Origin: Cryobacterium sp. Y82
Lineage (GTDB): Bacteria > Actinomycetota > Actinomycetes > Actinomycetales > Microbacteriaceae
Assembly: GCF_002929495.1 (NCBI RefSeq)
Contig: NZ_PJJJ01000035.1
Coordinates: 270 to 64,269 of the forward strand
Reading direction: 5' to 3'
Length of the DNA stretch: 64,000 nt
Shown: positions 1-64,000 of the stretch, one piece after another
How the letters are laid out: each line of letters opens with the position of its first letter
Numbering within the stretch: the first letter of the stretch is position 1
Notes under the pieces: generated by a model
What the model saw: only the letters and a program-made list of their open reading frames with translations
What the model was told of the DNA's origin: nothing
Database searches by the model: none
Made by a program: the position numbers and the translations under genes

Positions 1-126
1 ATCCCACGAACAAATTTCGAGTCCGAGCACAATCCGGCGCACGTGCGCGGTAGATCGGTATGCGGTAGCCGCGGTAAAGGACGCACCAGCTACCGTTCGG
101 ACGTCACCTTCGATCCCACGGCGTCC

Positions 127-156
127 TTGTCAATGTGCAGGTCGCTGGGGCATAAT
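127..156 (+). promoter_or_regulatory. Candidate promoter for the DUF3145 gene
   Basis: TTGTCA at 127-132 and CATAAT at 151-156 are separated by 18 bp, close to the consensus for the housekeeping sigma factor. A transcript from here would have a leader of about 125 nt before the ATG at 289. I see no other gene or conserved signal in bases 1-288. Confidence 0.45.
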
Positions 157-288
157 GGCGCTATCGGCACGCTGGCCTCCAGTAACCGAACAATTTAATA
201 TTCACCGTCGTGTCACAACCCTGAGTTGAAGGCGCGGTCGTTCCGAGGTCGTTGGGGAAGACGAACCTACTAGGAACGGAGAAACACG

Positions 289-810
289 ATGGATGCATTA
301 CCCAACTGTCGGGCGCCGATCGCGCGGGGGGTGTTATTTGTGCATTCTTCTCCGCGAGCGGTCTGCGCTCACGTCGAGTGGTCTGCCGGTCGTGCCCTCG
401 GCGAGGCCGTCAACTTCGACTGGTCAGAACAACCAGCCCTGCCCGGCTCCCACCGCGCCGAGTATTACTGGGAGGGATCTCCGGGCACCGGCGCCGCGCT
501 CGCATCCGCTCTGCGCGGCTGGGCACAGCTGCGCTTCGAAGTCACCCAAGACGCCGGACCAGGTTCGGATGGTGGACGGTGGTTACACACGCCCGAGCTG
601 GGTATCTTTTACGCTCAGACCGACAGCGTGGGTAACGTGGTCGTTCCGGAAGATCGCATTCGATCCGCTATGGAGGGTGCGGGGGCTAACGCCATCGAAT
701 TGCACCGGCAGTTACGCCTGGCCCTCGGGCAATCCTGGGACGACGAACTCGAACCGTTCCGGCAGGCGAGCGACCTGAATGCTGTCGTCTGGCTGCACCA
801 GGTCGGCTGA
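289..810 (+). CDS. DUF3145 family protein
   Basis: The 173-residue product matches the actinobacterial DUF3145 family from memory: the N-terminal part reads ARGVLFVHSSPRAVCAHVEW, and a central Trp/Gly-rich stretch (WEGSPGTGAALASALRGW) follows. The family is small, soluble and without a known reaction. The ATG is preceded by GGAG at 7-8 nt spacing; family similarity begins about 12 residues in, so a later GTG near 330 cannot be excluded. It stands alone on the plus strand and converges on fabF, with a bidirectional terminator between them. This position beside the fatty-acid cluster is common in Microbacteriaceae but gives no functional clue. Confidence 0.8.
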   Translation: MDALPNCRAPIARGVLFVHSSPRAVCAHVEWSAGRALGEAVNFDWSEQPALPGSHRAEYYWEGSPGTGAALASALRGWAQLRFEVTQDAGPGSDGGRWLHTPELGIFYAQTDSVGNVVVPEDRIRSAMEGAGANAIELHRQLRLALGQSWDDELEPFRQASDLNAVVWLHQVG

Positions 811-913
811 TCAGCCAATTTTCAAGCGTGCGGTTCGCTCAGGACGGCGCGGCCCGTCGACCGGCGATATTCCCGGCGACAATCCCACGAAGTCAAGTGA
901 ATCCCCTCACAGA

Positions 914-944
914 AATGACCCCGTCCGAACCGGGCGGGGTCATT
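914..944. terminator. Bidirectional terminator between DUF3145 gene and fabF
   Basis: Perfect 10-bp stem, AATGACCCCG (914-923) with CGGGGTCATT (935-944), 11-nt loop. It lies between two convergent genes and carries A/T at the stem ends so it can serve both strands. Confidence 0.75.
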
Positions 945-960
945 GTCTTCTGCTGAACTT

Positions 961-2196
961 TTAGACTGACCGGAACGCCACGACAGCGTTGTGGCCGCCG
1001 AAGCCGAACGAGTTGCTCAGCGCGAGCAGGTCACCGGTCGGCAGGGCGCGCGGCGTGGTGACCACGTCGAGCGGAATCTCTGGATCCTGCGACGTGAGGT
1101 TGATTGTCGGCGGTGCAGTGCGGTCGGCGAGAGCCTTCACCGTGAAGAAGGCCTCGAGGGCGCCAGCCCCGCCGAGCAAGTGTCCGGTTGATGCCTTCGT
1201 GGCCGAGACCGGGATGCCGTCGAGCAGATCGCCGAACACTCGCCTAAGGGCGTTGTACTCGGCGATGTCGCCAACCGGCGTACTCGTAGCGTGAACGTTG
1301 ATGTGTGAGACATCGGCGAGGCTTGCTCCGGCGTTCTCAATGGTCGAGAGCATTGCGCGGGCGGCCGCCGATCCTTCGGGGTCCGGCGCGGTCACGTGGT
1401 AGGCATCACTATTGACAACGCCGCCGAGAATCTCGGCGTAGATGTGGGCGCCGCGCGCCTTAGCGTGCTCCTCAGTCTCAATAACGAGGGCGGCTGCACC
1501 CTCGCCGAGAACAAAACCGTCGCGAGTCACATCGTACGGGCGGCTCGCGGTAGCCGGGTCGTCATTACGGGTCGACAAAGCGTGCATCGCTGCAAACGAG
1601 GCAATCGGCAGGGGATGAATGGCAGCCTCGGAGCCTCCGGCGATAACGACGTCGGCCAGTCCAGACTGCAGGCGCTTATAGGCGTTGATCAGCGCTTCGG
1701 TACTCGACGCGCACGCGGAGACCACCGTGGTAATGCCGGCACGGGCGTGCAGGTCCATTCCGATGGCCGCCCCCGGACCATTGGGCATAAGCATCGGCAC
1801 GGTCATCGGCAGTACGCGACGCGGGCCGCGTTCGCGCAGGGTGTCCCAGGCATCCAGCAGTGTCCACACTCCGCCGATCCCGGTCGCCCAGTCCACGGCA
1901 AGCCGTTCAGGCTCGACCTCGGGGGAGCCGGCATCGGCCCAGGCTTCACGTCCGGCGATCAGCGCGAATTGGCTGGACGGATCAAGGCGCTTGACCTCAA
2001 ATCGCTGCAGCACATCCACGGTTTTCACCCGTGCCTGTGCGGCGAAAGTTACGGGGATCGCTGTTTGCGCCACCCAGGCCTGCTCGAGGGTGGTAGCACC
2101 CGATTCGCCGGCCAGAAGGGCCGTCCAGGTGTCGACCGCCGTGCCGCCCAGCGGCGTAGTGGCACCGATGCCGGTGATAACGATTTTCTTGGTCAT
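961..2196 (-). CDS. fabF: Beta-ketoacyl-ACP synthase II
   Basis: This 411-residue protein is the elongating condensing enzyme of type II fatty-acid synthesis: it joins malonyl-ACP to a growing acyl-ACP. The Cys-His-His catalytic set is visible: Cys162 in VVSACASST, His302 in NVHATSTPVGD and His339 in KASTGHLLGG, with Lys334 in SATK. Length is normal for FabF. It is the last gene of the minus-strand series fabD-fabH-acpP-fabF, 104 bp after acpP. The ATG start gives the canonical KKIVITGIG N-terminus. Confidence 0.95.
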   Translation of the reverse strand: MTKKIVITGIGATTPLGGTAVDTWTALLAGESGATTLEQAWVAQTAIPVTFAAQARVKTVDVLQRFEVKRLDPSSQFALIAGREAWADAGSPEVEPERLAVDWATGIGGVWTLLDAWDTLRERGPRRVLPMTVPMLMPNGPGAAIGMDLHARAGITTVVSACASSTEALINAYKRLQSGLADVVIAGGSEAAIHPLPIASFAAMHALSTRNDDPATASRPYDVTRDGFVLGEGAAALVIETEEHAKARGAHIYAEILGGVVNSDAYHVTAPDPEGSAAARAMLSTIENAGASLADVSHINVHATSTPVGDIAEYNALRRVFGDLLDGIPVSATKASTGHLLGGAGALEAFFTVKALADRTAPPTINLTSQDPEIPLDVVTTPRALPTGDLLALSNSFGFGGHNAVVAFRSV

Positions 2197-2300
2197 AAGT
2201 CAACTCTCCATGGAACGACAAACGTGTGGGCCGGTGCGTTGTGGCACCAGCCCAATGAACAGGTCGGCCGTTGTCCGACCGACCCGGTTCAGGCTTGGGT

Positions 2301-2549
2301 CTAGTCCTGTGCCTTCACGATGAACTCGACGGCATCGCCGACGGTCTTGAGGTTTTTAACCTCTTCGTCGGGAATCTTCACATCGAACTTCTCTTCTGCG
2401 TTGACGACAATGGTCATCATCGAGATCGAGTCGATGTCCAAGTCGTCGGTGAACGACTTACCGAGCTCAACCGTGTCGGTTGCAATTCCGGTTTCGTCGT
2501 TGATGAGCTCGGCCAGGCCGGTCAGAACTTCTTCGGTGGACAATGCCAT
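2301..2549 (-). CDS. acpP: Acyl carrier protein
   Basis: An 82-residue acidic protein with the helical ACP fold signature. The phosphopantetheine attachment site is Ser41 in DIDSIS, where Ile follows the Ser instead of the Leu of the usual DSL; this variant is common in actinobacterial ACPs. It carries acyl chains between FabD, FabH and FabF, encoded on either side. The start ATG is preceded by AAGGAG-type sequence. The next gene upstream, fabH, ends about 60 bp before it, so cotranscription is likely. Confidence 0.95.
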   Translation of the reverse strand: MALSTEEVLTGLAELINDETGIATDTVELGKSFTDDLDIDSISMMTIVVNAEEKFDVKIPDEEVKNLKTVGDAVEFIVKAQD

Positions 2550-2609
2550 GTTTTTTTCTCCTTGAGGGGTGTCTCGGTTGACCGAGACTTAGTTTAGAGG
2601 GTGGATAGG

Positions 2610-3632
2610 TTAGGGCAGCACAACGACTTGCGCACCGAACACAAGTCCGGCACCGAAGCCGATCTGCAGCGCAAGTCCGCCGCTGAGCTCTGGGTGTTCC
2701 TCGAGCAGGCGGTGGGTGGCGAGGGGGATCGAGGCCGATGAGGTGTTACCGGTGGTGGCGACATCGCGGGCGATGACGACGGATTCCGGCAACTTGAGCT
2801 GCTTGGCGAACTCGTCGATGATGCGCATGTTGGCCTGGTGAGGAATGAACGCGGCGAGGTCGGCGCTTTCGATACCGGCGACTTCAAGGGCCTTCTTGGC
2901 TACCTTTGCCATATCCCAGACGGCCCAACGGAAGACGGTTTGTCCTTGCTGACGCAGGGTTGGCCAGTCGGCCTCGCCGCGACGGTACTCCTGCAGGGTG
3001 TAATTCATGTGAATCGCGTCTGCCTTGGAACCATCCGATCCCCACACCGTGGTGGAGATGCCCGGGTAGTCACTCGGGCCGATGACGACAGCGCCAGCAC
3101 CGTCGCCAAGCAGGAATGAGATGCTTCGGTCTGTAGGGTCGACCAGGTCAGAGAGCTTTTCAGCGCCAACGACGAGTGCGTAGTGCGCAGCCCCCGTACG
3201 GATGAGCGCATCCGCCTGGGCGATGGCGTACGCATATCCGGCGCAGGCTGCATTGATGTCGTAGGCCGCAGCCGGATTGCTGCCAACGCGGTCGGCCAAA
3301 ACGGCGGCCATGGATGGTGTCTGGCGGCCGTTGCTGATGGTGGCCACAATCACGGCATCAATGAGCGCCGGGTCAATGCCACTTTTTTCGATGGCTTCGC
3401 GGGCGGCATCCGTTGCCATGTCGACAGCGTTGACGTCTTGGCTGGCACGCGTGCGGGTGATGATGCCGGTGCGCTGCTGGATCCACTCATCGGAGGAGTC
3501 GATCGCTGCGACCAGTTCGTCGTTGGGTACGACGAGGTCACCGCGGGCGGCGCCGATCGAAAGGATGCGGGTGTACTGCGGTCCGTGGGACTGCTTCAGT
3601 GTTGGCACAGTTGCTTTTGTTGGCTTTGGCAT
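2610..3632 (-). CDS. fabH: Beta-ketoacyl-ACP synthase III
   Basis: This 340-residue enzyme starts fatty-acid chains by condensing an acyl-CoA primer with malonyl-ACP. The Cys-His-Asn triad is visible: Cys130 in NAACAGYAYA, His265 in FIPHQANMR and Asn296 in TTGNTSSAS. The reading frame stays open upstream into fabD, but the ATG at 3632 is chosen because it follows AAGAGAG, gives normal family length and leaves 17 bp to the fabD stop. The N-terminus has about 20 extra residues before the conserved RILSIG, usual in Microbacteriaceae. Confidence 0.93.
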   Translation of the reverse strand: MPKPTKATVPTLKQSHGPQYTRILSIGAARGDLVVPNDELVAAIDSSDEWIQQRTGIITRTRASQDVNAVDMATDAAREAIEKSGIDPALIDAVIVATISNGRQTPSMAAVLADRVGSNPAAAYDINAACAGYAYAIAQADALIRTGAAHYALVVGAEKLSDLVDPTDRSISFLLGDGAGAVVIGPSDYPGISTTVWGSDGSKADAIHMNYTLQEYRRGEADWPTLRQQGQTVFRWAVWDMAKVAKKALEVAGIESADLAAFIPHQANMRIIDEFAKQLKLPESVVIARDVATTGNTSSASIPLATHRLLEEHPELSGGLALQIGFGAGLVFGAQVVVLP

Positions 3633-3649
3633 TGTCTCTCTTATCAGAT

Positions 3650-4570
3650 TCAGGACTGCTGGTCGATCATGGCCCAGGCGGCGGGCAAGTCGTCCGGGGT
3701 CTTGATGGCGACGGTGGGTACGCCTTTGAGGGCGCGCTTTGCGAGACCGACGAGCGCGCCGGCGGGCGCGACCTCGATGATTCCGGTGACTCCCGCTGCG
3801 GCGAAAGCCTCCATGCATCTGTCCCACCGTACCGGCGATGACACCTGACCCACGAGCAGATCCACAAAGCGGATGCCCTCGGCGATCTGACCTCCGTCAT
3901 GATTGGTCCAGATGGGGAGGGTGGGGTTGGTGGGGGTGAGCGAGTCGGCGACCACGGTCATCCGTTCGACGGCCGGCTGCATATAACGCGTATGGAATGC
4001 GCCGGCGACCTGAAGGGGAATGACTCGGGCCCGGTGCGGGGGAGCCGCGGCGAGTTCGGCGAGAGCGTCGAGTGCCCCGGCGACGACGATCTGACCACTG
4101 CCATTGAAGTTGGCGGGTTCGAGGCCGAGCTCGGCCACTCGGGTGAGTAATTCGGTCTCGTCTGCACCGATCACGGCGCTCATTCCGGTGGGAACGAGGG
4201 CGGCGGCGGCCTGCATTGCCAGGCCACGCTCGCGAACAAATCGCACCGAATCCGTGGTTTTCAGGATGCCCGCGCCCGCGGCGGCAGTGAGCTCTCCGAC
4301 CGAGTGCCCGGCGATCCCGGCGAGGCGGTCTCGGCGACCATCCGCGAGCAGCGCTTCAAGCGTAAGGATGCCGGCAGCCACGATGAGGGGCTGGGCAATC
4401 GCCGTGTCGCGGATGGTGTCGGCGTCGCTGACCGTGCCGTGGGCGACGAGATCCAGGTCGACGTCGTCCGAGATTTGCCGGAGACCTTCATTAAAGGCAG
4501 GCAAAGCCAACCAGGGTTCGAGGAATCCGGGAGTTTGGGAGCCCTGACCCGGGCAGACGACAACGATCAT
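3650..4570 (-). CDS. fabD: Malonyl-CoA:ACP transacylase
   Basis: A 306-residue protein that moves malonyl from CoA to ACP, supplying extender units to FabH and FabF. Visible motifs are the N-terminal CPGQGSQ, the nucleophile Ser90 in GHSVGE and catalytic His193 in GAFHTRYM. It is the first gene of the fab series, so the 183-bp gap upstream (4571-4753) should hold the operon promoter; I see a possible -10 (TACATT on the minus strand near 4610) but no convincing -35. In related genomes the fasR gene usually lies directly upstream; here a permease gene intervenes. Confidence 0.94.
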   Translation of the reverse strand: MIVVVCPGQGSQTPGFLEPWLALPAFNEGLRQISDDVDLDLVAHGTVSDADTIRDTAIAQPLIVAAGILTLEALLADGRRDRLAGIAGHSVGELTAAAGAGILKTTDSVRFVRERGLAMQAAAALVPTGMSAVIGADETELLTRVAELGLEPANFNGSGQIVVAGALDALAELAAAPPHRARVIPLQVAGAFHTRYMQPAVERMTVVADSLTPTNPTLPIWTNHDGGQIAEGIRFVDLLVGQVSSPVRWDRCMEAFAAAGVTGIIEVAPAGALVGLAKRALKGVPTVAIKTPDDLPAAWAMIDQQS

Positions 4571-4753
4571 TTACTCAGTCTTCCAATCTGGTGACGCAAA
4601 TGAATGTACAGATGGCACTAAGTATTTCGAGAACCTTTGTAGATTCCTGCAGGCGCATTCCTCGGGGAGGGATTTTGATTTGTCACATCGTGATCGATGG
4701 CGGGATCATTTTTGGCTGTTGTGCGATTCAGAATGCACCTTGCCGACCATCGG

Positions 4754-6232
4754 TTAGGTGTCCCCCACGCCGCTCCCTCCACGCCCGCCTCGGTAACGCC
4801 ACAGGCTAACACCCATGAGTGACCCGGCCAGCAAGAGGGAAAGCCCAAGGGATTCCCTCGTTTCCGGGATGATCAACATCCCAACGAGCAGGGCGAGGAT
4901 GCTGAGGATGGCGAACCAGGTGAGGTAAGGGAACAACCACATCTTGAGCGAGAGCGCCTTGGCGGCATCCGGTCCCATGCGGCGGCGCAGGATCAACTGC
5001 GAGGCGGCAATCACGAGCCAGACGAACAGGGCGATGGCGCCGGAGGTGTTCACCAGGAACAGGAATACGGTGTCTGGGGCAATGTAGTTGAGACCGACGG
5101 TCACAAACCCAACGATGGTCGAGGCGAGCACGGCGCTGCGCGGCACCCCCCTGGCAGAGATCTGTGCCCAGGAGCGGGGAGCATCGCCGCGCGTCGAGAG
5201 CGAAAACAGCATGCGGCTGGCGGTATAGAGCCCAGAGTTGAGGCACGACAGCACGGAGGTGAGCACAATCACGTCCATGATCGTGCCAGCGCCGGGAATC
5301 CCATAGAGCTCGATGGCCGCCACGTACGGGCTCTTTGCCACGGAGGCGCTGTCCCAAGGCAACAGGGTGACGACAACTGCGATCGAGCCGATGTAAAAGA
5401 TCAGGATTCGCCAAACGGTGGATCGCACGGCCTGCCGAACAGCAGCGACGGGATTTTGCGACTCCCCGGCGGCGATCGTCGCGATCTCAGCGCCGAAAAA
5501 GGAGAAAACGACCACGAGCACTCCACCGAGTACTGCTCCGGCACCGTTGGGGAAGAACCCGCCACGACCGGTGAGGTTGTCGAGACCGGGCGCAGCCACG
5601 CCGGGCATGAAGCCAAGAATCGCCACGATGCCAAGCACCAGGAAGACCACAATCGCCGCGACCTTGATCGAGGCGAACCAAAATTCAAATTCCCCAAACG
5701 ACTTCACCGAGGCCACATTCGTGAGGGTGAGCAGCACCATGAGCAGGAGAGCCCATACCCACTGATCGACCTCGGGCACCCAGCGATGCACGATCGCCGC
5801 GCCCGCGGTTGCCTCGATCCCGAGGACGATGATCCAAAACCAGGCATAGAGCCAGCCGATGCTGAATCCGGCCCAGCGGCCGAGAGCCCGATCGGCGTAG
5901 GCCGAGAACGAGCCGGTCTCCGGGCTCGCCGCCGCCATCTCACCGAGCATGCGCATAACGAGAATGACTACGAGGCCCGCAGCCGCGTAGGCCACAAGAA
6001 TTCCGGGGCCGGCCTGCTGGATCGCCGCTCCTGATCCCACGAAGAGGCCGGCTCCGATAACTCCCGCGATCGCGATCATCGAGAGATGGCGGGGTTTGAG
6101 GCTGCGGGTCAGTTCGGGAGCCTTCGGAGCGACGCTGGCGGCTGCAGTGGGTTGTGCAGAACCTTTGATCGCGGATTTTGGGGATGGCGGCGTGACACGC
6201 TCCAAGTCTGAATACGGGCAACTCTGTTTCAC
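4754..6232 (-). CDS. APC-family amino-acid permease
   Basis: A 492-residue polytopic membrane protein of the amino acid-polyamine-organocation superfamily. The first membrane helix carries the family glycine motif (GVIGAGLFVGSG), and about 12 hydrophobic segments follow. Overall resemblance is to the GabP/aromatic-amino-acid permease branch, but the substrate cannot be read from sequence. The first in-frame start is a GTG at 6232 without a clear ribosome site, so the first 40 polar residues are uncertain. It lies between fabD and fasR, normally adjacent in this family, which suggests insertion or rearrangement here. Confidence 0.85.
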   Translation of the reverse strand: MKQSCPYSDLERVTPPSPKSAIKGSAQPTAAASVAPKAPELTRSLKPRHLSMIAIAGVIGAGLFVGSGAAIQQAGPGILVAYAAAGLVVILVMRMLGEMAAASPETGSFSAYADRALGRWAGFSIGWLYAWFWIIVLGIEATAGAAIVHRWVPEVDQWVWALLLMVLLTLTNVASVKSFGEFEFWFASIKVAAIVVFLVLGIVAILGFMPGVAAPGLDNLTGRGGFFPNGAGAVLGGVLVVVFSFFGAEIATIAAGESQNPVAAVRQAVRSTVWRILIFYIGSIAVVVTLLPWDSASVAKSPYVAAIELYGIPGAGTIMDVIVLTSVLSCLNSGLYTASRMLFSLSTRGDAPRSWAQISARGVPRSAVLASTIVGFVTVGLNYIAPDTVFLFLVNTSGAIALFVWLVIAASQLILRRRMGPDAAKALSLKMWLFPYLTWFAILSILALLVGMLIIPETRESLGLSLLLAGSLMGVSLWRYRGGRGGSGVGDT

Positions 6233-6311
6233 GCGAGACGGCTGATGGCCATGGCAACGGATGCCGGTGTAGCAACGACGCCCACCAAGTCGTTTCTCAC
6301 ATTGAGAGGAA

Positions 6312-6329
6312 CGTCACGACGACGTGACG
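6312..6329. promoter_or_regulatory. Inverted repeat upstream of the permease gene
   Basis: Perfect 7-bp arms, CGTCACG (6312-6318) and CGTGACG (6323-6329), separated by 4 nt. It lies between the fasR stop and the permease start. It could be an operator or a weak fasR terminator; no T-run follows on the minus strand, which slightly favours an operator. Confidence 0.35.
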
Positions 6330-6379
6330 ATCGAATTACACCGTATACCCCCGCACATCAGCAAAATCGCCCGACTTGA

Positions 6380-7582
6380 TTAGCGGCGGCGGCTGGACCC
6401 ATCGTGGTCGCTGATGGAACCGATGATCAGCGCGGACTGCAAGATGAGCGCCTCGCGGGCTCCAGTGGCGTCGTAGCCGATGACTTCGGACACTCGTTTC
6501 AGGCGGTACCGCACGGTGTTGGGATGAACGAAGAGTTCACGTGCGGTGGCCTCGAGGGAGCGGCCGTTATCGAGGTAGCACCACAGGGTGGTGAGCAGTT
6601 CGGTGGAGTGCGCTTGCAGGGGCCGATAGATGCGATGGATCAGCGTGGCGCGGGCGAGCGGATCGCCGGCCAGGGCCCGTTCGGGGAGCAGATCGTCGGC
6701 CTGCACCGGCCGTGGGGCGTTGCGCCACGAGCGGGCGACGGCAAAACCGGCCAGCGCCGCCTTTGCACTCTTAGACGCGTCAACAAGGTTGGGTACCTCG
6801 TGGCCAAGCACCAAATGTCCGGGGCCGAAAATCGGCTCCAACTGCATGGCGATCTCCATAAAAGTGAGGGCAGCGGCCGTGCCGACGTCTTCGCTGTCAG
6901 CCGGCGCCGGACGGGCCCGGCCGATTACGAGCACGAGGCGGTTTCCCTGCACGCCGATGAGTACGTCGGCGGCCATGTGCCGGGCGGCCCGGCGCAATTG
7001 GTCGACGTCGAGCATCTGCGGGGTGGTGCCGACCAGTACGCAGACCTCACCGTGGCCATGCCAGCCGAGGGCCGCAATCCGGCTGGGTAGTTCGTCGTCA
7101 TATTCACCGCTGAGAATGGAGTCAACGACGAGTGCTTCCAGCCGTGCGTCCCAGAGGCCGCGTGCTTCGGCTGCGCGTGCATAGACATCCGCTGCCCCAA
7201 AAGCGATCTCGCGCGAGTAGAGCAGAATCGCCTCCCGCAGGGCTTCACCGCCGTCCTTGACGCGTTCCTCGACGACCTCAACCGTCACGCGAATGAGCTG
7301 CAGCGTCTGCTGCAGGCTCACCGAGCGCAGCAACTCTCGCGGGGCGGCACCGAACACGTCCGCGGCGATCCACGGCGTTGACCGTGGATCGTCAAACCAC
7401 GAGATGAAACTCGTGATCCCGGCCTGGGCGACCAGGCCGACAGCCGACCGCCGCCCTGGTGGCATATCGCCATACCAGGACAGCGTGTCCTCTAGTCGCT
7501 TGAGTGTCTGGGTCGATAGCTCACCAGAGATGGTGCGCAGCCAGTTGAGAGTTTGTTCTTTCGTCTTGGGCGCCGGTGCCAC
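6380..7582 (-). CDS. fasR: PucR-family transcriptional regulator, FasR-like
   Basis: A 400-residue regulator with a variable N-terminal region, a central GGDEF-like PucR region, and a C-terminal helix-turn-helix of the PucR/CdaR type (ATARELFVHPNTVRYRLKRV, about residues 350-370). In actinobacteria FasR controls fatty-acid synthase genes and senses acyl-CoA; the assignment here rests on domain order and on closeness to fabD-fabH-acpP-fabF. The GTG start at 7582 is 6 bp after the aceE stop, so both genes are probably on one transcript, which would tie the regulator's level to pyruvate dehydrogenase expression. Confidence 0.85.
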   Translation of the reverse strand: MAPAPKTKEQTLNWLRTISGELSTQTLKRLEDTLSWYGDMPPGRRSAVGLVAQAGITSFISWFDDPRSTPWIAADVFGAAPRELLRSVSLQQTLQLIRVTVEVVEERVKDGGEALREAILLYSREIAFGAADVYARAAEARGLWDARLEALVVDSILSGEYDDELPSRIAALGWHGHGEVCVLVGTTPQMLDVDQLRRAARHMAADVLIGVQGNRLVLVIGRARPAPADSEDVGTAAALTFMEIAMQLEPIFGPGHLVLGHEVPNLVDASKSAKAALAGFAVARSWRNAPRPVQADDLLPERALAGDPLARATLIHRIYRPLQAHSTELLTTLWCYLDNGRSLEATARELFVHPNTVRYRLKRVSEVIGYDATGAREALILQSALIIGSISDHDGSSRRR

Positions 7583-7588
7583 GGTTTC

Positions 7589-10315
7589 TTAGCTCTCGCC
7601 CCCGGCAGAGCCGGTGGTGCCCGCGCTCACATCGTGCAGGCGATACTTTGCGATCGCCTGGCCCGCGAGGGTGCGGTCTACTTCACCGCGACGAGCGAGC
7701 AGCTCCAGGGTGCGCACGACCATTGACGGACCGTCGATCTTGAAGAATCGGCGGGCCGCCGGACGGGTGTCCGAGAAGCCGAAGCTGTCGGCACCGAGCG
7801 TCGCGAAGTCGCCTGAAACAAACTGCCGAATCTGGTCCGGAACGGCGTGCATGAAGTCAGACACGGCTACGAAGGGGCCGGCAGCGCCTTCGAGCTTCGT
7901 GGTGATATACGGGATACGCGGCTCGTCGTCAGGGTTGAGAAAGTTGTGCTCCTCGGCGGCCAGACCATTGCGGCGCAGTTCAGTCCACGAGGTGACCGAC
8001 CAGACGTCGGCCGAGACACCCCAGTCCTCGGCGAGCAGTTGCGCAGCTTCCAGCGCCCACGGCACGGCGACGCCGGAGGCGAGCAACTGCGCCTTCGGTC
8101 CGGTGAGCGCGGATGCGCTAACCCGGTGGATACCGTGCAGAATGCCGTCCACATCGACATCGGCGGGCTCGACCGGCTGTACGGCCGGCTCGTTATAGAC
8201 CGTTACGTAGTACATGACGTTCGGGTCAGTGTGGGTGCCGCCGTACATGCGCTCGAGTCCGGCGCGAACGATGTGGCCGATCTCGTACCCGTACGCCGGG
8301 TCGTAGGAGACGACGGCCGGGTTGGTCGATGCCAGGAGCGGCGAATGACCGTCGGCGTGCTGCAGTCCTTCACCGGTCAATGTTGTGCGACCGGCGGTGG
8401 CACCGACAATGAACCCGCGGCTCATCTGGTCGCCGGCGGCCCACAAAGCGTCGCCGGTGCGCTGGAAACCGAACATGGAGTAGAAGACGTAAACCGGAAT
8501 CAGCGGTTCACCCTGCGTGGAGTAGGACGTGCCTACATTGGTGAAAGCCGCGGCAGCACCGGCCTCGTTGATGCCGACGTGCAGGATCTGGCCCTGCGGG
8601 CTCTCCTTGTAGGCGAGCAGCTGGGCGTGGTCGACCGAGGTGTAGTGCTGGCCGTTGGGGTTGTAGATCTTCGCGTTTGGGAAGAACGCGTCGATGCCGA
8701 AGGTGCGGGCCTCGTCGGGGATGATCGGAACGATGCGGTTGCCGAAGTCCTTGGCGCGCAGCAGCTCCTTGAGCAATCGCACAAAAGCCATCGTCGTGGC
8801 AATTTCCTGCGTTCCCGATCCCTTCTTCGAGACGGCGTAGGTTTCATCGCCGGGCAGGTTGAGCTTGGTGTGTGTGGTGCGTCGCTCCGGTAGGTAGCCG
8901 CCGAGCGCACGACGGCGCTCGTGCATGTACTCGATCGCCTCGTCTTTGTCGCCGGGGGTGTAATAGGGCGGCAGGTAGGGGTTTTCCTCCAGCTGGGCAT
9001 CCGTGATCGGCACGTGCATGCTGTCGCGGAACGACTTGAGGTTGTCAAGGGTCATCTTCTTCATTTGGTGGGTCGCATTGCGGCCCTCGAAGCTCGGACC
9101 AAGGCCGTAGCCCTTCACCGTCTTCGCGAGGATGACGGTGGGCTGGCCCTTGTGCTCCGACGCGGCCTTGAACGCCGCATAGACCTTGCGGTAATCGTGG
9201 CCGCCGCGCTTGAGGTTCCAGACCTCATCGTCGCTCAAGTGCTCGACAAGCTTGAGTGCTCGCGGGTCCCGACCGAAGAAGTTCTCGCGCACGTAGGCGC
9301 CGCTTTCGGCCTTGTAGGTCTGGTAGTCACCATCGGGGGTGACGTTCATCAGGTTGATCAGGGCGCCGTCTACGTCGTTCTTGAGCAGGTTGTCCCACTC
9401 GCGGCCCCACACCACCTTGATGACGTTCCAGCCGGCACCGCGGAAGAAGCTCTCCAGTTCCTGGATGATCTTGCCGTTACCGCGTACCGGGCCGTCAAGG
9501 CGCTGAAGGTTGCAGTTGATGACGAAGTTGAGGTTGTCGAGGCCCTCGTTGGCGGCGACCTGCAACTGGCCGCGGCTTTCCACCTCGTCCATTTCACCGT
9601 CGCCGAGGAACGCCCAGACCTGCTGGTCGCTGGCATCCTTGATGCCCCGGTTGGTCAGGTAGCGGTTGAGCTGCGCCTGATAGATCGCGTTGATCGGGCC
9701 GAGGCCCATGGAGACGGTGGGAAACTGCCAGAATTCCGGCATCAAACGGGGGTGCGGGTAGGACGAGATGCCGTCGGGGGCGTGCGATTTCTCCTGACGG
9801 AACCCGTCGAGCTGGTTCTCGGTCAGCCGGCCCTCGAGGTAGGCACGAGCGTAGGTGCCGGGGGAGGCATGGCCCTGAATGAAGATCTGGTCGCCACCGC
9901 CCGGGTGGTCCTGGCCGCGGAAGAAGTGGTTGAAGCCGACTTCATAGAGGGCAGCGGATGACGCGTAGGTCGAGATATGACCACCCACGGCAATACCCGG
10001 GCGCTGCGCGCGATGAACCAAAACGGCAGCGTTCCAGCGAATCCAGGCGCGGTAGCGACGCTCAATGTCTTCGTCGCCGGGAAAATCTGGTTCGTTCTCC
10101 GGCGCAATGGTGTTGATGTAGTCGGTTGTCGGAACCATGGGAACGCCCAGATGCAGCTCTTTCGAACGCTTCAAGAGGCTCAGCATGATCTCGCGGCCGC
10201 GCTCGTGGCCGTGTTCGGCAACGAGCGAATCGAGGGATTGCGACCACTCAGCCGTTTCCTCCGGATCGGAGTCGGCGTTGTTCGTCGAGTACGGGTCCTG
10301 GTCGTTGACCGTCAC
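7589..10315 (-). CDS. aceE: Pyruvate dehydrogenase E1 component, homodimeric type
   Basis: A 908-residue thiamine-diphosphate enzyme that decarboxylates pyruvate and acetylates the lipoyl group of E2. The TPP-binding stretch [13 protein letters not shown] ... [10 protein letters not shown] is present near residues 235-275. Length and single-chain organisation match AceE, not the split alpha/beta form. The start GTG is preceded by AGAGAGG at 6 nt. Its partners in this window are the E2 gene (27998-29425), E3 (29488-30861) and the lipoylation genes lipA and lipB. fasR follows after 6 bp. Confidence 0.96.
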
Positions 10316-10530
10316 AGTCGACCTCTCTCTGGGGTTTATGCAGCGATGGTGCTCCGTGGGGACATTCCGCCACTACGAGGGCACGTGCCGTAGGCAAGCA
10401 GGTTGGATTGCAACCAACGGCACCCCGTAAGCCTACTGATTCCACTCGACGTCCGCGTACGGGGGTTTCACCGGCTAAAAACTCGCGCGGTCGGGTGGCG
10501 CGGTCTGTGAAACCACGCACGTTGCCGGGC

Positions 10531-10536
10531 TAGAGT
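10531..10536 (+). promoter_or_regulatory. Possible -10 box for the peroxiredoxin gene
   Basis: TAGAGT fits the TANNNT -10 pattern and would give a leader of about 45 nt to the ATG at 10587. No good -35 is visible. The rest of the 271-bp divergent gap between aceE and this gene shows nothing else I can name. Confidence 0.3.
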
Positions 10537-10586
10537 GTGTCACCGGCCAATCCGTGCGTCAACGACGCACGACGAAAGGAGCATTT

Positions 10587-11057
10587 ATGGCTCTCCAGAA
10601 CGATACCCAGGCACCTGATTTCAAGCTCACCAACCAGTTCGGTGAGAGCGTGCAGCTCAGTGCGTACCGAGGAATCAAATCGGTAGCACTCGTCTTCTTT
10701 CCGCTGGCATTCTCCGGAATCTGCAGCGGAGAGCTGTGTGAGCTACGCGACAACCTCGCGATGTTCGAAGACGGCGGCGTCGAGTTGATTGGCATTTCGG
10801 TCGACTCTCGACACGCCCTGCGCGCGTTCGGGGAGCAGGAAAAGTATTCCTTTGACCTGGTCGCTGATTTTTGGCCCCACGGCGCCGTCGCGAAAGAATA
10901 TGGTGTCTTTCTCGAGGAGAAAGGGTTCGCGAATCGCGCGACTTTTTTGATTGATCCGAGCGGTATTATCCGTGCCAGTTTCATTACCGCACCCGGTGAG
11001 GCGCGTTCGATTGACGCCTACATGGCGGCCCTCGAACAGCTCGTACCAGTCCTGTGA
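10587..11057 (+). CDS. AhpE-like peroxiredoxin
   Basis: A 156-residue thioredoxin-fold peroxidase. The peroxidatic cysteine is Cys46 in PLAFSGICSGEL, matching the AhpE motif; a second Cys at 51 lies only five residues on, in a place where mycobacterial AhpE has none. It should reduce peroxides or peroxynitrite with a thiol partner. ATG at 10587 is chosen over an earlier in-frame ATG because GAAAGGAG precedes it directly. It is divergent from aceE and followed by the tRNA-Val gene. Bcp-type peroxiredoxin is the alternative. Confidence 0.88.
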   Translation: MALQNDTQAPDFKLTNQFGESVQLSAYRGIKSVALVFFPLAFSGICSGELCELRDNLAMFEDGGVELIGISVDSRHALRAFGEQEKYSFDLVADFWPHGAVAKEYGVFLEEKGFANRATFLIDPSGIIRASFITAPGEARSIDAYMAALEQLVPVL

Positions 11058-11125
11058 CCCTTCCGGGTCGCCAAACCTGCGTCAACACTGACCTATACTG
11101 AACAAACCCGCACAGCGAGACGTCG

Positions 11126-11198
11126 GGGCCTTTAGCTCAGTTGGTAGAGCGCCACGTTTACACCGTGGATGTCATCGGTTCGAGCCCGGTAGGGCCCA
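11126..11198 (+). tRNA. tRNA-Val (UAC)
   Basis: Full cloverleaf of 73 nt. The acceptor stem GGGCCTT pairs with AGGGCCC with one G-U; the D arm reads TAGCTCAGTTGGTAGAGC; the anticodon stem CCACG/CGTGG encloses TTTACAC, giving anticodon TAC; the T arm contains GGTTCGAGCC. The discriminator is A, and CCA is not encoded. Confidence 0.97.
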
Positions 11199-11398
11199 CA
11201 ATCACTGTTTTTAGCCGCCACCTGCAAGTTAGGCCCAGTGTTTTGGGGTGTGCACGCCGGCGTTCGCCGTACATCCCACCGCACGAAAATGCGAGATCGC
11301 CGAATTTTCCTCTTGCGGGGGTAGACCGGGCATATACTGGCGTGGCGACCCTGGACCTTGGACGTACGTGAACTTTCTGCGAGCTTCGAGGGGCGATC

Positions 11399-11734
11399 AT
11401 GAAACGCATATTTCACCCGGGCGGTTCGGTAATAACCGGCAGCGATCTTGCTGATGCGGTGCTTCTTTACGCTGAGGCGCTGTGCAATCGTCGACAAGTC
11501 GATGTCGTCGATATTCCCGTGATGGGCGACAACGGACTCCTGCTGCGGGCCCAGTTTTTAATCGGTTCCGCCAGTCAGCTCGTGAGCGTCACTGCTGACG
11601 GCGTGTCGCCCGAGCTGGTCGAACCGGAGACCACCGATTTTCTGCAGCGCAAGGCGCAAACCGGGGCCATGATCCCGGCGGCGTGGACGAGGGAAGAATC
11701 GGCTGCTGCGCAGTTCGACGATTTCGACTACTGA
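11399..11734 (+). CDS. Conserved hypothetical protein, 111 aa
   Basis: I do not recognise a named family. The start ATG is preceded by GAGGGG at 5 nt. The protein has a short basic start (MKRIFHPGG), a helical stretch around ALLYAEAL, then beta-like segments (VDVVDIPVMG, RAQFLIGSASQLVSV) and an acidic C-terminus (FDDFDY). No membrane segment, signal peptide or cysteine pair. Codon use agrees with its neighbours, supporting a real gene. It lies between tRNA-Val and the Nif3-like gene, with about 80 bp on the right. Confidence 0.65.
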   Translation: MKRIFHPGGSVITGSDLADAVLLYAEALCNRRQVDVVDIPVMGDNGLLLRAQFLIGSASQLVSVTADGVSPELVEPETTDFLQRKAQTGAMIPAAWTREESAAAQFDDFDY

Positions 11735-11801
11735 CCCTTTTCGTCGGACACGGGGTATCGGGTAGCTTCGTGTCCGACGAAGCCCGACGCCGGTCGCCCA
11801 G

Positions 11802-11813
11802 TAGGCTGAACGA
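11802..11813 (+). promoter_or_regulatory. -10 box for leaderless Nif3-like gene
   Basis: TAGGCT at 11802-11807 is followed by 6 nt and then the GTG start at 11814, so transcription would begin at or next to the start codon. Confidence 0.55.
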
Positions 11814-12632
11814 GTGTCATTCTCGCTAGCCGACTTCACTCGTGTCGTCCATACCCTGTGGCCACTGGACGGTGCTGAAGATTGGGATCGGCCGGGCCTG
11901 GCCAGCGGGGACCCGTCGCGCCCGGTGCGTAGTATCCACCTCGCAGTTGACGCCACTTCCCAAACCGTCGATGAGGCCATCCAGGCCGGGGCTGACGTGC
12001 TGCTGACGCACCATCCGCTGCTCTTGCATGGCATTACAAGCGTTGCTGAAGATCGCTACAAGGGCGCGCTGCTCAGCCGACTCATTCGGGCCGACTGCGC
12101 ATTAATATCCGCGCATACGAACGCCGACGTTGTAGCAGACGGCGTGTCGGATATTATTGCCACGCACCTCGAGTTGGTCGAGGTGACGCCCATTACGGAG
12201 AGCACCGCACCCGGTACCGGCATCGGTCGCGTGGGACAGCTGACCCAGCCAACAACGCTGGGACACCTCGCGCACACCATGCTGGCGTTACTTCCCGCTA
12301 CGGCGTCCGGCGTGCGTGTCGCGGGCGACTATGCCGCAGCGGTCACCACGATCGCGCTGTGTGGCGGCGCGGGCGATTCGCTATTGCGCCAGCCCAAGGT
12401 AATCGCAGCGGATGTTTACATCACCTCAGATCTGCGTCACCACCCTGCTTCCGAAGCTCGAGAGCAGGCGCTCTGCGCGGGTGGCCCCGCCCTCATAGAC
12501 GTGTCGCACTGGGCCAGCGAGTGGCTCTGGCTGGAGCCAGCTGCCGCACAGCTGCGGGCGGCCCTCCCCGGAACCGTTGTCACGGTGAGTGAGCTAAACA
12601 CCGATCCGTGGGACTTTGCCGTAGTGCACTGA
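11814..12632 (+). CDS. Nif3-like dinuclear metal center protein
   Basis: A 272-residue member of the Nif3/YbgI (DUF34) family. Metal-ligand motifs are visible: HHPLLL near residue 67, the HTNAD stretch near 102, and a late DVSHWASE, in the order the family uses to bind two metal ions. Biochemical role is unsettled; hydrolase activity such as GTP cyclohydrolase I-like function has been proposed for relatives. The GTG start has no Shine-Dalgarno site but a -10 box 6 nt upstream. In actinobacteria it is regularly followed by the zinc-ribbon protein encoded next. Confidence 0.9.
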   Translation: MSFSLADFTRVVHTLWPLDGAEDWDRPGLASGDPSRPVRSIHLAVDATSQTVDEAIQAGADVLLTHHPLLLHGITSVAEDRYKGALLSRLIRADCALISAHTNADVVADGVSDIIATHLELVEVTPITESTAPGTGIGRVGQLTQPTTLGHLAHTMLALLPATASGVRVAGDYAAAVTTIALCGGAGDSLLRQPKVIAADVYITSDLRHHPASEAREQALCAGGPALIDVSHWASEWLWLEPAAAQLRAALPGTVVTVSELNTDPWDFAVVH

Positions 12633-12705
12633 CTCGTGCACTAACCTCCGAGTCACCCTATTTTTTCGAACCACATCTCATTTTTTAGCGTTAGGTCAGG
12701 ACATC

Positions 12706-13443
12706 GTGAAGGCATCACCACTCCACCAGAAGGAACTTCTGCGGCTTCAAGCCCTGGATATCAAGGTTCTTCAGCTCAGCCACCAGTCAAAGTCGCTCGC
12801 GGCGCACGCCGAGCTGGCCGAGCTCAATCGTGAAGCGGAAGCCAGCCGCATGAAACTGCTTGGCCGGTCGGGCGAGCTTGACGACGTGCGCACCGAACTG
12901 GGACGCATCGAGAACGACGTCGAGGTCGTCGAAAAGCGCATCGCGCGCGATACCGACCGTCTGCAGCACACCTCGTCAATCAAAGACATTCAGGCGCTTG
13001 ATTCTGAGGTCGCGTCGCTCAAAAAGCGCCTGTTCGATCTCGAGGAGATTGAGATTGCCGTTTTGGAACGCCAGGAGGAGCATGAAGCGGCCGTCGCCGT
13101 GGTGGCACGGGAACGTGACGCCATCGCCGCACGGGTCAGCGCGACGGAATCAGCACGCGATGAGGTGCTGGGCGACCTCACCCGCCAGCTCGGCGAGCTC
13201 ACCCGCGACCGGACGACCGTCGCGGCCACCATCCCTGATGACCTCGCTGCGCTGTACGAGCGCCTGCGCATCTCCGGCCACGGCAACGCGGCAGCGCTGC
13301 TGCGTGCCCGCACGTGCAGCGGCTGCACGATGACCCTGACGGGGAGCGACCTCGCCGACGTTCGTCAGGCGCCCACTGACGATGTCATTTTCTGCCCCGA
13401 CTGTGGTGCCGTACTAGTGCGCACCGAAGAGTCCGGAATCTAG
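12706..13443 (+). CDS. C4-type zinc-ribbon coiled-coil protein (DUF164/CT398-like)
   Basis: A 245-residue protein: the first 190 residues are a long charged coiled coil, and the last 50 hold a zinc ribbon with cysteines in CSGC and CPDC, about 30 residues apart. This is the architecture of the YacG-unrelated zinc-ribbon DUF164 family usually linked to nif3. Function is unknown; a nucleic-acid or assembly role is only a guess. The GTG start follows AGGA at 4-5 nt. It ends about 40 bp before rnpB. Confidence 0.88.
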   Translation: MKASPLHQKELLRLQALDIKVLQLSHQSKSLAAHAELAELNREAEASRMKLLGRSGELDDVRTELGRIENDVEVVEKRIARDTDRLQHTSSIKDIQALDSEVASLKKRLFDLEEIEIAVLERQEEHEAAVAVVARERDAIAARVSATESARDEVLGDLTRQLGELTRDRTTVAATIPDDLAALYERLRISGHGNAAALLRARTCSGCTMTLTGSDLADVRQAPTDDVIFCPDCGAVLVRTEESGI

Positions 13444-13486
13444 TAACGGTTCGCGGCGGACGGCTGGCCCGGTAGACTAATTTCTC

Positions 13487-13885
13487 GGAATGGGTCGGCA
13501 AGACGGTCGCGTCATTCGGGAGATCTTCGGGTCGAGCGGATGCCGAGGAACGTCCGGGCTCCACAGAGCAGGATGGTGGGTAACACCCACCCGGGGCAAC
13601 CCGCGAGACAGTGCCACAGAAAGTAGACCGCCACCGGTGCGCGACCTTCGGGTTGAGCGTGGTGGTAAGGGTGAAACGGTGGTGTAAGAGACCACCAGAG
13701 GCCAGGGTGACCTGGTCGGCTCGGTAAACCTCGTCCGGAGCAAGGTCAGACAGAAAGCGCTAAGGCTGCTCGCCGAGCTTTCGGGTAGACCGCTAGAGGG
13801 CTGCGGCAACGTAGTCACGAGATAGATGGCCGTCGACGGTGTGTGAACACTTGGACAGAACCCGGCGTACTAGCCGGCCCATTCC
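13487..13885 (+). ncRNA. rnpB: RNase P RNA, bacterial class A
   Basis: The universally conserved core is present: the P4 strand with GAGGAACGTCCGGGCTCC near 13549, then CAGGATGGTGGGTAAC, and later AAGTAGACCGCC, with the matching 3' ACAGAA segment near 13855. The ends were set by terminal pairing of GGAATGGG (13487-13494) with CCCATTCC (13878-13885). About 399 nt, normal for actinobacteria. It cleaves 5' leaders from tRNA precursors with the RnpA protein, which is not encoded here. The 13444-13963 stretch holds no other gene. Confidence 0.96.
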
Positions 13886-13912
13886 ACCTCACTGTGCCGA
13901 CGGACCCATTAT

Positions 13913-13949
13913 CCCACCCGGCGCGGCGGTGCGGACCTGACCGGGTGGG
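13913..13949. terminator. Terminator between rnpB and ppgK
   Basis: Nine-bp stem CCCACCCGG (13913-13921) with CCGGGTGGG (13941-13949), loop of 19 nt, followed by GTTCT on the plus strand. It can serve both convergent transcripts. Confidence 0.6.
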
Positions 13950-13963
13950 GTTCTGCGGTCGGA

Positions 13964-14722
13964 CTAGCCGGGAAAGCGGGCAGCCAAAGCGGCCGCGCCA
14001 AGAATTCCGGCGTTGTTGCGGTGAACTGCGGGAATGATGCGCGTCTTCAGATTGAGCAAGGGCAGAAAGTTCTCGTGGTGCTTGGAGACCCCACCGCCGA
14101 CGATGAACAGGTCGGGGGAGAAGAGCAGTTCGAGCGTCGAGTAATACTTCTGCAGGCGTGCAGCCCAGTTCTCCCAGCTGAGGTCGTCACGTTCCTTGGC
14201 GGAGTAGGCCGCACGAGTTTCGTAGTCGTGCCCGTCGATCTGCAGGTGGCCCAGTTCAGTGTTGGGCACCAGCACACCGTCATTGAGCAGCGCCGAACCG
14301 ATCCCGGTACCGAGCGTGGTCAGCAGCACGACGCCAGCGACGCCCTTGGCCGCACCGAACTGCGCTTCAGCGTAACCGGCAGCATCCGCGTCATTGACGA
14401 AGTGAATGGGCAGGCCAAGACCTTTTTCGAACAGGGCTTCAGCGGCGAGACCAATCCACTTCGACGATACGTTTGCCGCTGACATGGTGTGACCATTTTT
14501 GACGACGGCAGGAAAACACACGCCGACCGGGAGGTCACCGACGCCTTTCGAGACGGTGGAGAGTAAAGCTCGGGTCGTCTCGACGATGTCCTGCGGGCGT
14601 CCCCCCTTAGGCGTGGGCAGCTTCACCCGGTCAGTGAGGAGCGCACCGGTAACCAGGTCGACCACGGCGCCCTTGATTCCCGTGCCGCCGATGTCGATTC
14701 CAATTGCCGTCGTTGCAGTCAT
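13964..14722 (-). CDS. ppgK: Polyphosphate glucokinase
   Basis: A 252-residue ROK-family sugar kinase that phosphorylates glucose with polyphosphate, and often ATP, as donor. The N-terminal phosphate-binding motif GIDIGGTGIKGA and the second motif TTLGTGIGSALL are visible, as is the substrate motif ELGHLQIDGHDYE, in which PpgK differs from ROK kinases with the zinc-binding cysteines. Length is standard for PpgK. The ATG is preceded by GAGGATC. map lies upstream on the same strand after a 30-bp gap, so the two may be cotranscribed. Confidence 0.93.
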   Translation of the reverse strand: MTATTAIGIDIGGTGIKGAVVDLVTGALLTDRVKLPTPKGGRPQDIVETTRALLSTVSKGVGDLPVGVCFPAVVKNGHTMSAANVSSKWIGLAAEALFEKGLGLPIHFVNDADAAGYAEAQFGAAKGVAGVVLLTTLGTGIGSALLNDGVLVPNTELGHLQIDGHDYETRAAYSAKERDDLSWENWAARLQKYYSTLELLFSPDLFIVGGGVSKHHENFLPLLNLKTRIIPAVHRNNAGILGAAALAARFPG

Positions 14723-14752
14723 GTGTGATCCTCTATCTGTTTGAAAACCGTG

Positions 14753-15616
14753 TCAGGCTAGGGTCAGAATCTCGGCGCCGCGCTCGGTCACTACGAGTGT
14801 GTGTTCAAATTGTGCGGTCAGGCTTCGGTCGCGGGTGAGAACCGTCCAGTCATCACTCCAGATGTCCCAGTCACCGGTTCCCAGGGTCAGCATCGGCTCG
14901 ATGGTGAAGACCATCCCGACTTCCATAACCGTGTCGTACTGCGGTGCGTCGTAGTGCGGAATGATGAGGCCGGAGTGAAAGGCTTCGCCAACGCCGTGCC
15001 CCGTATAGTCGCGCACAACGCCGTAGTTGAACCGCTTGGCATAGGACGCGATGGTGCGACCGATCACGTTGACCTGGCGCCCGGGGGCAACGGCTTTGAT
15101 GCCGCGGGCGAGCGCTTCCCTGGTTCGTTCGACCAGCAGCGTCACCTCCTCGGTGGCTTCGCCCACAATGAATGTGACGTTGGTGTCGCCGTGCACGCCG
15201 TTCTTGTACGCCGTGATGTCGATGTTGACGATGTCACCATTGTCGAGCACCGTGTTGTCGGGGATTCCATGGCAAATAACCTCATTCACCGAACTGCACA
15301 GCGATTTGGGGTAGCCGCGGTAACCCAGGGTCGACGGGTAGGCGTCGTTGGCCACCAAATAGTCATGACCGATCTGGTCCAGTTGCTCGGTGGTGACGCC
15401 CGGAGCGATGGCCCGCCCCACAGCAGCAATCGCCTCGGCGGCGATGCGGCCGGAGTCACGAATGAGCTCGATCTTCTCGGTCGAATAGACGTCGGAGCCG
15501 GTGAAGGGGCTCGGCCCTTTTTTGCCCACGTACTCCGGGCGAACGATGTGGGATGGAACGGAACGGGTCGGTGACACCGTTCCCGGGATGAGGTGACCGA
15601 TGGAATCCTTAGGCAT
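14753..15616 (-). CDS. map: Methionine aminopeptidase, type I
   Basis: A 287-residue enzyme that removes the initiator Met from nascent proteins. The five metal ligands can be followed: Asp in [11 protein letters not shown], Asp in VHGDTNV, His in GHGVGEAFH, Glu in FTIEPML and Glu in QFEHTLVV. The ATG at 15616 is chosen although the frame remains open upstream, because it gives the typical actinobacterial N-terminus ([11 protein letters not shown]) and otherwise the gene would overlap its divergent neighbour. No Shine-Dalgarno site is visible. The divergent start codon is only 12 bp away. Confidence 0.94.
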
Positions 15617-15628
15617 AGGATCAAGCTT
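15616..15628 (+). promoter_or_regulatory. -10 box for the small gene divergent from map
   Basis: TAGGAT at 15616-15621 is 7 nt before the ATG at 15629 and overlaps the first base of the map start codon on the other strand. Confidence 0.5.
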
Positions 15629-15817
15629 ATGGCCGTCGACAAAGAACACGCATTCTGGTACAACATGCGCACGGGCGAAGTGGAGCACGGTCTCCAGTCG
15701 ACATCGCTGGATCGGGTGGGGCCATTCGCTACCCGGGACGAAGCAGCCCACGCCCTGGAGAAGCTGCGCGCGAACAGCGCCAAGTGGTCAGAAGACGACG
15801 CTCGGGATGCCCGCTAA
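15629..15817 (+). CDS. Small conserved actinobacterial protein, SPOR-like
   Basis: A 62-residue protein beginning [20 protein letters not shown], then [18 protein letters not shown] and an acidic tail. The pattern (aromatic [11 protein letters not shown], then [10 protein letters not shown]) is that of small actinobacterial proteins sometimes annotated SPOR domain-containing and found beside map. Function unknown. The ATG at 15629 has no ribosome site but has TAGGAT 7 nt upstream, so translation from a leaderless mRNA is likely. It ends 14 bp before the convergent panB stop. Confidence 0.8.
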
Positions 15818-15831
15818 CCGTTGAACTCTTT

Positions 15832-16710
15832 CTACTCGTAGCTGTGTTCTGGTGCCGGATAAGCACCAGAGGCGACGTCAGCCGTGAACCGCTGCACGGC
15901 ATCCGTCAGCACTGCGCGAACATCGGCGTACTGACGCACGAACTTCGGCACTCGACCACTGGTCATGCCGGCAAAGTCTGTCCAGACGAGCAGCTGGCCG
16001 TCAACGGATGGCCCCGCCCCGACCCCGATAGTCGGGATGGACAGCCGCTCCGTGACGAGTGCGGCGACCGACGCCGGTACCATCTCCAGGACGACGGCGA
16101 AGGCACCGGCGTCTTCCACGGCGAGGGCGTCCGCGATGAGTGTCTCGGCGGCGTCTCCCCTGCCCTGAATGATATGGCCTCCCAAACCGTGTTCGCTCTG
16201 CGGGGTGAATCCCACATGGCCCATCACGGGGATGCCGGCCGAGACAATGCGCCTGATCTGCTTGTGGCTGCGCTGGCCGCCTTCAAGTTTCACCGCGTGC
16301 GCCTGGGCTTCCTTCATGAACCGGACGGCGGTTCCGAGGGCCTGATCCGCGCCGCTCTCGTACGAACCGAACGGCATATCGGCCACGACGAAGGCACGGG
16401 TCACTGCTCGCGCAACGGCACGGGTCAGTGGGATGAGCTCGTCGACCGTGACGGGGAGGGTGGTCTCGTACCCGAAGACGTTGTTGCCGGCGGAATCGCC
16501 GACCAGTAGAAAGTCGATTCCGGCCGCATCGAAAATCTGGGCGGTGAGCATGTCGTAGCTGGTCAGGCCCGTAATGGGGATCCCCTGGGCTTTAGCGTTC
16601 TGAAAGTGCCGCGTGCGCACTCGCTTAGGCCCGGAAACCGCTTTATTCGGATGCTGCACGCCGGCGTCGCCGCCCGTCGCGTCGGGCTCTGGTGCTGTCA
16701 ACTCGGGCAT
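15832..16710 (-). CDS. panB: 3-methyl-2-oxobutanoate hydroxymethyltransferase
   Basis: A 292-residue TIM-barrel enzyme that makes ketopantoate from 2-oxoisovalerate using methylenetetrahydrofolate, the first step of pantothenate synthesis. Recognisable segments are LTSYDMLTAQIFDAAGIDFLLVGDS (start of the barrel), VADMPFGSY, VKLEGG, HVGFTPQS and TIGVGAGPSVDGQLLVWTD. About 30 non-conserved residues precede the domain. panC and panD are not in the window. The start ATG lacks a ribosome site but has a -10 box 6 nt upstream. Confidence 0.95.
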   Translation of the reverse strand: MPELTAPEPDATGGDAGVQHPNKAVSGPKRVRTRHFQNAKAQGIPITGLTSYDMLTAQIFDAAGIDFLLVGDSAGNNVFGYETTLPVTVDELIPLTRAVARAVTRAFVVADMPFGSYESGADQALGTAVRFMKEAQAHAVKLEGGQRSHKQIRRIVSAGIPVMGHVGFTPQSEHGLGGHIIQGRGDAAETLIADALAVEDAGAFAVVLEMVPASVAALVTERLSIPTIGVGAGPSVDGQLLVWTDFAGMTSGRVPKFVRQYADVRAVLTDAVQRFTADVASGAYPAPEHSYE

Positions 16711-16722
16711 GCGATAAGTGTA
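16711..16722 (-). promoter_or_regulatory. -10 box for leaderless panB
   Basis: On the minus strand TACACT (16722-16717) is followed by 6 nt and the panB ATG at 16710. Confidence 0.5.
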
Positions 16723-16825
16723 GTCAGGCGAGCAATCATGCTCGGAGCCAGTAGCCTAGATAGGACGTGTTGAGGACGGTAGCTATTTCGGTACGTCCCC
16801 GTTGGAGCAATCAGAAAGAGCGTGA

Positions 16826-18163
16826 ATGGACAAGCAGCGCGACTTCGTTCTTCGGACCATCGAGGAGCGAGGAATCAAGTTCGTTCGACTCTGGTTCACC
16901 GATGTCGTCGGTACCTTGAAATCAGTTGCTATCGCACCCGCCGAAGTCGAGGGCGCATTCAACGAAGGCCTCGGGTTCGACGGCTCCGCCATCGAGGGCC
17001 TCACCCGTTCTTTCGAAGCGGATGTCCTGGCACACCCGGATCCCACTACCTTTCAGATTCTTCCGTGGCGGGGGGAGGTCGACCCCACCGCCCGCATGTT
17101 CTGCGACATCACCACGCCGGACGGCCAACCGGCCGTTGCTGATCCGCGCAATGTACTCAAGCGAACCCTCGCCAAGGCGGCCGAGCGTGGTTTCACGTTC
17201 TACACCCACCCCGAGGTGGAGTTCTACCTGCTCAAGTCGTCCAAGTACGGCAAGAACGGTCCGATTCCGGTCGACTCGGCCGGCTATTTCGACAATGTTC
17301 CCGGTGGAACCGCCCACGATTTCCGTCGCCGGTCGGTGCGCATGCTTGAAGACCTCGGTATTTCCGTTGAGTTCAGCCACCACGAGGCGGGGCCAGGCCA
17401 GAACGAAATCGACTTGCGCTATGCCGACGCTCTGACCACCGCCGACAACATCATGACCTTCCGGACCGTGGTCAAAGAAGTTGCGATCGAGCAGGGCGTG
17501 TACGCCACCTTCATGCCCAAGCCCATGTCGGAGCACCCCGGATCGGGCATGCACACGCACATGTCTTTGTTTGAGGGTGACGCGAACGCGTTCTATGAGG
17601 CCGGTGCGAAGTACCAGCTCTCCAAGATCGGCCGGCAGTTCATTGCCGGGCTGCTCAAACACGCCCCCGAGATCACCGCGGTGACCAACCAGTTCGTCAA
17701 CTCCTACAAGCGGCTGTGGGGCGGCGACGAAGCTCCAAGCTTTGTCTGCTGGGGTCACAACAACCGCTCAGCCCTGGTGCGCGTACCGCTGTACAAGCCG
17801 AACAAGGGCCAGAGCGCCCGCGTGGAATATCGAGCGATCGACTCCGCGGCCAACCCGTACCTCGCCTATTCGCTCATGCTGGCCGCCGGCCTCAAGGGCA
17901 TCGACGAGGGTTACGAATTGCCGCCAGAGGCGGAAGACAATGTGTGGAGCCTGAGCGACACCGAACGTCGTGCGCTCGGCTACACGCAGCTGCCAGCCAG
18001 TCTTGATCACGCGATTCAGTTCATGGAGGAGTCCGAACTCGTCGCGGAGACGCTCGGCGAACAGGTCTTCAATTATGTTCTGTTGAACAAGCGTCAGGAG
18101 TGGCGGGACTATCGGTCACAGGTCACCCCGTTCGAACTTCAAAAAAACCTGGAGATGCTCTAA
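16826..18163 (+). CDS. glnA2: Glutamine synthetase I, GlnA2 type
   Basis: A 445-residue type I glutamine synthetase of the shorter actinobacterial GlnA2 group. Visible are the N-terminal LWFTDVVGTLKSV, HPEVEFYLL and SHHEAGPGQNEID (metal and glutamate ligands), GSGMHTHMSL and NNRSALVRVP. It lacks the about 25-residue insert of the GlnA1 group. A Tyr in YELPPEAED aligns with the GlnA1 adenylylation region, but known GlnA2 enzymes are not the main GlnE target. AGAAAGAG precedes the ATG. glnE follows after 37 bp, so the pair is probably cotranscribed. Confidence 0.93.
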   Translation: MDKQRDFVLRTIEERGIKFVRLWFTDVVGTLKSVAIAPAEVEGAFNEGLGFDGSAIEGLTRSFEADVLAHPDPTTFQILPWRGEVDPTARMFCDITTPDGQPAVADPRNVLKRTLAKAAERGFTFYTHPEVEFYLLKSSKYGKNGPIPVDSAGYFDNVPGGTAHDFRRRSVRMLEDLGISVEFSHHEAGPGQNEIDLRYADALTTADNIMTFRTVVKEVAIEQGVYATFMPKPMSEHPGSGMHTHMSLFEGDANAFYEAGAKYQLSKIGRQFIAGLLKHAPEITAVTNQFVNSYKRLWGGDEAPSFVCWGHNNRSALVRVPLYKPNKGQSARVEYRAIDSAANPYLAYSLMLAAGLKGIDEGYELPPEAEDNVWSLSDTERRALGYTQLPASLDHAIQFMEESELVAETLGEQVFNYVLLNKRQEWRDYRSQVTPFELQKNLEML

Positions 18164-18200
18164 CTCGCCAGTGTGTCGATGATCGAAGGAATCACCCGCA

Positions 18201-21200
18201 ATGGAGCGTTTGCACTTGTCCCTGACCGAACTCGTTCGGGTAGGATTTGTAGACCTTGCCGAGATCCGTGTTCGACTCGACGAGGTTGCCCAGCTCGGTG
18301 CGGGCAGTCCGCACCGAGGTTTTGGTCCAGCCGTCCGGTTGACCGATACGCGGGCATTGCTGCCGTTGCTCACGAAGACGGCCAGCCCGGATGCCGCGCT
18401 GGTCGCGCTGGTCGCGCTGCTGCGGCAGGGTTCGCCTGAACTGTTCGACCTGCTCCAGTCGCCGAGTACGGCCGGGCGGCTGCTGAAGGTCGTCGGCGCT
18501 TCCAGCGGACTCACCGAATTCTTCCTCCGGCATCCGGCGGAACTCGCGGTTCTCGCCACGCCGCTAACCTTGCTGCCCGGCGTCGACGAACTGGTCAACG
18601 ACCTGCTGGACTCTGTCGGCGCAACCGAGGGTTTCTCCGGCCTGGTCGATGATGCAGCCTGGATCGCCCTCAGGGTACGCTACCGTCGCCGTCTGGCGCA
18701 GCTCGCCGCCTTCGACCTCGAACAGGCCGACCCCGTTGCCGGGCTCGACGGCATCGCCCGTACCCTGTCCGATCTGGCCACGGCGGCGCTCGAAGCCGCC
18801 CTCGCGGTGGCCCGCACCATGTGCAGCGGCGACGCTGCGGGGCGCGTGCTGTTTGCTGCCGATCAGGTGCGCGCAACCCGCCTGGCCATTATCGGCATGG
18901 GTAAGGCCGGGGCGAGCGAGCTCAACTACGTGAGCGACGTCGACGTTATTTTCGTCGCCGACGGCGACGAATCAGCCGGTCTTGAAAGTTCTCGAGCTGT
19001 AGAGATCGCGACCCGCCTGGCCATGCTCGTCATGCGAGGCCTGGGCGAATCCGGCATTGAACCGGAGCTGTGGGAGGTCGACCCCAACCTTCGCCCGGAA
19101 GGCAAGAGCGGAGCCCTCGTCCGCTCGATCGAATCCCATCTCGCCTACTACGACCGTTGGGCTAAGAGCTGGGAGTTTCAGGCGCTGCTCAAAGCCCGCA
19201 CGCTGGCCGGTGATCGCGAGCTCGGAGCCCGCTACATCGATGCGGTCACGCCCAAGGTCTGGAGCAGCGCCGGCCGCGAGAATTTCGTCCAATCGGTGCA
19301 GCGCATGCGGGAACGCGTCACCGACAACATCCCCGACGATGAGGTTGCTATTCAGCTCAAGCTCGGGCCGGGCGGACTGCGCGATATCGAGTTCACGGTG
19401 CAGTTGCTTCAGCTCGTGCACGGCCAGACCGATCCAGTCGTTCGACAGGCCGGCACACTCCCGGCGCTGACCGCCCTGGCCGCCGCGGGGTATGTGGGTC
19501 GGGTCGAAGCCACCGAATTCGCTCAGGACTATCGCATGCTGCGCCTGATGGAACATCGGCTGCAGCTGCAAAAACTGCGCCGTACCCACCTGATGCCGCG
19601 GGATGAGGCAACTTTGCGGGTGCTGGCCCGGTCAACCGGTCTGGCCACCAGCGCCGCCGGGCTCACCCTCCGCTGGTCGGAGACAAAACAGCGGGTGCGC
19701 GGCTTGCACGAGCGACTGTTCTACCGTCCCCTGCTAACGGCGGTGGCGTCCCTGCCGGCCGACGGGCTGAACCTGACAAGTGCACAGGCCGAAGCTCGGC
19801 TCGCCGCAATCGGCTTTCTGAACGCCAAGGGCGCTCTGGCCCACATCGCCGCCCTCTCCGGTGGAGTCTCCCGGCGCGCGGCCATCCAGCGGCACCTCCT
19901 TCCCGTGCTCCTGCAGTGGCTGTCGCAGGGGGCAGACCCGGACTACGGTTTTCTGGTTTTTCGACGCCTGAGCGACAGCCTCGGTTCGACCTATTGGTTT
20001 CTGCGCATGCTGCGTGACTCCTCGGGTGCCGCCGAACGCCTCACCAGAGTGTTGTCCGGAAGTCGTTTTATCGGCGAGCTGCTGGAGAAAATCCCCGAAG
20101 CGGTGGCGTGGCTCGAGGACGAAGCCGACCTGCAGCCACGGCCGCTGAGGGCTCTCCAGGACGAAACCCGGGCGGTCCTTGGCCGGCATGAAAGCCCGGA
20201 TGCCGCCGCGACTATTCTGCGTGCGGCCCGGCGCCGTGAGATGCTGCGATTGGCCTTCGCAGCCCTTCTCGGTCAGATTAATCTCGACCAGCTGGGTCAG
20301 GGCCTGACAGATGTCAACGCCACGTATATTCAGGGCGTCATCGCTGCCATTCGTGGGGGAGAGCTGATTGTTCAGGGTGGTCATGATGGTTCCGACAACA
20401 GCGCGTCGAGCGGTGACGGCATTGAATTCGGTGTGATCGGTATGGGGCGGTTCGGCGGTGCCGAGCTCGGTTTCGGTTCCGACGCTGACGTCATGTACGT
20501 ATTCCGCGCTGGAAGTCTCGACAGCGAAGCGGCCAACGAGCGTGCCCGGTACATCGTGCGCGAACTTAATCGGCTTACCGAAGACGGCCGTTTGCCGCTC
20601 GATCTGGACATCGGTTTGCGGCCGGAGGGCAACAATGGGCCGGTCGTGCGGTCGCTCGACTCCTATCAGGCGTACTACCGTCGCTGGTCCCTCACCTGGG
20701 AAGCTCAGGCGCTCCTCCGCGGTCGCGGTGTGGCCGGTGATGTTGCGCTGCTGCGGGACTTTGAGGCAGTCGCTGACGAGGTGCGGTACCCCGCAGGCAT
20801 TAGCGAACAGGCCGTGCGGGAAGTACGTCGCATCAAGGCTCGGGTTGAGAACGAGCGTCTGCCGCAGGGCGCGGACCCGAACCGGCACCTGAAATTGGGG
20901 CGCGGCTCGCTCAGCGACGTGGAATGGCTGGTTCAGTTGCTTCAGCTGCAGCACGCCGCGGCGATTCCGGCGCTGCGCACGACGTCCACACTGGCGGCGT
21001 TGGACGAGGCAGTCAGGGCCGCATTGATACCAGCAGTGGATGCGGCGGTGCTGCGCAGCGCGTGGATCTTTGCGTCCCGCGCTCGCTCGGCCATCACTCT
21101 CTGGACGAACCATACCTCGAATGTGTTACCGACCGATCGTGCCGCCCTCGAGGGTATCGCCCGGGTCATGGAATACCCGCCAGGGTCGGGTAATCAATTG

Positions 21201-21296
21201 GAAGACGACTATCTCGCTGTGACTCGGCGTTCCCGCGCCGTATTCGAGCGCCTGTTTTACGGCCCCGTGGAACGTCCCGGCCCGACCGTCGGCTGA
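18201..21296 (+). CDS. glnE: Bifunctional glutamine synthetase adenylyltransferase/adenylyl-removing enzyme
   Basis: A 1031-residue enzyme with two nucleotidyltransferase domains. The N-terminal one has GMGKAGASELNYVSDVDVIF near residue 232 and the C-terminal one GMGRFGGAELGFGSDADVMY near residue 750; both keep the SDxD metal-binding motif, so both activities appear intact. It adds AMP to, or removes it from, the tyrosine of GlnA1 according to nitrogen status. Its target gene glnA1 is next door on the opposite strand, separated by a strong hairpin. Confidence 0.96.
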   Translation: MERLHLSLTELVRVGFVDLAEIRVRLDEVAQLGAGSPHRGFGPAVRLTDTRALLPLLTKTASPDAALVALVALLRQGSPELFDLLQSPSTAGRLLKVVGASSGLTEFFLRHPAELAVLATPLTLLPGVDELVNDLLDSVGATEGFSGLVDDAAWIALRVRYRRRLAQLAAFDLEQADPVAGLDGIARTLSDLATAALEAALAVARTMCSGDAAGRVLFAADQVRATRLAIIGMGKAGASELNYVSDVDVIFVADGDESAGLESSRAVEIATRLAMLVMRGLGESGIEPELWEVDPNLRPEGKSGALVRSIESHLAYYDRWAKSWEFQALLKARTLAGDRELGARYIDAVTPKVWSSAGRENFVQSVQRMRERVTDNIPDDEVAIQLKLGPGGLRDIEFTVQLLQLVHGQTDPVVRQAGTLPALTALAAAGYVGRVEATEFAQDYRMLRLMEHRLQLQKLRRTHLMPRDEATLRVLARSTGLATSAAGLTLRWSETKQRVRGLHERLFYRPLLTAVASLPADGLNLTSAQAEARLAAIGFLNAKGALAHIAALSGGVSRRAAIQRHLLPVLLQWLSQGADPDYGFLVFRRLSDSLGSTYWFLRMLRDSSGAAERLTRVLSGSRFIGELLEKIPEAVAWLEDEADLQPRPLRALQDETRAVLGRHESPDAAATILRAARRREMLRLAFAALLGQINLDQLGQGLTDVNATYIQGVIAAIRGGELIVQGGHDGSDNSASSGDGIEFGVIGMGRFGGAELGFGSDADVMYVFRAGSLDSEAANERARYIVRELNRLTEDGRLPLDLDIGLRPEGNNGPVVRSLDSYQAYYRRWSLTWEAQALLRGRGVAGDVALLRDFEAVADEVRYPAGISEQAVREVRRIKARVENERLPQGADPNRHLKLGRGSLSDVEWLVQLLQLQHAAAIPALRTTSTLAALDEAVRAALIPAVDAAVLRSAWIFASRARSAITLWTNHTSNVLPTDRAALEGIARVMEYPPGSGNQLEDDYLAVTRRSRAVFERLFYGPVERPGPTVG

Positions 21297-21336
21297 CGAT
21301 TCCACAAAAATCTGATCCACCAGGTCAGGAGCAACA

Positions 21337-21374
21337 CAGACAGGGACCGCATCCGAAGATGCGGTCCCTGTCTG
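21337..21374. terminator. Bidirectional terminator between glnE and glnA1
   Basis: Perfect 17-bp stem, 21337-21353 with 21358-21374, closed by a CGAA tetraloop. It is the strongest hairpin in the window but has no T-run on either side, so termination may rely on the stem alone or with Rho. Confidence 0.85.
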
Positions 21375-21403
21375 AGTGCCGTGTGGCCTATGGGCAGTGC
21401 GGT

Positions 21404-22828
<1,425 letters not shown>

Positions 22829-22906
22829 GCGGACTAACTCCAGACGACGGGGGCGTAGAAACGGCCGAATCGGACACATCGGCTCCCCTGAGATTAGTAT
22901 CGCCGC

Positions 22907-22944
22907 GTTACTTCTCCGTGACGCTTATGTTTCCCCCATGTTAC
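22907..22944. promoter_or_regulatory. GlnR-like box upstream of glnA1
   Basis: Four half-sites with exact 11-bp periodicity on the plus strand: GTTAC (22907-22911), GTGAC (22918-22922), GTTTC (22929-22933) and GTTAC (22940-22944), each separated by 6 nt. Read on the minus strand this is GTAAC-n6-GAAAC-n6-GTCAC-n6-GTAAC, the actinobacterial GlnR pattern. It sits upstream of glnA1 and also covers the expected -35 region of the divergent RDD gene. A possible glnA1 -10 (TAATCT, minus strand) is at 22896-22891. Confidence 0.75.
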
Positions 22945-22960
22945 AGGGAGGGCTCCTCGG

Positions 22961-22972
22961 TAGACTCATCGG
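22961..22972 (+). promoter_or_regulatory. -10 box for leaderless RDD gene
   Basis: TAGACT at 22961-22966 is followed by 6 nt and the GTG start at 22973. Confidence 0.55.
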
Positions 22973-23401
22973 GTGCCAGACTCCAACCCCCGCCCGAACA
23001 CTTTTGGTCAGCTTCCGCCCAGTAAATGGCCGGGGGAGCGACTCGGACTACCCCAGAGGGGACCCAATTCCATCGGCCGTCCCGGCAGACGGATGCTCGG
23101 CTTCGCCATTGATTGGGCGATCGCCATCGGGGTCTCCAAGGTCTTCTTCAACTATGACCCGGCCGCCAACCTGATCATTTTCGTCATTCTGCAGATCGTC
23201 TTCATTCCCACGATCGGCGCCAGCATCGGTCATCGGCTGGTCGGGTTGCGGATCATCTCTATCCACGGGGGGTGGGTCGGGTTGTGGCGTCCCATTGTGC
23301 GCTCTGTGCTTCTTGGAATTGCACTCCCCGCGCTGGTCTGGGATTCCGACCAACGTGGCTTCCACGACAAAATCGCGGGAACAGCTCTCATTCGCCGCTA
23401 G
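22973..23401 (+). CDS. RDD family membrane protein
   Basis: A 142-residue protein with a polar N-terminus of about 38 residues, then RRMLGFAIDWAIAIGV, the RDD-family signature with conserved Arg and Asp, and two or three further hydrophobic segments, ending DQRGFHDKIAGTALIRR; the HDK motif is also typical. Function is not established for such short members. The GTG start has no ribosome site, only a -10 box 6 nt upstream. It is divergent from glnA1 and shares its regulatory gap with the GlnR-like box, so nitrogen control is possible. Confidence 0.85.
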   Translation: MPDSNPRPNTFGQLPPSKWPGERLGLPQRGPNSIGRPGRRMLGFAIDWAIAIGVSKVFFNYDPAANLIIFVILQIVFIPTIGASIGHRLVGLRIISIHGGWVGLWRPIVRSVLLGIALPALVWDSDQRGFHDKIAGTALIRR

Positions 23402-23437
23402 CCCGAAAGTCGGGAAACGCGGTCAGGCCGAACAGAG

Positions 23438-23466
23438 AACGGCCGGGCGCAGAGCGCCCGGCCGTT
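23438..23466. terminator. Bidirectional terminator after RDD and DUF4191 genes
   Basis: Thirteen-bp perfect stem (23438-23450 with 23454-23466), 3-nt loop, followed on the plus strand by CATTTATTTA. It lies between two convergent genes. Confidence 0.85.
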
Positions 23467-23482
23467 CATTTATTTACGGAGA

Positions 23483-24190
23483 CTAACCGCGCTGTGGACG
23501 GGCCTTCATCGGGTCGACGCCCTTCGGAATGGGAAGTTTTGTACCCATGGAGTTGAGCCGGTTATTGACGGCGAGAACCTCAGCCTTGGTCAGTATGGGC
23601 TTGATTCGGGTCAGGCGGCGTGCCAGCTTGTGCAGCGGCACGGCGTCCTCGTCGGGTCCAACCGAGATCACCGTGACGCCGACGTTGCCACCGATGCGCA
23701 CGATCTTGCGCTTTTCTTCGTCGAGCATGCGAGCGGTGCGCGTCTTGGGACCCTCGCTGATCAGCACGACACCGCCGCGACCGACGGCGCGATAGACCGC
23801 GTCCTGGGTCTTGCCATTGACGGCGACCGGCATCTCGCTGCCGACCCAACCACGCTTCAGTGAGCTGCGCAGCACGGCCCCGACGGCACCGGGCTGACCC
23901 TCAATCTGCGAATACGCTGCCTTCTCCGCGCGTCGACCCAGAATGATCAGCATCGCCAGAATGCCGGCAAGTACACCGGCGATGATCCAGAGCACCATGG
24001 TGAAGACGTTGCTGCCGGGAATCAACAGGGCCAGGGCCAGGCTGATCAGAACGGGTATGAGGAAGGCCAAAACCAGAATCCAAACGATGTTCGAGTCGTA
24101 GCGCCTCGTCATCTGGAAAACCTGCCACATTTGCTTCAAGCGGCCGGGCTGTTTTGGTTTTTTGGGGGTCTTTTCCTTGCTGCGTGCCAT
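23483..24190 (-). CDS. DUF4191 family membrane protein
   Basis: A 235-residue protein with a basic start (RSKEKTPKKPKQPGRLKQMW), two adjacent membrane segments (about residues 36-60 and 64-85) and a cytosolic C-terminal domain of about 150 residues with IEGQPGAVGAVLRSSLKRGW and a basic tail. This is the DUF4191 layout, conserved in actinobacteria next to lipA. No biochemical function is known. Its ATG has a -10 box 7 nt upstream and no ribosome site. lipA lies upstream on the same strand with a 47-bp gap, so read-through is also possible. Confidence 0.88.
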   Translation of the reverse strand: MARSKEKTPKKPKQPGRLKQMWQVFQMTRRYDSNIVWILVLAFLIPVLISLALALLIPGSNVFTMVLWIIAGVLAGILAMLIILGRRAEKAAYSQIEGQPGAVGAVLRSSLKRGWVGSEMPVAVNGKTQDAVYRAVGRGGVVLISEGPKTRTARMLDEEKRKIVRIGGNVGVTVISVGPDEDAVPLHKLARRLTRIKPILTKAEVLAVNNRLNSMGTKLPIPKGVDPMKARPQRG

Positions 24191-24203
24191 GGGTATAAGA
24201 CTA
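24191..24203 (-). promoter_or_regulatory. -10 box for leaderless DUF4191 gene
   Basis: Minus strand TAGTCT (24203-24198), 7 nt, then ATG at 24190. It lies in the 47-bp gap after lipA, so the gene may have its own leaderless promoter. Confidence 0.5.
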
Positions 24204-24237
24204 CCCAGTCACTTGAATGCCGCATGACCGAATTTGG

Positions 24238-25227
24238 TCACGACGCGGCTTGGGCAAACCCGAGCTGGGCATCGGCCAGCTGGCGCAGTTCAGCGGGGAT
24301 CTCTCGACCGGTCGCGACCATGGACTGGGCCCAGAGTCGACCGGCACGATAAGAAGAACGCACGAGCGGGCCCGAGAGAACGCCAAGAAAGCCGATTTCC
24401 TTGGCTTCCTCGTTGAGCTCTACGAACTCCTCCGGGCGCACCCAGCGAGCGACCGGCAGGTGCCGGGCGCTCGGGCGCAGGTATTGCGTAATGGTGATGA
24501 TGTCGGTGCCGGCCTCGTGCAGGTCGTGCAGCGCCTGGGTGATCTCAGCGCGTTCCTCTCCCATGCCGAGAATGAGGTTGGACTTGGTGATCAGTCCGGC
24601 GTTGCGTCCCTGGGTGAGCACGTCGAGCGACCGGTCATACCGAAACGCCGGGCGGATGCGTTTGAAGATGCGCGGCACGGTCTCGACGTTGTGGGCAAAT
24701 ACCTCCGGCTTGGCGTCAAACACCTGGGCCAGGTGCTCCGGATTGCCGGAGAAGTCCGGCACGAGAATCTCGACACCGGTGCCAGGGCTCTGCTGGTGAA
24801 TCTGCCGAATGGTTTCGGCGTACAGCCAGGCCCCCTCATCGGGGAGGTCGTCGCGGGCGACGCCCGTGACGGTGGCATAACGCAGGTTCATGGTGACAAC
24901 GGATTCGCCGACACGGCGCGGTTCGTCGGTATCGTAGTCGGCCGGTTTTCCGGTATCGATCTGGCAGAAATCACACCGTCTCGTGCACTGTGAGCCACCG
25001 ATGAGGAAGGTCGCTTCGCGGTCTTCCCAGCATTCAAAGATGTTCGGGCACCCCGCTTCCTGACACACGGTGTGCAGATTTTCACTTTTGACCAGGCTTT
25101 GCAATTTCTGATACTCCGGCCCCATCTTGGCGACCGTCTTGATCCAGGCGGGCTTGCGTTCAATCGGCGTCTCCGCGTTGCGAATTTCTAATCGCAACAG
25201 TTTGCGACCTTCGGGTACTGCGCTCAT
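24238..25227 (-). CDS. lipA: Lipoyl synthase
   Basis: A 329-residue radical-SAM enzyme that inserts two sulfurs into octanoyl groups on E2 and H proteins. Both iron-sulfur cluster motifs are intact: the auxiliary cluster in [12 protein letters not shown] (C-x4-C-x5-C) and the radical-SAM cluster in CTRRCDFC (C-x3-C-x2-C). The serine ligand of the auxiliary cluster is in RSSYRAG near residue 292. Its start overlaps the lipB stop by the ATGA arrangement, so translation is probably coupled. Substrates made nearby include the E2 at 27998-29425. Confidence 0.96.
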
Positions 25228-25904
25228 GCGTTCGTCCTGACGTTGTCGAGGCTGGCGGAGGTCGTGTTGGCGAGGTTCACGCTCGCCGAGCGTCGGAAGG
25301 CGGCCGTGATGGGGTCAATCAACTCGCTTGGGTCAACCGTGTGTCCCAGCACGCGCGACATGGTGGTCACACCGGCATCGCGAATGCCGCAGGCGATGAT
25401 GCGCGAGTAGGCTTCCAGCGAGTTGCTGCAGTTGAGAGCGAAACCGTGCATTGTGACGCCCTGGGCGACGCGGATGCCGATGGCGGCGATCTTGTCTTCA
25501 TGTCCGGCCTCGCCGACCCAGACCCCCGAGCGTCCGGCCACCCGCACGGCGTCGATGCCGAACTCGATCAAGACCTCGATCAGGATGCTTTCAAGGGACC
25601 GAACATAGCCGACGACATCGACGGGTTCGTGCAGGTGCAGAATGGGATAACCCACCAATTGACCAGGTCCGTGCCAGGTAATCTTGCCACCCCGGTCGAC
25701 GTCGATCACCGGGGTATCGTCGACGGGCCGTTCCTCAGGCAGGGTGCGTTTTCCGGCCGTATACACTGCTGGATGCTCCAACAGAAGGACGGTGTCCGGT
25801 CGTTCACAAGCGACGACGGAACGATGGACTGCGCGTTGGAGCTCTAGGCCCTCAACATACGGCACGGAGTTGGCGCTTAGCCCCGCGACGACAAAGTCGA
25901 GCAT
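25224..25904 (-). CDS. lipB: Octanoyl-ACP:protein octanoyltransferase
   Basis: A 226-residue enzyme that transfers octanoyl from ACP to lipoyl domains, the step before LipA. Visible are [17 protein letters not shown], the catalytic Lys in [11 protein letters not shown] and the catalytic Cys in IIACGI. The frame remains open far upstream, but ATG at 25904 gives the usual LipB N-terminus and has a -10 box 7 nt ahead; the upstream extension would run through the divergent intergenic region. lipA follows with overlapping stop and start. Confidence 0.94.
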
Positions 25905-25917
25905 GTGCCCCAGTCTA
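25905..25917 (-). promoter_or_regulatory. -10 box for leaderless lipB-lipA
   Basis: Minus strand TAGACT (25917-25912), 7 nt, then the lipB ATG at 25904. Confidence 0.55.
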
Positions 25918-26185
25918 GGGCGCCGTGGGCAATCTGTGTGCAGCGAACACCGTGGGTGCGAGGTCACCGGTGCGAATACTTCGACTCCTCCACAACGGCA
26001 CGGATCGCTCGCGCTGCACTGATGAAAGATGTGCGGGTCGTTCAGCCGGTTATGCGCACGAACATGGTCCAGTGAGACGACGCGCTGAACGGTCCCCGGC
26101 TTCGGTCGACGAAACATATTGCCATGAGTCTGCTCAACAGGTCTCACACCAAGACGCCGACGATGCTGACGTTGATCCGAGCACT

Positions 26186-27952
26186 GTGGCATCGGTGCAC
26201 ACGGAGGGTGTCGTTGCCGGACACCGGGTAATCCGCCTTTTGGGCGCTGGGCACCGCGCCGTGGTCTACCTGGGACATTCCGGTGCCGGGAGCCTCGTTG
26301 CTCTCAAGGTCTTCCACGCCGCCACCGAGACGGCAAGCATTGAACTCGACATCACCGTACTGACGTCGGCCGCAGCGCCGGGACTCGTGCGTCTGCTCGA
26401 CGTCGCGCAAGTTAGCGATGGCCGCATCTGTCTGATCCTGGAACGGCTCGCCGGGGGTTCCCTCGCCAGGTATCTGGTCGAACACCCGTCCTTGTCACCG
26501 GGCGAGGTCGTGACCCTGCTGGCACCGATCACTGTGGCCCTCAACGCGATGCACACGGCCGGGTTCGCGCACGGCGGCGTCACCCAGTCAACAATTCTGC
26601 TGGATGCGAATGGCCGGGCAGTGCTGACCGGTTTTGGTGCTGTTTTAAACCTCAACGACGTGCCCCGGGACCGAATACAGAGGCTGCGCGCCGACTACAA
26701 ACGCTTGGCAGTTGTAATGGTGGCCGTCTTTGAGTCGGTCGCGAAAACGGACCCGCACCGCGAGAGCAGTGCCGCACTGATGCGACGATTTCAGGCTGCC
26801 ATCAATCCCTCAGCACCTCCAGCACGTCCAGCACAGGCACCTGACGCCGCACACCCCGGATCGATCCTGGGCAGGCTCGAATACGACCTTTTTGATTGGG
26901 CCGACGCTGAACCACTTCACGGCTTTGACCCCGACGACCGACGCGATGCACAAGGAGTCACGGCGAACCCTGCCGCTGTCGAGACGAAAGCTGTGCAGGT
27001 CAACGGGGTTCAACTCCGCCACAGCGCTCTGCACACAGACCCGGCCGGACCGCGGGCTCCCGACGACAAGGACTTTGGCCATGAAACCCCCGCCGACCCA
27101 ACGGGCGGCAAGCTCGACAACGAAGTAAGTTCACAGGCTTACCGCCCCGACGAACGCGCCGACGAACTCGTCGAAGACTTCGACGCGAGCTTCGACGATA
27201 GGTGGCCGCGCGATCGTTTCGCCGTCAGTGGCGGTGTTCTCCGCAACCTCTCCGGTCGGGGAACCACCCTCCTACGTGCACTACAGCCGCGGGCACGCCT
27301 CGGTCGGGTAATCGAGAGCGTGGTCTCCTCTGTGGTCGACTCGCATCCGCTCAACTCCGCGGGGCACGCACTACGTAAACGACTGCACGGGCACCATCGT
27401 CCCCTGCTGGTGGCCGCTATCGGAGGCGCCAGCATTCTCATGCTCGCCCTGACCCTGTTCCCCGTCTCAGGCCGTGCCGGGGAAACTGGGCCACCGCGTG
27501 TTGCGGCTACAGCCGGTGCTGCACCTGTCAACGACACTCCAGGGCCAACCGACGGTCCGACAATACCGAACGGTTTACCAGTGGATGCCGCAGGCTCCGC
27601 CAGCCAGGCGGCAATAGCGGGGGATGACCCGGTAGCGGCCGTGCTGGCCCTGCTCGGGCGCCGGGCCGCGTGCCTGTTGGCCGCGTCCCTGGTCTGCCTG
27701 GTCGACGTCGACCAGACCGGGTCGGCCATTCTGGCTTCAGACAGCTACGATGCCCGTGAGCGGCAGCAGGGTCTGTCCGGCCGGGATATCGCAGACTATT
27801 CGGACTATGTGCCGTCACTGGTCGAACGCAGCGGCGACCTCGCCGTCGTCGCATTGACCCCGGCGTCCGGGGAGCAAAAAAGCCAGCCGGCCTCGGTCCT
27901 TGTGGTTAAGGGCGAGGACGGCTGGCGTCTTCGTGAAATTTTCGACTACTGA
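26186..27952 (+). CDS. Membrane-anchored serine/threonine pseudokinase
   Basis: About 588 residues if the GTG at 26186 is the start; the frame is open from 25925, but that part is Cys-rich and unlike coding sequence, so the start is uncertain. A kinase-like domain fills residues 10-220: glycine loop [11 protein letters not shown] and VALK with Lys41 are kept, but the HRD motif reads HGG (residues 129-131) and DFG reads GFG (149-151), so both catalytic aspartates are missing. A disordered linker follows, then one membrane helix (about 407-427) and an outer domain of about 160 residues ending in WRLREIFDY. Predicted role: binding or scaffold rather than phosphotransfer. It is convergent with the E2 gene. 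Confidence 0.75.
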
Positions 27953-27997
27953 ACTGCGCCATAACCGCGGGTGGTCCAGGGCCGTAAGTTCAAGCTG

Positions 27998-29425
27998 TTA
28001 GATTCCGAGATTGCCCTCGAACGCACCGGCCTCAAGCCGCGCCTTCATCGTAGCGAGGAAGCTGGCTGCATCCGCACCGTCGATGATGCGGTGGTCGTAA
28101 GACAGGGCCAGGTACACGCTCGATCGGATCGCGATCGAATCAAGGCCGTCGTTGGTGACAACAAGCGGCTTCTTGTAGACGATTCCGGTACCAAGGATGG
28201 CGCTCTGCGGCAGGAAAACGACGGGCGTATCGAACAGGGCACCACGCGAACCGGTGTTGGTCAGCGTGAACGTTCCACCACTCAATTCGTCGGGCTTGAG
28301 CTTGTTGTCCCGCGTGCGAGCGGCGAGGTCCGCGATTTGAGCTGCGAAACCGGCCAGGTCGAGTTCCCCGGCGTTGCGTACGACCGGAGTCAGGAGACCA
28401 CGTTCGGTATCAACAGCAATGCTGATGTTTTCCTGGGCCGGGTACACGATCGTGTCGCCGTCGATCGTGGCGTTCACGATCGGGATGGCACGAAGCGCCT
28501 CGGCGGCAGCCAGAGCGAAGAACGGCAGGAACGAGAGTTTGTTGCCGGTCTTCTCGGCAAAAGCTGCCTTGACCCGATCGCGCAGCAGGGCTACACGAGT
28601 GACATCCACCTCGACCACTGTCGTGAGCTGAGCGGATGACTGCATCGAGATGACAGCACGCTCGGCGACAACCTTGCGCAGGCGGGACATCGGCTGAGTC
28701 GTTCCGCGCAGCGGTGAGACCTCGATAACGGGCGCCGCTACGGCAGTGCCGACCGCGGAAGCGGCCTGAACGATGTCTTCCTTGCGGATGCGTCCGCCCA
28801 CGCCGGTGCCGCTGATCGTCGACAGGTCAACGCCGGCCTCGTTCGCCAGCTTGCGCACAATCGGCGTGACGTAACCGCTGGTTCCAGCGTGTGAGCCTCG
28901 ATTCGCCGGCGCAGCAGCAGGAACGGGGGCCGGCGCAGCTGGTACCGGGGCAGGGACCGGATCCGCTGCGACGGGTGCCGGGGCAACGACCGGAGCCGGG
29001 GCAGCGACCGGAGCGGCTGCGACGGGTGCCGGGGCAGCGACCGGCGCCGGGGCAACGACCGGATCCGGGGCAGCCACCGGAGCGGCTGCGACGGGCGCCG
29101 GCGTAGCGACCGGCGTCGGGGCGGGCGCAACGGGCTCGGGCTCTTCAACGGCAGCCGGTGCCTCAACGACCGGTGCCGCTGCACCGGAGCCATCGCCGAT
29201 CGTGACGAGCGGGGTTCCGACCTCGACAGTCTCGTCTTCCTGCACCAAAATGGCTTCGATGATGCCCGCGACCGGGGACGGGATTTCCGTGTCCACCTTG
29301 TCGGTCGATACCTCGAGCAACGGCTCGTCGACCTCCACGCGGTCGCCCACGTTCTTGAGCCAGCGGGTGACCGTGCCCTCTGTGACACTCTCTCCGAGTG
29401 CCGGGAGGCTGACGGATTCGCTCAT
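27998..29425 (-). CDS. sucB: Dihydrolipoamide acyltransferase E2 (2-oxoacid dehydrogenase complex)
   Basis: A 475-residue E2. An N-terminal lipoyl domain has the lipoylated Lys in VSTDKVDTEIPSP (about residue 43). Residues 90-175 are a Pro/Ala linker of repeated APVA units. The E3-binding domain is TPIVRKLANEAGVDLSTISG, and the C-terminal catalytic domain ends with active-site DHRIIDGAD. The single lipoyl domain and the signature fit the actinobacterial E2 that serves both pyruvate and 2-oxoglutarate dehydrogenases; sucB/aceF naming is therefore loose. lpd lies 62 bp upstream in the same direction. Confidence 0.93.
   Translation of the reverse strand: MSESVSLPALGESVTEGTVTRWLKNVGDRVEVDEPLLEVSTDKVDTEIPSPVAGIIEAILVQEDETVEVGTPLVTIGDGSGAAAPVVEAPAAVEEPEPVAPAPTPVATPAPVAAAPVAAPDPVVAPAPVAAPAPVAAAPVAAPAPVVAPAPVAADPVPAPVPAAPAPVPAAAPANRGSHAGTSGYVTPIVRKLANEAGVDLSTISGTGVGGRIRKEDIVQAASAVGTAVAAPVIEVSPLRGTTQPMSRLRKVVAERAVISMQSSAQLTTVVEVDVTRVALLRDRVKAAFAEKTGNKLSFLPFFALAAAEALRAIPIVNATIDGDTIVYPAQENISIAVDTERGLLTPVVRNAGELDLAGFAAQIADLAARTRDNKLKPDELSGGTFTLTNTGSRGALFDTPVVFLPQSAILGTGIVYKKPLVVTNDGLDSIAIRSSVYLALSYDHRIIDGADAASFLATMKARLEAGAFEGNLGI
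28910..29130 (-). repeat. Imperfect tandem repeats coding the E2 linker
   Basis: About 220 bp of short GC-rich units encoding APVA, APVV and AAPV variations. The DNA units are near-identical over 15-30 bp, so length change by slippage is expected. It is in frame within the E2 gene, between the lipoyl and E3-binding domains, and is not a CRISPR or mobile element. Confidence 0.8.
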
Positions 29426-29487
29426 GCGTATGTCTCCTTCAAAACCGTTTGGTTGTCTGAAAATTGGTAGAAAATGGTGGGAGCCGA

Positions 29488-30861
29488 CTACATCGCGTGA
29501 AGCGGCTTGCCAGCAAGCGCCAGGAACGCCTCGCCCAGCGCTTCATTTTGCGTCGGGTGCGCGTGCAGGAACGGTGCGATGTCCTCCGGGTACGCTTCCC
29601 AGTTCACCACGAGCTGGCCTTCACCGATGAGCTCACCAACGCGGGCACCGATCATGTGGATTCCCACGATGGGGCCGTCCTTGACACGCACCAGCTTGAC
29701 CGAACCGGCCGTGCCGAGGATCGAGCTTTTGCCGTTTCCGCCGAGGTTGTATTCGTAGGTGGAGATCTGGTCAGCGCCGAACTTGTCGGCGGCCTTGGCT
29801 TCGCTGTAGCCGACGGAGGCGACTTCAGGATCCGAGTAGGTGACCTTGGGGATATTCAGGTCCTCGACGATGATCGGGTTCAGCCCGGCGATTTCTTCGG
29901 CAACGAAGATGCCCTGCTGAAAACCGCGGTGGGCGAGCTGCAGGCCTGGCACGATGTCGCCCACGGCGTAAACGCCGGGGATGTTCGTGGCGAGGCGATC
30001 ATCGGTGATGACAAATCCGCGGTCCATGGTTACGCCGACCTCGTCAAAGCCAAGACCGGCGGTGACCGGGCCGCGCCCGACAGCCACAAGCAGCAGGTCG
30101 GCCTCAACGGTCGTGCCATTCTCGAGCGTGACGACAACGCCGGAGTCGGACTGAGTGACGCTCTGAAAGCGGATGCCGAGAGAGTACTCGATACCGCGCT
30201 TGCGGAACGCGCGCTCGAGCTGCTTGGAAATCGACTCTTCCTCGTTGGGCACGAGGTGCGGAAGTGCCTCGATGATCGTGACCTCGGCGCCGAATGACTT
30301 CCAAACGCTCGCGAACTCGACGCCGATGACGCCGCCGCCGAGCACAGCAACCTTCTTCGGAACATAGTCCAGGGCAAGTGCGGTCTCGCTCGTGATGACA
30401 CGGCCGCCGATCTCCAGGCCGGGCAGCGAACGGGAATAGGAACCCGTGGCCAGGATCACGTTCTTGCCGACGATCAAGTCGTCACCGACCTGAACGGTCG
30501 TCGGGGATACCAGATGCCCCTCGCCCTCGATCACGGTGATCCCGCGCGCTTTGACCAGGCCCTGCAGCCCCTTGTACTTGCTCGCCACGATGCCCTCGCG
30601 GAACGCGGTGACGGCAGCGATATCGATGCCCTCGAACGCGGTCTTGACGCCGTATTTGGCGGCTTCACGGCTGACGTCGGCGACTTCGGCCGAGTGCAGG
30701 AGGGCCTTGGTGGGGATGCAACCGACGTGCAGGCAGGTGCCGCCGAGTTTGCCCTTCTCGATCAGACCAACGGTGAATCCCAGCTGCACGGCACGCAGCG
30801 CTGCTGCGTATCCACCGCTTCCGCCACCGAGAACGACAATGTCAAAATTCTGTTCCGACAC
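29488..30861 (-). CDS. lpd: Dihydrolipoamide dehydrogenase (E3)
   Basis: A 457-residue FAD disulfide oxidoreductase that reoxidises dihydrolipoyl groups with NAD+. Visible are the FAD motif GGGSGGYAAAL, the redox disulfide GGTCLHVGCIPTK (C-x4-C), the NAD motif GGGVIGVEFASVW, the second FAD motif GVYAVGDIV and the active-site His-Glu pair in HAHPTQNEALGEA. The GTG start follows GAGGGAG. E2 lies downstream and pepA about 100 bp upstream, all in the same direction. Confidence 0.96.
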   Translation of the reverse strand: MSEQNFDIVVLGGGSGGYAAALRAVQLGFTVGLIEKGKLGGTCLHVGCIPTKALLHSAEVADVSREAAKYGVKTAFEGIDIAAVTAFREGIVASKYKGLQGLVKARGITVIEGEGHLVSPTTVQVGDDLIVGKNVILATGSYSRSLPGLEIGGRVITSETALALDYVPKKVAVLGGGVIGVEFASVWKSFGAEVTIIEALPHLVPNEEESISKQLERAFRKRGIEYSLGIRFQSVTQSDSGVVVTLENGTTVEADLLLVAVGRGPVTAGLGFDEVGVTMDRGFVITDDRLATNIPGVYAVGDIVPGLQLAHRGFQQGIFVAEEIAGLNPIIVEDLNIPKVTYSDPEVASVGYSEAKAADKFGADQISTYEYNLGGNGKSSILGTAGSVKLVRVKDGPIVGIHMIGARVGELIGEGQLVVNWEAYPEDIAPFLHAHPTQNEALGEAFLALAGKPLHAM

Positions 30862-30961
30862 TCAGCTACTCCCTCGCGCATTACGCTCTGTCACGACGGC
30901 CGACGGATTATGCTCATCGGCCACGTGGTTTGACAAGCTTTTTCTTGCCCCTTCGACTGTA

Positions 30962-32455
30962 CTACGGGCGTGAAAAGTCCTCGGCCAGTCGAAGAAGCGC
31001 CCGAACGGACACCCCGGTTGGTCCCACACCGGTGAAACCCCAACCGGATCCGGAATTCTGAGCCGGCCCGGCGATGTCGAGGTGAGCCCACGGAATGGTT
31101 TGGCCAGCCGTGCCTGTTCCGATGAATTCCCTCAGAAATACCCCGGCGAGAAGCATCCCGCCGGCCGTGCTGCCGATTTTCGCATTTGCGATGTCGGCGA
31201 CGTCAGAATTGAGGGTGGCGCGCAATTCCTGCGGGAAAGGCATGGGCCAGGCCGTCTCGCCGGTCGCGGCGCTGGCTGCGAGCACGTGCTGCACGAGAGT
31301 GTCATCTCCCATCGCGCCGAAATACCGGTTGCCGAGGGCCACGACAGCGGCGCCGGTCAGGGTTGCGACGTCGATGATGGCGTCGGGATGTTCTTCACCC
31401 GCGGCGACGAGTCCGTCGGCGAGCACGAGGCGACCTTCGGCATCCGTGTTGAGCACCTCGACGGTGCGTCCGCCGCGCAGGCGCAGCACGTCGTTGGGAC
31501 GGATGGCCGATCCCGACGGCATGTTTTCGGCGATACACATCCATGCGGTGATTCGAACAGGGAGCTGGAGCCGGGCTGCGGCCACCACCACCGCCAGCAC
31601 GGTGGCGGCGCCAGTCATGTCGTACTTCATGCCCACCATCGATGCCGGCGGCTTGAGCGAGAGTCCGCCGGTGTCGAACGTTATGCCCTTGCCAACGAGG
31701 GCGAGGTGTTTGGCGGCACCGCTCGGGCTGTAGCTGAGCTTGACCAGGCGCGGCGGGCGAGTGGAACCCGCACCGACGCCGGCAATGCCGCCGAACCCGT
31801 CGGCTGCGAGCTGACGCTCATCCCAGACGGTCACCTCAAGCGGCAGGCCACGTGCGGCGTCGACGGCCAGGTCGGCAAGCGCGGCAGGGAATAGATCGAG
31901 CGGCGGCATATTGACAAGGTCCTTGACCAGAGCAATCGCTTCGGCGCTGACCCGGGCGCGTTCCACAGCGGATGGCGCCGGGGTCGTACTATGCACGATA
32001 ACGCTCCGGGCCGGCAGTTGCGCCGCAGCCAACGAACTGTGCCGGTAGGCCGTGTAGGAATAGCCGCCGAGGGCAGCTCCCTCCAGTACAGCTTCGACCT
32101 GGTCGGCATCGTCCATGGGTACTGAGAAGGCCACCGAGGCTGCACCGGTCAGCTGCCGTACGGCAGACCCGGCCGCGTGTCGAAGGGCCTCGGTGTTGAG
32201 CAGGCTTCCCAGTCCGACAACGGCGATACTGCGCGGTGTCCCGACCGTGACGACCAGGCGCACCACCTCGTCACGCGCGCCGGTCGCATTCAGGAGCGGC
32301 AGCTGGGCCGTCACCGACTTGATCAGATCCTGACCGAGTGTGACATCCGCGAGCAACTGCACCCCGTCATCCGTTTGGAGTGAAGCCAGAATGAGGATAT
32401 CGGCGGTGGAGGCCTGCGCGGACTCGGTGGACAGGGACAGGGAGGGAACAGTCAT
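30962..32455 (-). CDS. pepA: Leucyl aminopeptidase (M17)
   Basis: A 497-residue M17 metallo-aminopeptidase that removes N-terminal residues from peptides. The metal-binding and signature segments are VGKGITFDTGGLSLKP and NTDAEGRLVLADGL, both intact. Length is standard. It precedes lpd and the E2 gene on the minus strand, a usual order in actinobacteria, and faces the PAC2-family gene across a 115-bp divergent gap. Its ATG has TACCAT 6 nt upstream, and the intervening CGAGGT could also serve as a weak ribosome site. Confidence 0.95.
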   Translation of the reverse strand: MTVPSLSLSTESAQASTADILILASLQTDDGVQLLADVTLGQDLIKSVTAQLPLLNATGARDEVVRLVVTVGTPRSIAVVGLGSLLNTEALRHAAGSAVRQLTGAASVAFSVPMDDADQVEAVLEGAALGGYSYTAYRHSSLAAAQLPARSVIVHSTTPAPSAVERARVSAEAIALVKDLVNMPPLDLFPAALADLAVDAARGLPLEVTVWDERQLAADGFGGIAGVGAGSTRPPRLVKLSYSPSGAAKHLALVGKGITFDTGGLSLKPPASMVGMKYDMTGAATVLAVVVAAARLQLPVRITAWMCIAENMPSGSAIRPNDVLRLRGGRTVEVLNTDAEGRLVLADGLVAAGEEHPDAIIDVATLTGAAVVALGNRYFGAMGDDTLVQHVLAASAATGETAWPMPFPQELRATLNSDVADIANAKIGSTAGGMLLAGVFLREFIGTGTAGQTIPWAHLDIAGPAQNSGSGWGFTGVGPTGVSVRALLRLAEDFSRP

Positions 32456-32467
32456 ACCTCGATGGTA
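32456..32467 (-). promoter_or_regulatory. -10 box for pepA
   Basis: Minus strand TACCAT (32467-32462), 6 nt, then the pepA ATG at 32455. Confidence 0.4.
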
Positions 32468-32558
32468 TCCGTGGCGCCCCTGGCCACCCGCTCTGGGCTG
32501 TTCGCTCAGGGCACGATGGTGAAAACCCTAAAAGACGGCAGGAACGGGCGCCTCGGAT

Positions 32559-32570
32559 TACAGTTAAGGG
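32559..32570 (+). promoter_or_regulatory. -10 box for leaderless PAC2-family gene
   Basis: TACAGT (32559-32564), 6 nt, then ATG at 32571. Confidence 0.5.
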
Positions 32571-33494
32571 ATGTCAGACCCCGAGGATCTCTACGAACTC
32601 ACTGCCGACGCTGAAGGCGTCCCGGAGGGACTACACCTGATCATGGGTCTTACCGGCTTTGCGGATGCCGGTGGCGCGGTAGCGCAGTTCACAGACTACT
32701 TGCTGACAACGCTGGATCACACCGTCGTTGCGTCGTTCGATACCGATACCCTGCTGGACTATCGTGCCCGGCGTCCGATCATTTACTTCGATCAAGATCA
32801 CCTCACGAACTACCAGCCGCCTTCGCTCCAGCTGTACCTTGCCCGCGACGAGATCGGTCAGCCATTCCTTTTTCTGACCGGCTTCGAACCAGACTTTCGC
32901 TGGGAGCAGTTCACTGCGGCCATGCTGCAGCTCGTCGACCGATTCACGGTTTCCTCGACGACCTGGATGCACGCCATTCCAATGCCCGTTCCGCACACGC
33001 GCCCGATCGGTGTAACGGTCAGTGGCAATCGTTCCGATCTCATCGAAAATCGATCGGTCTGGCGACCGCACACGCAGGTAGCCGCCAACGTTTTACACCT
33101 TCTGGAGTTCCGCCTGCAAGAACGTGGCGCATCTACCGTCGGCTATGTATTGCTCGTTCCGCATTATCTGGGTGATACCGAGTTTCCGGCCGCAGCCCTC
33201 AGCGCGCTGGAGAGCACGAGTGCGTCAACGGGTTTGATTTTTCCGACCGATCGGCTACGCGAAGCAAACAGAGAATTTGTCGCGCGCATCGACGACCAGG
33301 TGCAGAGTAATCCGGAGCTGGCCAAGCTTGTGGGCACCCTCGAGCAGCGCTACGACGCCTATATGGAGGGGAGCACGCTGCGTTCGCCACTCACCGACGA
33401 AGACGGCGAGTTGCCGTCAGCCGATGAGATCGCCGCAGAACTCGAGAACTTCCTCGCCCTGCGCCGCAGCCGCGATGACGGCGCCAACAGCTGA
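32571..33494 (+). CDS. PAC2 family protein
   Basis: A 307-residue protein of the PAC2/DUF75 family, named after a proteasome assembly chaperone. Characteristic pieces are LIMGLTGFADAGGAVAQFTDYLL near the N-terminus, DYRARRPIIYFDQDHLTNY and GIPMPVPHTRP-like AIPMPVPHTRPIGV. Bacterial members have no proven role, and no proteasome genes are in the window. The ATG has a -10 box 6 nt ahead and no ribosome site. The MFS gene follows 69 bp later on the same strand with its own -10. Confidence 0.9.
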   Translation: MSDPEDLYELTADAEGVPEGLHLIMGLTGFADAGGAVAQFTDYLLTTLDHTVVASFDTDTLLDYRARRPIIYFDQDHLTNYQPPSLQLYLARDEIGQPFLFLTGFEPDFRWEQFTAAMLQLVDRFTVSSTTWMHAIPMPVPHTRPIGVTVSGNRSDLIENRSVWRPHTQVAANVLHLLEFRLQERGASTVGYVLLVPHYLGDTEFPAAALSALESTSASTGLIFPTDRLREANREFVARIDDQVQSNPELAKLVGTLEQRYDAYMEGSTLRSPLTDEDGELPSADEIAAELENFLALRRSRDDGANS

Positions 33495-33550
33495 AGCCAG
33501 CTCACGTAACGCGATGACCCGCCGTGAAGTGCCGGTCGGGTTGAACGCGA

Positions 33551-33563
33551 TAGGTTAGAACCA
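33551..33563 (+). promoter_or_regulatory. -10 box for leaderless MFS gene
   Basis: TAGGTT (33551-33556), 7 nt, then GTG at 33564. Confidence 0.5.
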
Positions 33564-34892
33564 GTGAACTCGTCTCGATCCACCCTGATCTTTATCGTCG
33601 GGTCGTTCGCGTACCTGTCGGCCGTGCTTCAGCGCACGTCAATGGGAATTGCCGGGGTGGCCGCTACGGAAAAATTCGGTGGCTCGGCCGCTATTCTCTC
33701 GAGTCTGGCCGTCGTGCAGCTCATCGTTTACGCCGCCGCGCAGATTCCGGTCGGGGTGTTGATCGACCGGTACGGTCCGCGAGGGCTCATGATCACGGGA
33801 ACCACGCTCATGGTCACCGGCCAAATCACCCTAGCCTTGGCACCGGATATCTCGATCGCCGTCATCGGCCGCATTCTCGTCGGCGCGGGTGATGCGACCA
33901 TTTTCATCTCGATGATCCGCCTTATCAGCTCCTGGTTCAGCGGTCGCATCGTTCCCCTGTTGAGCCAGTGGATGGGTAACATCGGCCAACTCGGTCAGGT
34001 GCTCTCCGCGGTGCCCCTGGCTTGGCTGCTGCACGCGCGCGGTTGGACGCCGGCCTTCCTCTCGGCGGCCTCCGTGGCCGTTATCGCCCTGATCGTGATC
34101 ATCATTTTCGTGCAGGACCGACCCAAAGACACCACTGCGCGCGTGCATACCAACAGCCTCGGAATGGCGCTGACCCAGCTGCGGCACAGTTTTCGGCGCC
34201 CGGGAACCCAACTCGGGTTCTGGTCTCATTACGTTTCGCAGTCTTCCGGTACCGTGTTCAGCCTGTTGTGGGGCTATCCATTCATGGTCTTCGCCCTCGG
34301 CTACGAACCCGCGTTTGCGGCCGGCATGCTCACCGTTTTGGTCGGTGCAGGCCTGATATTCGGACCAATTCTGGGCCTGCTGACGGCGCGCCACCCGCTG
34401 CGCCGCAGCAATATCGTGCTCGCCATCGTGACCGGTATCGGTGTCGCCTGGGCGATCGTGTTGCTCTGGCCCGGCGTTCCACCACTCTGGACGATCGTGC
34501 TGTTGCTAGTCGTGCTTGGAATCGGCGGGCCCGGATCGCTGATCGGCTTCGATTTCGCGCGCACTTTTAATCCACAGCGAAGCCTGGGATCGGCTAATGG
34601 TGTCGTCAACGTCGGAGGCTTCACCGCGAGCTTCGTCATGATGTATCTAATCGGGCTACTGCTCGATCTTCAAAACGGATGGCGCATCGCCGGGGGAGCA
34701 GCGAGTGACCTGTATGCGCTCGACGCATTTCGGGTGGCCTTCGCAGTGCAGTACCTCGTCGTCGGACTCGGCATCGGCTTTCTGGTGCACGCCCGCCGGC
34801 GTACCCGGCGCCAGCTTTCCCGCGACGAAGGAATAGAAGTCGCACCTATTTGGGTTGCACTATCACGTGGCTGGAAACGGCGTAATCCGTAA
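33564..34892 (+). CDS. MFS transporter
   Basis: A 442-residue protein with 12 predicted membrane segments. The loop between helices 2 and 3 reads GVLIDRYGPRGLM, the classic MFS motif A region. Substrate not determinable; similarity to hexuronate or nitrate-type carriers is not strong enough to call. It lies between the PAC2 gene and the sigma factor gene, a conserved place in Microbacteriaceae, suggesting a housekeeping carrier. The GTG start is inferred from a -10 box 7 nt upstream and a normal first helix (LIFIVGSFAYLSAVL). Confidence 0.87.
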   Translation: MNSSRSTLIFIVGSFAYLSAVLQRTSMGIAGVAATEKFGGSAAILSSLAVVQLIVYAAAQIPVGVLIDRYGPRGLMITGTTLMVTGQITLALAPDISIAVIGRILVGAGDATIFISMIRLISSWFSGRIVPLLSQWMGNIGQLGQVLSAVPLAWLLHARGWTPAFLSAASVAVIALIVIIIFVQDRPKDTTARVHTNSLGMALTQLRHSFRRPGTQLGFWSHYVSQSSGTVFSLLWGYPFMVFALGYEPAFAAGMLTVLVGAGLIFGPILGLLTARHPLRRSNIVLAIVTGIGVAWAIVLLWPGVPPLWTIVLLLVVLGIGGPGSLIGFDFARTFNPQRSLGSANGVVNVGGFTASFVMMYLIGLLLDLQNGWRIAGGAASDLYALDAFRVAFAVQYLVVGLGIGFLVHARRRTRRQLSRDEGIEVAPIWVALSRGWKRRNP

Positions 34893-34911
34893 TTGTAGTA
34901 CCGATTGTGGC

Positions 34912-34939
34912 TTGTCGTCCAGACAAACCGTGCAATAAT
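34912..34939 (+). promoter_or_regulatory. Candidate promoter for the sigma factor gene
   Basis: TTGTCG (34912-34917) and AATAAT (34934-34939) with a 16-bp spacer, about 150 nt before the ATG at 35093. A TTGACA occurs at 35004-35009 but lacks a matching -10. Confidence 0.4.
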
Positions 34940-35092
34940 TGATCCTAGGACCCGTTCTGGTCCGGGGCATTCCGAACTCACTTCGGCATGGGCATCCCGG
35001 GACTTGACATGGGTCCAAGTTCTGCCCAAAAACGCTTCTGGCTCCCTTGAGGTTTTCAGAAGCAGGTACGACTCTGCATGAGAGGTGTTCGA

Positions 35093-36382
35093 ATGGCAAC
35101 CACCGTCAAGACTGAGGTGACCGATGAGTCTGTCGCGACTCCGGTAGTATCGCCGGCCAAGAAAGCCGTCACTAAGGCCGCCGCAGCGAAGGCCGCTGCC
35201 GCCGAAGCTGCCGCGACGAAGAAGTCTGCAGCGGCTGACCTGGCTACCGAAAAGCCGGCCCCCAAGAAGCGCGCGACGAAGGCGAAGGTCGTCAAGAAAG
35301 ACGACGAAGCCGACGTCGTCGGCGGTTCAGAAGCCGATGACGACGAGTTAGATGAGGACAGCACTAAGCGTTCGGCGTCGACCGAGCCGCTCCCCAGCGG
35401 GGCCCTCGTGCTCTCGCTCGTTGACGACGACGACGAGGTTCCGGTCTACTCCAGCGCCATCACCGGCGCCACGGCTGACCCCGTCAAGGACTACCTCAAG
35501 CAGATCGGTAAAGTCGCCCTGCTGAACGCCGCCGAAGAGGTTGAGCTGGCGATGCGCATCGAAGCCGGCCTGTTCGCTGAAGACAAGTTGTCGGAGATGA
35601 CCGACGTTGAGAAGAAGAACACGCTGGGCCGCGAGCTGCAGTGGGTCGCCAAAGACGGCGCCAGGGCCAAGAGCCATCTCCTCGGCGCCAACCTGCGCCT
35701 CGTCGTGTCACTCGCCAAGCGGTATACCGGTCGCGGCATGCAATTTCTCGACCTGATCCAAGAAGGCAACCTTGGCCTTATTCGTGCCGTCGAGAAGTTC
35801 GACTACACCAAGGGCTTCAAGTTCAGTACGTACGCGACCTGGTGGATTCGGCAGGCCATCACCCGCGCCATGGCCGACCAGGCCCGTACGATTCGAATCC
35901 CCGTGCACATGGTCGAGGTCATCAACAAGCTCGCCCGCGTTCAGCGCCAGATGCTGCAGGACCTCGGTCGCGAGCCAACTCCGGAAGAACTTAGTCGCGA
36001 ACTCGATATGACGCCTGAAAAGGTCGTCGAAGTGCAGAAGTACGGACGCGAACCGATCTCCCTTCACACCCCGCTCGGCGAAGACGGCGACAGCGAATTC
36101 GGTGACCTCATCGAAGATACCGAAGCCGTCGTTCCCGCCGATGCCGTGGGCTTCACGATGCTGCAGAAGCAGCTCGAGAGCCTACTTGACTCACTCTCCG
36201 AGCGCGAAGCTGGGGTGATCCGTATGCGTTTCGGCCTCGGTGACGGAATGCCGAAGACTCTCGACCAGATCGGTGACACCTTCGGTGTGACGCGCGAGCG
36301 CATTCGCCAGATTGAGTCTAAAACGATGGCGAAGCTTCGTCACCCGTCCCGGTCGCAGTCCCTACGCGACTACCTCGAGTAA
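35093..36382 (+). CDS. sigA: Principal RNA polymerase sigma factor (sigma-70)
   Basis: A 429-residue primary sigma factor. The first about 100 residues are low-complexity, rich in Lys, Ala and Glu, as in actinobacterial HrdB/SigA. Region 1.2 begins at [11 protein letters not shown]; region 2 holds [20 protein letters not shown] and the -10 recognition helix [16 protein letters not shown]; region 4 holds [21 protein letters not shown] at 35093 is preferred to 35078 because GAGAGG lies 7 nt upstream. The MurT-like gene starts shortly after its stop. Confidence 0.96.
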
Positions 36383-36416
36383 ACGTGACAGTGGCAGGTC
36401 CCGCCCCGGCTATGCA

Positions 36417-37703
36417 GTGCGCTTCGTGAGTGCCCTCCGGTTCGCCCCCGCGATTCTGGTCGGTCGAATCGTTCGAGTGCTGGCACGATGGCGCAAACCG
36501 GGCGGCGGCTCTGCCATCCCCGGAGTCGTCGTCAACCGCATCGCCCCGGGCTTTCTGGCCGCGACGCTGAACGGTTTTCCGCTCGGTCTCGTGATCGTGA
36601 CCGGGTCAAGCGGCAAATCAACGACGACCAAGATGCTCGTCGCTATTCTTCGCGCCCACGGCCTCTCCGTGTTCACCAACCAGTCGACAGCCAACATCAG
36701 CCAGGGTCTGACCAGCGCCCTTCTGGAACAGGTCAGTCTCGCTGGCACGATCGCCGACGATGTTGCCGTGCTTGAAATGGATGAAGGACACGGCGCGTTT
36801 ATCGCCAGGTCCCTGACTCCGCGAGTCGTTGCCCTGACCAACGTCATGGTCGACCAGATCGATCGGTTCCACGATTCCGAAATGGTCGCTGCCCTTCTGG
36901 AGAAAATCGCCGCTCGGGCGACGGAGTCCGTCGTGCTCAATGCCGATGACCGGTACCTGGCCGACCTAGGCTCTGCCCTCGAACCAGGCATTGCGGTGTC
37001 CCGCTACGGTGTGACGGCCGAGGTTCTCGCTGAGTATCCTCGTGGACTCGGTTATGCCGACACCGCATCGACTCGCCTGCCGGCCGGAAGCGGGCTACAG
37101 CTCACTCGGGTGGTCGGCCGAGACGCCGACGTGCAGTTTGCCACGGGTATTCACAGCATCCGCTTACCTGCCCGCGGGATCCACTATGCCGTCGACGCGC
37201 TGACCGCCTTGAGCACGGCTAGCGTGACCCTCGGCGAACGCTTCTCTCCGGAAATGGCCTGTGCGGCGTTGTCGGCTATGCCGGCCGTGTTCGGCCGCGG
37301 CGAAATGGTGACCGTCGGTGGCAAAACCATCGAGTTTGTTCTGGTGCAAAACCCGTCGAGCTTTCAGCTCAATGTCGACAGTCTCGTATCGGGCACAGAG
37401 CAAATTCTGGTGATTATCGGCTCGGACGTTCGCGACCCGTCGTATTTCTGGCCGGTGGACACGTCCGGGCTCGGCCACGTGCTTATGGCTTCCGGACTCA
37501 AGGCGCACGAGATCGCCCTGCAGCTGGCCTATGACGACGTTGCCGTTGACCGCATTGAACCGGATGTACCGACTGCCCTCGACGCGTTTCTGGCGCTGCC
37601 CGATCCCACATCCGGGGTGAAAACCATTATCTTTTCGGCCGACGGAATGCGGCGCACGCGCGCGCACCTCGGCCTCGTCTCCAACTCTGAGGACCCGGTA
37701 TGA
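36417..37703 (+). CDS. MurT-like Mur ligase family protein (divergent)
   Basis: About 428 residues; GTG at 36417 is chosen, with GTG at 36426 equally possible. It has the MurT layout: short N-terminal helix, Mur ligase middle domain with P-loop GSSGKSTTT (residues 63-71; MurT usually has GTNGKTTT), DEGHGAFIARSLTPRVVALTN and a C-terminal DUF1727-like domain with QNPSSFQ. Only one Cys exists in the whole chain, so the CxxC pairs of the MurT zinc ribbon are absent. Classical MurT activates the D-Glu alpha-carboxyl of lipid II for amidation with GatD. It overlaps the GatD-like gene by 4 bp. Confidence 0.85.
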   Translation: MRFVSALRFAPAILVGRIVRVLARWRKPGGGSAIPGVVVNRIAPGFLAATLNGFPLGLVIVTGSSGKSTTTKMLVAILRAHGLSVFTNQSTANISQGLTSALLEQVSLAGTIADDVAVLEMDEGHGAFIARSLTPRVVALTNVMVDQIDRFHDSEMVAALLEKIAARATESVVLNADDRYLADLGSALEPGIAVSRYGVTAEVLAEYPRGLGYADTASTRLPAGSGLQLTRVVGRDADVQFATGIHSIRLPARGIHYAVDALTALSTASVTLGERFSPEMACAALSAMPAVFGRGEMVTVGGKTIEFVLVQNPSSFQLNVDSLVSGTEQILVIIGSDVRDPSYFWPVDTSGLGHVLMASGLKAHEIALQLAYDDVAVDRIEPDVPTALDAFLALPDPTSGVKTIIFSADGMRRTRAHLGLVSNSEDPV

Positions 37704-38461
37704 CCGCCACTTCGCCTGACCGGCCCTTCACGGTCGTTTCGCTGCTGCCGCGCCTGCTCAATACGAATGGCGATGCCGGTAACGCCAGAGTGCTCGCGCA
37801 GCGCATTCGGTGGAGCGGCCACGACGCGCTGGTGGTCGAGGTGCATTCTCGCGCTGACCTGCCCGAACACGTGGACGCGGTGTCAATCGGTTCAGGTACG
37901 GACGCTGACCTCCTACCGGCCAGGGACGCACTGCGGACACTGGTCGAAGAACTGCGCGTCTGGTCCAACTCCGGTGTGCCCATTCTGGCCGTCGGAACTG
38001 GCTGGGAATTGCTGAGCTGGGGCATCGAGCTCGCCGATGGTTCTGTGCTGGAGGGTCTCGGGCTCGTGGCCGGCCACGCCGTACCGCGTGCTGCACGCGC
38101 AACCGATGACATCATCGTCGCGTCGAGGTACGGGCGGTTGATCGGGTTCGAGAACCATGCCCGCGACTATGTCGGCGCCGACGCCAGTCCGCTCGGGCGG
38201 GTGATCTACGGCATCGGTAACTCGGATACCCGGGCGAGCGGACCGCAGATTGAGGGGCTGACCATGGGCGAGGTGTTCTGTACCCACCTGCACGGGCCGG
38301 TGCTCGCGCGCAACCCGGCCCTGGCCGATCACCTGTTACAGGCAACTTTCACTCGATCCGGACTCGACTATGTACGCGGAGCACGGTCAATGTCCGTCGA
38401 TGAAACCGCGCGGGCGGCACGCAATCAAGTGGCCGTGCGGCTCGGACATTCAGCCGAATAG
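37700..38461 (+). CDS. GatD-like glutamine amidotransferase homologue lacking the nucleophile Cys
   Basis: A 253-residue CobB/CobQ-type class I amidotransferase. The fold is well kept: LLPRLLNTNGDAGNARVLAQR, AVSIGSGTDAD, GFENHARDYVG and the His region FCTHLHGPVLARNPALADHL. At the nucleophile elbow, where GatD has AVCGGYQLLG or AVCAG, this protein has AVGTGWELLS: Gly99 (codon GGA at 37994-37996) replaces Cys. Glutamine hydrolysis by the normal route should be impossible. It is translationally coupled to the MurT-like gene, so the two probably still form a complex. A strong terminator follows at 38501. Confidence 0.87.
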   Translation: MTATSPDRPFTVVSLLPRLLNTNGDAGNARVLAQRIRWSGHDALVVEVHSRADLPEHVDAVSIGSGTDADLLPARDALRTLVEELRVWSNSGVPILAVGTGWELLSWGIELADGSVLEGLGLVAGHAVPRAARATDDIIVASRYGRLIGFENHARDYVGADASPLGRVIYGIGNSDTRASGPQIEGLTMGEVFCTHLHGPVLARNPALADHLLQATFTRSGLDYVRGARSMSVDETARAARNQVAVRLGHSAE

Positions 38462-38500
38462 CGCCCACATAGACGAAGCACGACCCTCAACAACGAGAAA

Positions 38501-38540
38501 GCCGCGCAGGCCGCTGGCCGAAGCCAGCCGCCTGCGCGGC
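38501..38540. terminator. Bidirectional terminator after gatD-like and DUF7455 genes
   Basis: Eleven-bp stem (38501-38511 with 38530-38540), one C-C mismatch, then six more pairs (38513-38518 with 38523-38528) and a CGAA loop; ATTTGTTTTG follows on the plus strand. Confidence 0.88.
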
Positions 38541-38565
38541 ATTTGTTTTGAAGTCGCTCAGTCAG

Positions 38566-38802
38566 CTAGGAACGCTGATCTTCGAGCAGCCGGCTCGATT
38601 CGTCGTGCCAGCTTTCAGCGATGGCCGCGAGCTTCTCCTGATGCTTCCGGCCGTGGTGCGCGCAGAACAACAGTTCGCTGTTCTTCACGACGACACGAAT
38701 GTAAGCCTGGGCACCGCAAGCGTCGCAGCGGTCGGCTGCGGTGAGCTGATGGGGGGTACCCTGGTTGGCTACGGCACCATTATCGGTGGCGATCTGGGAC
38801 AT
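38566..38802 (-). CDS. Small zinc-binding protein (DUF7455-like)
   Basis: A 78-residue protein with LTAADRCDACGAQAYIRVVV, then LLFCAHHGRKHQ and a helical C-terminus. The C-x2-C and C-x1-HH ligands make a small treble-clef or zinc-ribbon-like site. This is the DUF7455 type, common next to the sigA/parE region in actinobacteria; function unknown. The ATG at 38802 is chosen over one at 38853 because a near-perfect GGAGGAGG lies just upstream. Confidence 0.85.
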   Translation of the reverse strand: MSQIATDNGAVANQGTPHQLTAADRCDACGAQAYIRVVVKNSELLFCAHHGRKHQEKLAAIAESWHDESSRLLEDQRS

Positions 38803-38971
38803 TTTCTCCTCCTCCAGATTGAATGCATGAACCCTGTTAATCAATGTAAACACGCCGAAGGAACTATGACGAGATGATTGGCCGGTATTTCGCTCACCGC
38901 GTAGACGTGTTGTGGTCAGTGGCGAGTCGCGACCAGCCGGTTCCGCGCGAAAACTTGCTAGTCGGTGCCGG

Positions 38972-38985
38972 TATTCTTAGATGTT
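38972..38985 (+). promoter_or_regulatory. -10 box for parE
   Basis: TATTCT (38972-38977), 8 nt, then GTG at 38986. No Shine-Dalgarno site is present. Confidence 0.45.
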
Positions 38986-41064
38986 GTGAACTCTGATTAC
39001 TCCGCGCGCCACCTGTCCGTCCTTGAGGGACTCGAGGCGGTGCGCAAACGCCCCGGCATGTACATCGGTTCCACCGACTCGCGCGGGTTGATGCACTGCC
39101 TGTGGGAGATCATCGACAACTCCGTCGATGAAGCCCTGGGCGGACACGGTGCCAGCATCAACATCGAGCTGCACCCAGACCACAGCGTCGAAGTACGCGA
39201 CACCGCCCGGGGAATCCCGGTCGATATCGAGCCCAAGACCGGACTGACCGGCGTTGAAGTCGTGTTTACGAAACTGCACGCCGGAGGAAAGTTCGGCAGC
39301 GGATCGTACGCGGCGTCCGGTGGTCTGCACGGAGTGGGAGCATCCGTCGTCAATGCTCTCTCCGAACGTCTGGATGTCGAAGTCGACCGCGACGGCAAGA
39401 CCTGGGCCATGTCGTTTCACCGGGGCGAACCGGGCCTGTTTGCCGACGCGGAGCAAAAGAGCCCCGATGCCCCGTTCACTCCGTTTGAGAACCAGAGCGA
39501 GCTGCGGGTGATCGGAAAGGTCAAGCGCGGCGTCACGGGAACCCGCATCCGCTATTGGGCCGACCGTCAGATCTTCACCAAGGGCGCCACGTTCCAGACC
39601 GACGAGGTACTGGGTCGCGCCCGTCAGACCGCATTCCTCGTGCCCGGCCTCGCGATCGAGGTTGCCGACCGGCGCACCGATGTGCCCGTGATCAGCCTGT
39701 TCCAGTTCGACGGTGGCATCTCCGAATTCGTCGAGCACCTCGCTACGGATGCCCCAATCACCGACACCTGGCGACTGACCGGCAGCGGTACCTTCAGCGA
39801 AACCGTGCCAGTGCTCACCGACAAAGGTGCCATGGTGCCCACCGAACTCGTTCGCGACTGCCAGGTGGATATCGCCCTGCGCTGGGGGACCGGCTACGAC
39901 ACGATCGTGCAAAGTTTCGTCAACATTATTGCCACGCCTAAGGGTGGAACCCACCAGGCCGGCTTCGATGCCGGTCTGCTTAAATTTCTTCGCGGTCAGG
40001 TCGAACTGAACGCCCGACGACTGAAGGTCGGCAGCGACAAGCTCGACAAGGACGACGTGATGGCCGGCCTCACCGCCGTACTCACGGTGCGTTTGCCTGA
40101 ACCGCAGTTCGAGGGGCAGACGAAGGAAGTGCTCGGTACGCCAGCGGTTCGGGCAATCGTCGCCAACGTGGTCGCCAAGACCATGGCTGAGCGCTATGCC
40201 TCGCCGAAGCGCGACGACAAGACCCAGTCAGCGTTGCTCCTCGACAAGATCGTCGCCGAGATGAAGTCGCGCATCTCCGCCAGGGCACACAAAGAGACCC
40301 AGCGGCGCAAGAACGCCCTCGAGAGTTCTTCCCTGCCGGCAAAGCTGGTGGACTGCCGCAGCAACGACGTATCGACGAGTGAGCTCTTTATCGTTGAAGG
40401 GGACTCAGCCCTCGGCACCGCCAAGCTGGCTCGCGACAGCGAGCATCAGGCGCTTTTGCCGATTCGGGGCAAGATCCTGAACGTGCAGAAAGCGTCGGTT
40501 GCCGACATGCTCTCCAACACGGAGTGTGCCTCGATCATTCAGGTAATCGGCGCCGGTTCCGGGCGCAGCTTCGACCTATCGGCTGCGCGCTACGGCAAGG
40601 TCATTATCATGAGCGACGCCGACGTCGACGGCGCCCATATTCGTACCCTGCTTCTCACGCTGTTTTTCCGCTATATGCGTCCGATGATCACCGAGGGCCG
40701 CGTGTTTGCCGCCGTACCGCCGTTACACCGAGTCGTCGTGATGAACCCGGGAAGCAAGCCCAACGAAACCATCTACACCTACTCGGAGATCGAACTGCAC
40801 GGGGTCCTCAGCGCGCTCGAGAAGAAGAACCAGCGTTATCAAGATCCAATCCAGCGCTACAAGGGCCTTGGGGAAATGGATGCCGACCAGCTCGCCACCA
40901 CGACCATGGAACGCGCCCACCGCACGCTGCGGCGGGTGCGCGTCGCCGATGCCGAGTCCGCCGGCAAAGTGTTCGAGCTACTGATGGGCAACGACGTTGC
41001 CCCGCGTAAAGAGTTCATTATCGACAGTTCCGACAAACTCTCACGGGACCGCATCGACGTCTAA
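38986..41064 (+). CDS. parE: Type IIA topoisomerase subunit B (ParE-like)
   Basis: A 692-residue GHKL ATPase/TOPRIM subunit. The ATP site begins WEIIDNSVDEAL and continues with GGLHGVGASVVNAL; the TOPRIM domain has EGDSALGTAK and PIRGKILNVQKA, and DADVDGAHI holds the metal-binding acids. With the A subunit on the facing strand it should be topoisomerase IV or a second gyrase, separating linked daughter chromosomes; I cannot tell decatenase from gyrase by eye. GTG at 38986 gives the NSDYSARHLSVLEGLEAVRKRPG start; a GTG at 38965 is the alternative. Confidence 0.93.
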   Translation: MNSDYSARHLSVLEGLEAVRKRPGMYIGSTDSRGLMHCLWEIIDNSVDEALGGHGASINIELHPDHSVEVRDTARGIPVDIEPKTGLTGVEVVFTKLHAGGKFGSGSYAASGGLHGVGASVVNALSERLDVEVDRDGKTWAMSFHRGEPGLFADAEQKSPDAPFTPFENQSELRVIGKVKRGVTGTRIRYWADRQIFTKGATFQTDEVLGRARQTAFLVPGLAIEVADRRTDVPVISLFQFDGGISEFVEHLATDAPITDTWRLTGSGTFSETVPVLTDKGAMVPTELVRDCQVDIALRWGTGYDTIVQSFVNIIATPKGGTHQAGFDAGLLKFLRGQVELNARRLKVGSDKLDKDDVMAGLTAVLTVRLPEPQFEGQTKEVLGTPAVRAIVANVVAKTMAERYASPKRDDKTQSALLLDKIVAEMKSRISARAHKETQRRKNALESSSLPAKLVDCRSNDVSTSELFIVEGDSALGTAKLARDSEHQALLPIRGKILNVQKASVADMLSNTECASIIQVIGAGSGRSFDLSAARYGKVIIMSDADVDGAHIRTLLLTLFFRYMRPMITEGRVFAAVPPLHRVVVMNPGSKPNETIYTYSEIELHGVLSALEKKNQRYQDPIQRYKGLGEMDADQLATTTMERAHRTLRRVRVADAESAGKVFELLMGNDVAPRKEFIIDSSDKLSRDRIDV

Positions 41065-41089
41065 CCAGTCGCTATCGCCCCGACATCGG

Positions 41090-43579
41090 CTAGATCTCGG
41101 CGCCGATCGCTCCAATCATGGCGTCGAGCATTACTCCGGAGGCGTCGCGGCGGGAGCCGGAATCCGGCAGGGTGCGCGGAGTTCCGTCCGGGGCAACGGC
41201 GCGGGCAGGGGAGCGGCCGACCCAGGCCACCGCGAGGGTATCTTCACCCTTCAGGAAGCGTTGGGCGCGCACGCCGCCGGTGGCGCGTCCCTTGGCCGGA
41301 TATTCCGAGAAATCGCTCTGCTTCGCGCTGCCGGGGTCGGTGCCTGGCAACGTTTGACTGCTCGATGCCACTGTGGCCACGACAGCCGTGGTGACGTCGT
41401 CGGTCGACAGGCTGGAAAAGAACACGACGTTTTCGCCCGGCGTCAGTTTGATGCCGGCCATCCCTCCGGCCGCTCGGCCCTGGGGGCGCACACCCGACGC
41501 GGTGAACCGCAGCAGCTGCGCATCCGACGTGATGAAAACGAGGTCGTCGTCCTCGGCGCCCTGCACGGCACCGACCACCTCGTCCTTCGGCTTGAGTGCG
41601 ATGATCTCGAAGTCGGGTTTGTTGGCCCAGTCACCGGGAGTGACCCGCTTAACGACGCCTTGCCGCGTGGCAAGCGCGATTGCCCGATCAGAGTCGAGCG
41701 AGACAACGGCCAGCACGCGTTCCTTTTTGTCGGGCAGCACGAGGTACTCGCTGATCCGCACGCCAGCCGCCAACTGGATGGACGTGGGCGGCATCACCGG
41801 AAGGTCGACGGGGGAGAAGCGGATGAGCCGGCCCCGGTTGGTCACGGCGCCTACCTCCGTGCGGCTCGTTGTGTCGAGCGTCGACAGCACAGCATCGTGC
41901 TTACTGCGGCGCTGTGGCGGCTGGATCCGAGGAGGCACGGCGTCGTCGACCGCGACCAGATCCACACGGGCAATGCGCCCGGTCACGCTCAGAAAGACCC
42001 GGGTGGGAATGTCCTGCACCTCGAGGACTGCGGCTTGGCGTTTGGCGGCGGCGGCCGACAGCCCGGCGATGCTCGGCTTGGCCTCGGTCAGCACCGTGCG
42101 GCGCGGAGTACCGAACTTTTCGGCCACAGCACCGAGCTCTTGCGAAACGAGCGTGCGAATGGCCGCTTTCGACGACAGCAACTTCTGAAGTTTCGCGATC
42201 TCCGCGAGCAACTGGTCGCGTTCAGTTTCGAGTTCAATGCGAGAAAACTTAGTCAAGCGCCGCAAGCGCAGTTCGAGAATGTACTCAGCCTGGATCTGGC
42301 TGAGGTCGAACACATCGATCAGCTTGGCACGAGCCTGTTCGGTGTCGTCGCTGGCACGAATGACTTGGATGACCTCGTCAATGTCGAGGATCGCGACGAG
42401 CAGACCGAGCACGAGGTGCAGGCGTTCCTTTCGACGGGCCAGCCGGTACGCAGAGCGCCTGGTGACAACCTCGATGCGGTGGTTCACATAAACGTGCAGC
42501 AGTTCGAGCAACCCCAGGGTTTGCGGGGCGCCACTGACCAGGGCCACAGCGTTGATGTTGAAGGAATCTTCCAGCGGCGTGTACCGATAGAGCTGCTCGA
42601 GCACGGCGTCGGGGCTGAAGCCGGTCTTGATTCCAATGACCAGCCGCAGTCCCTTCATCCGGTCGGTGAGGTCGGTGACGTCCGAGATACCGCTGAGCTT
42701 CTTGGAGTTGACGCCGTCCTTGATCTTTTCGATCACTTTTTCCGGGCCGACCAGATAGGGGAGTTCGGTCACGACGAGTCCGGTCTTGCGGGCGCTGATC
42801 GCCTCGATTGAGACCCGGGCGCGGGTCTTGAAGCTGCCGCGGCCGGTGCTGTAGGCATCTCTGATCCCAAGTAGGCCAACAATCGTTCCGCCGGTGGGCA
42901 GGTCGGGCCCTGGCACGAATTCCATAACGTCGTCGAGGGTCGCGTTCGGGTGGGCCAGTAGGTGCCGGGCTGCCCCGACGACCTCGATCAGGTTGTGTGG
43001 GGCCATATTGGTTGCCATGCCGACGGCGATGCCGCTGGTGCCATTGACGAGCAGGTTGGGGTAAGCGGCCGGCAACACGTCGGGCTGGGTCAGCTGGTTG
43101 TCGTAGTTGGGCACGAAATCCACGACGTCCTCGTCGAGATTCTCGGTCATGGCCAGCGCCGGAGCAGCCAGTCGGGCTTCGGTGTAGCGCGGTGCGGCCG
43201 GTCCGTCGTCGAGAGAACCGAAGTTGCCGTGCCCGTCGATGAGCGGCACGCGCAGGGAAAATGACTGGGCCATGCGCACGAGGGCGTCGTAGATGGCAGT
43301 GTCGCCGTGCGGGTGGAGCTTGCCCATCACCTCACCGACGACGCGGGCACTCTTGACGTGACCCCTGTCGGGGCGCAGTCCCATTTCGCTCATCTGGTAC
43401 AGGATGCGTCTCTGCACCGGTTTTAGGCCATCCCTGGCGTCGGGCAGGGCCCGGGAGTAGATCACCGAATAGGCGTACTCGAGGAAGGATCCCTGCATCT
43501 CCGCCGACACATCGACGTCTTCGATGCGTTCGGTGCTGGCTGTGCTGGCGGCTGGTGGGGTGCTGTCTGAGCGGCTCAT
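41090..43579 (-). CDS. parC: Type IIA topoisomerase subunit A (ParC-like)
   Basis: An 829-residue DNA-cleaving subunit. The breakage-reunion domain has [24 protein letters not shown], and the active tyrosine is in [10 protein letters not shown] coiled coil and a C-terminal beta-pinwheel follow; I do not see a clear GyrA box (QRRGGRG), which favours ParC over GyrA. ATG at 43579 is chosen to give the usual short polar N-terminus. The gene ends 25 bp from the parE stop, in convergent orientation, instead of forming an operon with it. Confidence 0.92.
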
Positions 43580-43702
43580 TGAAAAATTCTGCTTCAAGCG
43601 TGCGGCGGAAACCGATTGAACCGGCGACCTCTGCACTATGTAGGAAGCGCTCTCGGGAGCGCTGGAGGGCCCGGGTTCATCCCTGTGAAAGAATGAGACC
43701 CG

Positions 43703-44848
43703 ATGCCCACCATGCTACCGGCCCGCCAATTCAGTGCCCTGCGCCTTGCCGATGTTCTCGCCAGTTCCCTCAGTGCTGTTTGCGCCCGGCCGAACGCGCT
43801 GGACTTGCCCCCGGTGCGCAAGGCAGTCGTGATTCTGGCGGATGGGCTCGGCGTCAGCTCTCTTCGAGCACGCGCCGGGCACGCCCGATTCCTGTCGTCC
43901 CGGCTCAACAAGTCGAGCATCATCGATGGTGTCTTCCCTGCCACAACGGCCGCGGGAATTGCGTCGCTCACCACCGGCGTGGAACCGGGCCAGCACGGTC
44001 TGGTCGGCTATCAGGTTCTCGACCAGGCCAACGACCGCGTGGTCAACCAACTCACCGGTTGGGACGACGGTATGCAGCCAGCCACCTGGCAGCGGGCCCG
44101 CACCGTCTTCGACCGTGCTGCCGACGAGCACGTGCCGAGCTTCGCCATCGGCCCTAGGCGGTTTGTGGACTCCGGCTTCACCCAGGCGGTGCTGCGCGGC
44201 GCCCAGTACGTTCCTGCCGAGAAGGTGGCCGATCGATTCGCGGCCGCGCGCAACATCCTGAACGACAACCCGACCGCGCTGATCTACCTGTACGTGGCCG
44301 AACTCGACGTCGCAGCGCACGCTCTCGGTTGGGAGTCCGACCGGTGGCTGGCCCAGCTGGAAAACCTCGATTCCGAAGTGACCCGCTTTGCGGCGACGCT
44401 GCGCTCCGACGAGGGCCTGTTGCTCACCGCCGATCACGGTGTGATCGACGTACCGAACACACGACATGTACTCTTCGACACCGAACCCGCCCTCGTGTCC
44501 GGTGTGCGTCACGTGGCGGGGGACCCGCGCTGCGTACAGCTCTACCTCGATCCGCTGCAGTCCGCGGTGACCGCTGATACGCTGGCGGATGCCTGGCGCG
44601 CGTCCCAGGGGGACCGCGCCTGGGTCTATACCCGCGCTGAAGCCGTCTCGGCAGGCTTGTACGGACGCGTTGCCGCCGGGGTACTCCCGCGGATCGGCGA
44701 TGTACTCGTCGCCGCCCGCAAGTCGATCGCCTACTACGACTCCCGTCCGACCGACCAGAGAGCCCGCAGAATGATCGGGCAGCACGGCTCCCTCACCGAT
44801 GAGGAAGTGCGTGTGCCGCTGATCCGCGCGGGCGCCTTCGCGCGATAA
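43703..44848 (+). CDS. Alkaline-phosphatase-superfamily phosphodiesterase
   Basis: A 381-residue protein of the type I phosphodiesterase/nucleotide pyrophosphatase group. Metal-site pieces are visible in order: ILADGLG (Asp), [15 protein letters not shown] (nucleophile Thr), [12 protein letters not shown] (Asp and His) and LTADHGV (Asp-His). It should hydrolyse phosphodiester or phosphomonoester bonds; the natural substrate is unknown. No signal peptide is visible, so it is probably cytosolic. It diverges from parC with a 123-bp gap and is convergent with the DUF3043 gene. Confidence 0.87.
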
Positions 44849-44881
44849 CTCGCCCACGCTGCGCGCTGGGAACCCGGCTGG

Positions 44882-45475
44882 TTAGACCGGGTACTGGCGG
44901 CGCTTGACCTGCGGCTTGGGCAGACGCATCGGCCGCAGCTGCAGCGCACGCATGGCTGCATACCAGCGAATGCGTTCGGCTTTGTCGGCTCCAAACTTGG
45001 CCTCAATCTTCTTGGTGAGAACGAAGCCGAGAACGACGCAGTCGATGACCGCGAGAATGAAAAACGCCCAGAGCGCAATCAGGGACACGCTGGCAAGGCT
45101 GGGAACCGTCGTGAGAAGGATAGCCAGGAACATTACCGGAATCATCAGCTCGCCGACGTTGAACCGTGCATCCACGTAGTCCCGGGCATAGCGCTTTTGC
45201 AGGCCGCGTTCGCGCAGCGGCAGGTATTTGTCGATGCCGGCGGCCATGCCGACCCTGGCCACGTCACGCGCAGCGGTCGACTTGGCGCGTGCCTGCTTAG
45301 CGGCCAGCTTGCGGTCATCGGGAACCAACGGGCGTTTGTTGGCCGCTTCCTGCTTCTTCCGGGTGGGGGTCGCCTGACCCTTACCCGGGTTAGGCGTGAC
45401 ACCGAGGCGCGCTGCGGTCTCGTGGGAACTTTCAATCGACGGCTGGGCGTCGGGGTTTACGGGAGGCTTAGCCAC
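44882..45475 (-). CDS. DUF3043 family membrane protein
   Basis: A 197-residue protein: a long basic N-terminus with RKKQEAANKRPLVPDDRKLA, then RARDYVDARFNVGE-like ARDYVDARFNVGELMIP, two membrane segments (about residues 122-140 and 143-163), and a basic tail. This is the DUF3043 pattern of actinobacteria; function unknown. GTG at 45475 is preferred over the ATG at 45490 because AAGGA lies 6 nt before it. It diverges from the M20 gene with a 38-bp gap. Confidence 0.87.
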   Translation of the reverse strand: MAKPPVNPDAQPSIESSHETAARLGVTPNPGKGQATPTRKKQEAANKRPLVPDDRKLAAKQARAKSTAARDVARVGMAAGIDKYLPLRERGLQKRYARDYVDARFNVGELMIPVMFLAILLTTVPSLASVSLIALWAFFILAVIDCVVLGFVLTKKIEAKFGADKAERIRWYAAMRALQLRPMRLPKPQVKRRQYPV

Positions 45476-45500
45476 ATCAAATCCTTGCAATTGGGTGCCT

Positions 45501-45513
45501 TAAGATTACCGGT
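45501..45513 (+). promoter_or_regulatory. -10 box for leaderless M20 peptidase gene
   Basis: TAAGAT (45501-45506), 7 nt, then ATG at 45514. Confidence 0.5.
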
Positions 45514-46989
45514 ATGACTGGTAACCCACAGACAAATTCTCATTCCAACGGCCTGGCGCCCGATTCGGCGACCGATTCGAGTGCCACTTCACAGACACGG
45601 GCTGCGCTCCGCGACGCCGTCGAATTGGGCCTTCCCACCACGATTGCTGACCTGTGCGCGCTGGTGCGCATTCCTTCTGTGTCATGGGCAGCGTTCGATC
45701 GTGCGCAGGTCGCGGCCAGCGCCGATGCCGTAGCCGCACTGGTGCGGGGCCTCGACGTGTTCGAGTCGGTCGAGATCGTGCAGGCCGGCATTGGGCCGAC
45801 CGGAACTGGCGGCGGCACCGAATTGGGCCAGCCCGCGATCCTCGCCTCGCGTTCGGCCCGTAACGGCCGCCCGACCGTCTTGCTGTATGCCCACCACGAC
45901 GTACAACCCCCCGGCAAGGACGAGGACTGGGAATCCGACCCGTTCACGCCGACCGTGCGCGGCGATCGACTCTACGGCCGCGGCGCTGCCGACGACAAGG
46001 CAGGCGTCATGGCCCACGTCGCGTCTATCCGCGCTCTCGTCGCGGCCGTCGGTCCCGACTTCGATCTGGGGATCGCACTGTTTATCGAGGGCGAGGAAGA
46101 ATTCGGCAGCCGCTCCTTCGCTACCTTCCTCGACGAGAACCGCGAGGCCCTGCGCGGCGACGTGATCGTCGTGGCTGATTCGAACAACTGGGACATCAAC
46201 ACGCCCGCCATCACCACGGCCCTTCGCGGTAATGTCACTCTACGGTTGACGGTGCGCACCCTCGCGCATGCCTCACACTCTGGCATGTTCGGCGGAGCAG
46301 TCCCCGATGCCATGCTCGCCACCATCAAGCTGCTCTCGACCCTCTATAACGAAGACGGTTCGGTGGCCGTCGCCGGCCTGACCAGCATCGACGTTCCCAC
46401 CCCGGACTATTCTGACGAGCAATTGCGCGCAGAAACGGGCCTGTTGCCCGGCGTCAGCCCGATCGGCCACGGCTCTATCCTGAGCCGAATCTGGTCGCAG
46501 CCAGCTCTCACCGTGACGGGAATCGACGCACCCACCGTCGATAACGCCTCCAATACACTCACCCCGGCGGTGACGGTTCGGCTCAGCACGCGGATCGCCC
46601 CCGGCCAGTCCGCCGTAGAGGCCGCAACGGAAATCGAAACGCACCTTCAGGAGAACGCGCCATTCGGCGCGATTATTGAGATCGACGATGTGGATACCGG
46701 TGAGCCCTTCCTCGTCGATACCAGTGGATGGGCCGTGACCGAGGCTCGTTCCGCCATGACAGATGCCTGGGGCGTTCCACCGGTCGACATCGGCGTAGGT
46801 GGTTCGATCCCGTTCATCGCCGATCTGGTACGGGTCTTTCCGGCTGCCCAGATTCTCGTGACCGGAGTCGAAGACCCGGATTCGAGGGCCCACAGCCCAA
46901 ATGAGTCCCTGCACCTCGGCGTCTTCAAACGCGCCGTGCTCAGCGAGGCCTTCCTCTTGGGGAGCCTGAACGCACGCACCGGGCAGTGA
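45514..46989 (+). CDS. M20 family dipeptidase
   Basis: A 491-residue metallopeptidase of the M20 family (carnosinase/dipeptidase branch). Zinc ligands and catalytic acids are visible: YAHHDVQPPG (His and Asp), RGAADDKAG (bridging Asp), IEGEEEFGS (catalytic and ligand Glu), VVADSNNWD (Asp), and HSPNESLHLG (last His). The dimerisation domain lies between HSGMFGG and the last segment. It should split dipeptides or acylated amino acids in the cytosol. No ribosome site; a -10 box lies 7 nt before the ATG. Confidence 0.92.
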   Translation: MTGNPQTNSHSNGLAPDSATDSSATSQTRAALRDAVELGLPTTIADLCALVRIPSVSWAAFDRAQVAASADAVAALVRGLDVFESVEIVQAGIGPTGTGGGTELGQPAILASRSARNGRPTVLLYAHHDVQPPGKDEDWESDPFTPTVRGDRLYGRGAADDKAGVMAHVASIRALVAAVGPDFDLGIALFIEGEEEFGSRSFATFLDENREALRGDVIVVADSNNWDINTPAITTALRGNVTLRLTVRTLAHASHSGMFGGAVPDAMLATIKLLSTLYNEDGSVAVAGLTSIDVPTPDYSDEQLRAETGLLPGVSPIGHGSILSRIWSQPALTVTGIDAPTVDNASNTLTPAVTVRLSTRIAPGQSAVEAATEIETHLQENAPFGAIIEIDDVDTGEPFLVDTSGWAVTEARSAMTDAWGVPPVDIGVGGSIPFIADLVRVFPAAQILVTGVEDPDSRAHSPNESLHLGVFKRAVLSEAFLLGSLNARTGQ

Positions 46990-47136
46990 GCGGACACCGT
47001 ATCAGCGGCCGACGATCAAAGAAATCGTGACAGCGTGGGAATGCACCCGTCGAATTTATGGTTGTCGGGGGTAGGCTTAATGACATCGCAATCTATGAGA
47101 TCGCACTGTGCGTGACTGCGTGAACCGAGGAGAAGC

Positions 47137-47523
47137 ATGACCGACACCATGACCGAAACCGTCAGCACTGCTGACACCGCCCACGTCCCTGCCGCTGCGC
47201 ATGGCGTCGGACTCACCGACACGGCCGCGCTCAAGGTACGCAGCCTGTTGACTCAGGAAGGGCGCGAAGACCTGCGCCTGCGCGTCGCCGTCCAGCCCGG
47301 GGGTTGCTCCGGCCTGATCTACCAGCTCTACTTCGACGAACGCGTGCTCGATGGCGATGCCCTCGTTGATTTCGATGGGGTCGAGGTCGTTGTCGACAAA
47401 ATGAGTGTTCCCTATCTCGATGGCGCCTCAATCAACTTCGAAGACACGATCGAGAAGCAGGGCTTCACCATTGACAATCCCAACGCTGGCGGCAGCTGCG
47501 CCTGTGGTGACTCTTTCCACTAA
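47137..47523 (+). CDS. erpA: Iron-sulfur cluster insertion protein, ErpA/HesB family
   Basis: A 128-residue A-type carrier. The three cluster cysteines are intact: PGGCSGLIYQLYF (first), and GGSCACGDSFH (second and third, C-x-C). The N-terminal 28 residues are non-conserved. It delivers iron-sulfur clusters to client enzymes; LipA and the Rieske protein in this window are plausible clients but that is inference. ATG at 47137 follows GAGGAGAAGC. A textbook terminator follows at 47562, so the gene stands alone, upstream of the ctaCDF operon. Confidence 0.94.
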   Translation: MTDTMTETVSTADTAHVPAAAHGVGLTDTAALKVRSLLTQEGREDLRLRVAVQPGGCSGLIYQLYFDERVLDGDALVDFDGVEVVVDKMSVPYLDGASINFEDTIEKQGFTIDNPNAGGSCACGDSFH

Positions 47524-47561
47524 TAGTCGGCGCTCCAGCGCGCGTTTGTCCAGTAACTATT

Positions 47562-47600
47562 GCGGGGACATCATCACTTCGATGATGTCCCCGCTTTTTT
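47562..47600 (+). terminator. Rho-independent terminator of erpA
   Basis: Perfect 14-bp stem (47562-47575 with 47581-47594), 5-nt loop, followed by six T. The remaining bases to 47774 hold the ctaC promoter region, in which I see no clear consensus. Confidence 0.95.
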
Positions 47601-47774
47601 CAGCCCAGAATGTACCGGATTCGCCCAAAATGACACCATCACGACAGTGCCAAGTGCACAAATCGTGTGCGACCCGGCCCGGAGTGCACTTCGTATGCGC
47701 TCTCGCGGAGTAGGCTAGGAATCGATCAAAACGCTTCCTGAGAAGCGTCCTCGAATCTCCCGAAAGGTCCCCCG

Positions 47775-48665
47775 GTGCGCAATAATCACCGCCTTCGTTG
47801 GGCTGCCATTCCGCTTGCAGCGACGTTAGCCGTTGTACTGGCAGGATGCACGCAAGCCCAGCTCCACGGTTTCCTGCCCGGTTTTGAAGAAGAGGGCGAA
47901 ACGGCGGTGACCAATCAGACCGATCGCATAGCTGGTCTGTGGACCACCTCGTGGATCGTGCTCCTCATCGTAGGTCTCATCACCTGGGGCCTCATTATCT
48001 GGACGATTGTCGTCTACCGACGACGGAAGGGCCAGACTGGCCTCCCGGTTCAGCTTCGGTACAACATGCCGATCGAAATCTTCTACACCATCGTGCCGTT
48101 CATTCTCGTCATCGGTTTCTTCGCCTTCACCGTGCGCGACCAAGTCGCTATCGAGGCTCGCTACGACAATCCCGACGTGACGATTGAAGTTCAAGCCAAG
48201 CAGTGGGCTTGGGACTTCAACTATGTCGACGAAAATGTCTATTCGCCCGGCATCCAGGGCCAGGTTGATCCCAACGGCGAGGTCGGTGCGATCGACCAGT
48301 CGAAACTTCCCGTGCTGGTGCTCCCGGTCGACAAGACCATTGAAATAGCGCTTGAATCTCGCGACGTCATCCACTCGTTCTGGGTCATCGACTTCCTGTA
48401 CAAAAAAGACGTCGTCCCCGGCAAGACGAACTACATGTCGGTCACCCCGGAGCGCATCGGCACATTCGCGGGCAAGTGTGCCGAGTTGTGCGGTGAATAT
48501 CACTCCCTCATGCTCTTCAACGTCGAGGTCGTCTCCCAAGAGGACTACGACATCTACGTTCAGACACTACGCACTGCGGGTTACACCGGTCAGCTCGACA
48601 ACGAGTTCGACCGGAATCAGAATCAGCCGGGCACGAGTGCCCCGACGGCACCGGAGGGCAACTAA
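47775..48665 (+). CDS. ctaC: Cytochrome c oxidase subunit II
   Basis: A 296-residue lipoprotein-type subunit II of the aa3 oxidase. The signal sequence ends in the lipobox VVLAGC (Cys at about residue 25). Two membrane helices follow, then the CuA domain with KCAELCGEYHSLM, holding the two Cys, His and Met ligands, and HSFWVIDFLYKKD with the first His. It accepts electrons from the cytochrome cc subunit QcrC. GTG start with GAAAGG upstream. ctaD starts 3 nt after the stop. Confidence 0.95.
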   Translation: MRNNHRLRWAAIPLAATLAVVLAGCTQAQLHGFLPGFEEEGETAVTNQTDRIAGLWTTSWIVLLIVGLITWGLIIWTIVVYRRRKGQTGLPVQLRYNMPIEIFYTIVPFILVIGFFAFTVRDQVAIEARYDNPDVTIEVQAKQWAWDFNYVDENVYSPGIQGQVDPNGEVGAIDQSKLPVLVLPVDKTIEIALESRDVIHSFWVIDFLYKKDVVPGKTNYMSVTPERIGTFAGKCAELCGEYHSLMLFNVEVVSQEDYDIYVQTLRTAGYTGQLDNEFDRNQNQPGTSAPTAPEGN

Positions 48666-48668
48666 GCC

Positions 48669-50399
48669 ATGACAACGACAATCGCACCCGTTCCGTTACG
48701 CCCGGCTGCACCGGTTTCGAGCTCTGCCGAACGCAAGGGCAACGTTCTCGTCCGGTGGATCACCTCCACCGACCACAAGGTCATCGGGTACATGTACCTG
48801 ATCACCTCGTTCATCTACTTCTGCCTCGGTGGCGTCATGGCGCTCATTATTCGTGCGCAGCTGTTCGCTCCCGGGCTCGACGTGGTGCAGACAAAGGAGC
48901 AGTACAACCAGCTCTTCACCATGCACGGCACGATCATGCTCCTGATGTTTGCAACGCCGCTCTTCTTCGGCTTTGCCAACTTCCTGGTTCCCCTGCAAAT
49001 TGGTGCTCCTGACGTTGCATTCCCCAGGCTGAATGCGCTCGCGTACTGGTTCTTCAACTTCGGTAGTCTCATTGCCGTAGCCGGGTTTCTTACCCCTCAG
49101 GGCGCGGCATCCTTCGGTTGGTTCGCCTACCAGCCGTTAGCGAGCACCACGTTCTCGCCCGGCGTTGGAGGGAACCTCTGGATGGTCGGCCTCGGACTTT
49201 CCGGATTCGGTACCATTCTCGGGTCCGTGAACTTCATCACGACCATCATCACCATGCGCGCTCCGGGCATGACGATGTGGCGGATGCCGGTATTCACCTG
49301 GAATTCGCTCATCACGTCCCTGCTGGCCCTTATGGTCTTCCCGGTTCTCGCGGCTGCCATGCTCGCCGCAGCCTCCGACCGAATCTTCGGCTCACACATC
49401 TACGATCCGGCCAACGGTGGCGCCATCCTCTGGCAACACTTGTTCTGGTTCTTCGGCCACCCCGAGGTGTACATCATTGCCCTGCCATTCTTCGGCATTG
49501 TCTCCGAGGTATTCCCGGTCTTTAGTCGCAAGCCAATGTTCGGCTACAAGACGCTCATCTACGCGACCATTTCGATCGCGGCCCTGTCGGTATCGGTCTG
49601 GGCGCACCACATGTACGTCACCGGTTCGGTGTTACTGCCGTTCTTCTCTCTCATGACGATGCTGATCGCGGTGCCAACAGGGGTGAAGATCTTCAACTGG
49701 ATCGGCACCATGTGGCGAGGGTCAATTACCTTCGAAACGCCCATGATCTGGGCCATCGGCTTCCTCGTCACGTTCACCTTCGGTGGACTTACCGGTGTCA
49801 TCCTGGCATCGCCGCCGCTCGACTTCCACGTGTCGGACACGTACTTCGTCGTCGCGCACTTCCACTACGTAGTCTTTGGCACCGTGGTCTTTGCAATGTT
49901 CAGCGGGTTCTATTTCTGGTGGCCCAAGTGGACCGGCAAGATGCTCAACGAAAGCCTCGGCAAGTGGCACTTCTGGCTGCTCTTCATCGGATTCCACACA
50001 ACCTTCCTGATCCAGCACTGGCTCGGTGTCATGGGCATGCCTCGCCGGTACGCAACGTACTCACCGGATGACGGTTTTACCTGGATGAATCAGGTATCCA
50101 CCGTTGGCGCAATGGTTCTTGCCGTATCGATGATCCCGTTCTTCCTGAACGTGTACATCACTGCACGCAAGGCACCCCAGGTCACCGTTAATGACCCGTG
50201 GGGTTATGGTTCCTCACTCGAGTGGGCAACGTCCTGCCCGCCGCCGCGCCACAACTTCACCTCTATTCCAAGAATCCGCTCCGAGCGTCCCGCGTTTGAC
50301 CTGAACCACCCTGAAGCCGGCATACCCGTCGGTATCGGCCCTGGTAAGGACGCGCCCGACATTGCGGTCTACGACATCGACTCGAACCAGGTTAAATAA
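48669..50399 (+). CDS. ctaD: Cytochrome c oxidase subunit I
   Basis: A 576-residue heme-copper oxidase core with 12 membrane helices. Visible are the heme a ligand His in FTMHGTIM, the CuB/cross-linked pair in [23 protein letters not shown] for the two CuB histidines, and [13 protein letters not shown] with the heme ligands. GHPEVYI marks the A-type proton channel family. It reduces oxygen to water and pumps protons. It is followed directly by ctaF with abutting stop and start (TAAATG). Confidence 0.97.
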
Positions 50400-50816
50400 A
50401 TGAAGACCAACGTCAACATCCTCTGGGTCCTCACCGCGTTCTTTGTCGTCGTCGCAGCTGTGTATGTTGCGTGGAACGTGTTGGACCATGGTCGTGTCGA
50501 GTGGGCCGGCACCTTCATGCTCGCATTGACGGCGCTGCTCGTAGCGTTCATTGCTTTTTACCTCGACAGGGTACACGCGGCTCAAGCGGGGGAGCTGCCC
50601 GAAGACCGTCTCGATGGCAACATTGATGATGGTGATCCAGAGATGGGCTTCTTTAGCCCCTGGAGCTGGTGGCCCATATTCCTGGCCGTTTCAACGGCGC
50701 TACTTTTCCTCGGTTTAGCCGTGGGCTATTGGATTTGCTTCATCGGTCTAGGTATCGGTCTTGTTGCCCTTACCGGTTGGGTCTACGAGTACTACCGGGG
50801 CGTGTTCGCCCGCTGA
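50400..50816 (+). CDS. ctaF: Cytochrome c oxidase subunit IV
   Basis: A 138-residue actinobacterial subunit IV with four hydrophobic segments (about residues 7-27, 35-54, 90-108 and 111-130) and an acidic loop between the second and third. It is a small accessory subunit of the aa3 oxidase in the bcc-aa3 supercomplex. Start ATG at 50400 uses the last A after the ctaD stop, so translation is coupled. A hairpin follows at 50831. Confidence 0.93.
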   Translation: MKTNVNILWVLTAFFVVVAAVYVAWNVLDHGRVEWAGTFMLALTALLVAFIAFYLDRVHAAQAGELPEDRLDGNIDDGDPEMGFFSPWSWWPIFLAVSTALLFLGLAVGYWICFIGLGIGLVALTGWVYEYYRGVFAR

Positions 50817-50830
50817 GCACATAACTTTGT

Positions 50831-50864
50831 CGATACCGATCTCCCTTAAGGGGGGGTCGGTATT
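50831..50864 (+). terminator. Terminator of ctaCDF
   Basis: Imperfect hairpin: CGATACCGATCTCCC pairs with GGGGGGTCGGTATTG around TTAA, followed by TCGTTTAA. It lies between the convergent ctaF and methyltransferase genes. Confidence 0.7.
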
Positions 50865-50942
50865 GTCGTTTAACCAATCAGCCGCGTCGCATCACGGGGA
50901 TGCATGACGCAAAGAAACAGTCGGATGCTCCGCACTGTTCTT

Positions 50943-51764
50943 TCAGCGTCGCCGAAAACCAAAGATGTCGAAGGCGACTGTAACGACTCGATCCGTTGCC
51001 GCTGAGTCCACCCCCGCCAGCCCTGAGTGATGCGCGGACGGCCCCATACCGATCAATGAGATCACTTCTACTGCCGTTAGCTGCACGGTACGGCCGAGCT
51101 GCTCGTGCACCTCGAGAGTGAACCAGGCGGCGAGACTCGCCGTCAAATGAGCAGCCTTGTCGGCGTGCATTTGCACGGCGAGTCCCGACTCGCGCAATTG
51201 CTGCAGATGGGTCGGCTGCGGAACCACGACCAGCAGAAGCCCGTCCGCTCGCAGCACGCGGGCGAATTCAGCGGCATTGCGGGGTGCGAAAACGTTGAGG
51301 ATGATGTCCGCGACGCCATCGCGTACCGGGAGCGGCGACCAGACGTCCGCCACGAGCCCGTCAACGCGATCGCTTGAGCGGATAGTACGACCCACGGCAG
51401 TGGGGGACAGGTCCATTCCCAGCGCCCGTTTATCGTCTCCTGGGGGCAGCGCTGCGCCCAGGTAATAACCAGTGCCACAACCCACATCGAGGATGCGGTG
51501 GGGCGCCTCATCGGCGACGATGTCGCGGATGCTGTCTCGAAGCGGCTCGTACCACCCGGCATCGAGGAAATGGTCCCGGGCATCCAGCATTGTCGCGCTA
51601 TCGCCAATGAATTTGCGCTGCCCGCCAAGAAGATTAACGAAGCCCCGCTTGTTCACGTCGAAGGAATGCCCGTGGTCACAGCCCAGCAGAAGCGCACCGC
51701 TGGAGCGTAACGGCAGAAAACAGTTCGGGCACCGAAGCCACTCCGATAGTGTCTGGAGTGACAT
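50943..51764 (-). CDS. rlmA: 23S rRNA (guanine-N1)-methyltransferase, RlmA-like
   Basis: A 273-residue SAM methyltransferase. The N-terminal zinc finger has CPNC near residue 12 and C-x-HGH (LLLGCDHGHSFD), then FVNLLGGQ, the RlmA signature; the SAM motif I is ILDVGCGTGYYLG near residue 90. Relatives methylate G745 or G748 of 23S rRNA, the latter giving tylosin resistance; which one applies is not decidable. ATG at 51764 is the start that gives the zinc finger first. It lies 25 bp after the qcrB stop, so it may ride on the qcr transcript. Confidence 0.9.
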   Translation of the reverse strand: MSLQTLSEWLRCPNCFLPLRSSGALLLGCDHGHSFDVNKRGFVNLLGGQRKFIGDSATMLDARDHFLDAGWYEPLRDSIRDIVADEAPHRILDVGCGTGYYLGAALPPGDDKRALGMDLSPTAVGRTIRSSDRVDGLVADVWSPLPVRDGVADIILNVFAPRNAAEFARVLRADGLLLVVVPQPTHLQQLRESGLAVQMHADKAAHLTASLAAWFTLEVHEQLGRTVQLTAVEVISLIGMGPSAHHSGLAGVDSAATDRVVTVAFDIFGFRRR

Positions 51765-51789
51765 CGATGCCCGTTCTGTTGGTTTCGCT

Positions 51790-53439
51790 CTACTTTTCAG
51801 TGATCTCCGCTGGATGATCACCGTGGGCTCTGCTGAGCTCAGTCTGCGTAACCGGAGTGATCCGGTCCTCGAAGAACCACCGGGACAGGCCGGCCCGGAC
51901 TTTCTCAGCCGCGCCGATCTTGCCCTGAGCGTTGGGACGCAACATGAGCGGCTTGAAGTCGCTGTAGCTGACCAGCTTCCAACGCTCGTACTCGTCGACG
52001 GGCTGATGCACCTCGACGAATTCGCCACCGGGGAGTCGTACGATGCGGCCAGACTCATAACCGTGCAGCACGATCTCGCGGTCCTTCTTCTGCAGGGCCA
52101 GGCAAACCCGCTTGGTGATGAAGAAGGCCAGGAACGGGCCGAGCAGCGTGGTCACCTGGAGTGTATGGATGACACCCTCCATGGTGAGGTGGAAATGCGT
52201 CGCCATGATGTCCGACGATGCTGCTGCCCAAAGCGACGCGTAGAACGTCACACCGGCCGCGCCAATGGCCGTGCGAGTGGGGGCGTTGCGCGGACGGTCG
52301 AGCACGTGGTGCTCACGCTTGTCGCCCGTGATCCACGCTTCAATAAACGGATAGACCATAACGGTCACGATGAACAGTCCGACCACGACCAGCACCACGA
52401 GGATGTTGAGCGAGTACGTGTGGTTCAGCCAGACGAACTCCCAACCGGTAGGAATCAGCCGCATGGCACCGTCGGCGAAACCGATGTACCAGTCGGGCTG
52501 AGTACCGGCCGAAACCGGTGACGGATCGTATGGCCCGTAGTTCCAGATCGGGTTGATCGTGAACAACGAAGCGATCAGCATGACGACACCGAAGACAATG
52601 AAGAAGAATCCACCGGCCTTGGCGGCGTAGACCGGCAGGACCGGGTAACCCACAACGTTCTCATTGGTGTGTCCGGCAGCGGGGTACTGAGTGTGCTTGT
52701 GCACGACAATGAATAAGAGGTGCATGGCAATCAACGCCACGATGATCGCTGGCAACAGCAGAATGTGCAGCGAGTACAGCCGTCCGACGATGTCCGTACC
52801 GGGGAATTCTCCACCGAAGAGCAGGAATGAGACCCAGGTGCCTACGACTGGAATGCCCTTGATCAGGCCGTCGATGATGCGCAGCCCGTTACCGGAGAGC
52901 AAGTCGTCGGGGAGGGAGTAGCCGGTGAAGCCTTCGGCCATGGCCAGGATGAAGAGGATGAAACCGATGACCCAGTTGAGCTCCCGCGGTTTGCGGAACG
53001 CACCCGTGAAGTAGATGCGAAGCATGTGCAAGCCGATGGCTGCAACGAAGAGAAGCGCTGCCCAGTGGTGGACCTGACGCATGAGGAGGCCACCGCGAAT
53101 GTCAAACGAGATGTCCATCGTTGATGACATGGCAACGGACATCGGAATGCCCTTGAGCGGGGCGTACGAACCTTCATAGACGACTTCGGCCATCGATGCC
53201 TGGTAGAAGAACGTCAGGAATGACCCCGACAACAGAATGATGACGAAGCTGTACAGCGCCACTTCTCCCAGGAGGAACGACCAGTGATCCGGGAAAATCT
53301 TGCGACCAAGTTCTTTGACCGCACCCGAAATGCTCGTTCGCTCGTCAATATAGTTGGCCGCCGAGGCGGTGAATCCGCCGGACTTCTTCGCTCCGACGCT
53401 TTGATCGTCAGCGGTATCGCGGGTGGTTAACGTTGTCAT
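51790..53439 (-). CDS. qcrB: Cytochrome bc1 complex cytochrome b subunit
   Basis: A 549-residue cytochrome b of the actinobacterial menaquinol:cytochrome c oxidoreductase. Eight to nine membrane helices carry the four heme histidines, including HHWAALLFVAAIGLH and MHLLFIVVHKH, the Qo-site PDW motif in QPDWYIG, and a long soluble tail of about 130 residues, typical of Actinobacteria. The ATG overlaps the qcrA stop (ATGA at 53436-53439), so they are coupled. Confidence 0.96.
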   Translation of the reverse strand: MTTLTTRDTADDQSVGAKKSGGFTASAANYIDERTSISGAVKELGRKIFPDHWSFLLGEVALYSFVIILLSGSFLTFFYQASMAEVVYEGSYAPLKGIPMSVAMSSTMDISFDIRGGLLMRQVHHWAALLFVAAIGLHMLRIYFTGAFRKPRELNWVIGFILFILAMAEGFTGYSLPDDLLSGNGLRIIDGLIKGIPVVGTWVSFLLFGGEFPGTDIVGRLYSLHILLLPAIIVALIAMHLLFIVVHKHTQYPAAGHTNENVVGYPVLPVYAAKAGGFFFIVFGVVMLIASLFTINPIWNYGPYDPSPVSAGTQPDWYIGFADGAMRLIPTGWEFVWLNHTYSLNILVVLVVVGLFIVTVMVYPFIEAWITGDKREHHVLDRPRNAPTRTAIGAAGVTFYASLWAAASSDIMATHFHLTMEGVIHTLQVTTLLGPFLAFFITKRVCLALQKKDREIVLHGYESGRIVRLPGGEFVEVHQPVDEYERWKLVSYSDFKPLMLRPNAQGKIGAAEKVRAGLSRWFFEDRITPVTQTELSRAHGDHPAEITEK

Positions 53440-54509
53440 GCTCGCTCCCAGAAACTTGGGCCGACTGGTTCAGTAAAATCGCTTTGTGCGATCAGGTAGC
53501 CCTCAGCGTCCACGGCGATCGGGAGCTGGGGTAGTGCCCGTTTGGCCGGTCCGAAGATGACCTTGCAGTGGTTCTCAACGTCAAACTGGGACTGGTGGCA
53601 TGGGCAGAGCAGGTGGTGCGTTTGCTGTTCATAAAGTGCGACCGGGCAGCCGACGTGAGTGCAGATCTTAGAATATGCCACGATGCCGTCATACGACCAA
53701 GACTTGCGGTCTTCCTGCTCGGTTAGGTCGTTTGGATCCATTCGAATGAGCAGAACAGCGGCTTTGGCCTTCTCTTCCAAACGACCGTGACCCATTTCGG
53801 ACAATCCCTCGGGGATGACGTGGAACGACGATCCAAGCGTGACGTCTGCTGCTTTGATCGGGGTTCCGCTCGGGTCCATGGTCAGACGAACGCCTTTTTT
53901 CCACATGGTTTCATGGAGTAGGGCTACCGGGTCCTGATCCATCGGGCCAAGGCCACGAAACAAAACGACGGCCGGCAACGGAAAGACGACGAGGGCGCCG
54001 ATCAGGCTGTTCCGGATGAGCGTACGGCGGCCAAAACCTGATTCCTCGTTGGCCTGCTGGAAAATCTCTACGGCGCGGGCGCGAACCGGTTCGGTTCCCC
54101 GAACGGGATGGCGTTCGTCAACGCCCTCGTGATCGCTCATGAGGGCTTTGCCCCAGTGCACCGCTCCGATGCCGATCGCCATCAGGGCGAGAGTCAGGCC
54201 GAGGCCGATGAAGAGGTTGTTCAGGCGAACGGAACCGGGATCTTCGGCAACGATGGGAAAAGCCATGTATGCGGCGATCGCAAAAACGCTGCCCACGATG
54301 GACACGTAGAACAACGTGTAGACGGTGCGCTCGGCCTTGCGCTCTTCCTTGTGGTCAAGGTCGGTGATGCGCGGACGGTGCGGCGGGAATCCCGGGTTAA
54401 CCAGGGAATCCCGTGTAACGACGGCTGTGCTTGCGGCAGATGTCGCGAGCTGCGCGCCAGGCGAGTCGGCGGCGGTTACGTGCTCCGCGCCGTTATCGTC
54501 CTTGGCCAT
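53436..54509 (-). CDS. qcrA: Rieske iron-sulfur subunit of the bcc complex
   Basis: A 357-residue actinobacterial Rieske protein with three membrane segments in the N-terminal half instead of one. The [2Fe-2S] site is intact: CTHVGCPVALY and CPCHQSQFD, with His after the first Cys and before the last Gln. It passes electrons from menaquinol to the cytochrome cc subunit. It lies between qcrC (92 bp upstream) and qcrB (overlap). Start ATG follows AAGGAGAA. Confidence 0.96.
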   Translation of the reverse strand: MAKDDNGAEHVTAADSPGAQLATSAASTAVVTRDSLVNPGFPPHRPRITDLDHKEERKAERTVYTLFYVSIVGSVFAIAAYMAFPIVAEDPGSVRLNNLFIGLGLTLALMAIGIGAVHWGKALMSDHEGVDERHPVRGTEPVRARAVEIFQQANEESGFGRRTLIRNSLIGALVVFPLPAVVLFRGLGPMDQDPVALLHETMWKKGVRLTMDPSGTPIKAADVTLGSSFHVIPEGLSEMGHGRLEEKAKAAVLLIRMDPNDLTEQEDRKSWSYDGIVAYSKICTHVGCPVALYEQQTHHLLCPCHQSQFDVENHCKVIFGPAKRALPQLPIAVDAEGYLIAQSDFTEPVGPSFWERA

Positions 54510-54601
54510 TGTTCTCCTTCGTGGGTGTAAATACTTTGCGCTGTGGTGCTACGCAGCGTTCGATCGGTACCGAATGGCGTGTCAAGGCCGGATACCGCGT
54601 T

Positions 54602-55414
54602 CTAGTTTGATTTTGCGGTGATCCACACGGTGAGGGCCACGATTGCGCCCAATCCGAAGATCCAGATGAAGAGGCCTTCAGCTACCGGTCCCAAGGAACC
54701 GAGGGCTAATCCGCCCGGAGACGGATTGTTCTCGACGTACTTGAGGTAGGTGATGATGTCGCGCTTATCTTCGGGGGAGATGTTCATATCGTTGAAGACC
54801 GGCATGTTCTGCGGACCCGTGATCATGGCTTCGTAGATGTGCTGGGCCGATACGTTCTCGATTGCGGGAGCGAACTTTCCCTCCGTCAGAGCGCCACCGG
54901 CGCCGGCAACGTTGTGGCACATTGCACAGTTGATGCGGAACAGTTCAGCTCCGCTTGCGGCGTCTCCAGCTGCGTCGAGCACCTCGCCGGAGGGGATAGC
55001 CGGACCGGGGGCGAGCGAGGCGACGTAGGCGGCCAGTGCGGCAGTCTGCTCGGCCGTGAACTGCACCGGCTTCTTCTGCGCCTGCGGGCCCTGCATCTGC
55101 AGGGGCATGCGACCGGTACCGACTTGGAAGTCGACCGAGGCTGCTCCGACTCCAATCAGGCTGGGGCCTTCTGACGATCCCTGAGCGTTGAGCCCGTGGC
55201 AGGTGGCGCAGTTCGCCGCGAAGAGTTTTTCACCCTGGGCAATGGTCTGCTGGGAGGACGCATCCGTTGTCGCAACGGCAGTACTCGTGCTGAAGGCGAC
55301 GTAGGCGCCTCCAGTGAAGAGCAGTCCGACGGCAATGAGCGCAACACTGGCGAGAGGATGGCGACGTCCGGTCTTGCGTGGCCGGCGTGCGCGAAGGGTT
55401 TTGATCTTGGTCAT
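54602..55414 (-). CDS. qcrC: Diheme cytochrome c subunit of the bcc complex
   Basis: A 270-residue membrane-anchored cytochrome with two CXXCH heme c sites, CATCHG (about residue 75) and CAMCHN (about 165), each with its own domain, an N-terminal hydrophobic anchor/signal and a C-terminal membrane helix (LFIWIFGLGAIVALTVWI). It takes the place of a soluble cytochrome c, feeding CtaC directly. It lies between ctaE and qcrA in the same direction. Confidence 0.96.
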   Translation of the reverse strand: MTKIKTLRARRPRKTGRRHPLASVALIAVGLLFTGGAYVAFSTSTAVATTDASSQQTIAQGEKLFAANCATCHGLNAQGSSEGPSLIGVGAASVDFQVGTGRMPLQMQGPQAQKKPVQFTAEQTAALAAYVASLAPGPAIPSGEVLDAAGDAASGAELFRINCAMCHNVAGAGGALTEGKFAPAIENVSAQHIYEAMITGPQNMPVFNDMNISPEDKRDIITYLKYVENNPSPGGLALGSLGPVAEGLFIWIFGLGAIVALTVWITAKSN

Positions 55415-55451
55415 GCTGGACTAGTCCGCTCCCGTTTCTGAGTATTATCTT

Positions 55452-56078
55452 CTATTTTAGAACGTAGATGACCAGGAAGAGCCCGATCCAGACGACGTCG
55501 ACGAAGTGCCAATAGTAGGAAACCACGATGGCGCTGGTGGCCTCTTTGTGGCCGAAGTTCTTGACCGCGAAACCGCGCCCAATCACAAGAAGGAAGGCGA
55601 GCAGTCCAGCAGTCACGTGAATGCCGTGAAAGCCAGTCGTTATGTAGAAAGCCGAACCATAGGCGTTGGAGGATAGTGAAATTCCTTCGGAGACCAGCGT
55701 GGCGTACTCAAACACCTGGCCGGTGACGAAGATTGCGCCGAGGGCGTAGGTGAGGAAGAACCACTCGACCATGCCCCACTCACTCGGCTTCCAGCCCGTT
55801 GAACGAGCCTGCAGCCGTTCGGCAGCGAAGACTCCGAACTGGCAGGTGACCGAAGACGACACCAGGACCAACGTGTTGATCAACGCGAAGGTGAAGTTGT
55901 GCTTGTCGGCCTCGAACAGCCACTGCTCGGGGGCGGTTGAACGAAGCGTGAAGTAGATTGCGAAGAGCCCCGCGAAAAACATCACCTCGCTGCCCAACCA
56001 CACAATGGTGCCCACAGCCACGCTGTTAGGCCGGTTCACGACGGGCGCTGCCGTCTGAGTAATTGAGGTGCTGGTCAC
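55452..56078 (-). CDS. ctaE: Cytochrome c oxidase subunit III
   Basis: A 208-residue subunit III with five membrane helices. Recognisable are [22 protein letters not shown], the [10 protein letters not shown] segment and [15 protein letters not shown] at the end, all typical. GTG at 56078 is chosen because it gives VTSTSITQ, with CATAAT 6 nt upstream; the frame is open to 56117 but no better start exists. The other oxidase subunits ctaCDF lie 5 kb away on the opposite strand, the normal actinobacterial split. Confidence 0.94.
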
Positions 56079-56090
56079 CCCTCCATTATG
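56079..56090 (-). promoter_or_regulatory. -10 box for leaderless ctaE-qcrCAB
   Basis: Minus strand CATAAT (56090-56085), 6 nt, then GTG at 56078. The 6 nt read GGAGGG, too close to the start codon for a normal ribosome site, which also points to a leaderless mRNA. Confidence 0.5.
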
Positions 56091-56207
56091 GCCGATATTC
56101 CCACAGGTTTTTCTCAATCAGGCATGCGAGAGGGACTTTTTACCCGATCTGAGCGTGCAATTTCCGTCTGGAGATGCGGTGAATTCCGGGAGTAGGTCCA
56201 GTTCTCC

Positions 56208-56220
56208 TATGATCGGGACC
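56208..56220 (+). promoter_or_regulatory. -10 box for leaderless trpD
   Basis: TATGAT (56208-56213), 7 nt, then ATG at 56221. Confidence 0.5.
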
Positions 56221-57273
56221 ATGCTTGAATCGCAGTCTTGGCCCAACATATTAAATTCTCTTCTTAGCGGAAGGGACCTGAGTGTGGCCGACGCCGCCTG
56301 GAGCATGGAACGCATTATGCTCGGCGAGGCTTCTCCGTCCCAGTTGGGCGCTTTTTTGGTGGCTCTCCGGGCTAAGGGGGAGACCGTCGACGAGATTGTC
56401 GGATTTCGTGACGCGATCCTCGAGCAGGCAGTTGCGCTCCCAATTCATCCGATGGCACTCGACATTGTCGGTACGGGTGGTGATCAGTTCGGGACCGTAA
56501 ACATTTCGACGATGGCCTCGATCGTCTGCGCGGCAGCGGGTGTGCCGGTAGTCAAGCACGGTAACCGCGCCGCCAGTTCAGCTTCCGGCTCGTCCGACGT
56601 TCTCGGCGAATTGGGGATCGACTTGTCGCGGGACGCGACGCGAGTGGCCCAGATATTCGAGGAGACCGGGATCACCTTTGCCTTCGCTGCCGCCTTCCAT
56701 CCCGGGTTTCGCCACGTGGCCCTCACTCGCAGGGAGTTGGGTATTCCCACCGTGTTCAACTACCTCGGTCCGCTGTGCAATCCGGCGCGGCCTGAGGCAT
56801 CCGCCGTCGGCGTGGCTGACCTCAATCAGGTGCCCCTCTTCGTCGGTGTGTTTCAAACTCGCGGTGCAACGGCCTTGGTCTTTCGGGGGGATGATGGCCT
56901 CGACGAAATGACGACCACCGGGCACAGCCATGTCTGGGAAGTGTCGCGCGGCCTGGTCACCGAACACGATATCGACCCGCGTGACCTCGGCATCAAGCGA
57001 GCGCAAATTAGCGATTTGGTCGGCGGTTCGCCCCAACACAACGCAGAAATTGTGCACCGTGTCCTCGCCGGGGAGCCAGGACCTGTTCGTGACATCGTGT
57101 TGCTCAATGCCGCGGCCGGGCTGGTGGCCTTCGACTTGGCCAATGATGCTTCCCAAGTTCAGGTGGCTATTTTGGAGCGCTTTCGCAATAAGTTGGCCGT
57201 GACCGCCGAAGCAATTGACTCTGGCGTGGCCACGGCCAAATTGTCGGCGTGGATTGCGGCGGCCCGGGTCTGA
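56221..57273 (+). CDS. trpD: Anthranilate phosphoribosyltransferase
   Basis: A 350-residue enzyme that joins anthranilate to PRPP in tryptophan synthesis. Motifs GTGGDQFGTVNIST (PRPP binding), KHGNRAASSASGSSDVLGELG and NPARPEASAVGV are present. No other trp gene is in the window; a lone trpD beside ctaE is common in actinobacteria. ATG at 56221 is preferred; ATG at 56209 overlaps the -10 box, and the frame is open still further upstream without conserved residues. It diverges from ctaE with a 142-bp gap. Confidence 0.94.
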   Translation: MLESQSWPNILNSLLSGRDLSVADAAWSMERIMLGEASPSQLGAFLVALRAKGETVDEIVGFRDAILEQAVALPIHPMALDIVGTGGDQFGTVNISTMASIVCAAAGVPVVKHGNRAASSASGSSDVLGELGIDLSRDATRVAQIFEETGITFAFAAAFHPGFRHVALTRRELGIPTVFNYLGPLCNPARPEASAVGVADLNQVPLFVGVFQTRGATALVFRGDDGLDEMTTTGHSHVWEVSRGLVTEHDIDPRDLGIKRAQISDLVGGSPQHNAEIVHRVLAGEPGPVRDIVLLNAAAGLVAFDLANDASQVQVAILERFRNKLAVTAEAIDSGVATAKLSAWIAAARV

Positions 57274-57302
57274 AACCGAGGCCGCCAATCACATGACGCT
57301 CG

Positions 57303-58817
57303 CTAGAGAACGTCCTCGTCAACCCACCCAAATGTCTTCGTGACCGCTTTTTTCCAGTTGCGCAGCTGGCGGCTGCGTTCGGCCTCGTCCATCTGCGGCG
57401 TCCATCGGCTGTCTTCCTGCCAGTTAGTGCGTAGTTCGTCAAGACCGCTCCAGAAGCCCACTGCAAGGCCGGCAGCATAGGCTGCGCCCAAGGCTGTCGT
57501 TTCCGCAACGACCGGCCGCACCACGGGCACGCCGAGGATATCGGCCTGAAATTGCATGAGCAGGTTATTTGCGATCATGCCGCCATCCACCTTGATCTCG
57601 GTCAGGGGAACACCCGAATCGGCGTTGACCGCGTCGATCACCTCCCGAGTCTGAAACGCCGTCGCTTCAAGAGCCGCGCGGGCAATGTGACCCTTGTTCA
57701 CAAACCGGGTGAGTCCGACCAGGGCGCCGCGGGCGTCGGAACGCCAGTACGGGGCGAACAGTCCCGAAAACGCCGGTACGAAGTAGGCTCCTCCGTTATC
57801 GTCGACCGTTTTTGCCAGGCTCTCAATCTCGGAGGCCGAGCTGATCATGCCGAGGTTGTCGCGCATCCACTGCACCAGTGCTCCGGTCACCGCGATAGAC
57901 CCTTCCAGGGCATAGTGCGGAGCGCCGTCACCGAGCTTGTACCCCAGAGTGGTCAACAGCCCATTTTTGGAGTGCACAATCTCGGTACCGGTGTTGAAAA
58001 TCAGGAAGTTGCCGGTGCCATAGGTGTTCTTGGCTTCACCCTGGTCGAATGCAGCCTGACCGAAGGTCGCTGCCTGCTGGTCACCGAGGATGCCGGCAAC
58101 AGGAACCTCACGCAGCAGGCTCGAGGTGTGCGCGGTGCCGTAGACCTCAGAGGAGGAACGGATTGAGGGCAGCATCGACTTGGGCACGTCGAAGACGGCG
58201 AGGATCTCGTCGTCCCATTGCAACGTTTCCAAGTCCATGAACAGGGTACGGCTCGCGTTGGTCACGTCGGTGGCATGCACGCCGCCGTCAACGCCGCCAG
58301 TGAGATTCCACAACACCCAAGAGTCCGTTGTGCCAAAGAGTAGGTCACCAGCATCGGCTTTAGCCCGGGCTCCCTCCACATTTTCGAGGATCCAAACGAT
58401 TTTCGTGCCGGAGAAGTAGGTGGCCAGGGGCAAGCCGACCTTCTTCTTGAACCGTTCGACACCGCCATCAGCGGCCAGGCGGTCGACGATCGGTTGGGTG
58501 CGGGTGTCCTGCCAAACGATGGCGTTGTAGACGGGAACACCGGTGGTCTTGTCCCACACCACGGCCGTTTCGCGCTGATTAGTGATTCCGATGGCCCTGA
58601 TATCGTGTCGGGTGAGGTTGGCCTTGGACAGTGCCTGCCCGATCACTTGACGGGTGTTGTCCCAGATTTCTTTCGGGTCGTGCTCGACCCAGCCAGCCTG
58701 GGGAAAAATCTGCTCGTGTTCGAGCTGACCGGTCGACACGATTGATCCGGCCCTATCGAAAATAATGGCCCGGGAACTGGTCGTTCCCTGGTCAATGGCG
58801 AGAATGTAATCAGTCAT
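57303..58817 (-). CDS. glpK: Glycerol kinase
   Basis: A 504-residue FGGY-family kinase that makes glycerol 3-phosphate with ATP. The N-terminal phosphate motif [13 protein letters not shown], the GITNQRET segment, [14 protein letters not shown] and the second family motif [16 protein letters not shown] are all present. Length is standard. glpF lies 94 bp upstream on the same strand, giving a glpF-glpK unit that imports and traps glycerol. No glpD gene is present in the window. Confidence 0.96.
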
Positions 58818-58911
58818 TGGTGAGTGTCCTCCTTGTGAGTGTGCGAAAAGTACAGATGTGGCCGCAGGACAATGGGCCGATTCGCTCAGGGAACCGGCCC
58901 GTTTGTTCGAG

Positions 58912-59679
58912 TCAGGCGGCGAGCAGTGGCAGCAGAATCAACGCGGCCCAACCAGCGAGAAGCCCCCCGATGATCGGCCCCACGACGGGCACCCAGGAAT
59001 ACGCCCAGTCGGAGCCGCCCTTGCCCTTGATCGGCAGGATGAAGTGGGCGATGCGCGGCCCGAGGTCCCGAGCCGGGTTGATGGCGTACCCGGTCGGGCC
59101 ACCGAGCGAGGTACCGATGACGATCACGAGCAGAGCCACGGGGAGGGCTCCGAGAGAGGCCAGTCCACCGGATTCGCCCTGGCGGTCACCACCGAAAGCG
59201 ATGACGACAAAGACCAGCACGAAGGTGCCGATGATCTCCGTGACGAGGTTCCAACCGTACGAGCGGATGGCCGGCCCGGTGGAGAAGACACCCAGTTTGT
59301 TGGCCGGGTCTGGTTCGGCGTCGAAGTGTTGCTTGTAGGCGAGCCAGCACGCGACGGCGCCGAGGATGCCACCGATCATCTGTGCGGCGATATAGGCGAG
59401 GACCGAGACTGCGTTGACGGGAACACCCATCCCGAATTCCTCGGCACCGTTGGCGACGAGGCCCAGGGTGACGGCAGGATTGAGGTGCGCTCCCGAACGG
59501 TAGGCGACCACGACACCGGCGAACACCGCGAAGCCCCAGCCGATGGTCACCATGAGGAACCCACCCCCGAGGCCCTTATTCTTGGCCAAAGCGACGTTGG
59601 CAACCACGCCGGTTCCAAGGAGAACCAGCATCGCAGTGCCCACGATCTCCGAGACGAATACAGCTCCGATATTTTCCAC
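58912..59679 (-). CDS. glpF: Glycerol uptake facilitator (aquaglyceroporin)
   Basis: A 255-residue MIP-family channel with six membrane helices and the two NPA boxes, [10 protein letters not shown] and [11 protein letters not shown]; the Asp after the second box (NPARD) marks glycerol facilitators rather than water channels. GTG at 59679 is the start, preceded by AAAGG; the open frame extends further upstream but would cross the divergent dhaK gene. It heads the glpF-glpK unit. Confidence 0.94.
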
Positions 59680-59801
59680 GAGAACCTTTCTGGTCAGACA
59701 AGGGACGCTGCAGCTTCCCCTCTGCGGTGAGCGGACGGCAATAACATAGCGCGGGGCGTCACCAAGGGGAATAGGCCATGCGAGTTCGCCCTGGTATTTA
59801 C

Positions 59802-59813
59802 TGACCGTGGTCA
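59802..59813. promoter_or_regulatory. Candidate operator between glpF and dhaK
   Basis: TGACC (59802-59806) and GGTCA (59809-59813) form an inverted repeat with a 2-nt centre in the 217-bp divergent gap. It could bind a regulator common to both glycerol and dihydroxyacetone genes, but no regulator gene is adjacent. No clear promoters are visible nearby. Confidence 0.3.
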
Positions 59814-59896
59814 AAGCGCGTATGTTGAGCTTGAGAAAATTCGCCTGTGAGAGGCACCCGAACGAATCCGCGGCATCACCGAGTGAATGGCTATTC

Positions 59897-60898
59897 ATGA
59901 AGAAGCTCATCAATGATCCGAAGAACGTCGTCAACGAAGCCGTAGCCGGGTTCGAGATGGCGCACGCCGACATTGTGCGGGTCTCCCACGATCCGGTCTT
60001 TATCCTGCGAGCGGATGCGCCGCTGCGCGGCAAGGTCGGAATCGTCAGTGGTGGCGGCAGCGGACACGAACCCCTGCACGGCGGTTTTGTCGGTTTTGGA
60101 ATGCTGGATGCCGCCGTTCCCGGCCCCGTTTTCACCTCGCCGACACCGGACCCCATCCTCGCGGCGACACAGGCCGTCGATGGCGGCGCGGGAGTGATCC
60201 ACATCGTGAAGAACTACACCGGCGATGTGCTGAATTTTGAGACCGCCGCCGATCTTGCTGCCGCTGAAGGCATCGAGGTTCGCGCGGTCATCATCAACGA
60301 CGATGTCGCCGTGAAGGACTCGCTCTATACAGCCGGACGCCGCGGCGTGGCTGGAACGGTCCTAGTCGAGAAGATCACCGGAGCTGCCGCTGAGCGCGGC
60401 GATGATCTGGACGCCGTTGTCGCCGTGGCCGAGAAGGTGAATTCACGCGTGCGCACCATGGGTGTTGCGCTCACCCCGTGCGTTGTGCCGCACGCGGGGG
60501 AACCTAGTTTCACCCTGGCCGACGACGAAATCGAAATCGGCATTGGCATTCACGGCGAGCCAGGGCGAGAGCGAATCAAGCTCGAACCCGCCGACGCGAT
60601 AGTTGACCGGCTACTCGGCCCGATTCTGGACGACCTGCCGTTTGCCAATGGCGACGAGGCCCTCCTCTTCGTCAACGGTATGGGCGGCACACCGCAGATT
60701 GAGCTGTACATCGTTTTCCGCCGGGCTGCCGAAGTTCTAGCGGAGCGAGGTATCACAGTCACCCGGAGCCTAGTCGGCAATTACACGACGAGCCTCGAGA
60801 TGGCGGGAGCATCGATCTCCGTTTTGAAACTCGATGACGAGCTCACCGCGCTCTGGGACGCCCCGGTCCAGACGTCCGCGCTACGGTGGGGACGATAG
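59897..60898 (+). CDS. dhaK: PEP-dependent dihydroxyacetone kinase, substrate-binding subunit
   Basis: A 333-residue DhaK that binds dihydroxyacetone covalently through a histidine. [15 protein letters not shown] near residue 55 is the substrate loop, and the hemiaminal His is in GIGIHGEPG (about residue 218). ATG at 59897 gives the canonical MKKLINDP start; the frame is open upstream to 59807 without family similarity. It is the first gene of dhaKLM and diverges from glpF. Confidence 0.95.
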
Positions 60899-60909
60899 AA
60901 GGAGATTCG

Positions 60910-61608
60910 ATGGCCCCGAACGATGAACCCGGCGCAGCTGGCTCTGGCGCCGCCCTCTCCAACGCAGTGCCCCGGCTGGACACCGGCTGGACCATTCGCT
61001 GGATTCGACGAAGCGCCGAGGTACTCGCCGCCAACCGGGCCGCCCTCAACACCCTTGACCGCGACATCGGCGACGGCGACCACGGGGAGAACATGGATCG
61101 CGGTTTCCAAGCGATCCTGCCCAAACTTGAGGGACTCGACGACGAGACAACGCCAGGCTCCGTGTTAAAAATTGTTGCCACAACCCTGATCTCGACGGTC
61201 GGCGGTGCTGCCGGTCCGTTGTACGGTACAGCCTTTCTTAAAGCTGCCGGTGCTGTCGGCGCGACGCAATCGTTGGATTCGGCCGCACTGGTCGCCCTAC
61301 TCACGGCGGCGCGGGACGGCATCGTGCTGCGGGGCAAAGCAGTGGAGGGTGACAAGACCATGATTGACGCCTGGACCCCGGCGGTGAATGCGGCGTCGGC
61401 AGCGCAGACGGCTGGCTCGCCCATTGGCGCCGTCTTGCTGGCCGCAGCGGATGCCGCAGCACAAGGCGCGCAGGCTACCGAACCGCTGGTTGCACGCAAG
61501 GGACGGGCGAGCTATCTCGGAGAGCGAGCGATCGGTCACCGAGACCCGGGCTCCCAGTCGACATCACTGCTGCTGCGCGCCGCGGCCGACCTGGTCGCGC
61601 AGCATTGA
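60910..61608 (+). CDS. dhaL: Dihydroxyacetone kinase, ADP-binding subunit
   Basis: A 232-residue DhaL, which holds a tightly bound ADP and passes phosphate from DhaM to dihydroxyacetone on DhaK. The metal-binding acids are in LDRDIGDGDHGENM, and GPLYGTAFL is typical. An extra polar N-terminus of about 20 residues is present. ATG at 60910 is chosen because AAGGAG lies 6 nt upstream. The stop overlaps the dhaM start. Confidence 0.93.
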   Translation: MAPNDEPGAAGSGAALSNAVPRLDTGWTIRWIRRSAEVLAANRAALNTLDRDIGDGDHGENMDRGFQAILPKLEGLDDETTPGSVLKIVATTLISTVGGAAGPLYGTAFLKAAGAVGATQSLDSAALVALLTAARDGIVLRGKAVEGDKTMIDAWTPAVNAASAAQTAGSPIGAVLLAAADAAAQGAQATEPLVARKGRASYLGERAIGHRDPGSQSTSLLLRAAADLVAQH

Positions 61609-62300
61609 TGGCGGCGACATCCGCTGAACGAGTCGGCATCATTTTCGTTTCGCACAGCGACAAGATCGCAACGGGTTTAGTCGAATTGGTGCGCCAAATG
61701 GCACCGACGGTGCGTCTTGTCGCCGCGGGTGGTACAGATTCCGGGGGAATCGGTACGAGCTTTGAGAAGGTCAGCGCCGGAATCAGCGCGGCAAACGGCG
61801 GTGTTGGCGTGGTGATTCTCTGCGATCTTGGTTCGGCCATCCTAACCGCGGAAACTGCGCTCGATTTTCTCGAGGAGACCGAGCAAGACCAGGTGCGGAT
61901 TGTCGACGCACCCCTCGTCGAAGGCGGAGTGGCTGCGGCGGTGGCCGCAGAAATCGGGGGAGGCCTTGACGAAGTTGTCGCGGCGGCGCAGTCAGCGCTG
62001 CACGTGATGAGTAGGGCCACGCTGGCCACCAAGCCATCGTCGGCCGGGGTGTCGCGCACGGTAATCCTCGTGAACAAAGACGGTCTTCATGCACGGCCAG
62101 CCGCAGAATTCGTGAACTTGGTGAGCACATTTTCGGTCCCGATTACCCTGAACGGCACGGACGCCAGCAGCCTGCTGAGCATAATGTCGCTCGGCCTCAG
62201 TCGGGGGAGCAGCGTGCACCTCGCGTCGCCAGACCCCGCGGCTGGACCGGCGATCAACGCCCTCGCGCACCTGCTGGAATCAGGCTTCGGTGAGAAGTGA
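61608..62300 (+). CDS. dhaM: Dihydroxyacetone kinase phosphotransfer subunit (EIIA-HPr fusion)
   Basis: A 230-residue DhaM of two domains: an EIIA-like domain with active His in IIFVSHSDKIATG (about residue 16) and an HPr domain (residues 145-230) with active His in KDGLHARPAAEF. There is no EI domain, so phosphate must come from the general PTS enzyme I and HPr, which is not encoded here. ATG at 61608 overlaps the dhaL stop (TGATG), so translation is coupled. Confidence 0.94.
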   Translation: MAATSAERVGIIFVSHSDKIATGLVELVRQMAPTVRLVAAGGTDSGGIGTSFEKVSAGISAANGGVGVVILCDLGSAILTAETALDFLEETEQDQVRIVDAPLVEGGVAAAVAAEIGGGLDEVVAAAQSALHVMSRATLATKPSSAGVSRTVILVNKDGLHARPAAEFVNLVSTFSVPITLNGTDASSLLSIMSLGLSRGSSVHLASPDPAAGPAINALAHLLESGFGEK

Positions 62301-62374
62301 GCCGCCGGCGCGAACGTGCGGGAAGCTCTTAGCAGTTTCGTGCCTTATTGTCCAATTTGGCGTATCGTAATGGC

Positions 62375-62596
62375 ATGATTCAGGACAAGAACACCTCAGG
62401 AGGTCCCGAAGAGCGGGCCACGACCGATTCCTCGGCGTGCCCGATCTGCGGTCAGGCCATGCGCGAACACACCATTGACCACTCAACCCGGAATACCGTG
62501 GTTAACTGCCCGGTTTCCCATCCGGGCGCGTGGGACCGCGATGCTTTCGAACCGGTCAACGAATTTGGCATGGTCATACATCGAGCCCACACCTGA
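62375..62596 (+). CDS. Small cysteine-containing hypothetical protein
   Basis: A 73-residue protein of unknown family. Cysteines are in ACPICGQAM (C-x2-C) and VNCPVSHPG (one Cys plus His), which could bind zinc as a small ribbon. The rest is polar, with DRDAFEPVNEFGMVIHRAH. ATG at 62375 is the best start; a TTG at 62348 would add nine residues. No ribosome site is evident. It follows dhaM by 74 bp and is probably not part of the kinase system. Confidence 0.55.
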   Translation: MIQDKNTSGGPEERATTDSSACPICGQAMREHTIDHSTRNTVVNCPVSHPGAWDRDAFEPVNEFGMVIHRAHT

Positions 62597-62742
62597 CGCG
62601 GCAGGGCAACCAGCCACCGGGGGAGGACTAGCGCCCGAACCGACAGCCTGATCGGCCGGGCGCGATCAAGGCCGTCTCGCGTTGTGCATCACGTTTAAGG
62701 ATGCGCCCGGCCATTCTGATTGAGAATGCCAGTTGTTGCAGG

Positions 62743-63153
62743 CTAACCTGCGAGGCCGAGTTGTTCGAGCATGCCCGTTTGGTCGCTACTGCCCCACCGC
62801 TCGACAAGTTTCCCGCTCTCGAAACGGCTTATTTGCATGCCGCGTACCGACATCGTTTTACCGCTGGCGGCGTGGCCCATGAGTGGGCCTTGGTGGGTGC
62901 CGGTGAGGGTATAGGCGAACGCGACATCGGTGTCGTTTGCGACGAGGCGTTCGACTTCGATGTGCAGGTCGGGGAAAGCGGCAATCATCTCGCCAAAGAA
63001 AGCTTTGTAGCCTGCCGGGCCCGGGCCCTGGCCAGGCGCCGGGTCGTTGTCGACTGCGCCTTCGGCCACGAGGTCGTCTAGAAGGTCAAGTTTTCCGCTG
63101 TTTACGGCTTCACCAAACTTTTGCTGTGCGGCGATATTCGTTTCTTTACTCAT
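62743..63153 (-). CDS. SnoaL-like ester cyclase family protein
   Basis: A 136-residue NTF2-like fold protein of the SnoaL polyketide-cyclase group: GPAGYKAFFGEMIAAFPDLHIEVERLVANDTDVAFAYTLTGTH is typical, with His and Asp residues that may line the pocket. Such stand-alone proteins in bacteria usually have no known substrate. ATG is preceded by AGAGGAAA. It lies beside a convergent small gene, and the partial alpha/beta hydrolase gene is upstream on the same strand. The 62597-62742 gap holds only a weak hairpin at the stop codon. Confidence 0.85.
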   Translation of the reverse strand: MSKETNIAAQQKFGEAVNSGKLDLLDDLVAEGAVDNDPAPGQGPGPAGYKAFFGEMIAAFPDLHIEVERLVANDTDVAFAYTLTGTHQGPLMGHAASGKTMSVRGMQISRFESGKLVERWGSSDQTGMLEQLGLAG

Positions 63154-63364
63154 GTGTTTCCTCTTTTCTTAGGGTGTGACACGGAACACTTTGTGAAGGC
63201 GACGGGATGTCCGCGCCCGCTGGCGCGAGACGCTACGGCTACGGCTTCGGCACAGGGGGCCTGTTAAATTAGACCGACAGGGGCCGCAACTTCGGCACCC
63301 TTCTGCACAGCTACGAACCGTAAAGAGACGAAGAGGGTCTGCGCCTCCCCTTCGTCCCGGCGGC

Positions 63365-63384
63365 GCGAACCCTTTCGGGTTCGC
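63365..63384 (-). terminator. Hairpin at the 3' end of the hydrolase gene
   Basis: GCGAACCC (63365-63372), TTTC loop, GGGTTCGC (63377-63384); the stem includes the last base of the stop codon. No T-run follows. The remainder of 63154-63383 shows no gene or known element. Confidence 0.45.
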
Positions 63385-64000
63385 TACTTCGCGAGGAAGG
63401 CGAGTACGTGCCGGTTCCACTCCTCCCGATGGGAAACGGTAAGACCGTGAGGGGCGCCTTCGATTACGACGAGCTCACTGCCGGCAATGGCTGCGTGAGT
63501 GCGCTTGCCGCTGACCTCGAAGGGCACGATCATGTCGGAGTCACCGTGTATCACCAGGGTCGGTACGGTGATTTTCGACAGATCGTCGCGGAAGTCCGTT
63601 GTGGCGAATGCGGCCGTGCAATCAAGCGTGCCCTTGGGCGACGCCATTTCGGCCATATCAAGGTTGTATGCAATCTGCGCGGAACTAACCTTCGGCTTAT
63701 TGACCAACGACGACTTACCGGCGGTGAAGAACATCTGAAGAAATTCGTGCAGGAATGCCGGTCGGTCTCCGGTCAAGCCGTCGTGGAACCACTTGGCCAA
63801 TTCGGCATCGACACCTCCATCAGGGTTGTCATCCGATTTCCAGAGGTACGGCGGCACTGCGCTGGCGAAGACGAACTTCGCGATGCGGTCGGTGCCGTAG
63901 GTTCCCGCGTAGCGAGCAAGCTCGCCGCCTCCCATCGAAAAACCGATGAGAGTGACATCCTGCAGGTCGAGGGTGTCGAGAACGGCCTTCAAATCGGCGG
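63384..64000 (-). CDS. Alpha/beta hydrolase, 5' end outside the window
   Basis: Partial gene; about 205 C-terminal residues are in the window, and the frame continues past base 64000. The catalytic triad is complete: Ser in GFSMGGGE, Asp in VIHGDSDMIVP and His in EGAPHGLTVSH. Resemblance is to the non-heme chloroperoxidase/esterase branch (FSMGGGELARY, FVFASAVPP). It should be an esterase or related hydrolase; peroxidase action of such enzymes is usually a side reaction. Confidence 0.88.
   Translation of the reverse strand, partial: ADLKAVLDTLDLQDVTLIGFSMGGGELARYAGTYGTDRIAKFVFASAVPPYLWKSDDNPDGGVDAELAKWFHDGLTGDRPAFLHEFLQMFFTAGKSSLVNKPKVSSAQIAYNLDMAEMASPKGTLDCTAAFATTDFRDDLSKITVPTLVIHGDSDMIVPFEVSGKRTHAAIAGSELVVIEGAPHGLTVSHREEWNRHVLAFLAK

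Follow-up and report, generated by a model that had tools for sequence, protein, structure and literature searches.

In the lipid II isoglutaminyl synthase of Staphylococcus aureus, Streptococcus pneumoniae, and Streptococcus pyogenes, a Mur ligase-like subunit, MurT, is paired with a subunit of glutaminase fold, GatD, and the two are encoded by a two-gene operon. In a laboratory mutant of this amidase, S. aureus GatD C94G (codon GGA), the use of glutamine is lost and MurT amidates lipid II with free NH3 at pH 8.5, with GatD still required, according to the accessible text of PMC3266927. A member of the MurT family that has no active glutaminase partner, and no GatD homologue whatever, is described from pseudomurein archaea in the available parts of PMC11915815.

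Amino-acid-adding Mur ligases (MurC, MurE, pseudomurein ligase E, and folylpolyglutamate synthase) also have no GatD partner, unlike the pair studied here. The wall ligases among them use soluble precursors. CofE, the coenzyme F420-0:L-glutamate ligase, couples an amino acid to a carboxylate. Group B peptidoglycan, which serves in classifying the Microbacteriaceae, has a cross-link that starts from stem position 2, and Schleifer and Kandler are said to have given the bridge amino acid as the amine on its alpha-carboxyl.

The MurT'-GatD' pair of the window

The window analyzed here, a stretch of 64,000 nucleotides from Cryobacterium sp. Y82 (contig NZ_PJJJ01000035.1), contains the MurT and GatD folds as a gene pair. 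The gene for the class I Mur ligase-like subunit, designated MurT' (36417..37703, + strand), overlaps by 4 bp the gene for GatD' (37700..38461, +), a class I glutaminase fold without its nucleophile. Both proteins miss the NCBIfam equivalog cut-offs (84.8 versus 800 bits for MurT'; 101.1 versus 450 and 76.3 versus 400 bits for GatD'). The nearest pairs from named organisms (L278 and L233), both Cryobacterium, match at 93 and 90 percent in MurT and at 90 and 85 percent in GatD, and dN/dS of the pair relative to two congeners is 0.09-0.11.

The ATP site resembles that of the synthase. The P-loop Lys, the Mg-binding Ser/Thr, and the middle-domain Glu of ATP-dependent Mur-type ligases are present as Lys67, Ser68, and Glu120; the P-loop reads GSSGKSTTT (36603..36629, +; canonical GTNGKTTT), where Ser68 stands at the position of Thr60, the Mg-binding residue in S. 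aureus. Lys67 and Glu120 are invariant in 70 rows and Ser68 is nearly so; Asp340, the equivalent of Asp349 of the MurT/GatD triad, is likewise invariant in the 70 rows. The triad His (His198) is retained in GatD', as is the equivalent of Arg128 in the pair.

In other respects the pair differs from the synthase. The site of the catalytic Cys (S. aureus Cys94) is occupied by Gly99, encoded by GGA (37994..37996, +), which is the same change and codon as in C94G, and the oxyanion Gly is missing; whereas C94G was made in the laboratory, the window pair belongs to a natural old clade with further changes. The adenine-pocket motif of MurT' is GIHYAVDA (37176..37199, +) rather than GxYNxxNA, with Tyr257 and Asp260 instead of the Asn pair. 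Asp260 is at the position of S. aureus Asn267, as located by residue counting along the sequence, and Asn267 forms part of the adenine pocket in the accessible text of PMC6113224. The C-terminal loop, IGSDVRDPSYFW (37416..37451, +), retains Asp340 and is shortened as compared with the canonical NDxxADGRD; IGSDVRD replaces the latter, and the DNAAD substrate-loop motif, as described in the same partial source, is missing. MurT' also contains the motif VQNPSS and has a single Cys and no Cys4 zinc ribbon. The first-pass annotation, made from this sequence, had reported Gly at the nucleophile site of GatD' and one Cys in MurT', and both are confirmed; a standard MurT/GatD pair was looked for elsewhere in the window genome, and none was found. 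Its argument from the zinc ribbon proved weak and was dropped because most Cys-type MurTs seen also lack the ribbon, which is not strict in Actinobacteria.

Loss of the glutaminase Cys and the sigA-parE slot

The GatD' sequence matched 109 of 150 Microbacteriaceae genomes, and 110 GatD loci from the family, including that of the window, were fetched. The nucleophile Cys is absent from 94 of these 110 loci (Gly 66, Ala 17, Ser 4, Asn 3, His 2, and Thr 2, with Cys in 16) versus 3 of 73 loci in eleven related families, with the reservation that Cys forms may be under-sampled because the query is itself Cys-less, so that a MurT profile search gives the fairer count. Loss of the Cys was thus sought outside Microbacteriaceae and is rare there: it is retained in 70 of the 73 loci (eleven family labels), the exceptions being two Asp and one Arg. 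Cys-less pairs of the H, G, D, and R types (L111-L113, L115, L178, L179, L185, L204, L205) stand outside the class I/II counts, and L001 and L032-L035 (own genome) and the repeats L116, L117, and L126 were excluded; L202 yielded no GatD. Cys-less MurT/GatD pairs in two other families have Asp (L178, L179, L360, L361) or Arg (L185, L362) at the nucleophile position, and their MurT has CxxC motifs.

The oxyanion Gly (GatD position 65) is retained in 4 of 90 class I/II rows as compared with all 17 Cys rows, S. aureus GatD included. Arg133 is kept in 84 of the 90 and His198 in 62; His198 has been lost from 26 of 57 class II GatDs and 2 of 33 of class I. At the Microbacteriaceae loci the MurT motifs covary with the GatD Cys. 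Where the Cys is present (16 loci), MurT has a [GA]TNGKT loop and a long C-terminal loop, usually with ADGxD; at the class I/II loci it has GS[SAN]GK[ST] (rarely GTAGKS or GSNGKG) and a shortened C-terminal loop. Of 101 class I/II MurT rows, 98 have Asp at the Asn267 equivalent. A MurT tree was built from 88 rows: every Cys row of Microbacteriaceae, every odd row, and a random sample each of class I, of class II, and of the Cys rows from outside. In it, a branch with support of 100/100 separates the Cys-less MurT' of classes I and II from all other rows, and MurT/GatD of these classes were found only within Microbacteriaceae. This single clade and the low dN/dS bear out the earlier claim, made from the gene overlap, that the pair is not decaying. 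The tree also places the H- and G-type lineages together, but this is a long-branch join and is not trusted.

Two side observations concern Cys-less pairs. The change from GxYNxxNA to GxHYAVDA in class I/II MurT means that the nucleotide may not be ATP; since the adenine-pocket Asn pair is altered, ATP is no longer certain for MurT', and GTP is conceivable. A reduced Microbacteriaceae genome of 0.93 Mb (G015) keeps a Cys-less pair with a Ser nucleophile beside sigA (L104), and retention in so strongly reduced a genome points to an important function.

The pair in the window is bordered on the left by the gene for the principal sigma factor ("sigA"; 35078..36382, +), which has Sigma70 domains and scores 755 bits against the NCBIfam RNA polymerase sigma factor (cut-off 582). 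To the right lie a small DUF7455 gene (38566..38853, −; PF24254, 1.6e-24, and synteny), the usual right neighbor, and the slot border formed by a type II topoisomerase subunit B of gyrB/parE type ("parE"; 38965..41064, +). The interval between the sigma factor and the DUF7455-topoisomerase B border is the usual place of the Cys-less pair: sigA adjoins 88 of the 94 Cys-less Microbacteriaceae loci and none of the 16 Cys loci, and the nearly invariant SigA tail was therefore used as a probe for the slot. About 1 kb separates sigA from murT' in two Naasia genomes and one of Amnibacterium (L209, L217, L244).

Among 80 sigA loci from named organisms, 37 hold a class I pair, 27 class II, 3 the H-type, and 12 a CofE-like gene, and 1 is cut by the sequence end. 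None holds two kinds of module, and no Cys occurs among the 61 class I/II GatDs read at these loci. Slots free of the pair contain a CofE-like ligase, usually with an ATP-grasp gene, an H-type pair, or nothing. In the 12 CofE-like slots the F420_ligase-family frame has ~235 aa; an ATPgrasp_ST-type gene accompanies it in 10 of them, and 3 contain an alanine-racemase-like gene. Such a racemase-like gene is also near the pair at 13 of the 27 class II loci, in genera that include Leifsonia, Agreia, and Labedella, and at none of the 37 class I loci; none was seen in the D-Orn genus Frondihabitans, so that a strict match of racemase to D-Orn wall was not seen at the sigA loci examined. The alanine-racemase-like genes in or beside the slot at L222, L226, L237, L263, L269, L283, L273, L282, and L227 are candidates for the bridge D-amino acid.

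In 20 further Microbacteriaceae genomes the slot is empty in 15, holds other genes in 2 and an H-type pair in 2, and is uninformative in 1; the empty slots include those of all 10 Cys-only genomes read. The H-type pairs in the slot are also Cys-less and have zinc-ribbon motifs. The G-type Cys-less pair stands behind a CofE-like gene and occurs in two genomes, in one of which sigA was seen. In two genomes of one genus, a divergent MurT and a GatD without the Cys come directly after a CofE-like gene (L365:3104-5902 and L366:3313-6111), which puts both types of cassette next to each other; sigA is adjacent in the genome of L366.

The class I/II pair and the CofE-like gene exclude each other. In the survey of the 150 genomes, which used the MurT profile search, the pair is assigned to 94, in 90 of them from its motifs and in G038, G081, G090, and G144 by score alone or partly; the CofE-like gene is present in 21 (E < 1e-100), with no overlap. 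The others comprise 14 genomes whose only pair is of Cys type and lies elsewhere, 9 with the H-type (5 read; G032, G111, G114, and G131 assigned by MurT score alone), 2 with the G-type, and 10 without any module, although in G099, counted among these 10, a contig end truncates a pair. One pair-bearing genome (G147) has a weaker CofE-like match (2e-35) that is located elsewhere than in the slot, and two (G054 and G066) have both a Cys-less and a Cys-type pair. The hypergeometric value for zero overlap is 6e-11, computed from genome lists transcribed by hand and with kinship ignored, and for that reason exchanges within genera are the better argument. Eight genera (g7, g9, g13, g58, g77, g79, g84, and g85) have both states among their species; g85 is split 5:12 with no overlap, and the sole g79 genome without the pair has the CofE-like gene. 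Of 34 fetched loci with the CofE-like gene, 31 have sigA beside it.

CofE-like ligases and AsnB-CofE fusions

The CofE-like protein of the slot is a relative of Pfam F420_ligase (E 2e-11) but lies far below the CofE cut-off, at 28 of 180 bits; a sequence search for solved structures of this group gave none at E 0.001. Two draws of genomes from the order, of 396 and 392, were used. Among the 392, strong matches (E < 1e-100) are confined to Microbacteriaceae. Other families contribute weaker ones (1e-37 to 1e-58) from 39 genomes, and in 37 of these the match lies in an open frame of 800-1200 aa. Eight of nine such long proteins read outside Microbacteriaceae start with MCGI, and three of these eight, run against Pfam, have GATase_6/7 and Asn_synthase domains ahead of the CofE-like tail, which is recognized by a custom profile and not by Pfam. 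These AsnB-CofE fusions are the closest relatives of the slot protein seen in the order. The ninth protein, L356, has a degraded amidotransferase domain; with no MCGI start and no Asn_synthase match (L356:2046-4460), it is perhaps another case of glutaminase loss, outside Microbacteriaceae.

Only one of the 39 fusion genomes (G474) has a MurT/GatD match, and its GatD has Asp for Cys. The hypergeometric value for this near-exclusion, 8e-9, was computed for zero overlap although one overlap was seen, and it likewise ignores kinship and rests on lists transcribed by hand. AsnB-type amidotransferases with a C-terminal CofE-like domain were noted at L352:3266-6022, L353, L354, L355, L357, L358, L359, and L363, in relatives within the order that are free of MurT/GatD except for the Cys-less pair in G474 of L359. 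The fusions are a candidate amidation system for D-Glu or another wall carboxyl; LtsA/AsnB proteins of their type amidate the diaminopimelate of peptidoglycan, according to the accessible text of PMC7920481 and PMC8554201. Since the pair is Cys-less and the CofE-like gene has no glutaminase domain, two unrelated carboxyl ligases that are glutaminase-associated elsewhere occur, as read from their sequences, without a glutaminase in Microbacteriaceae, in one slot and mutually exclusive.

A candidate ligase for the group B cross-bridge

From the homology, the loss of the glutaminase site, the single clade, the selection, the slot, and the mutual exclusion that were observed, we infer the substrate, the amine donor, the place in the pathway, and the role of GatD'. 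MurT'-GatD' is probably a Mur-type amino-acid ligase for the D-Glu alpha-carboxyl of group B peptidoglycan, derived from the MurT/GatD amidotransferase. MurT' would phosphorylate the D-Glu alpha-carboxyl in a peptidoglycan precursor, and the activated carboxyl would be coupled to a free amino acid through the amine of the latter, which would supply the first residue, or the only one, of the group B bridge; for a Cryobacterium-like organism such as that of the window the likeliest amino acid would be diaminobutyrate. GatD' would no longer make ammonia and would be retained as an obligate structural partner, whose former glutamine pocket perhaps holds the amino acid to be added. The CofE-like ligase would perform the same step in related species, where the ATP-grasp enzyme may add a second residue. 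The first-pass annotation had proposed such a ligase with GatD as scaffold, and this is still the best hypothesis, short of proof. It gains support from the clade-defining loss of both nucleophile and oxyanion Gly, from the same-slot exchange with a CofE-like ligase that lacks the glutaminase domain of its relatives, from the racemase-like and ATP-grasp neighbors in part of the species, and from the published C94G data. By analogy with C94G, which keeps NH3-dependent ligation and needs GatD, the natural Gly would predict an active MurT' that uses an amine from solution and needs GatD'.

The C94G result equally permits plain use of NH3, and the pair might still make D-isoglutamine from free NH3 rather than glutamine. 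In group B walls, however, the alpha-carboxyl carries the bridge. The NH3 use by S. aureus MurT with GatD C94G was at pH 8.5, and neither ammonia nor NH4Cl is a substrate of that system at neutral pH, as far as the accessible text of PMC3266927 goes; by the same partial source, S. aureus MurT/GatD took no donor except glutamine and, at pH 8.5, ammonia, which counts against the ligase reading. A change of nitrogen donor alone would hardly explain the loss of glutaminases from unrelated ligases in one family and one slot, nor are the changes confined to GatD: the DNAAD loop, the adenine pocket, and the P-loop have changed as well. We therefore consider amidation with free ammonia quite unlikely. 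Supply of ammonia to MurT' by another amidotransferase subunit, with GatD' merely docking, is very improbable. Three other GATase_3-like matches exist in the window genome, but the one that was read looks like PdxT, with PdxS as its neighbor, and GatD' itself has the fold of the docked subunit.

That the pair modifies some other carboxyl (of a polymer, a peptide residue, or a small molecule), and stands next to sigA by an accident of synteny, is unlikely. The altered adenine pocket and C-terminal loop, which leave room for a different nucleotide or substrate, would suit this reading, as would the frequent loss of His198 in class II and the fact that the pair is not universal in Microbacteriaceae. 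Against it, the MurT' lineage falls inside the lipid II enzyme family, outside relatives of its swap partner, the CofE-like ligase, carry a fused glutamine amidotransferase in genomes missing MurT/GatD, and racemase-like genes are neighbors in part of the species. A decaying relic without function, to which the absence of the catalytic Cys might point, can be given almost no credence in view of the dN/dS, the 4-bp overlap, the single old clade, present in about 94 of the 150 genomes, and the ATP-site Lys and Glu that are invariant in 70 rows, unless the pair has a non-catalytic role.

The proposed role as a bridge ligase can be set beside the wall types, at the level of the genus. Cryobacterium has a wall of type B2gamma with DAB (PMC7033078, Table 3, the source being available in part). 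Where the accessible descriptions give a type, the pair-bearing genera are B2 or B10 (eleven genera read in all, CofE-bearing ones included): B2gamma in Clavibacter, Agromyces aureus, Subtercola, Agreia, and Herbiconiux, B2beta in Frigoribacterium and Frondihabitans, and B10 in Glaciihabitans. Of the CofE-bearing genera, Lacisediminihabitans is B1alpha and Salinibacterium is B with Lys and Orn. Some genera are mixed, Salinibacterium having three genomes with the pair and four with CofE, and one Frigoribacterium and one Cryobacterium having CofE. The split between pair and CofE with respect to wall type, resting on eleven genera, some of them mixed, and on partial descriptions, is suggestive. 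The pair as the universal ligase of group B is rejected, since part of the Microbacteriaceae has no pair, and service to all group B members is not supported, the slot being empty in 15 of 20 further genomes. Other solutions thus exist, and if the empty-slot genomes also have group B walls, there must be another ligase.

It is possible, and put forward more tentatively than the ligase reading, that the slot is an exchangeable cassette for the group B cross-bridge ligase. Two unrelated glutamine-dependent systems for D-Glu amidation, MurT-GatD by point loss in GatD and AsnB-CofE, its stand-in in many relatives outside Microbacteriaceae, by domain loss, would each have become an amino-acid ligase, and the cassette would set the bridge: one D-diamino acid with MurT'-GatD' (B2) and two residues with the CofE-like ligase and ATP-grasp (B1). 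In some species the D-residue would come from a racemase encoded in the slot.

A search of the open-access literature found no report of the enzyme that places the bridge residue on D-Glu, and MurT'-GatD' and the CofE-like gene are concrete candidates for it. The AsnB-CofE fusions are predicted to be an unrecognized carboxyl-amidation system in Actinobacteria without MurT/GatD. The pair would also illustrate an evolutionary route from an amidase to a peptide ligase, in which ammonia production stops and another amine is admitted. The sequence comparisons suggest that the pair attaches the cross-linking amino acid of the Microbacteriaceae wall, and wall type might then be readable from the gene content of the sigA-parE slot.
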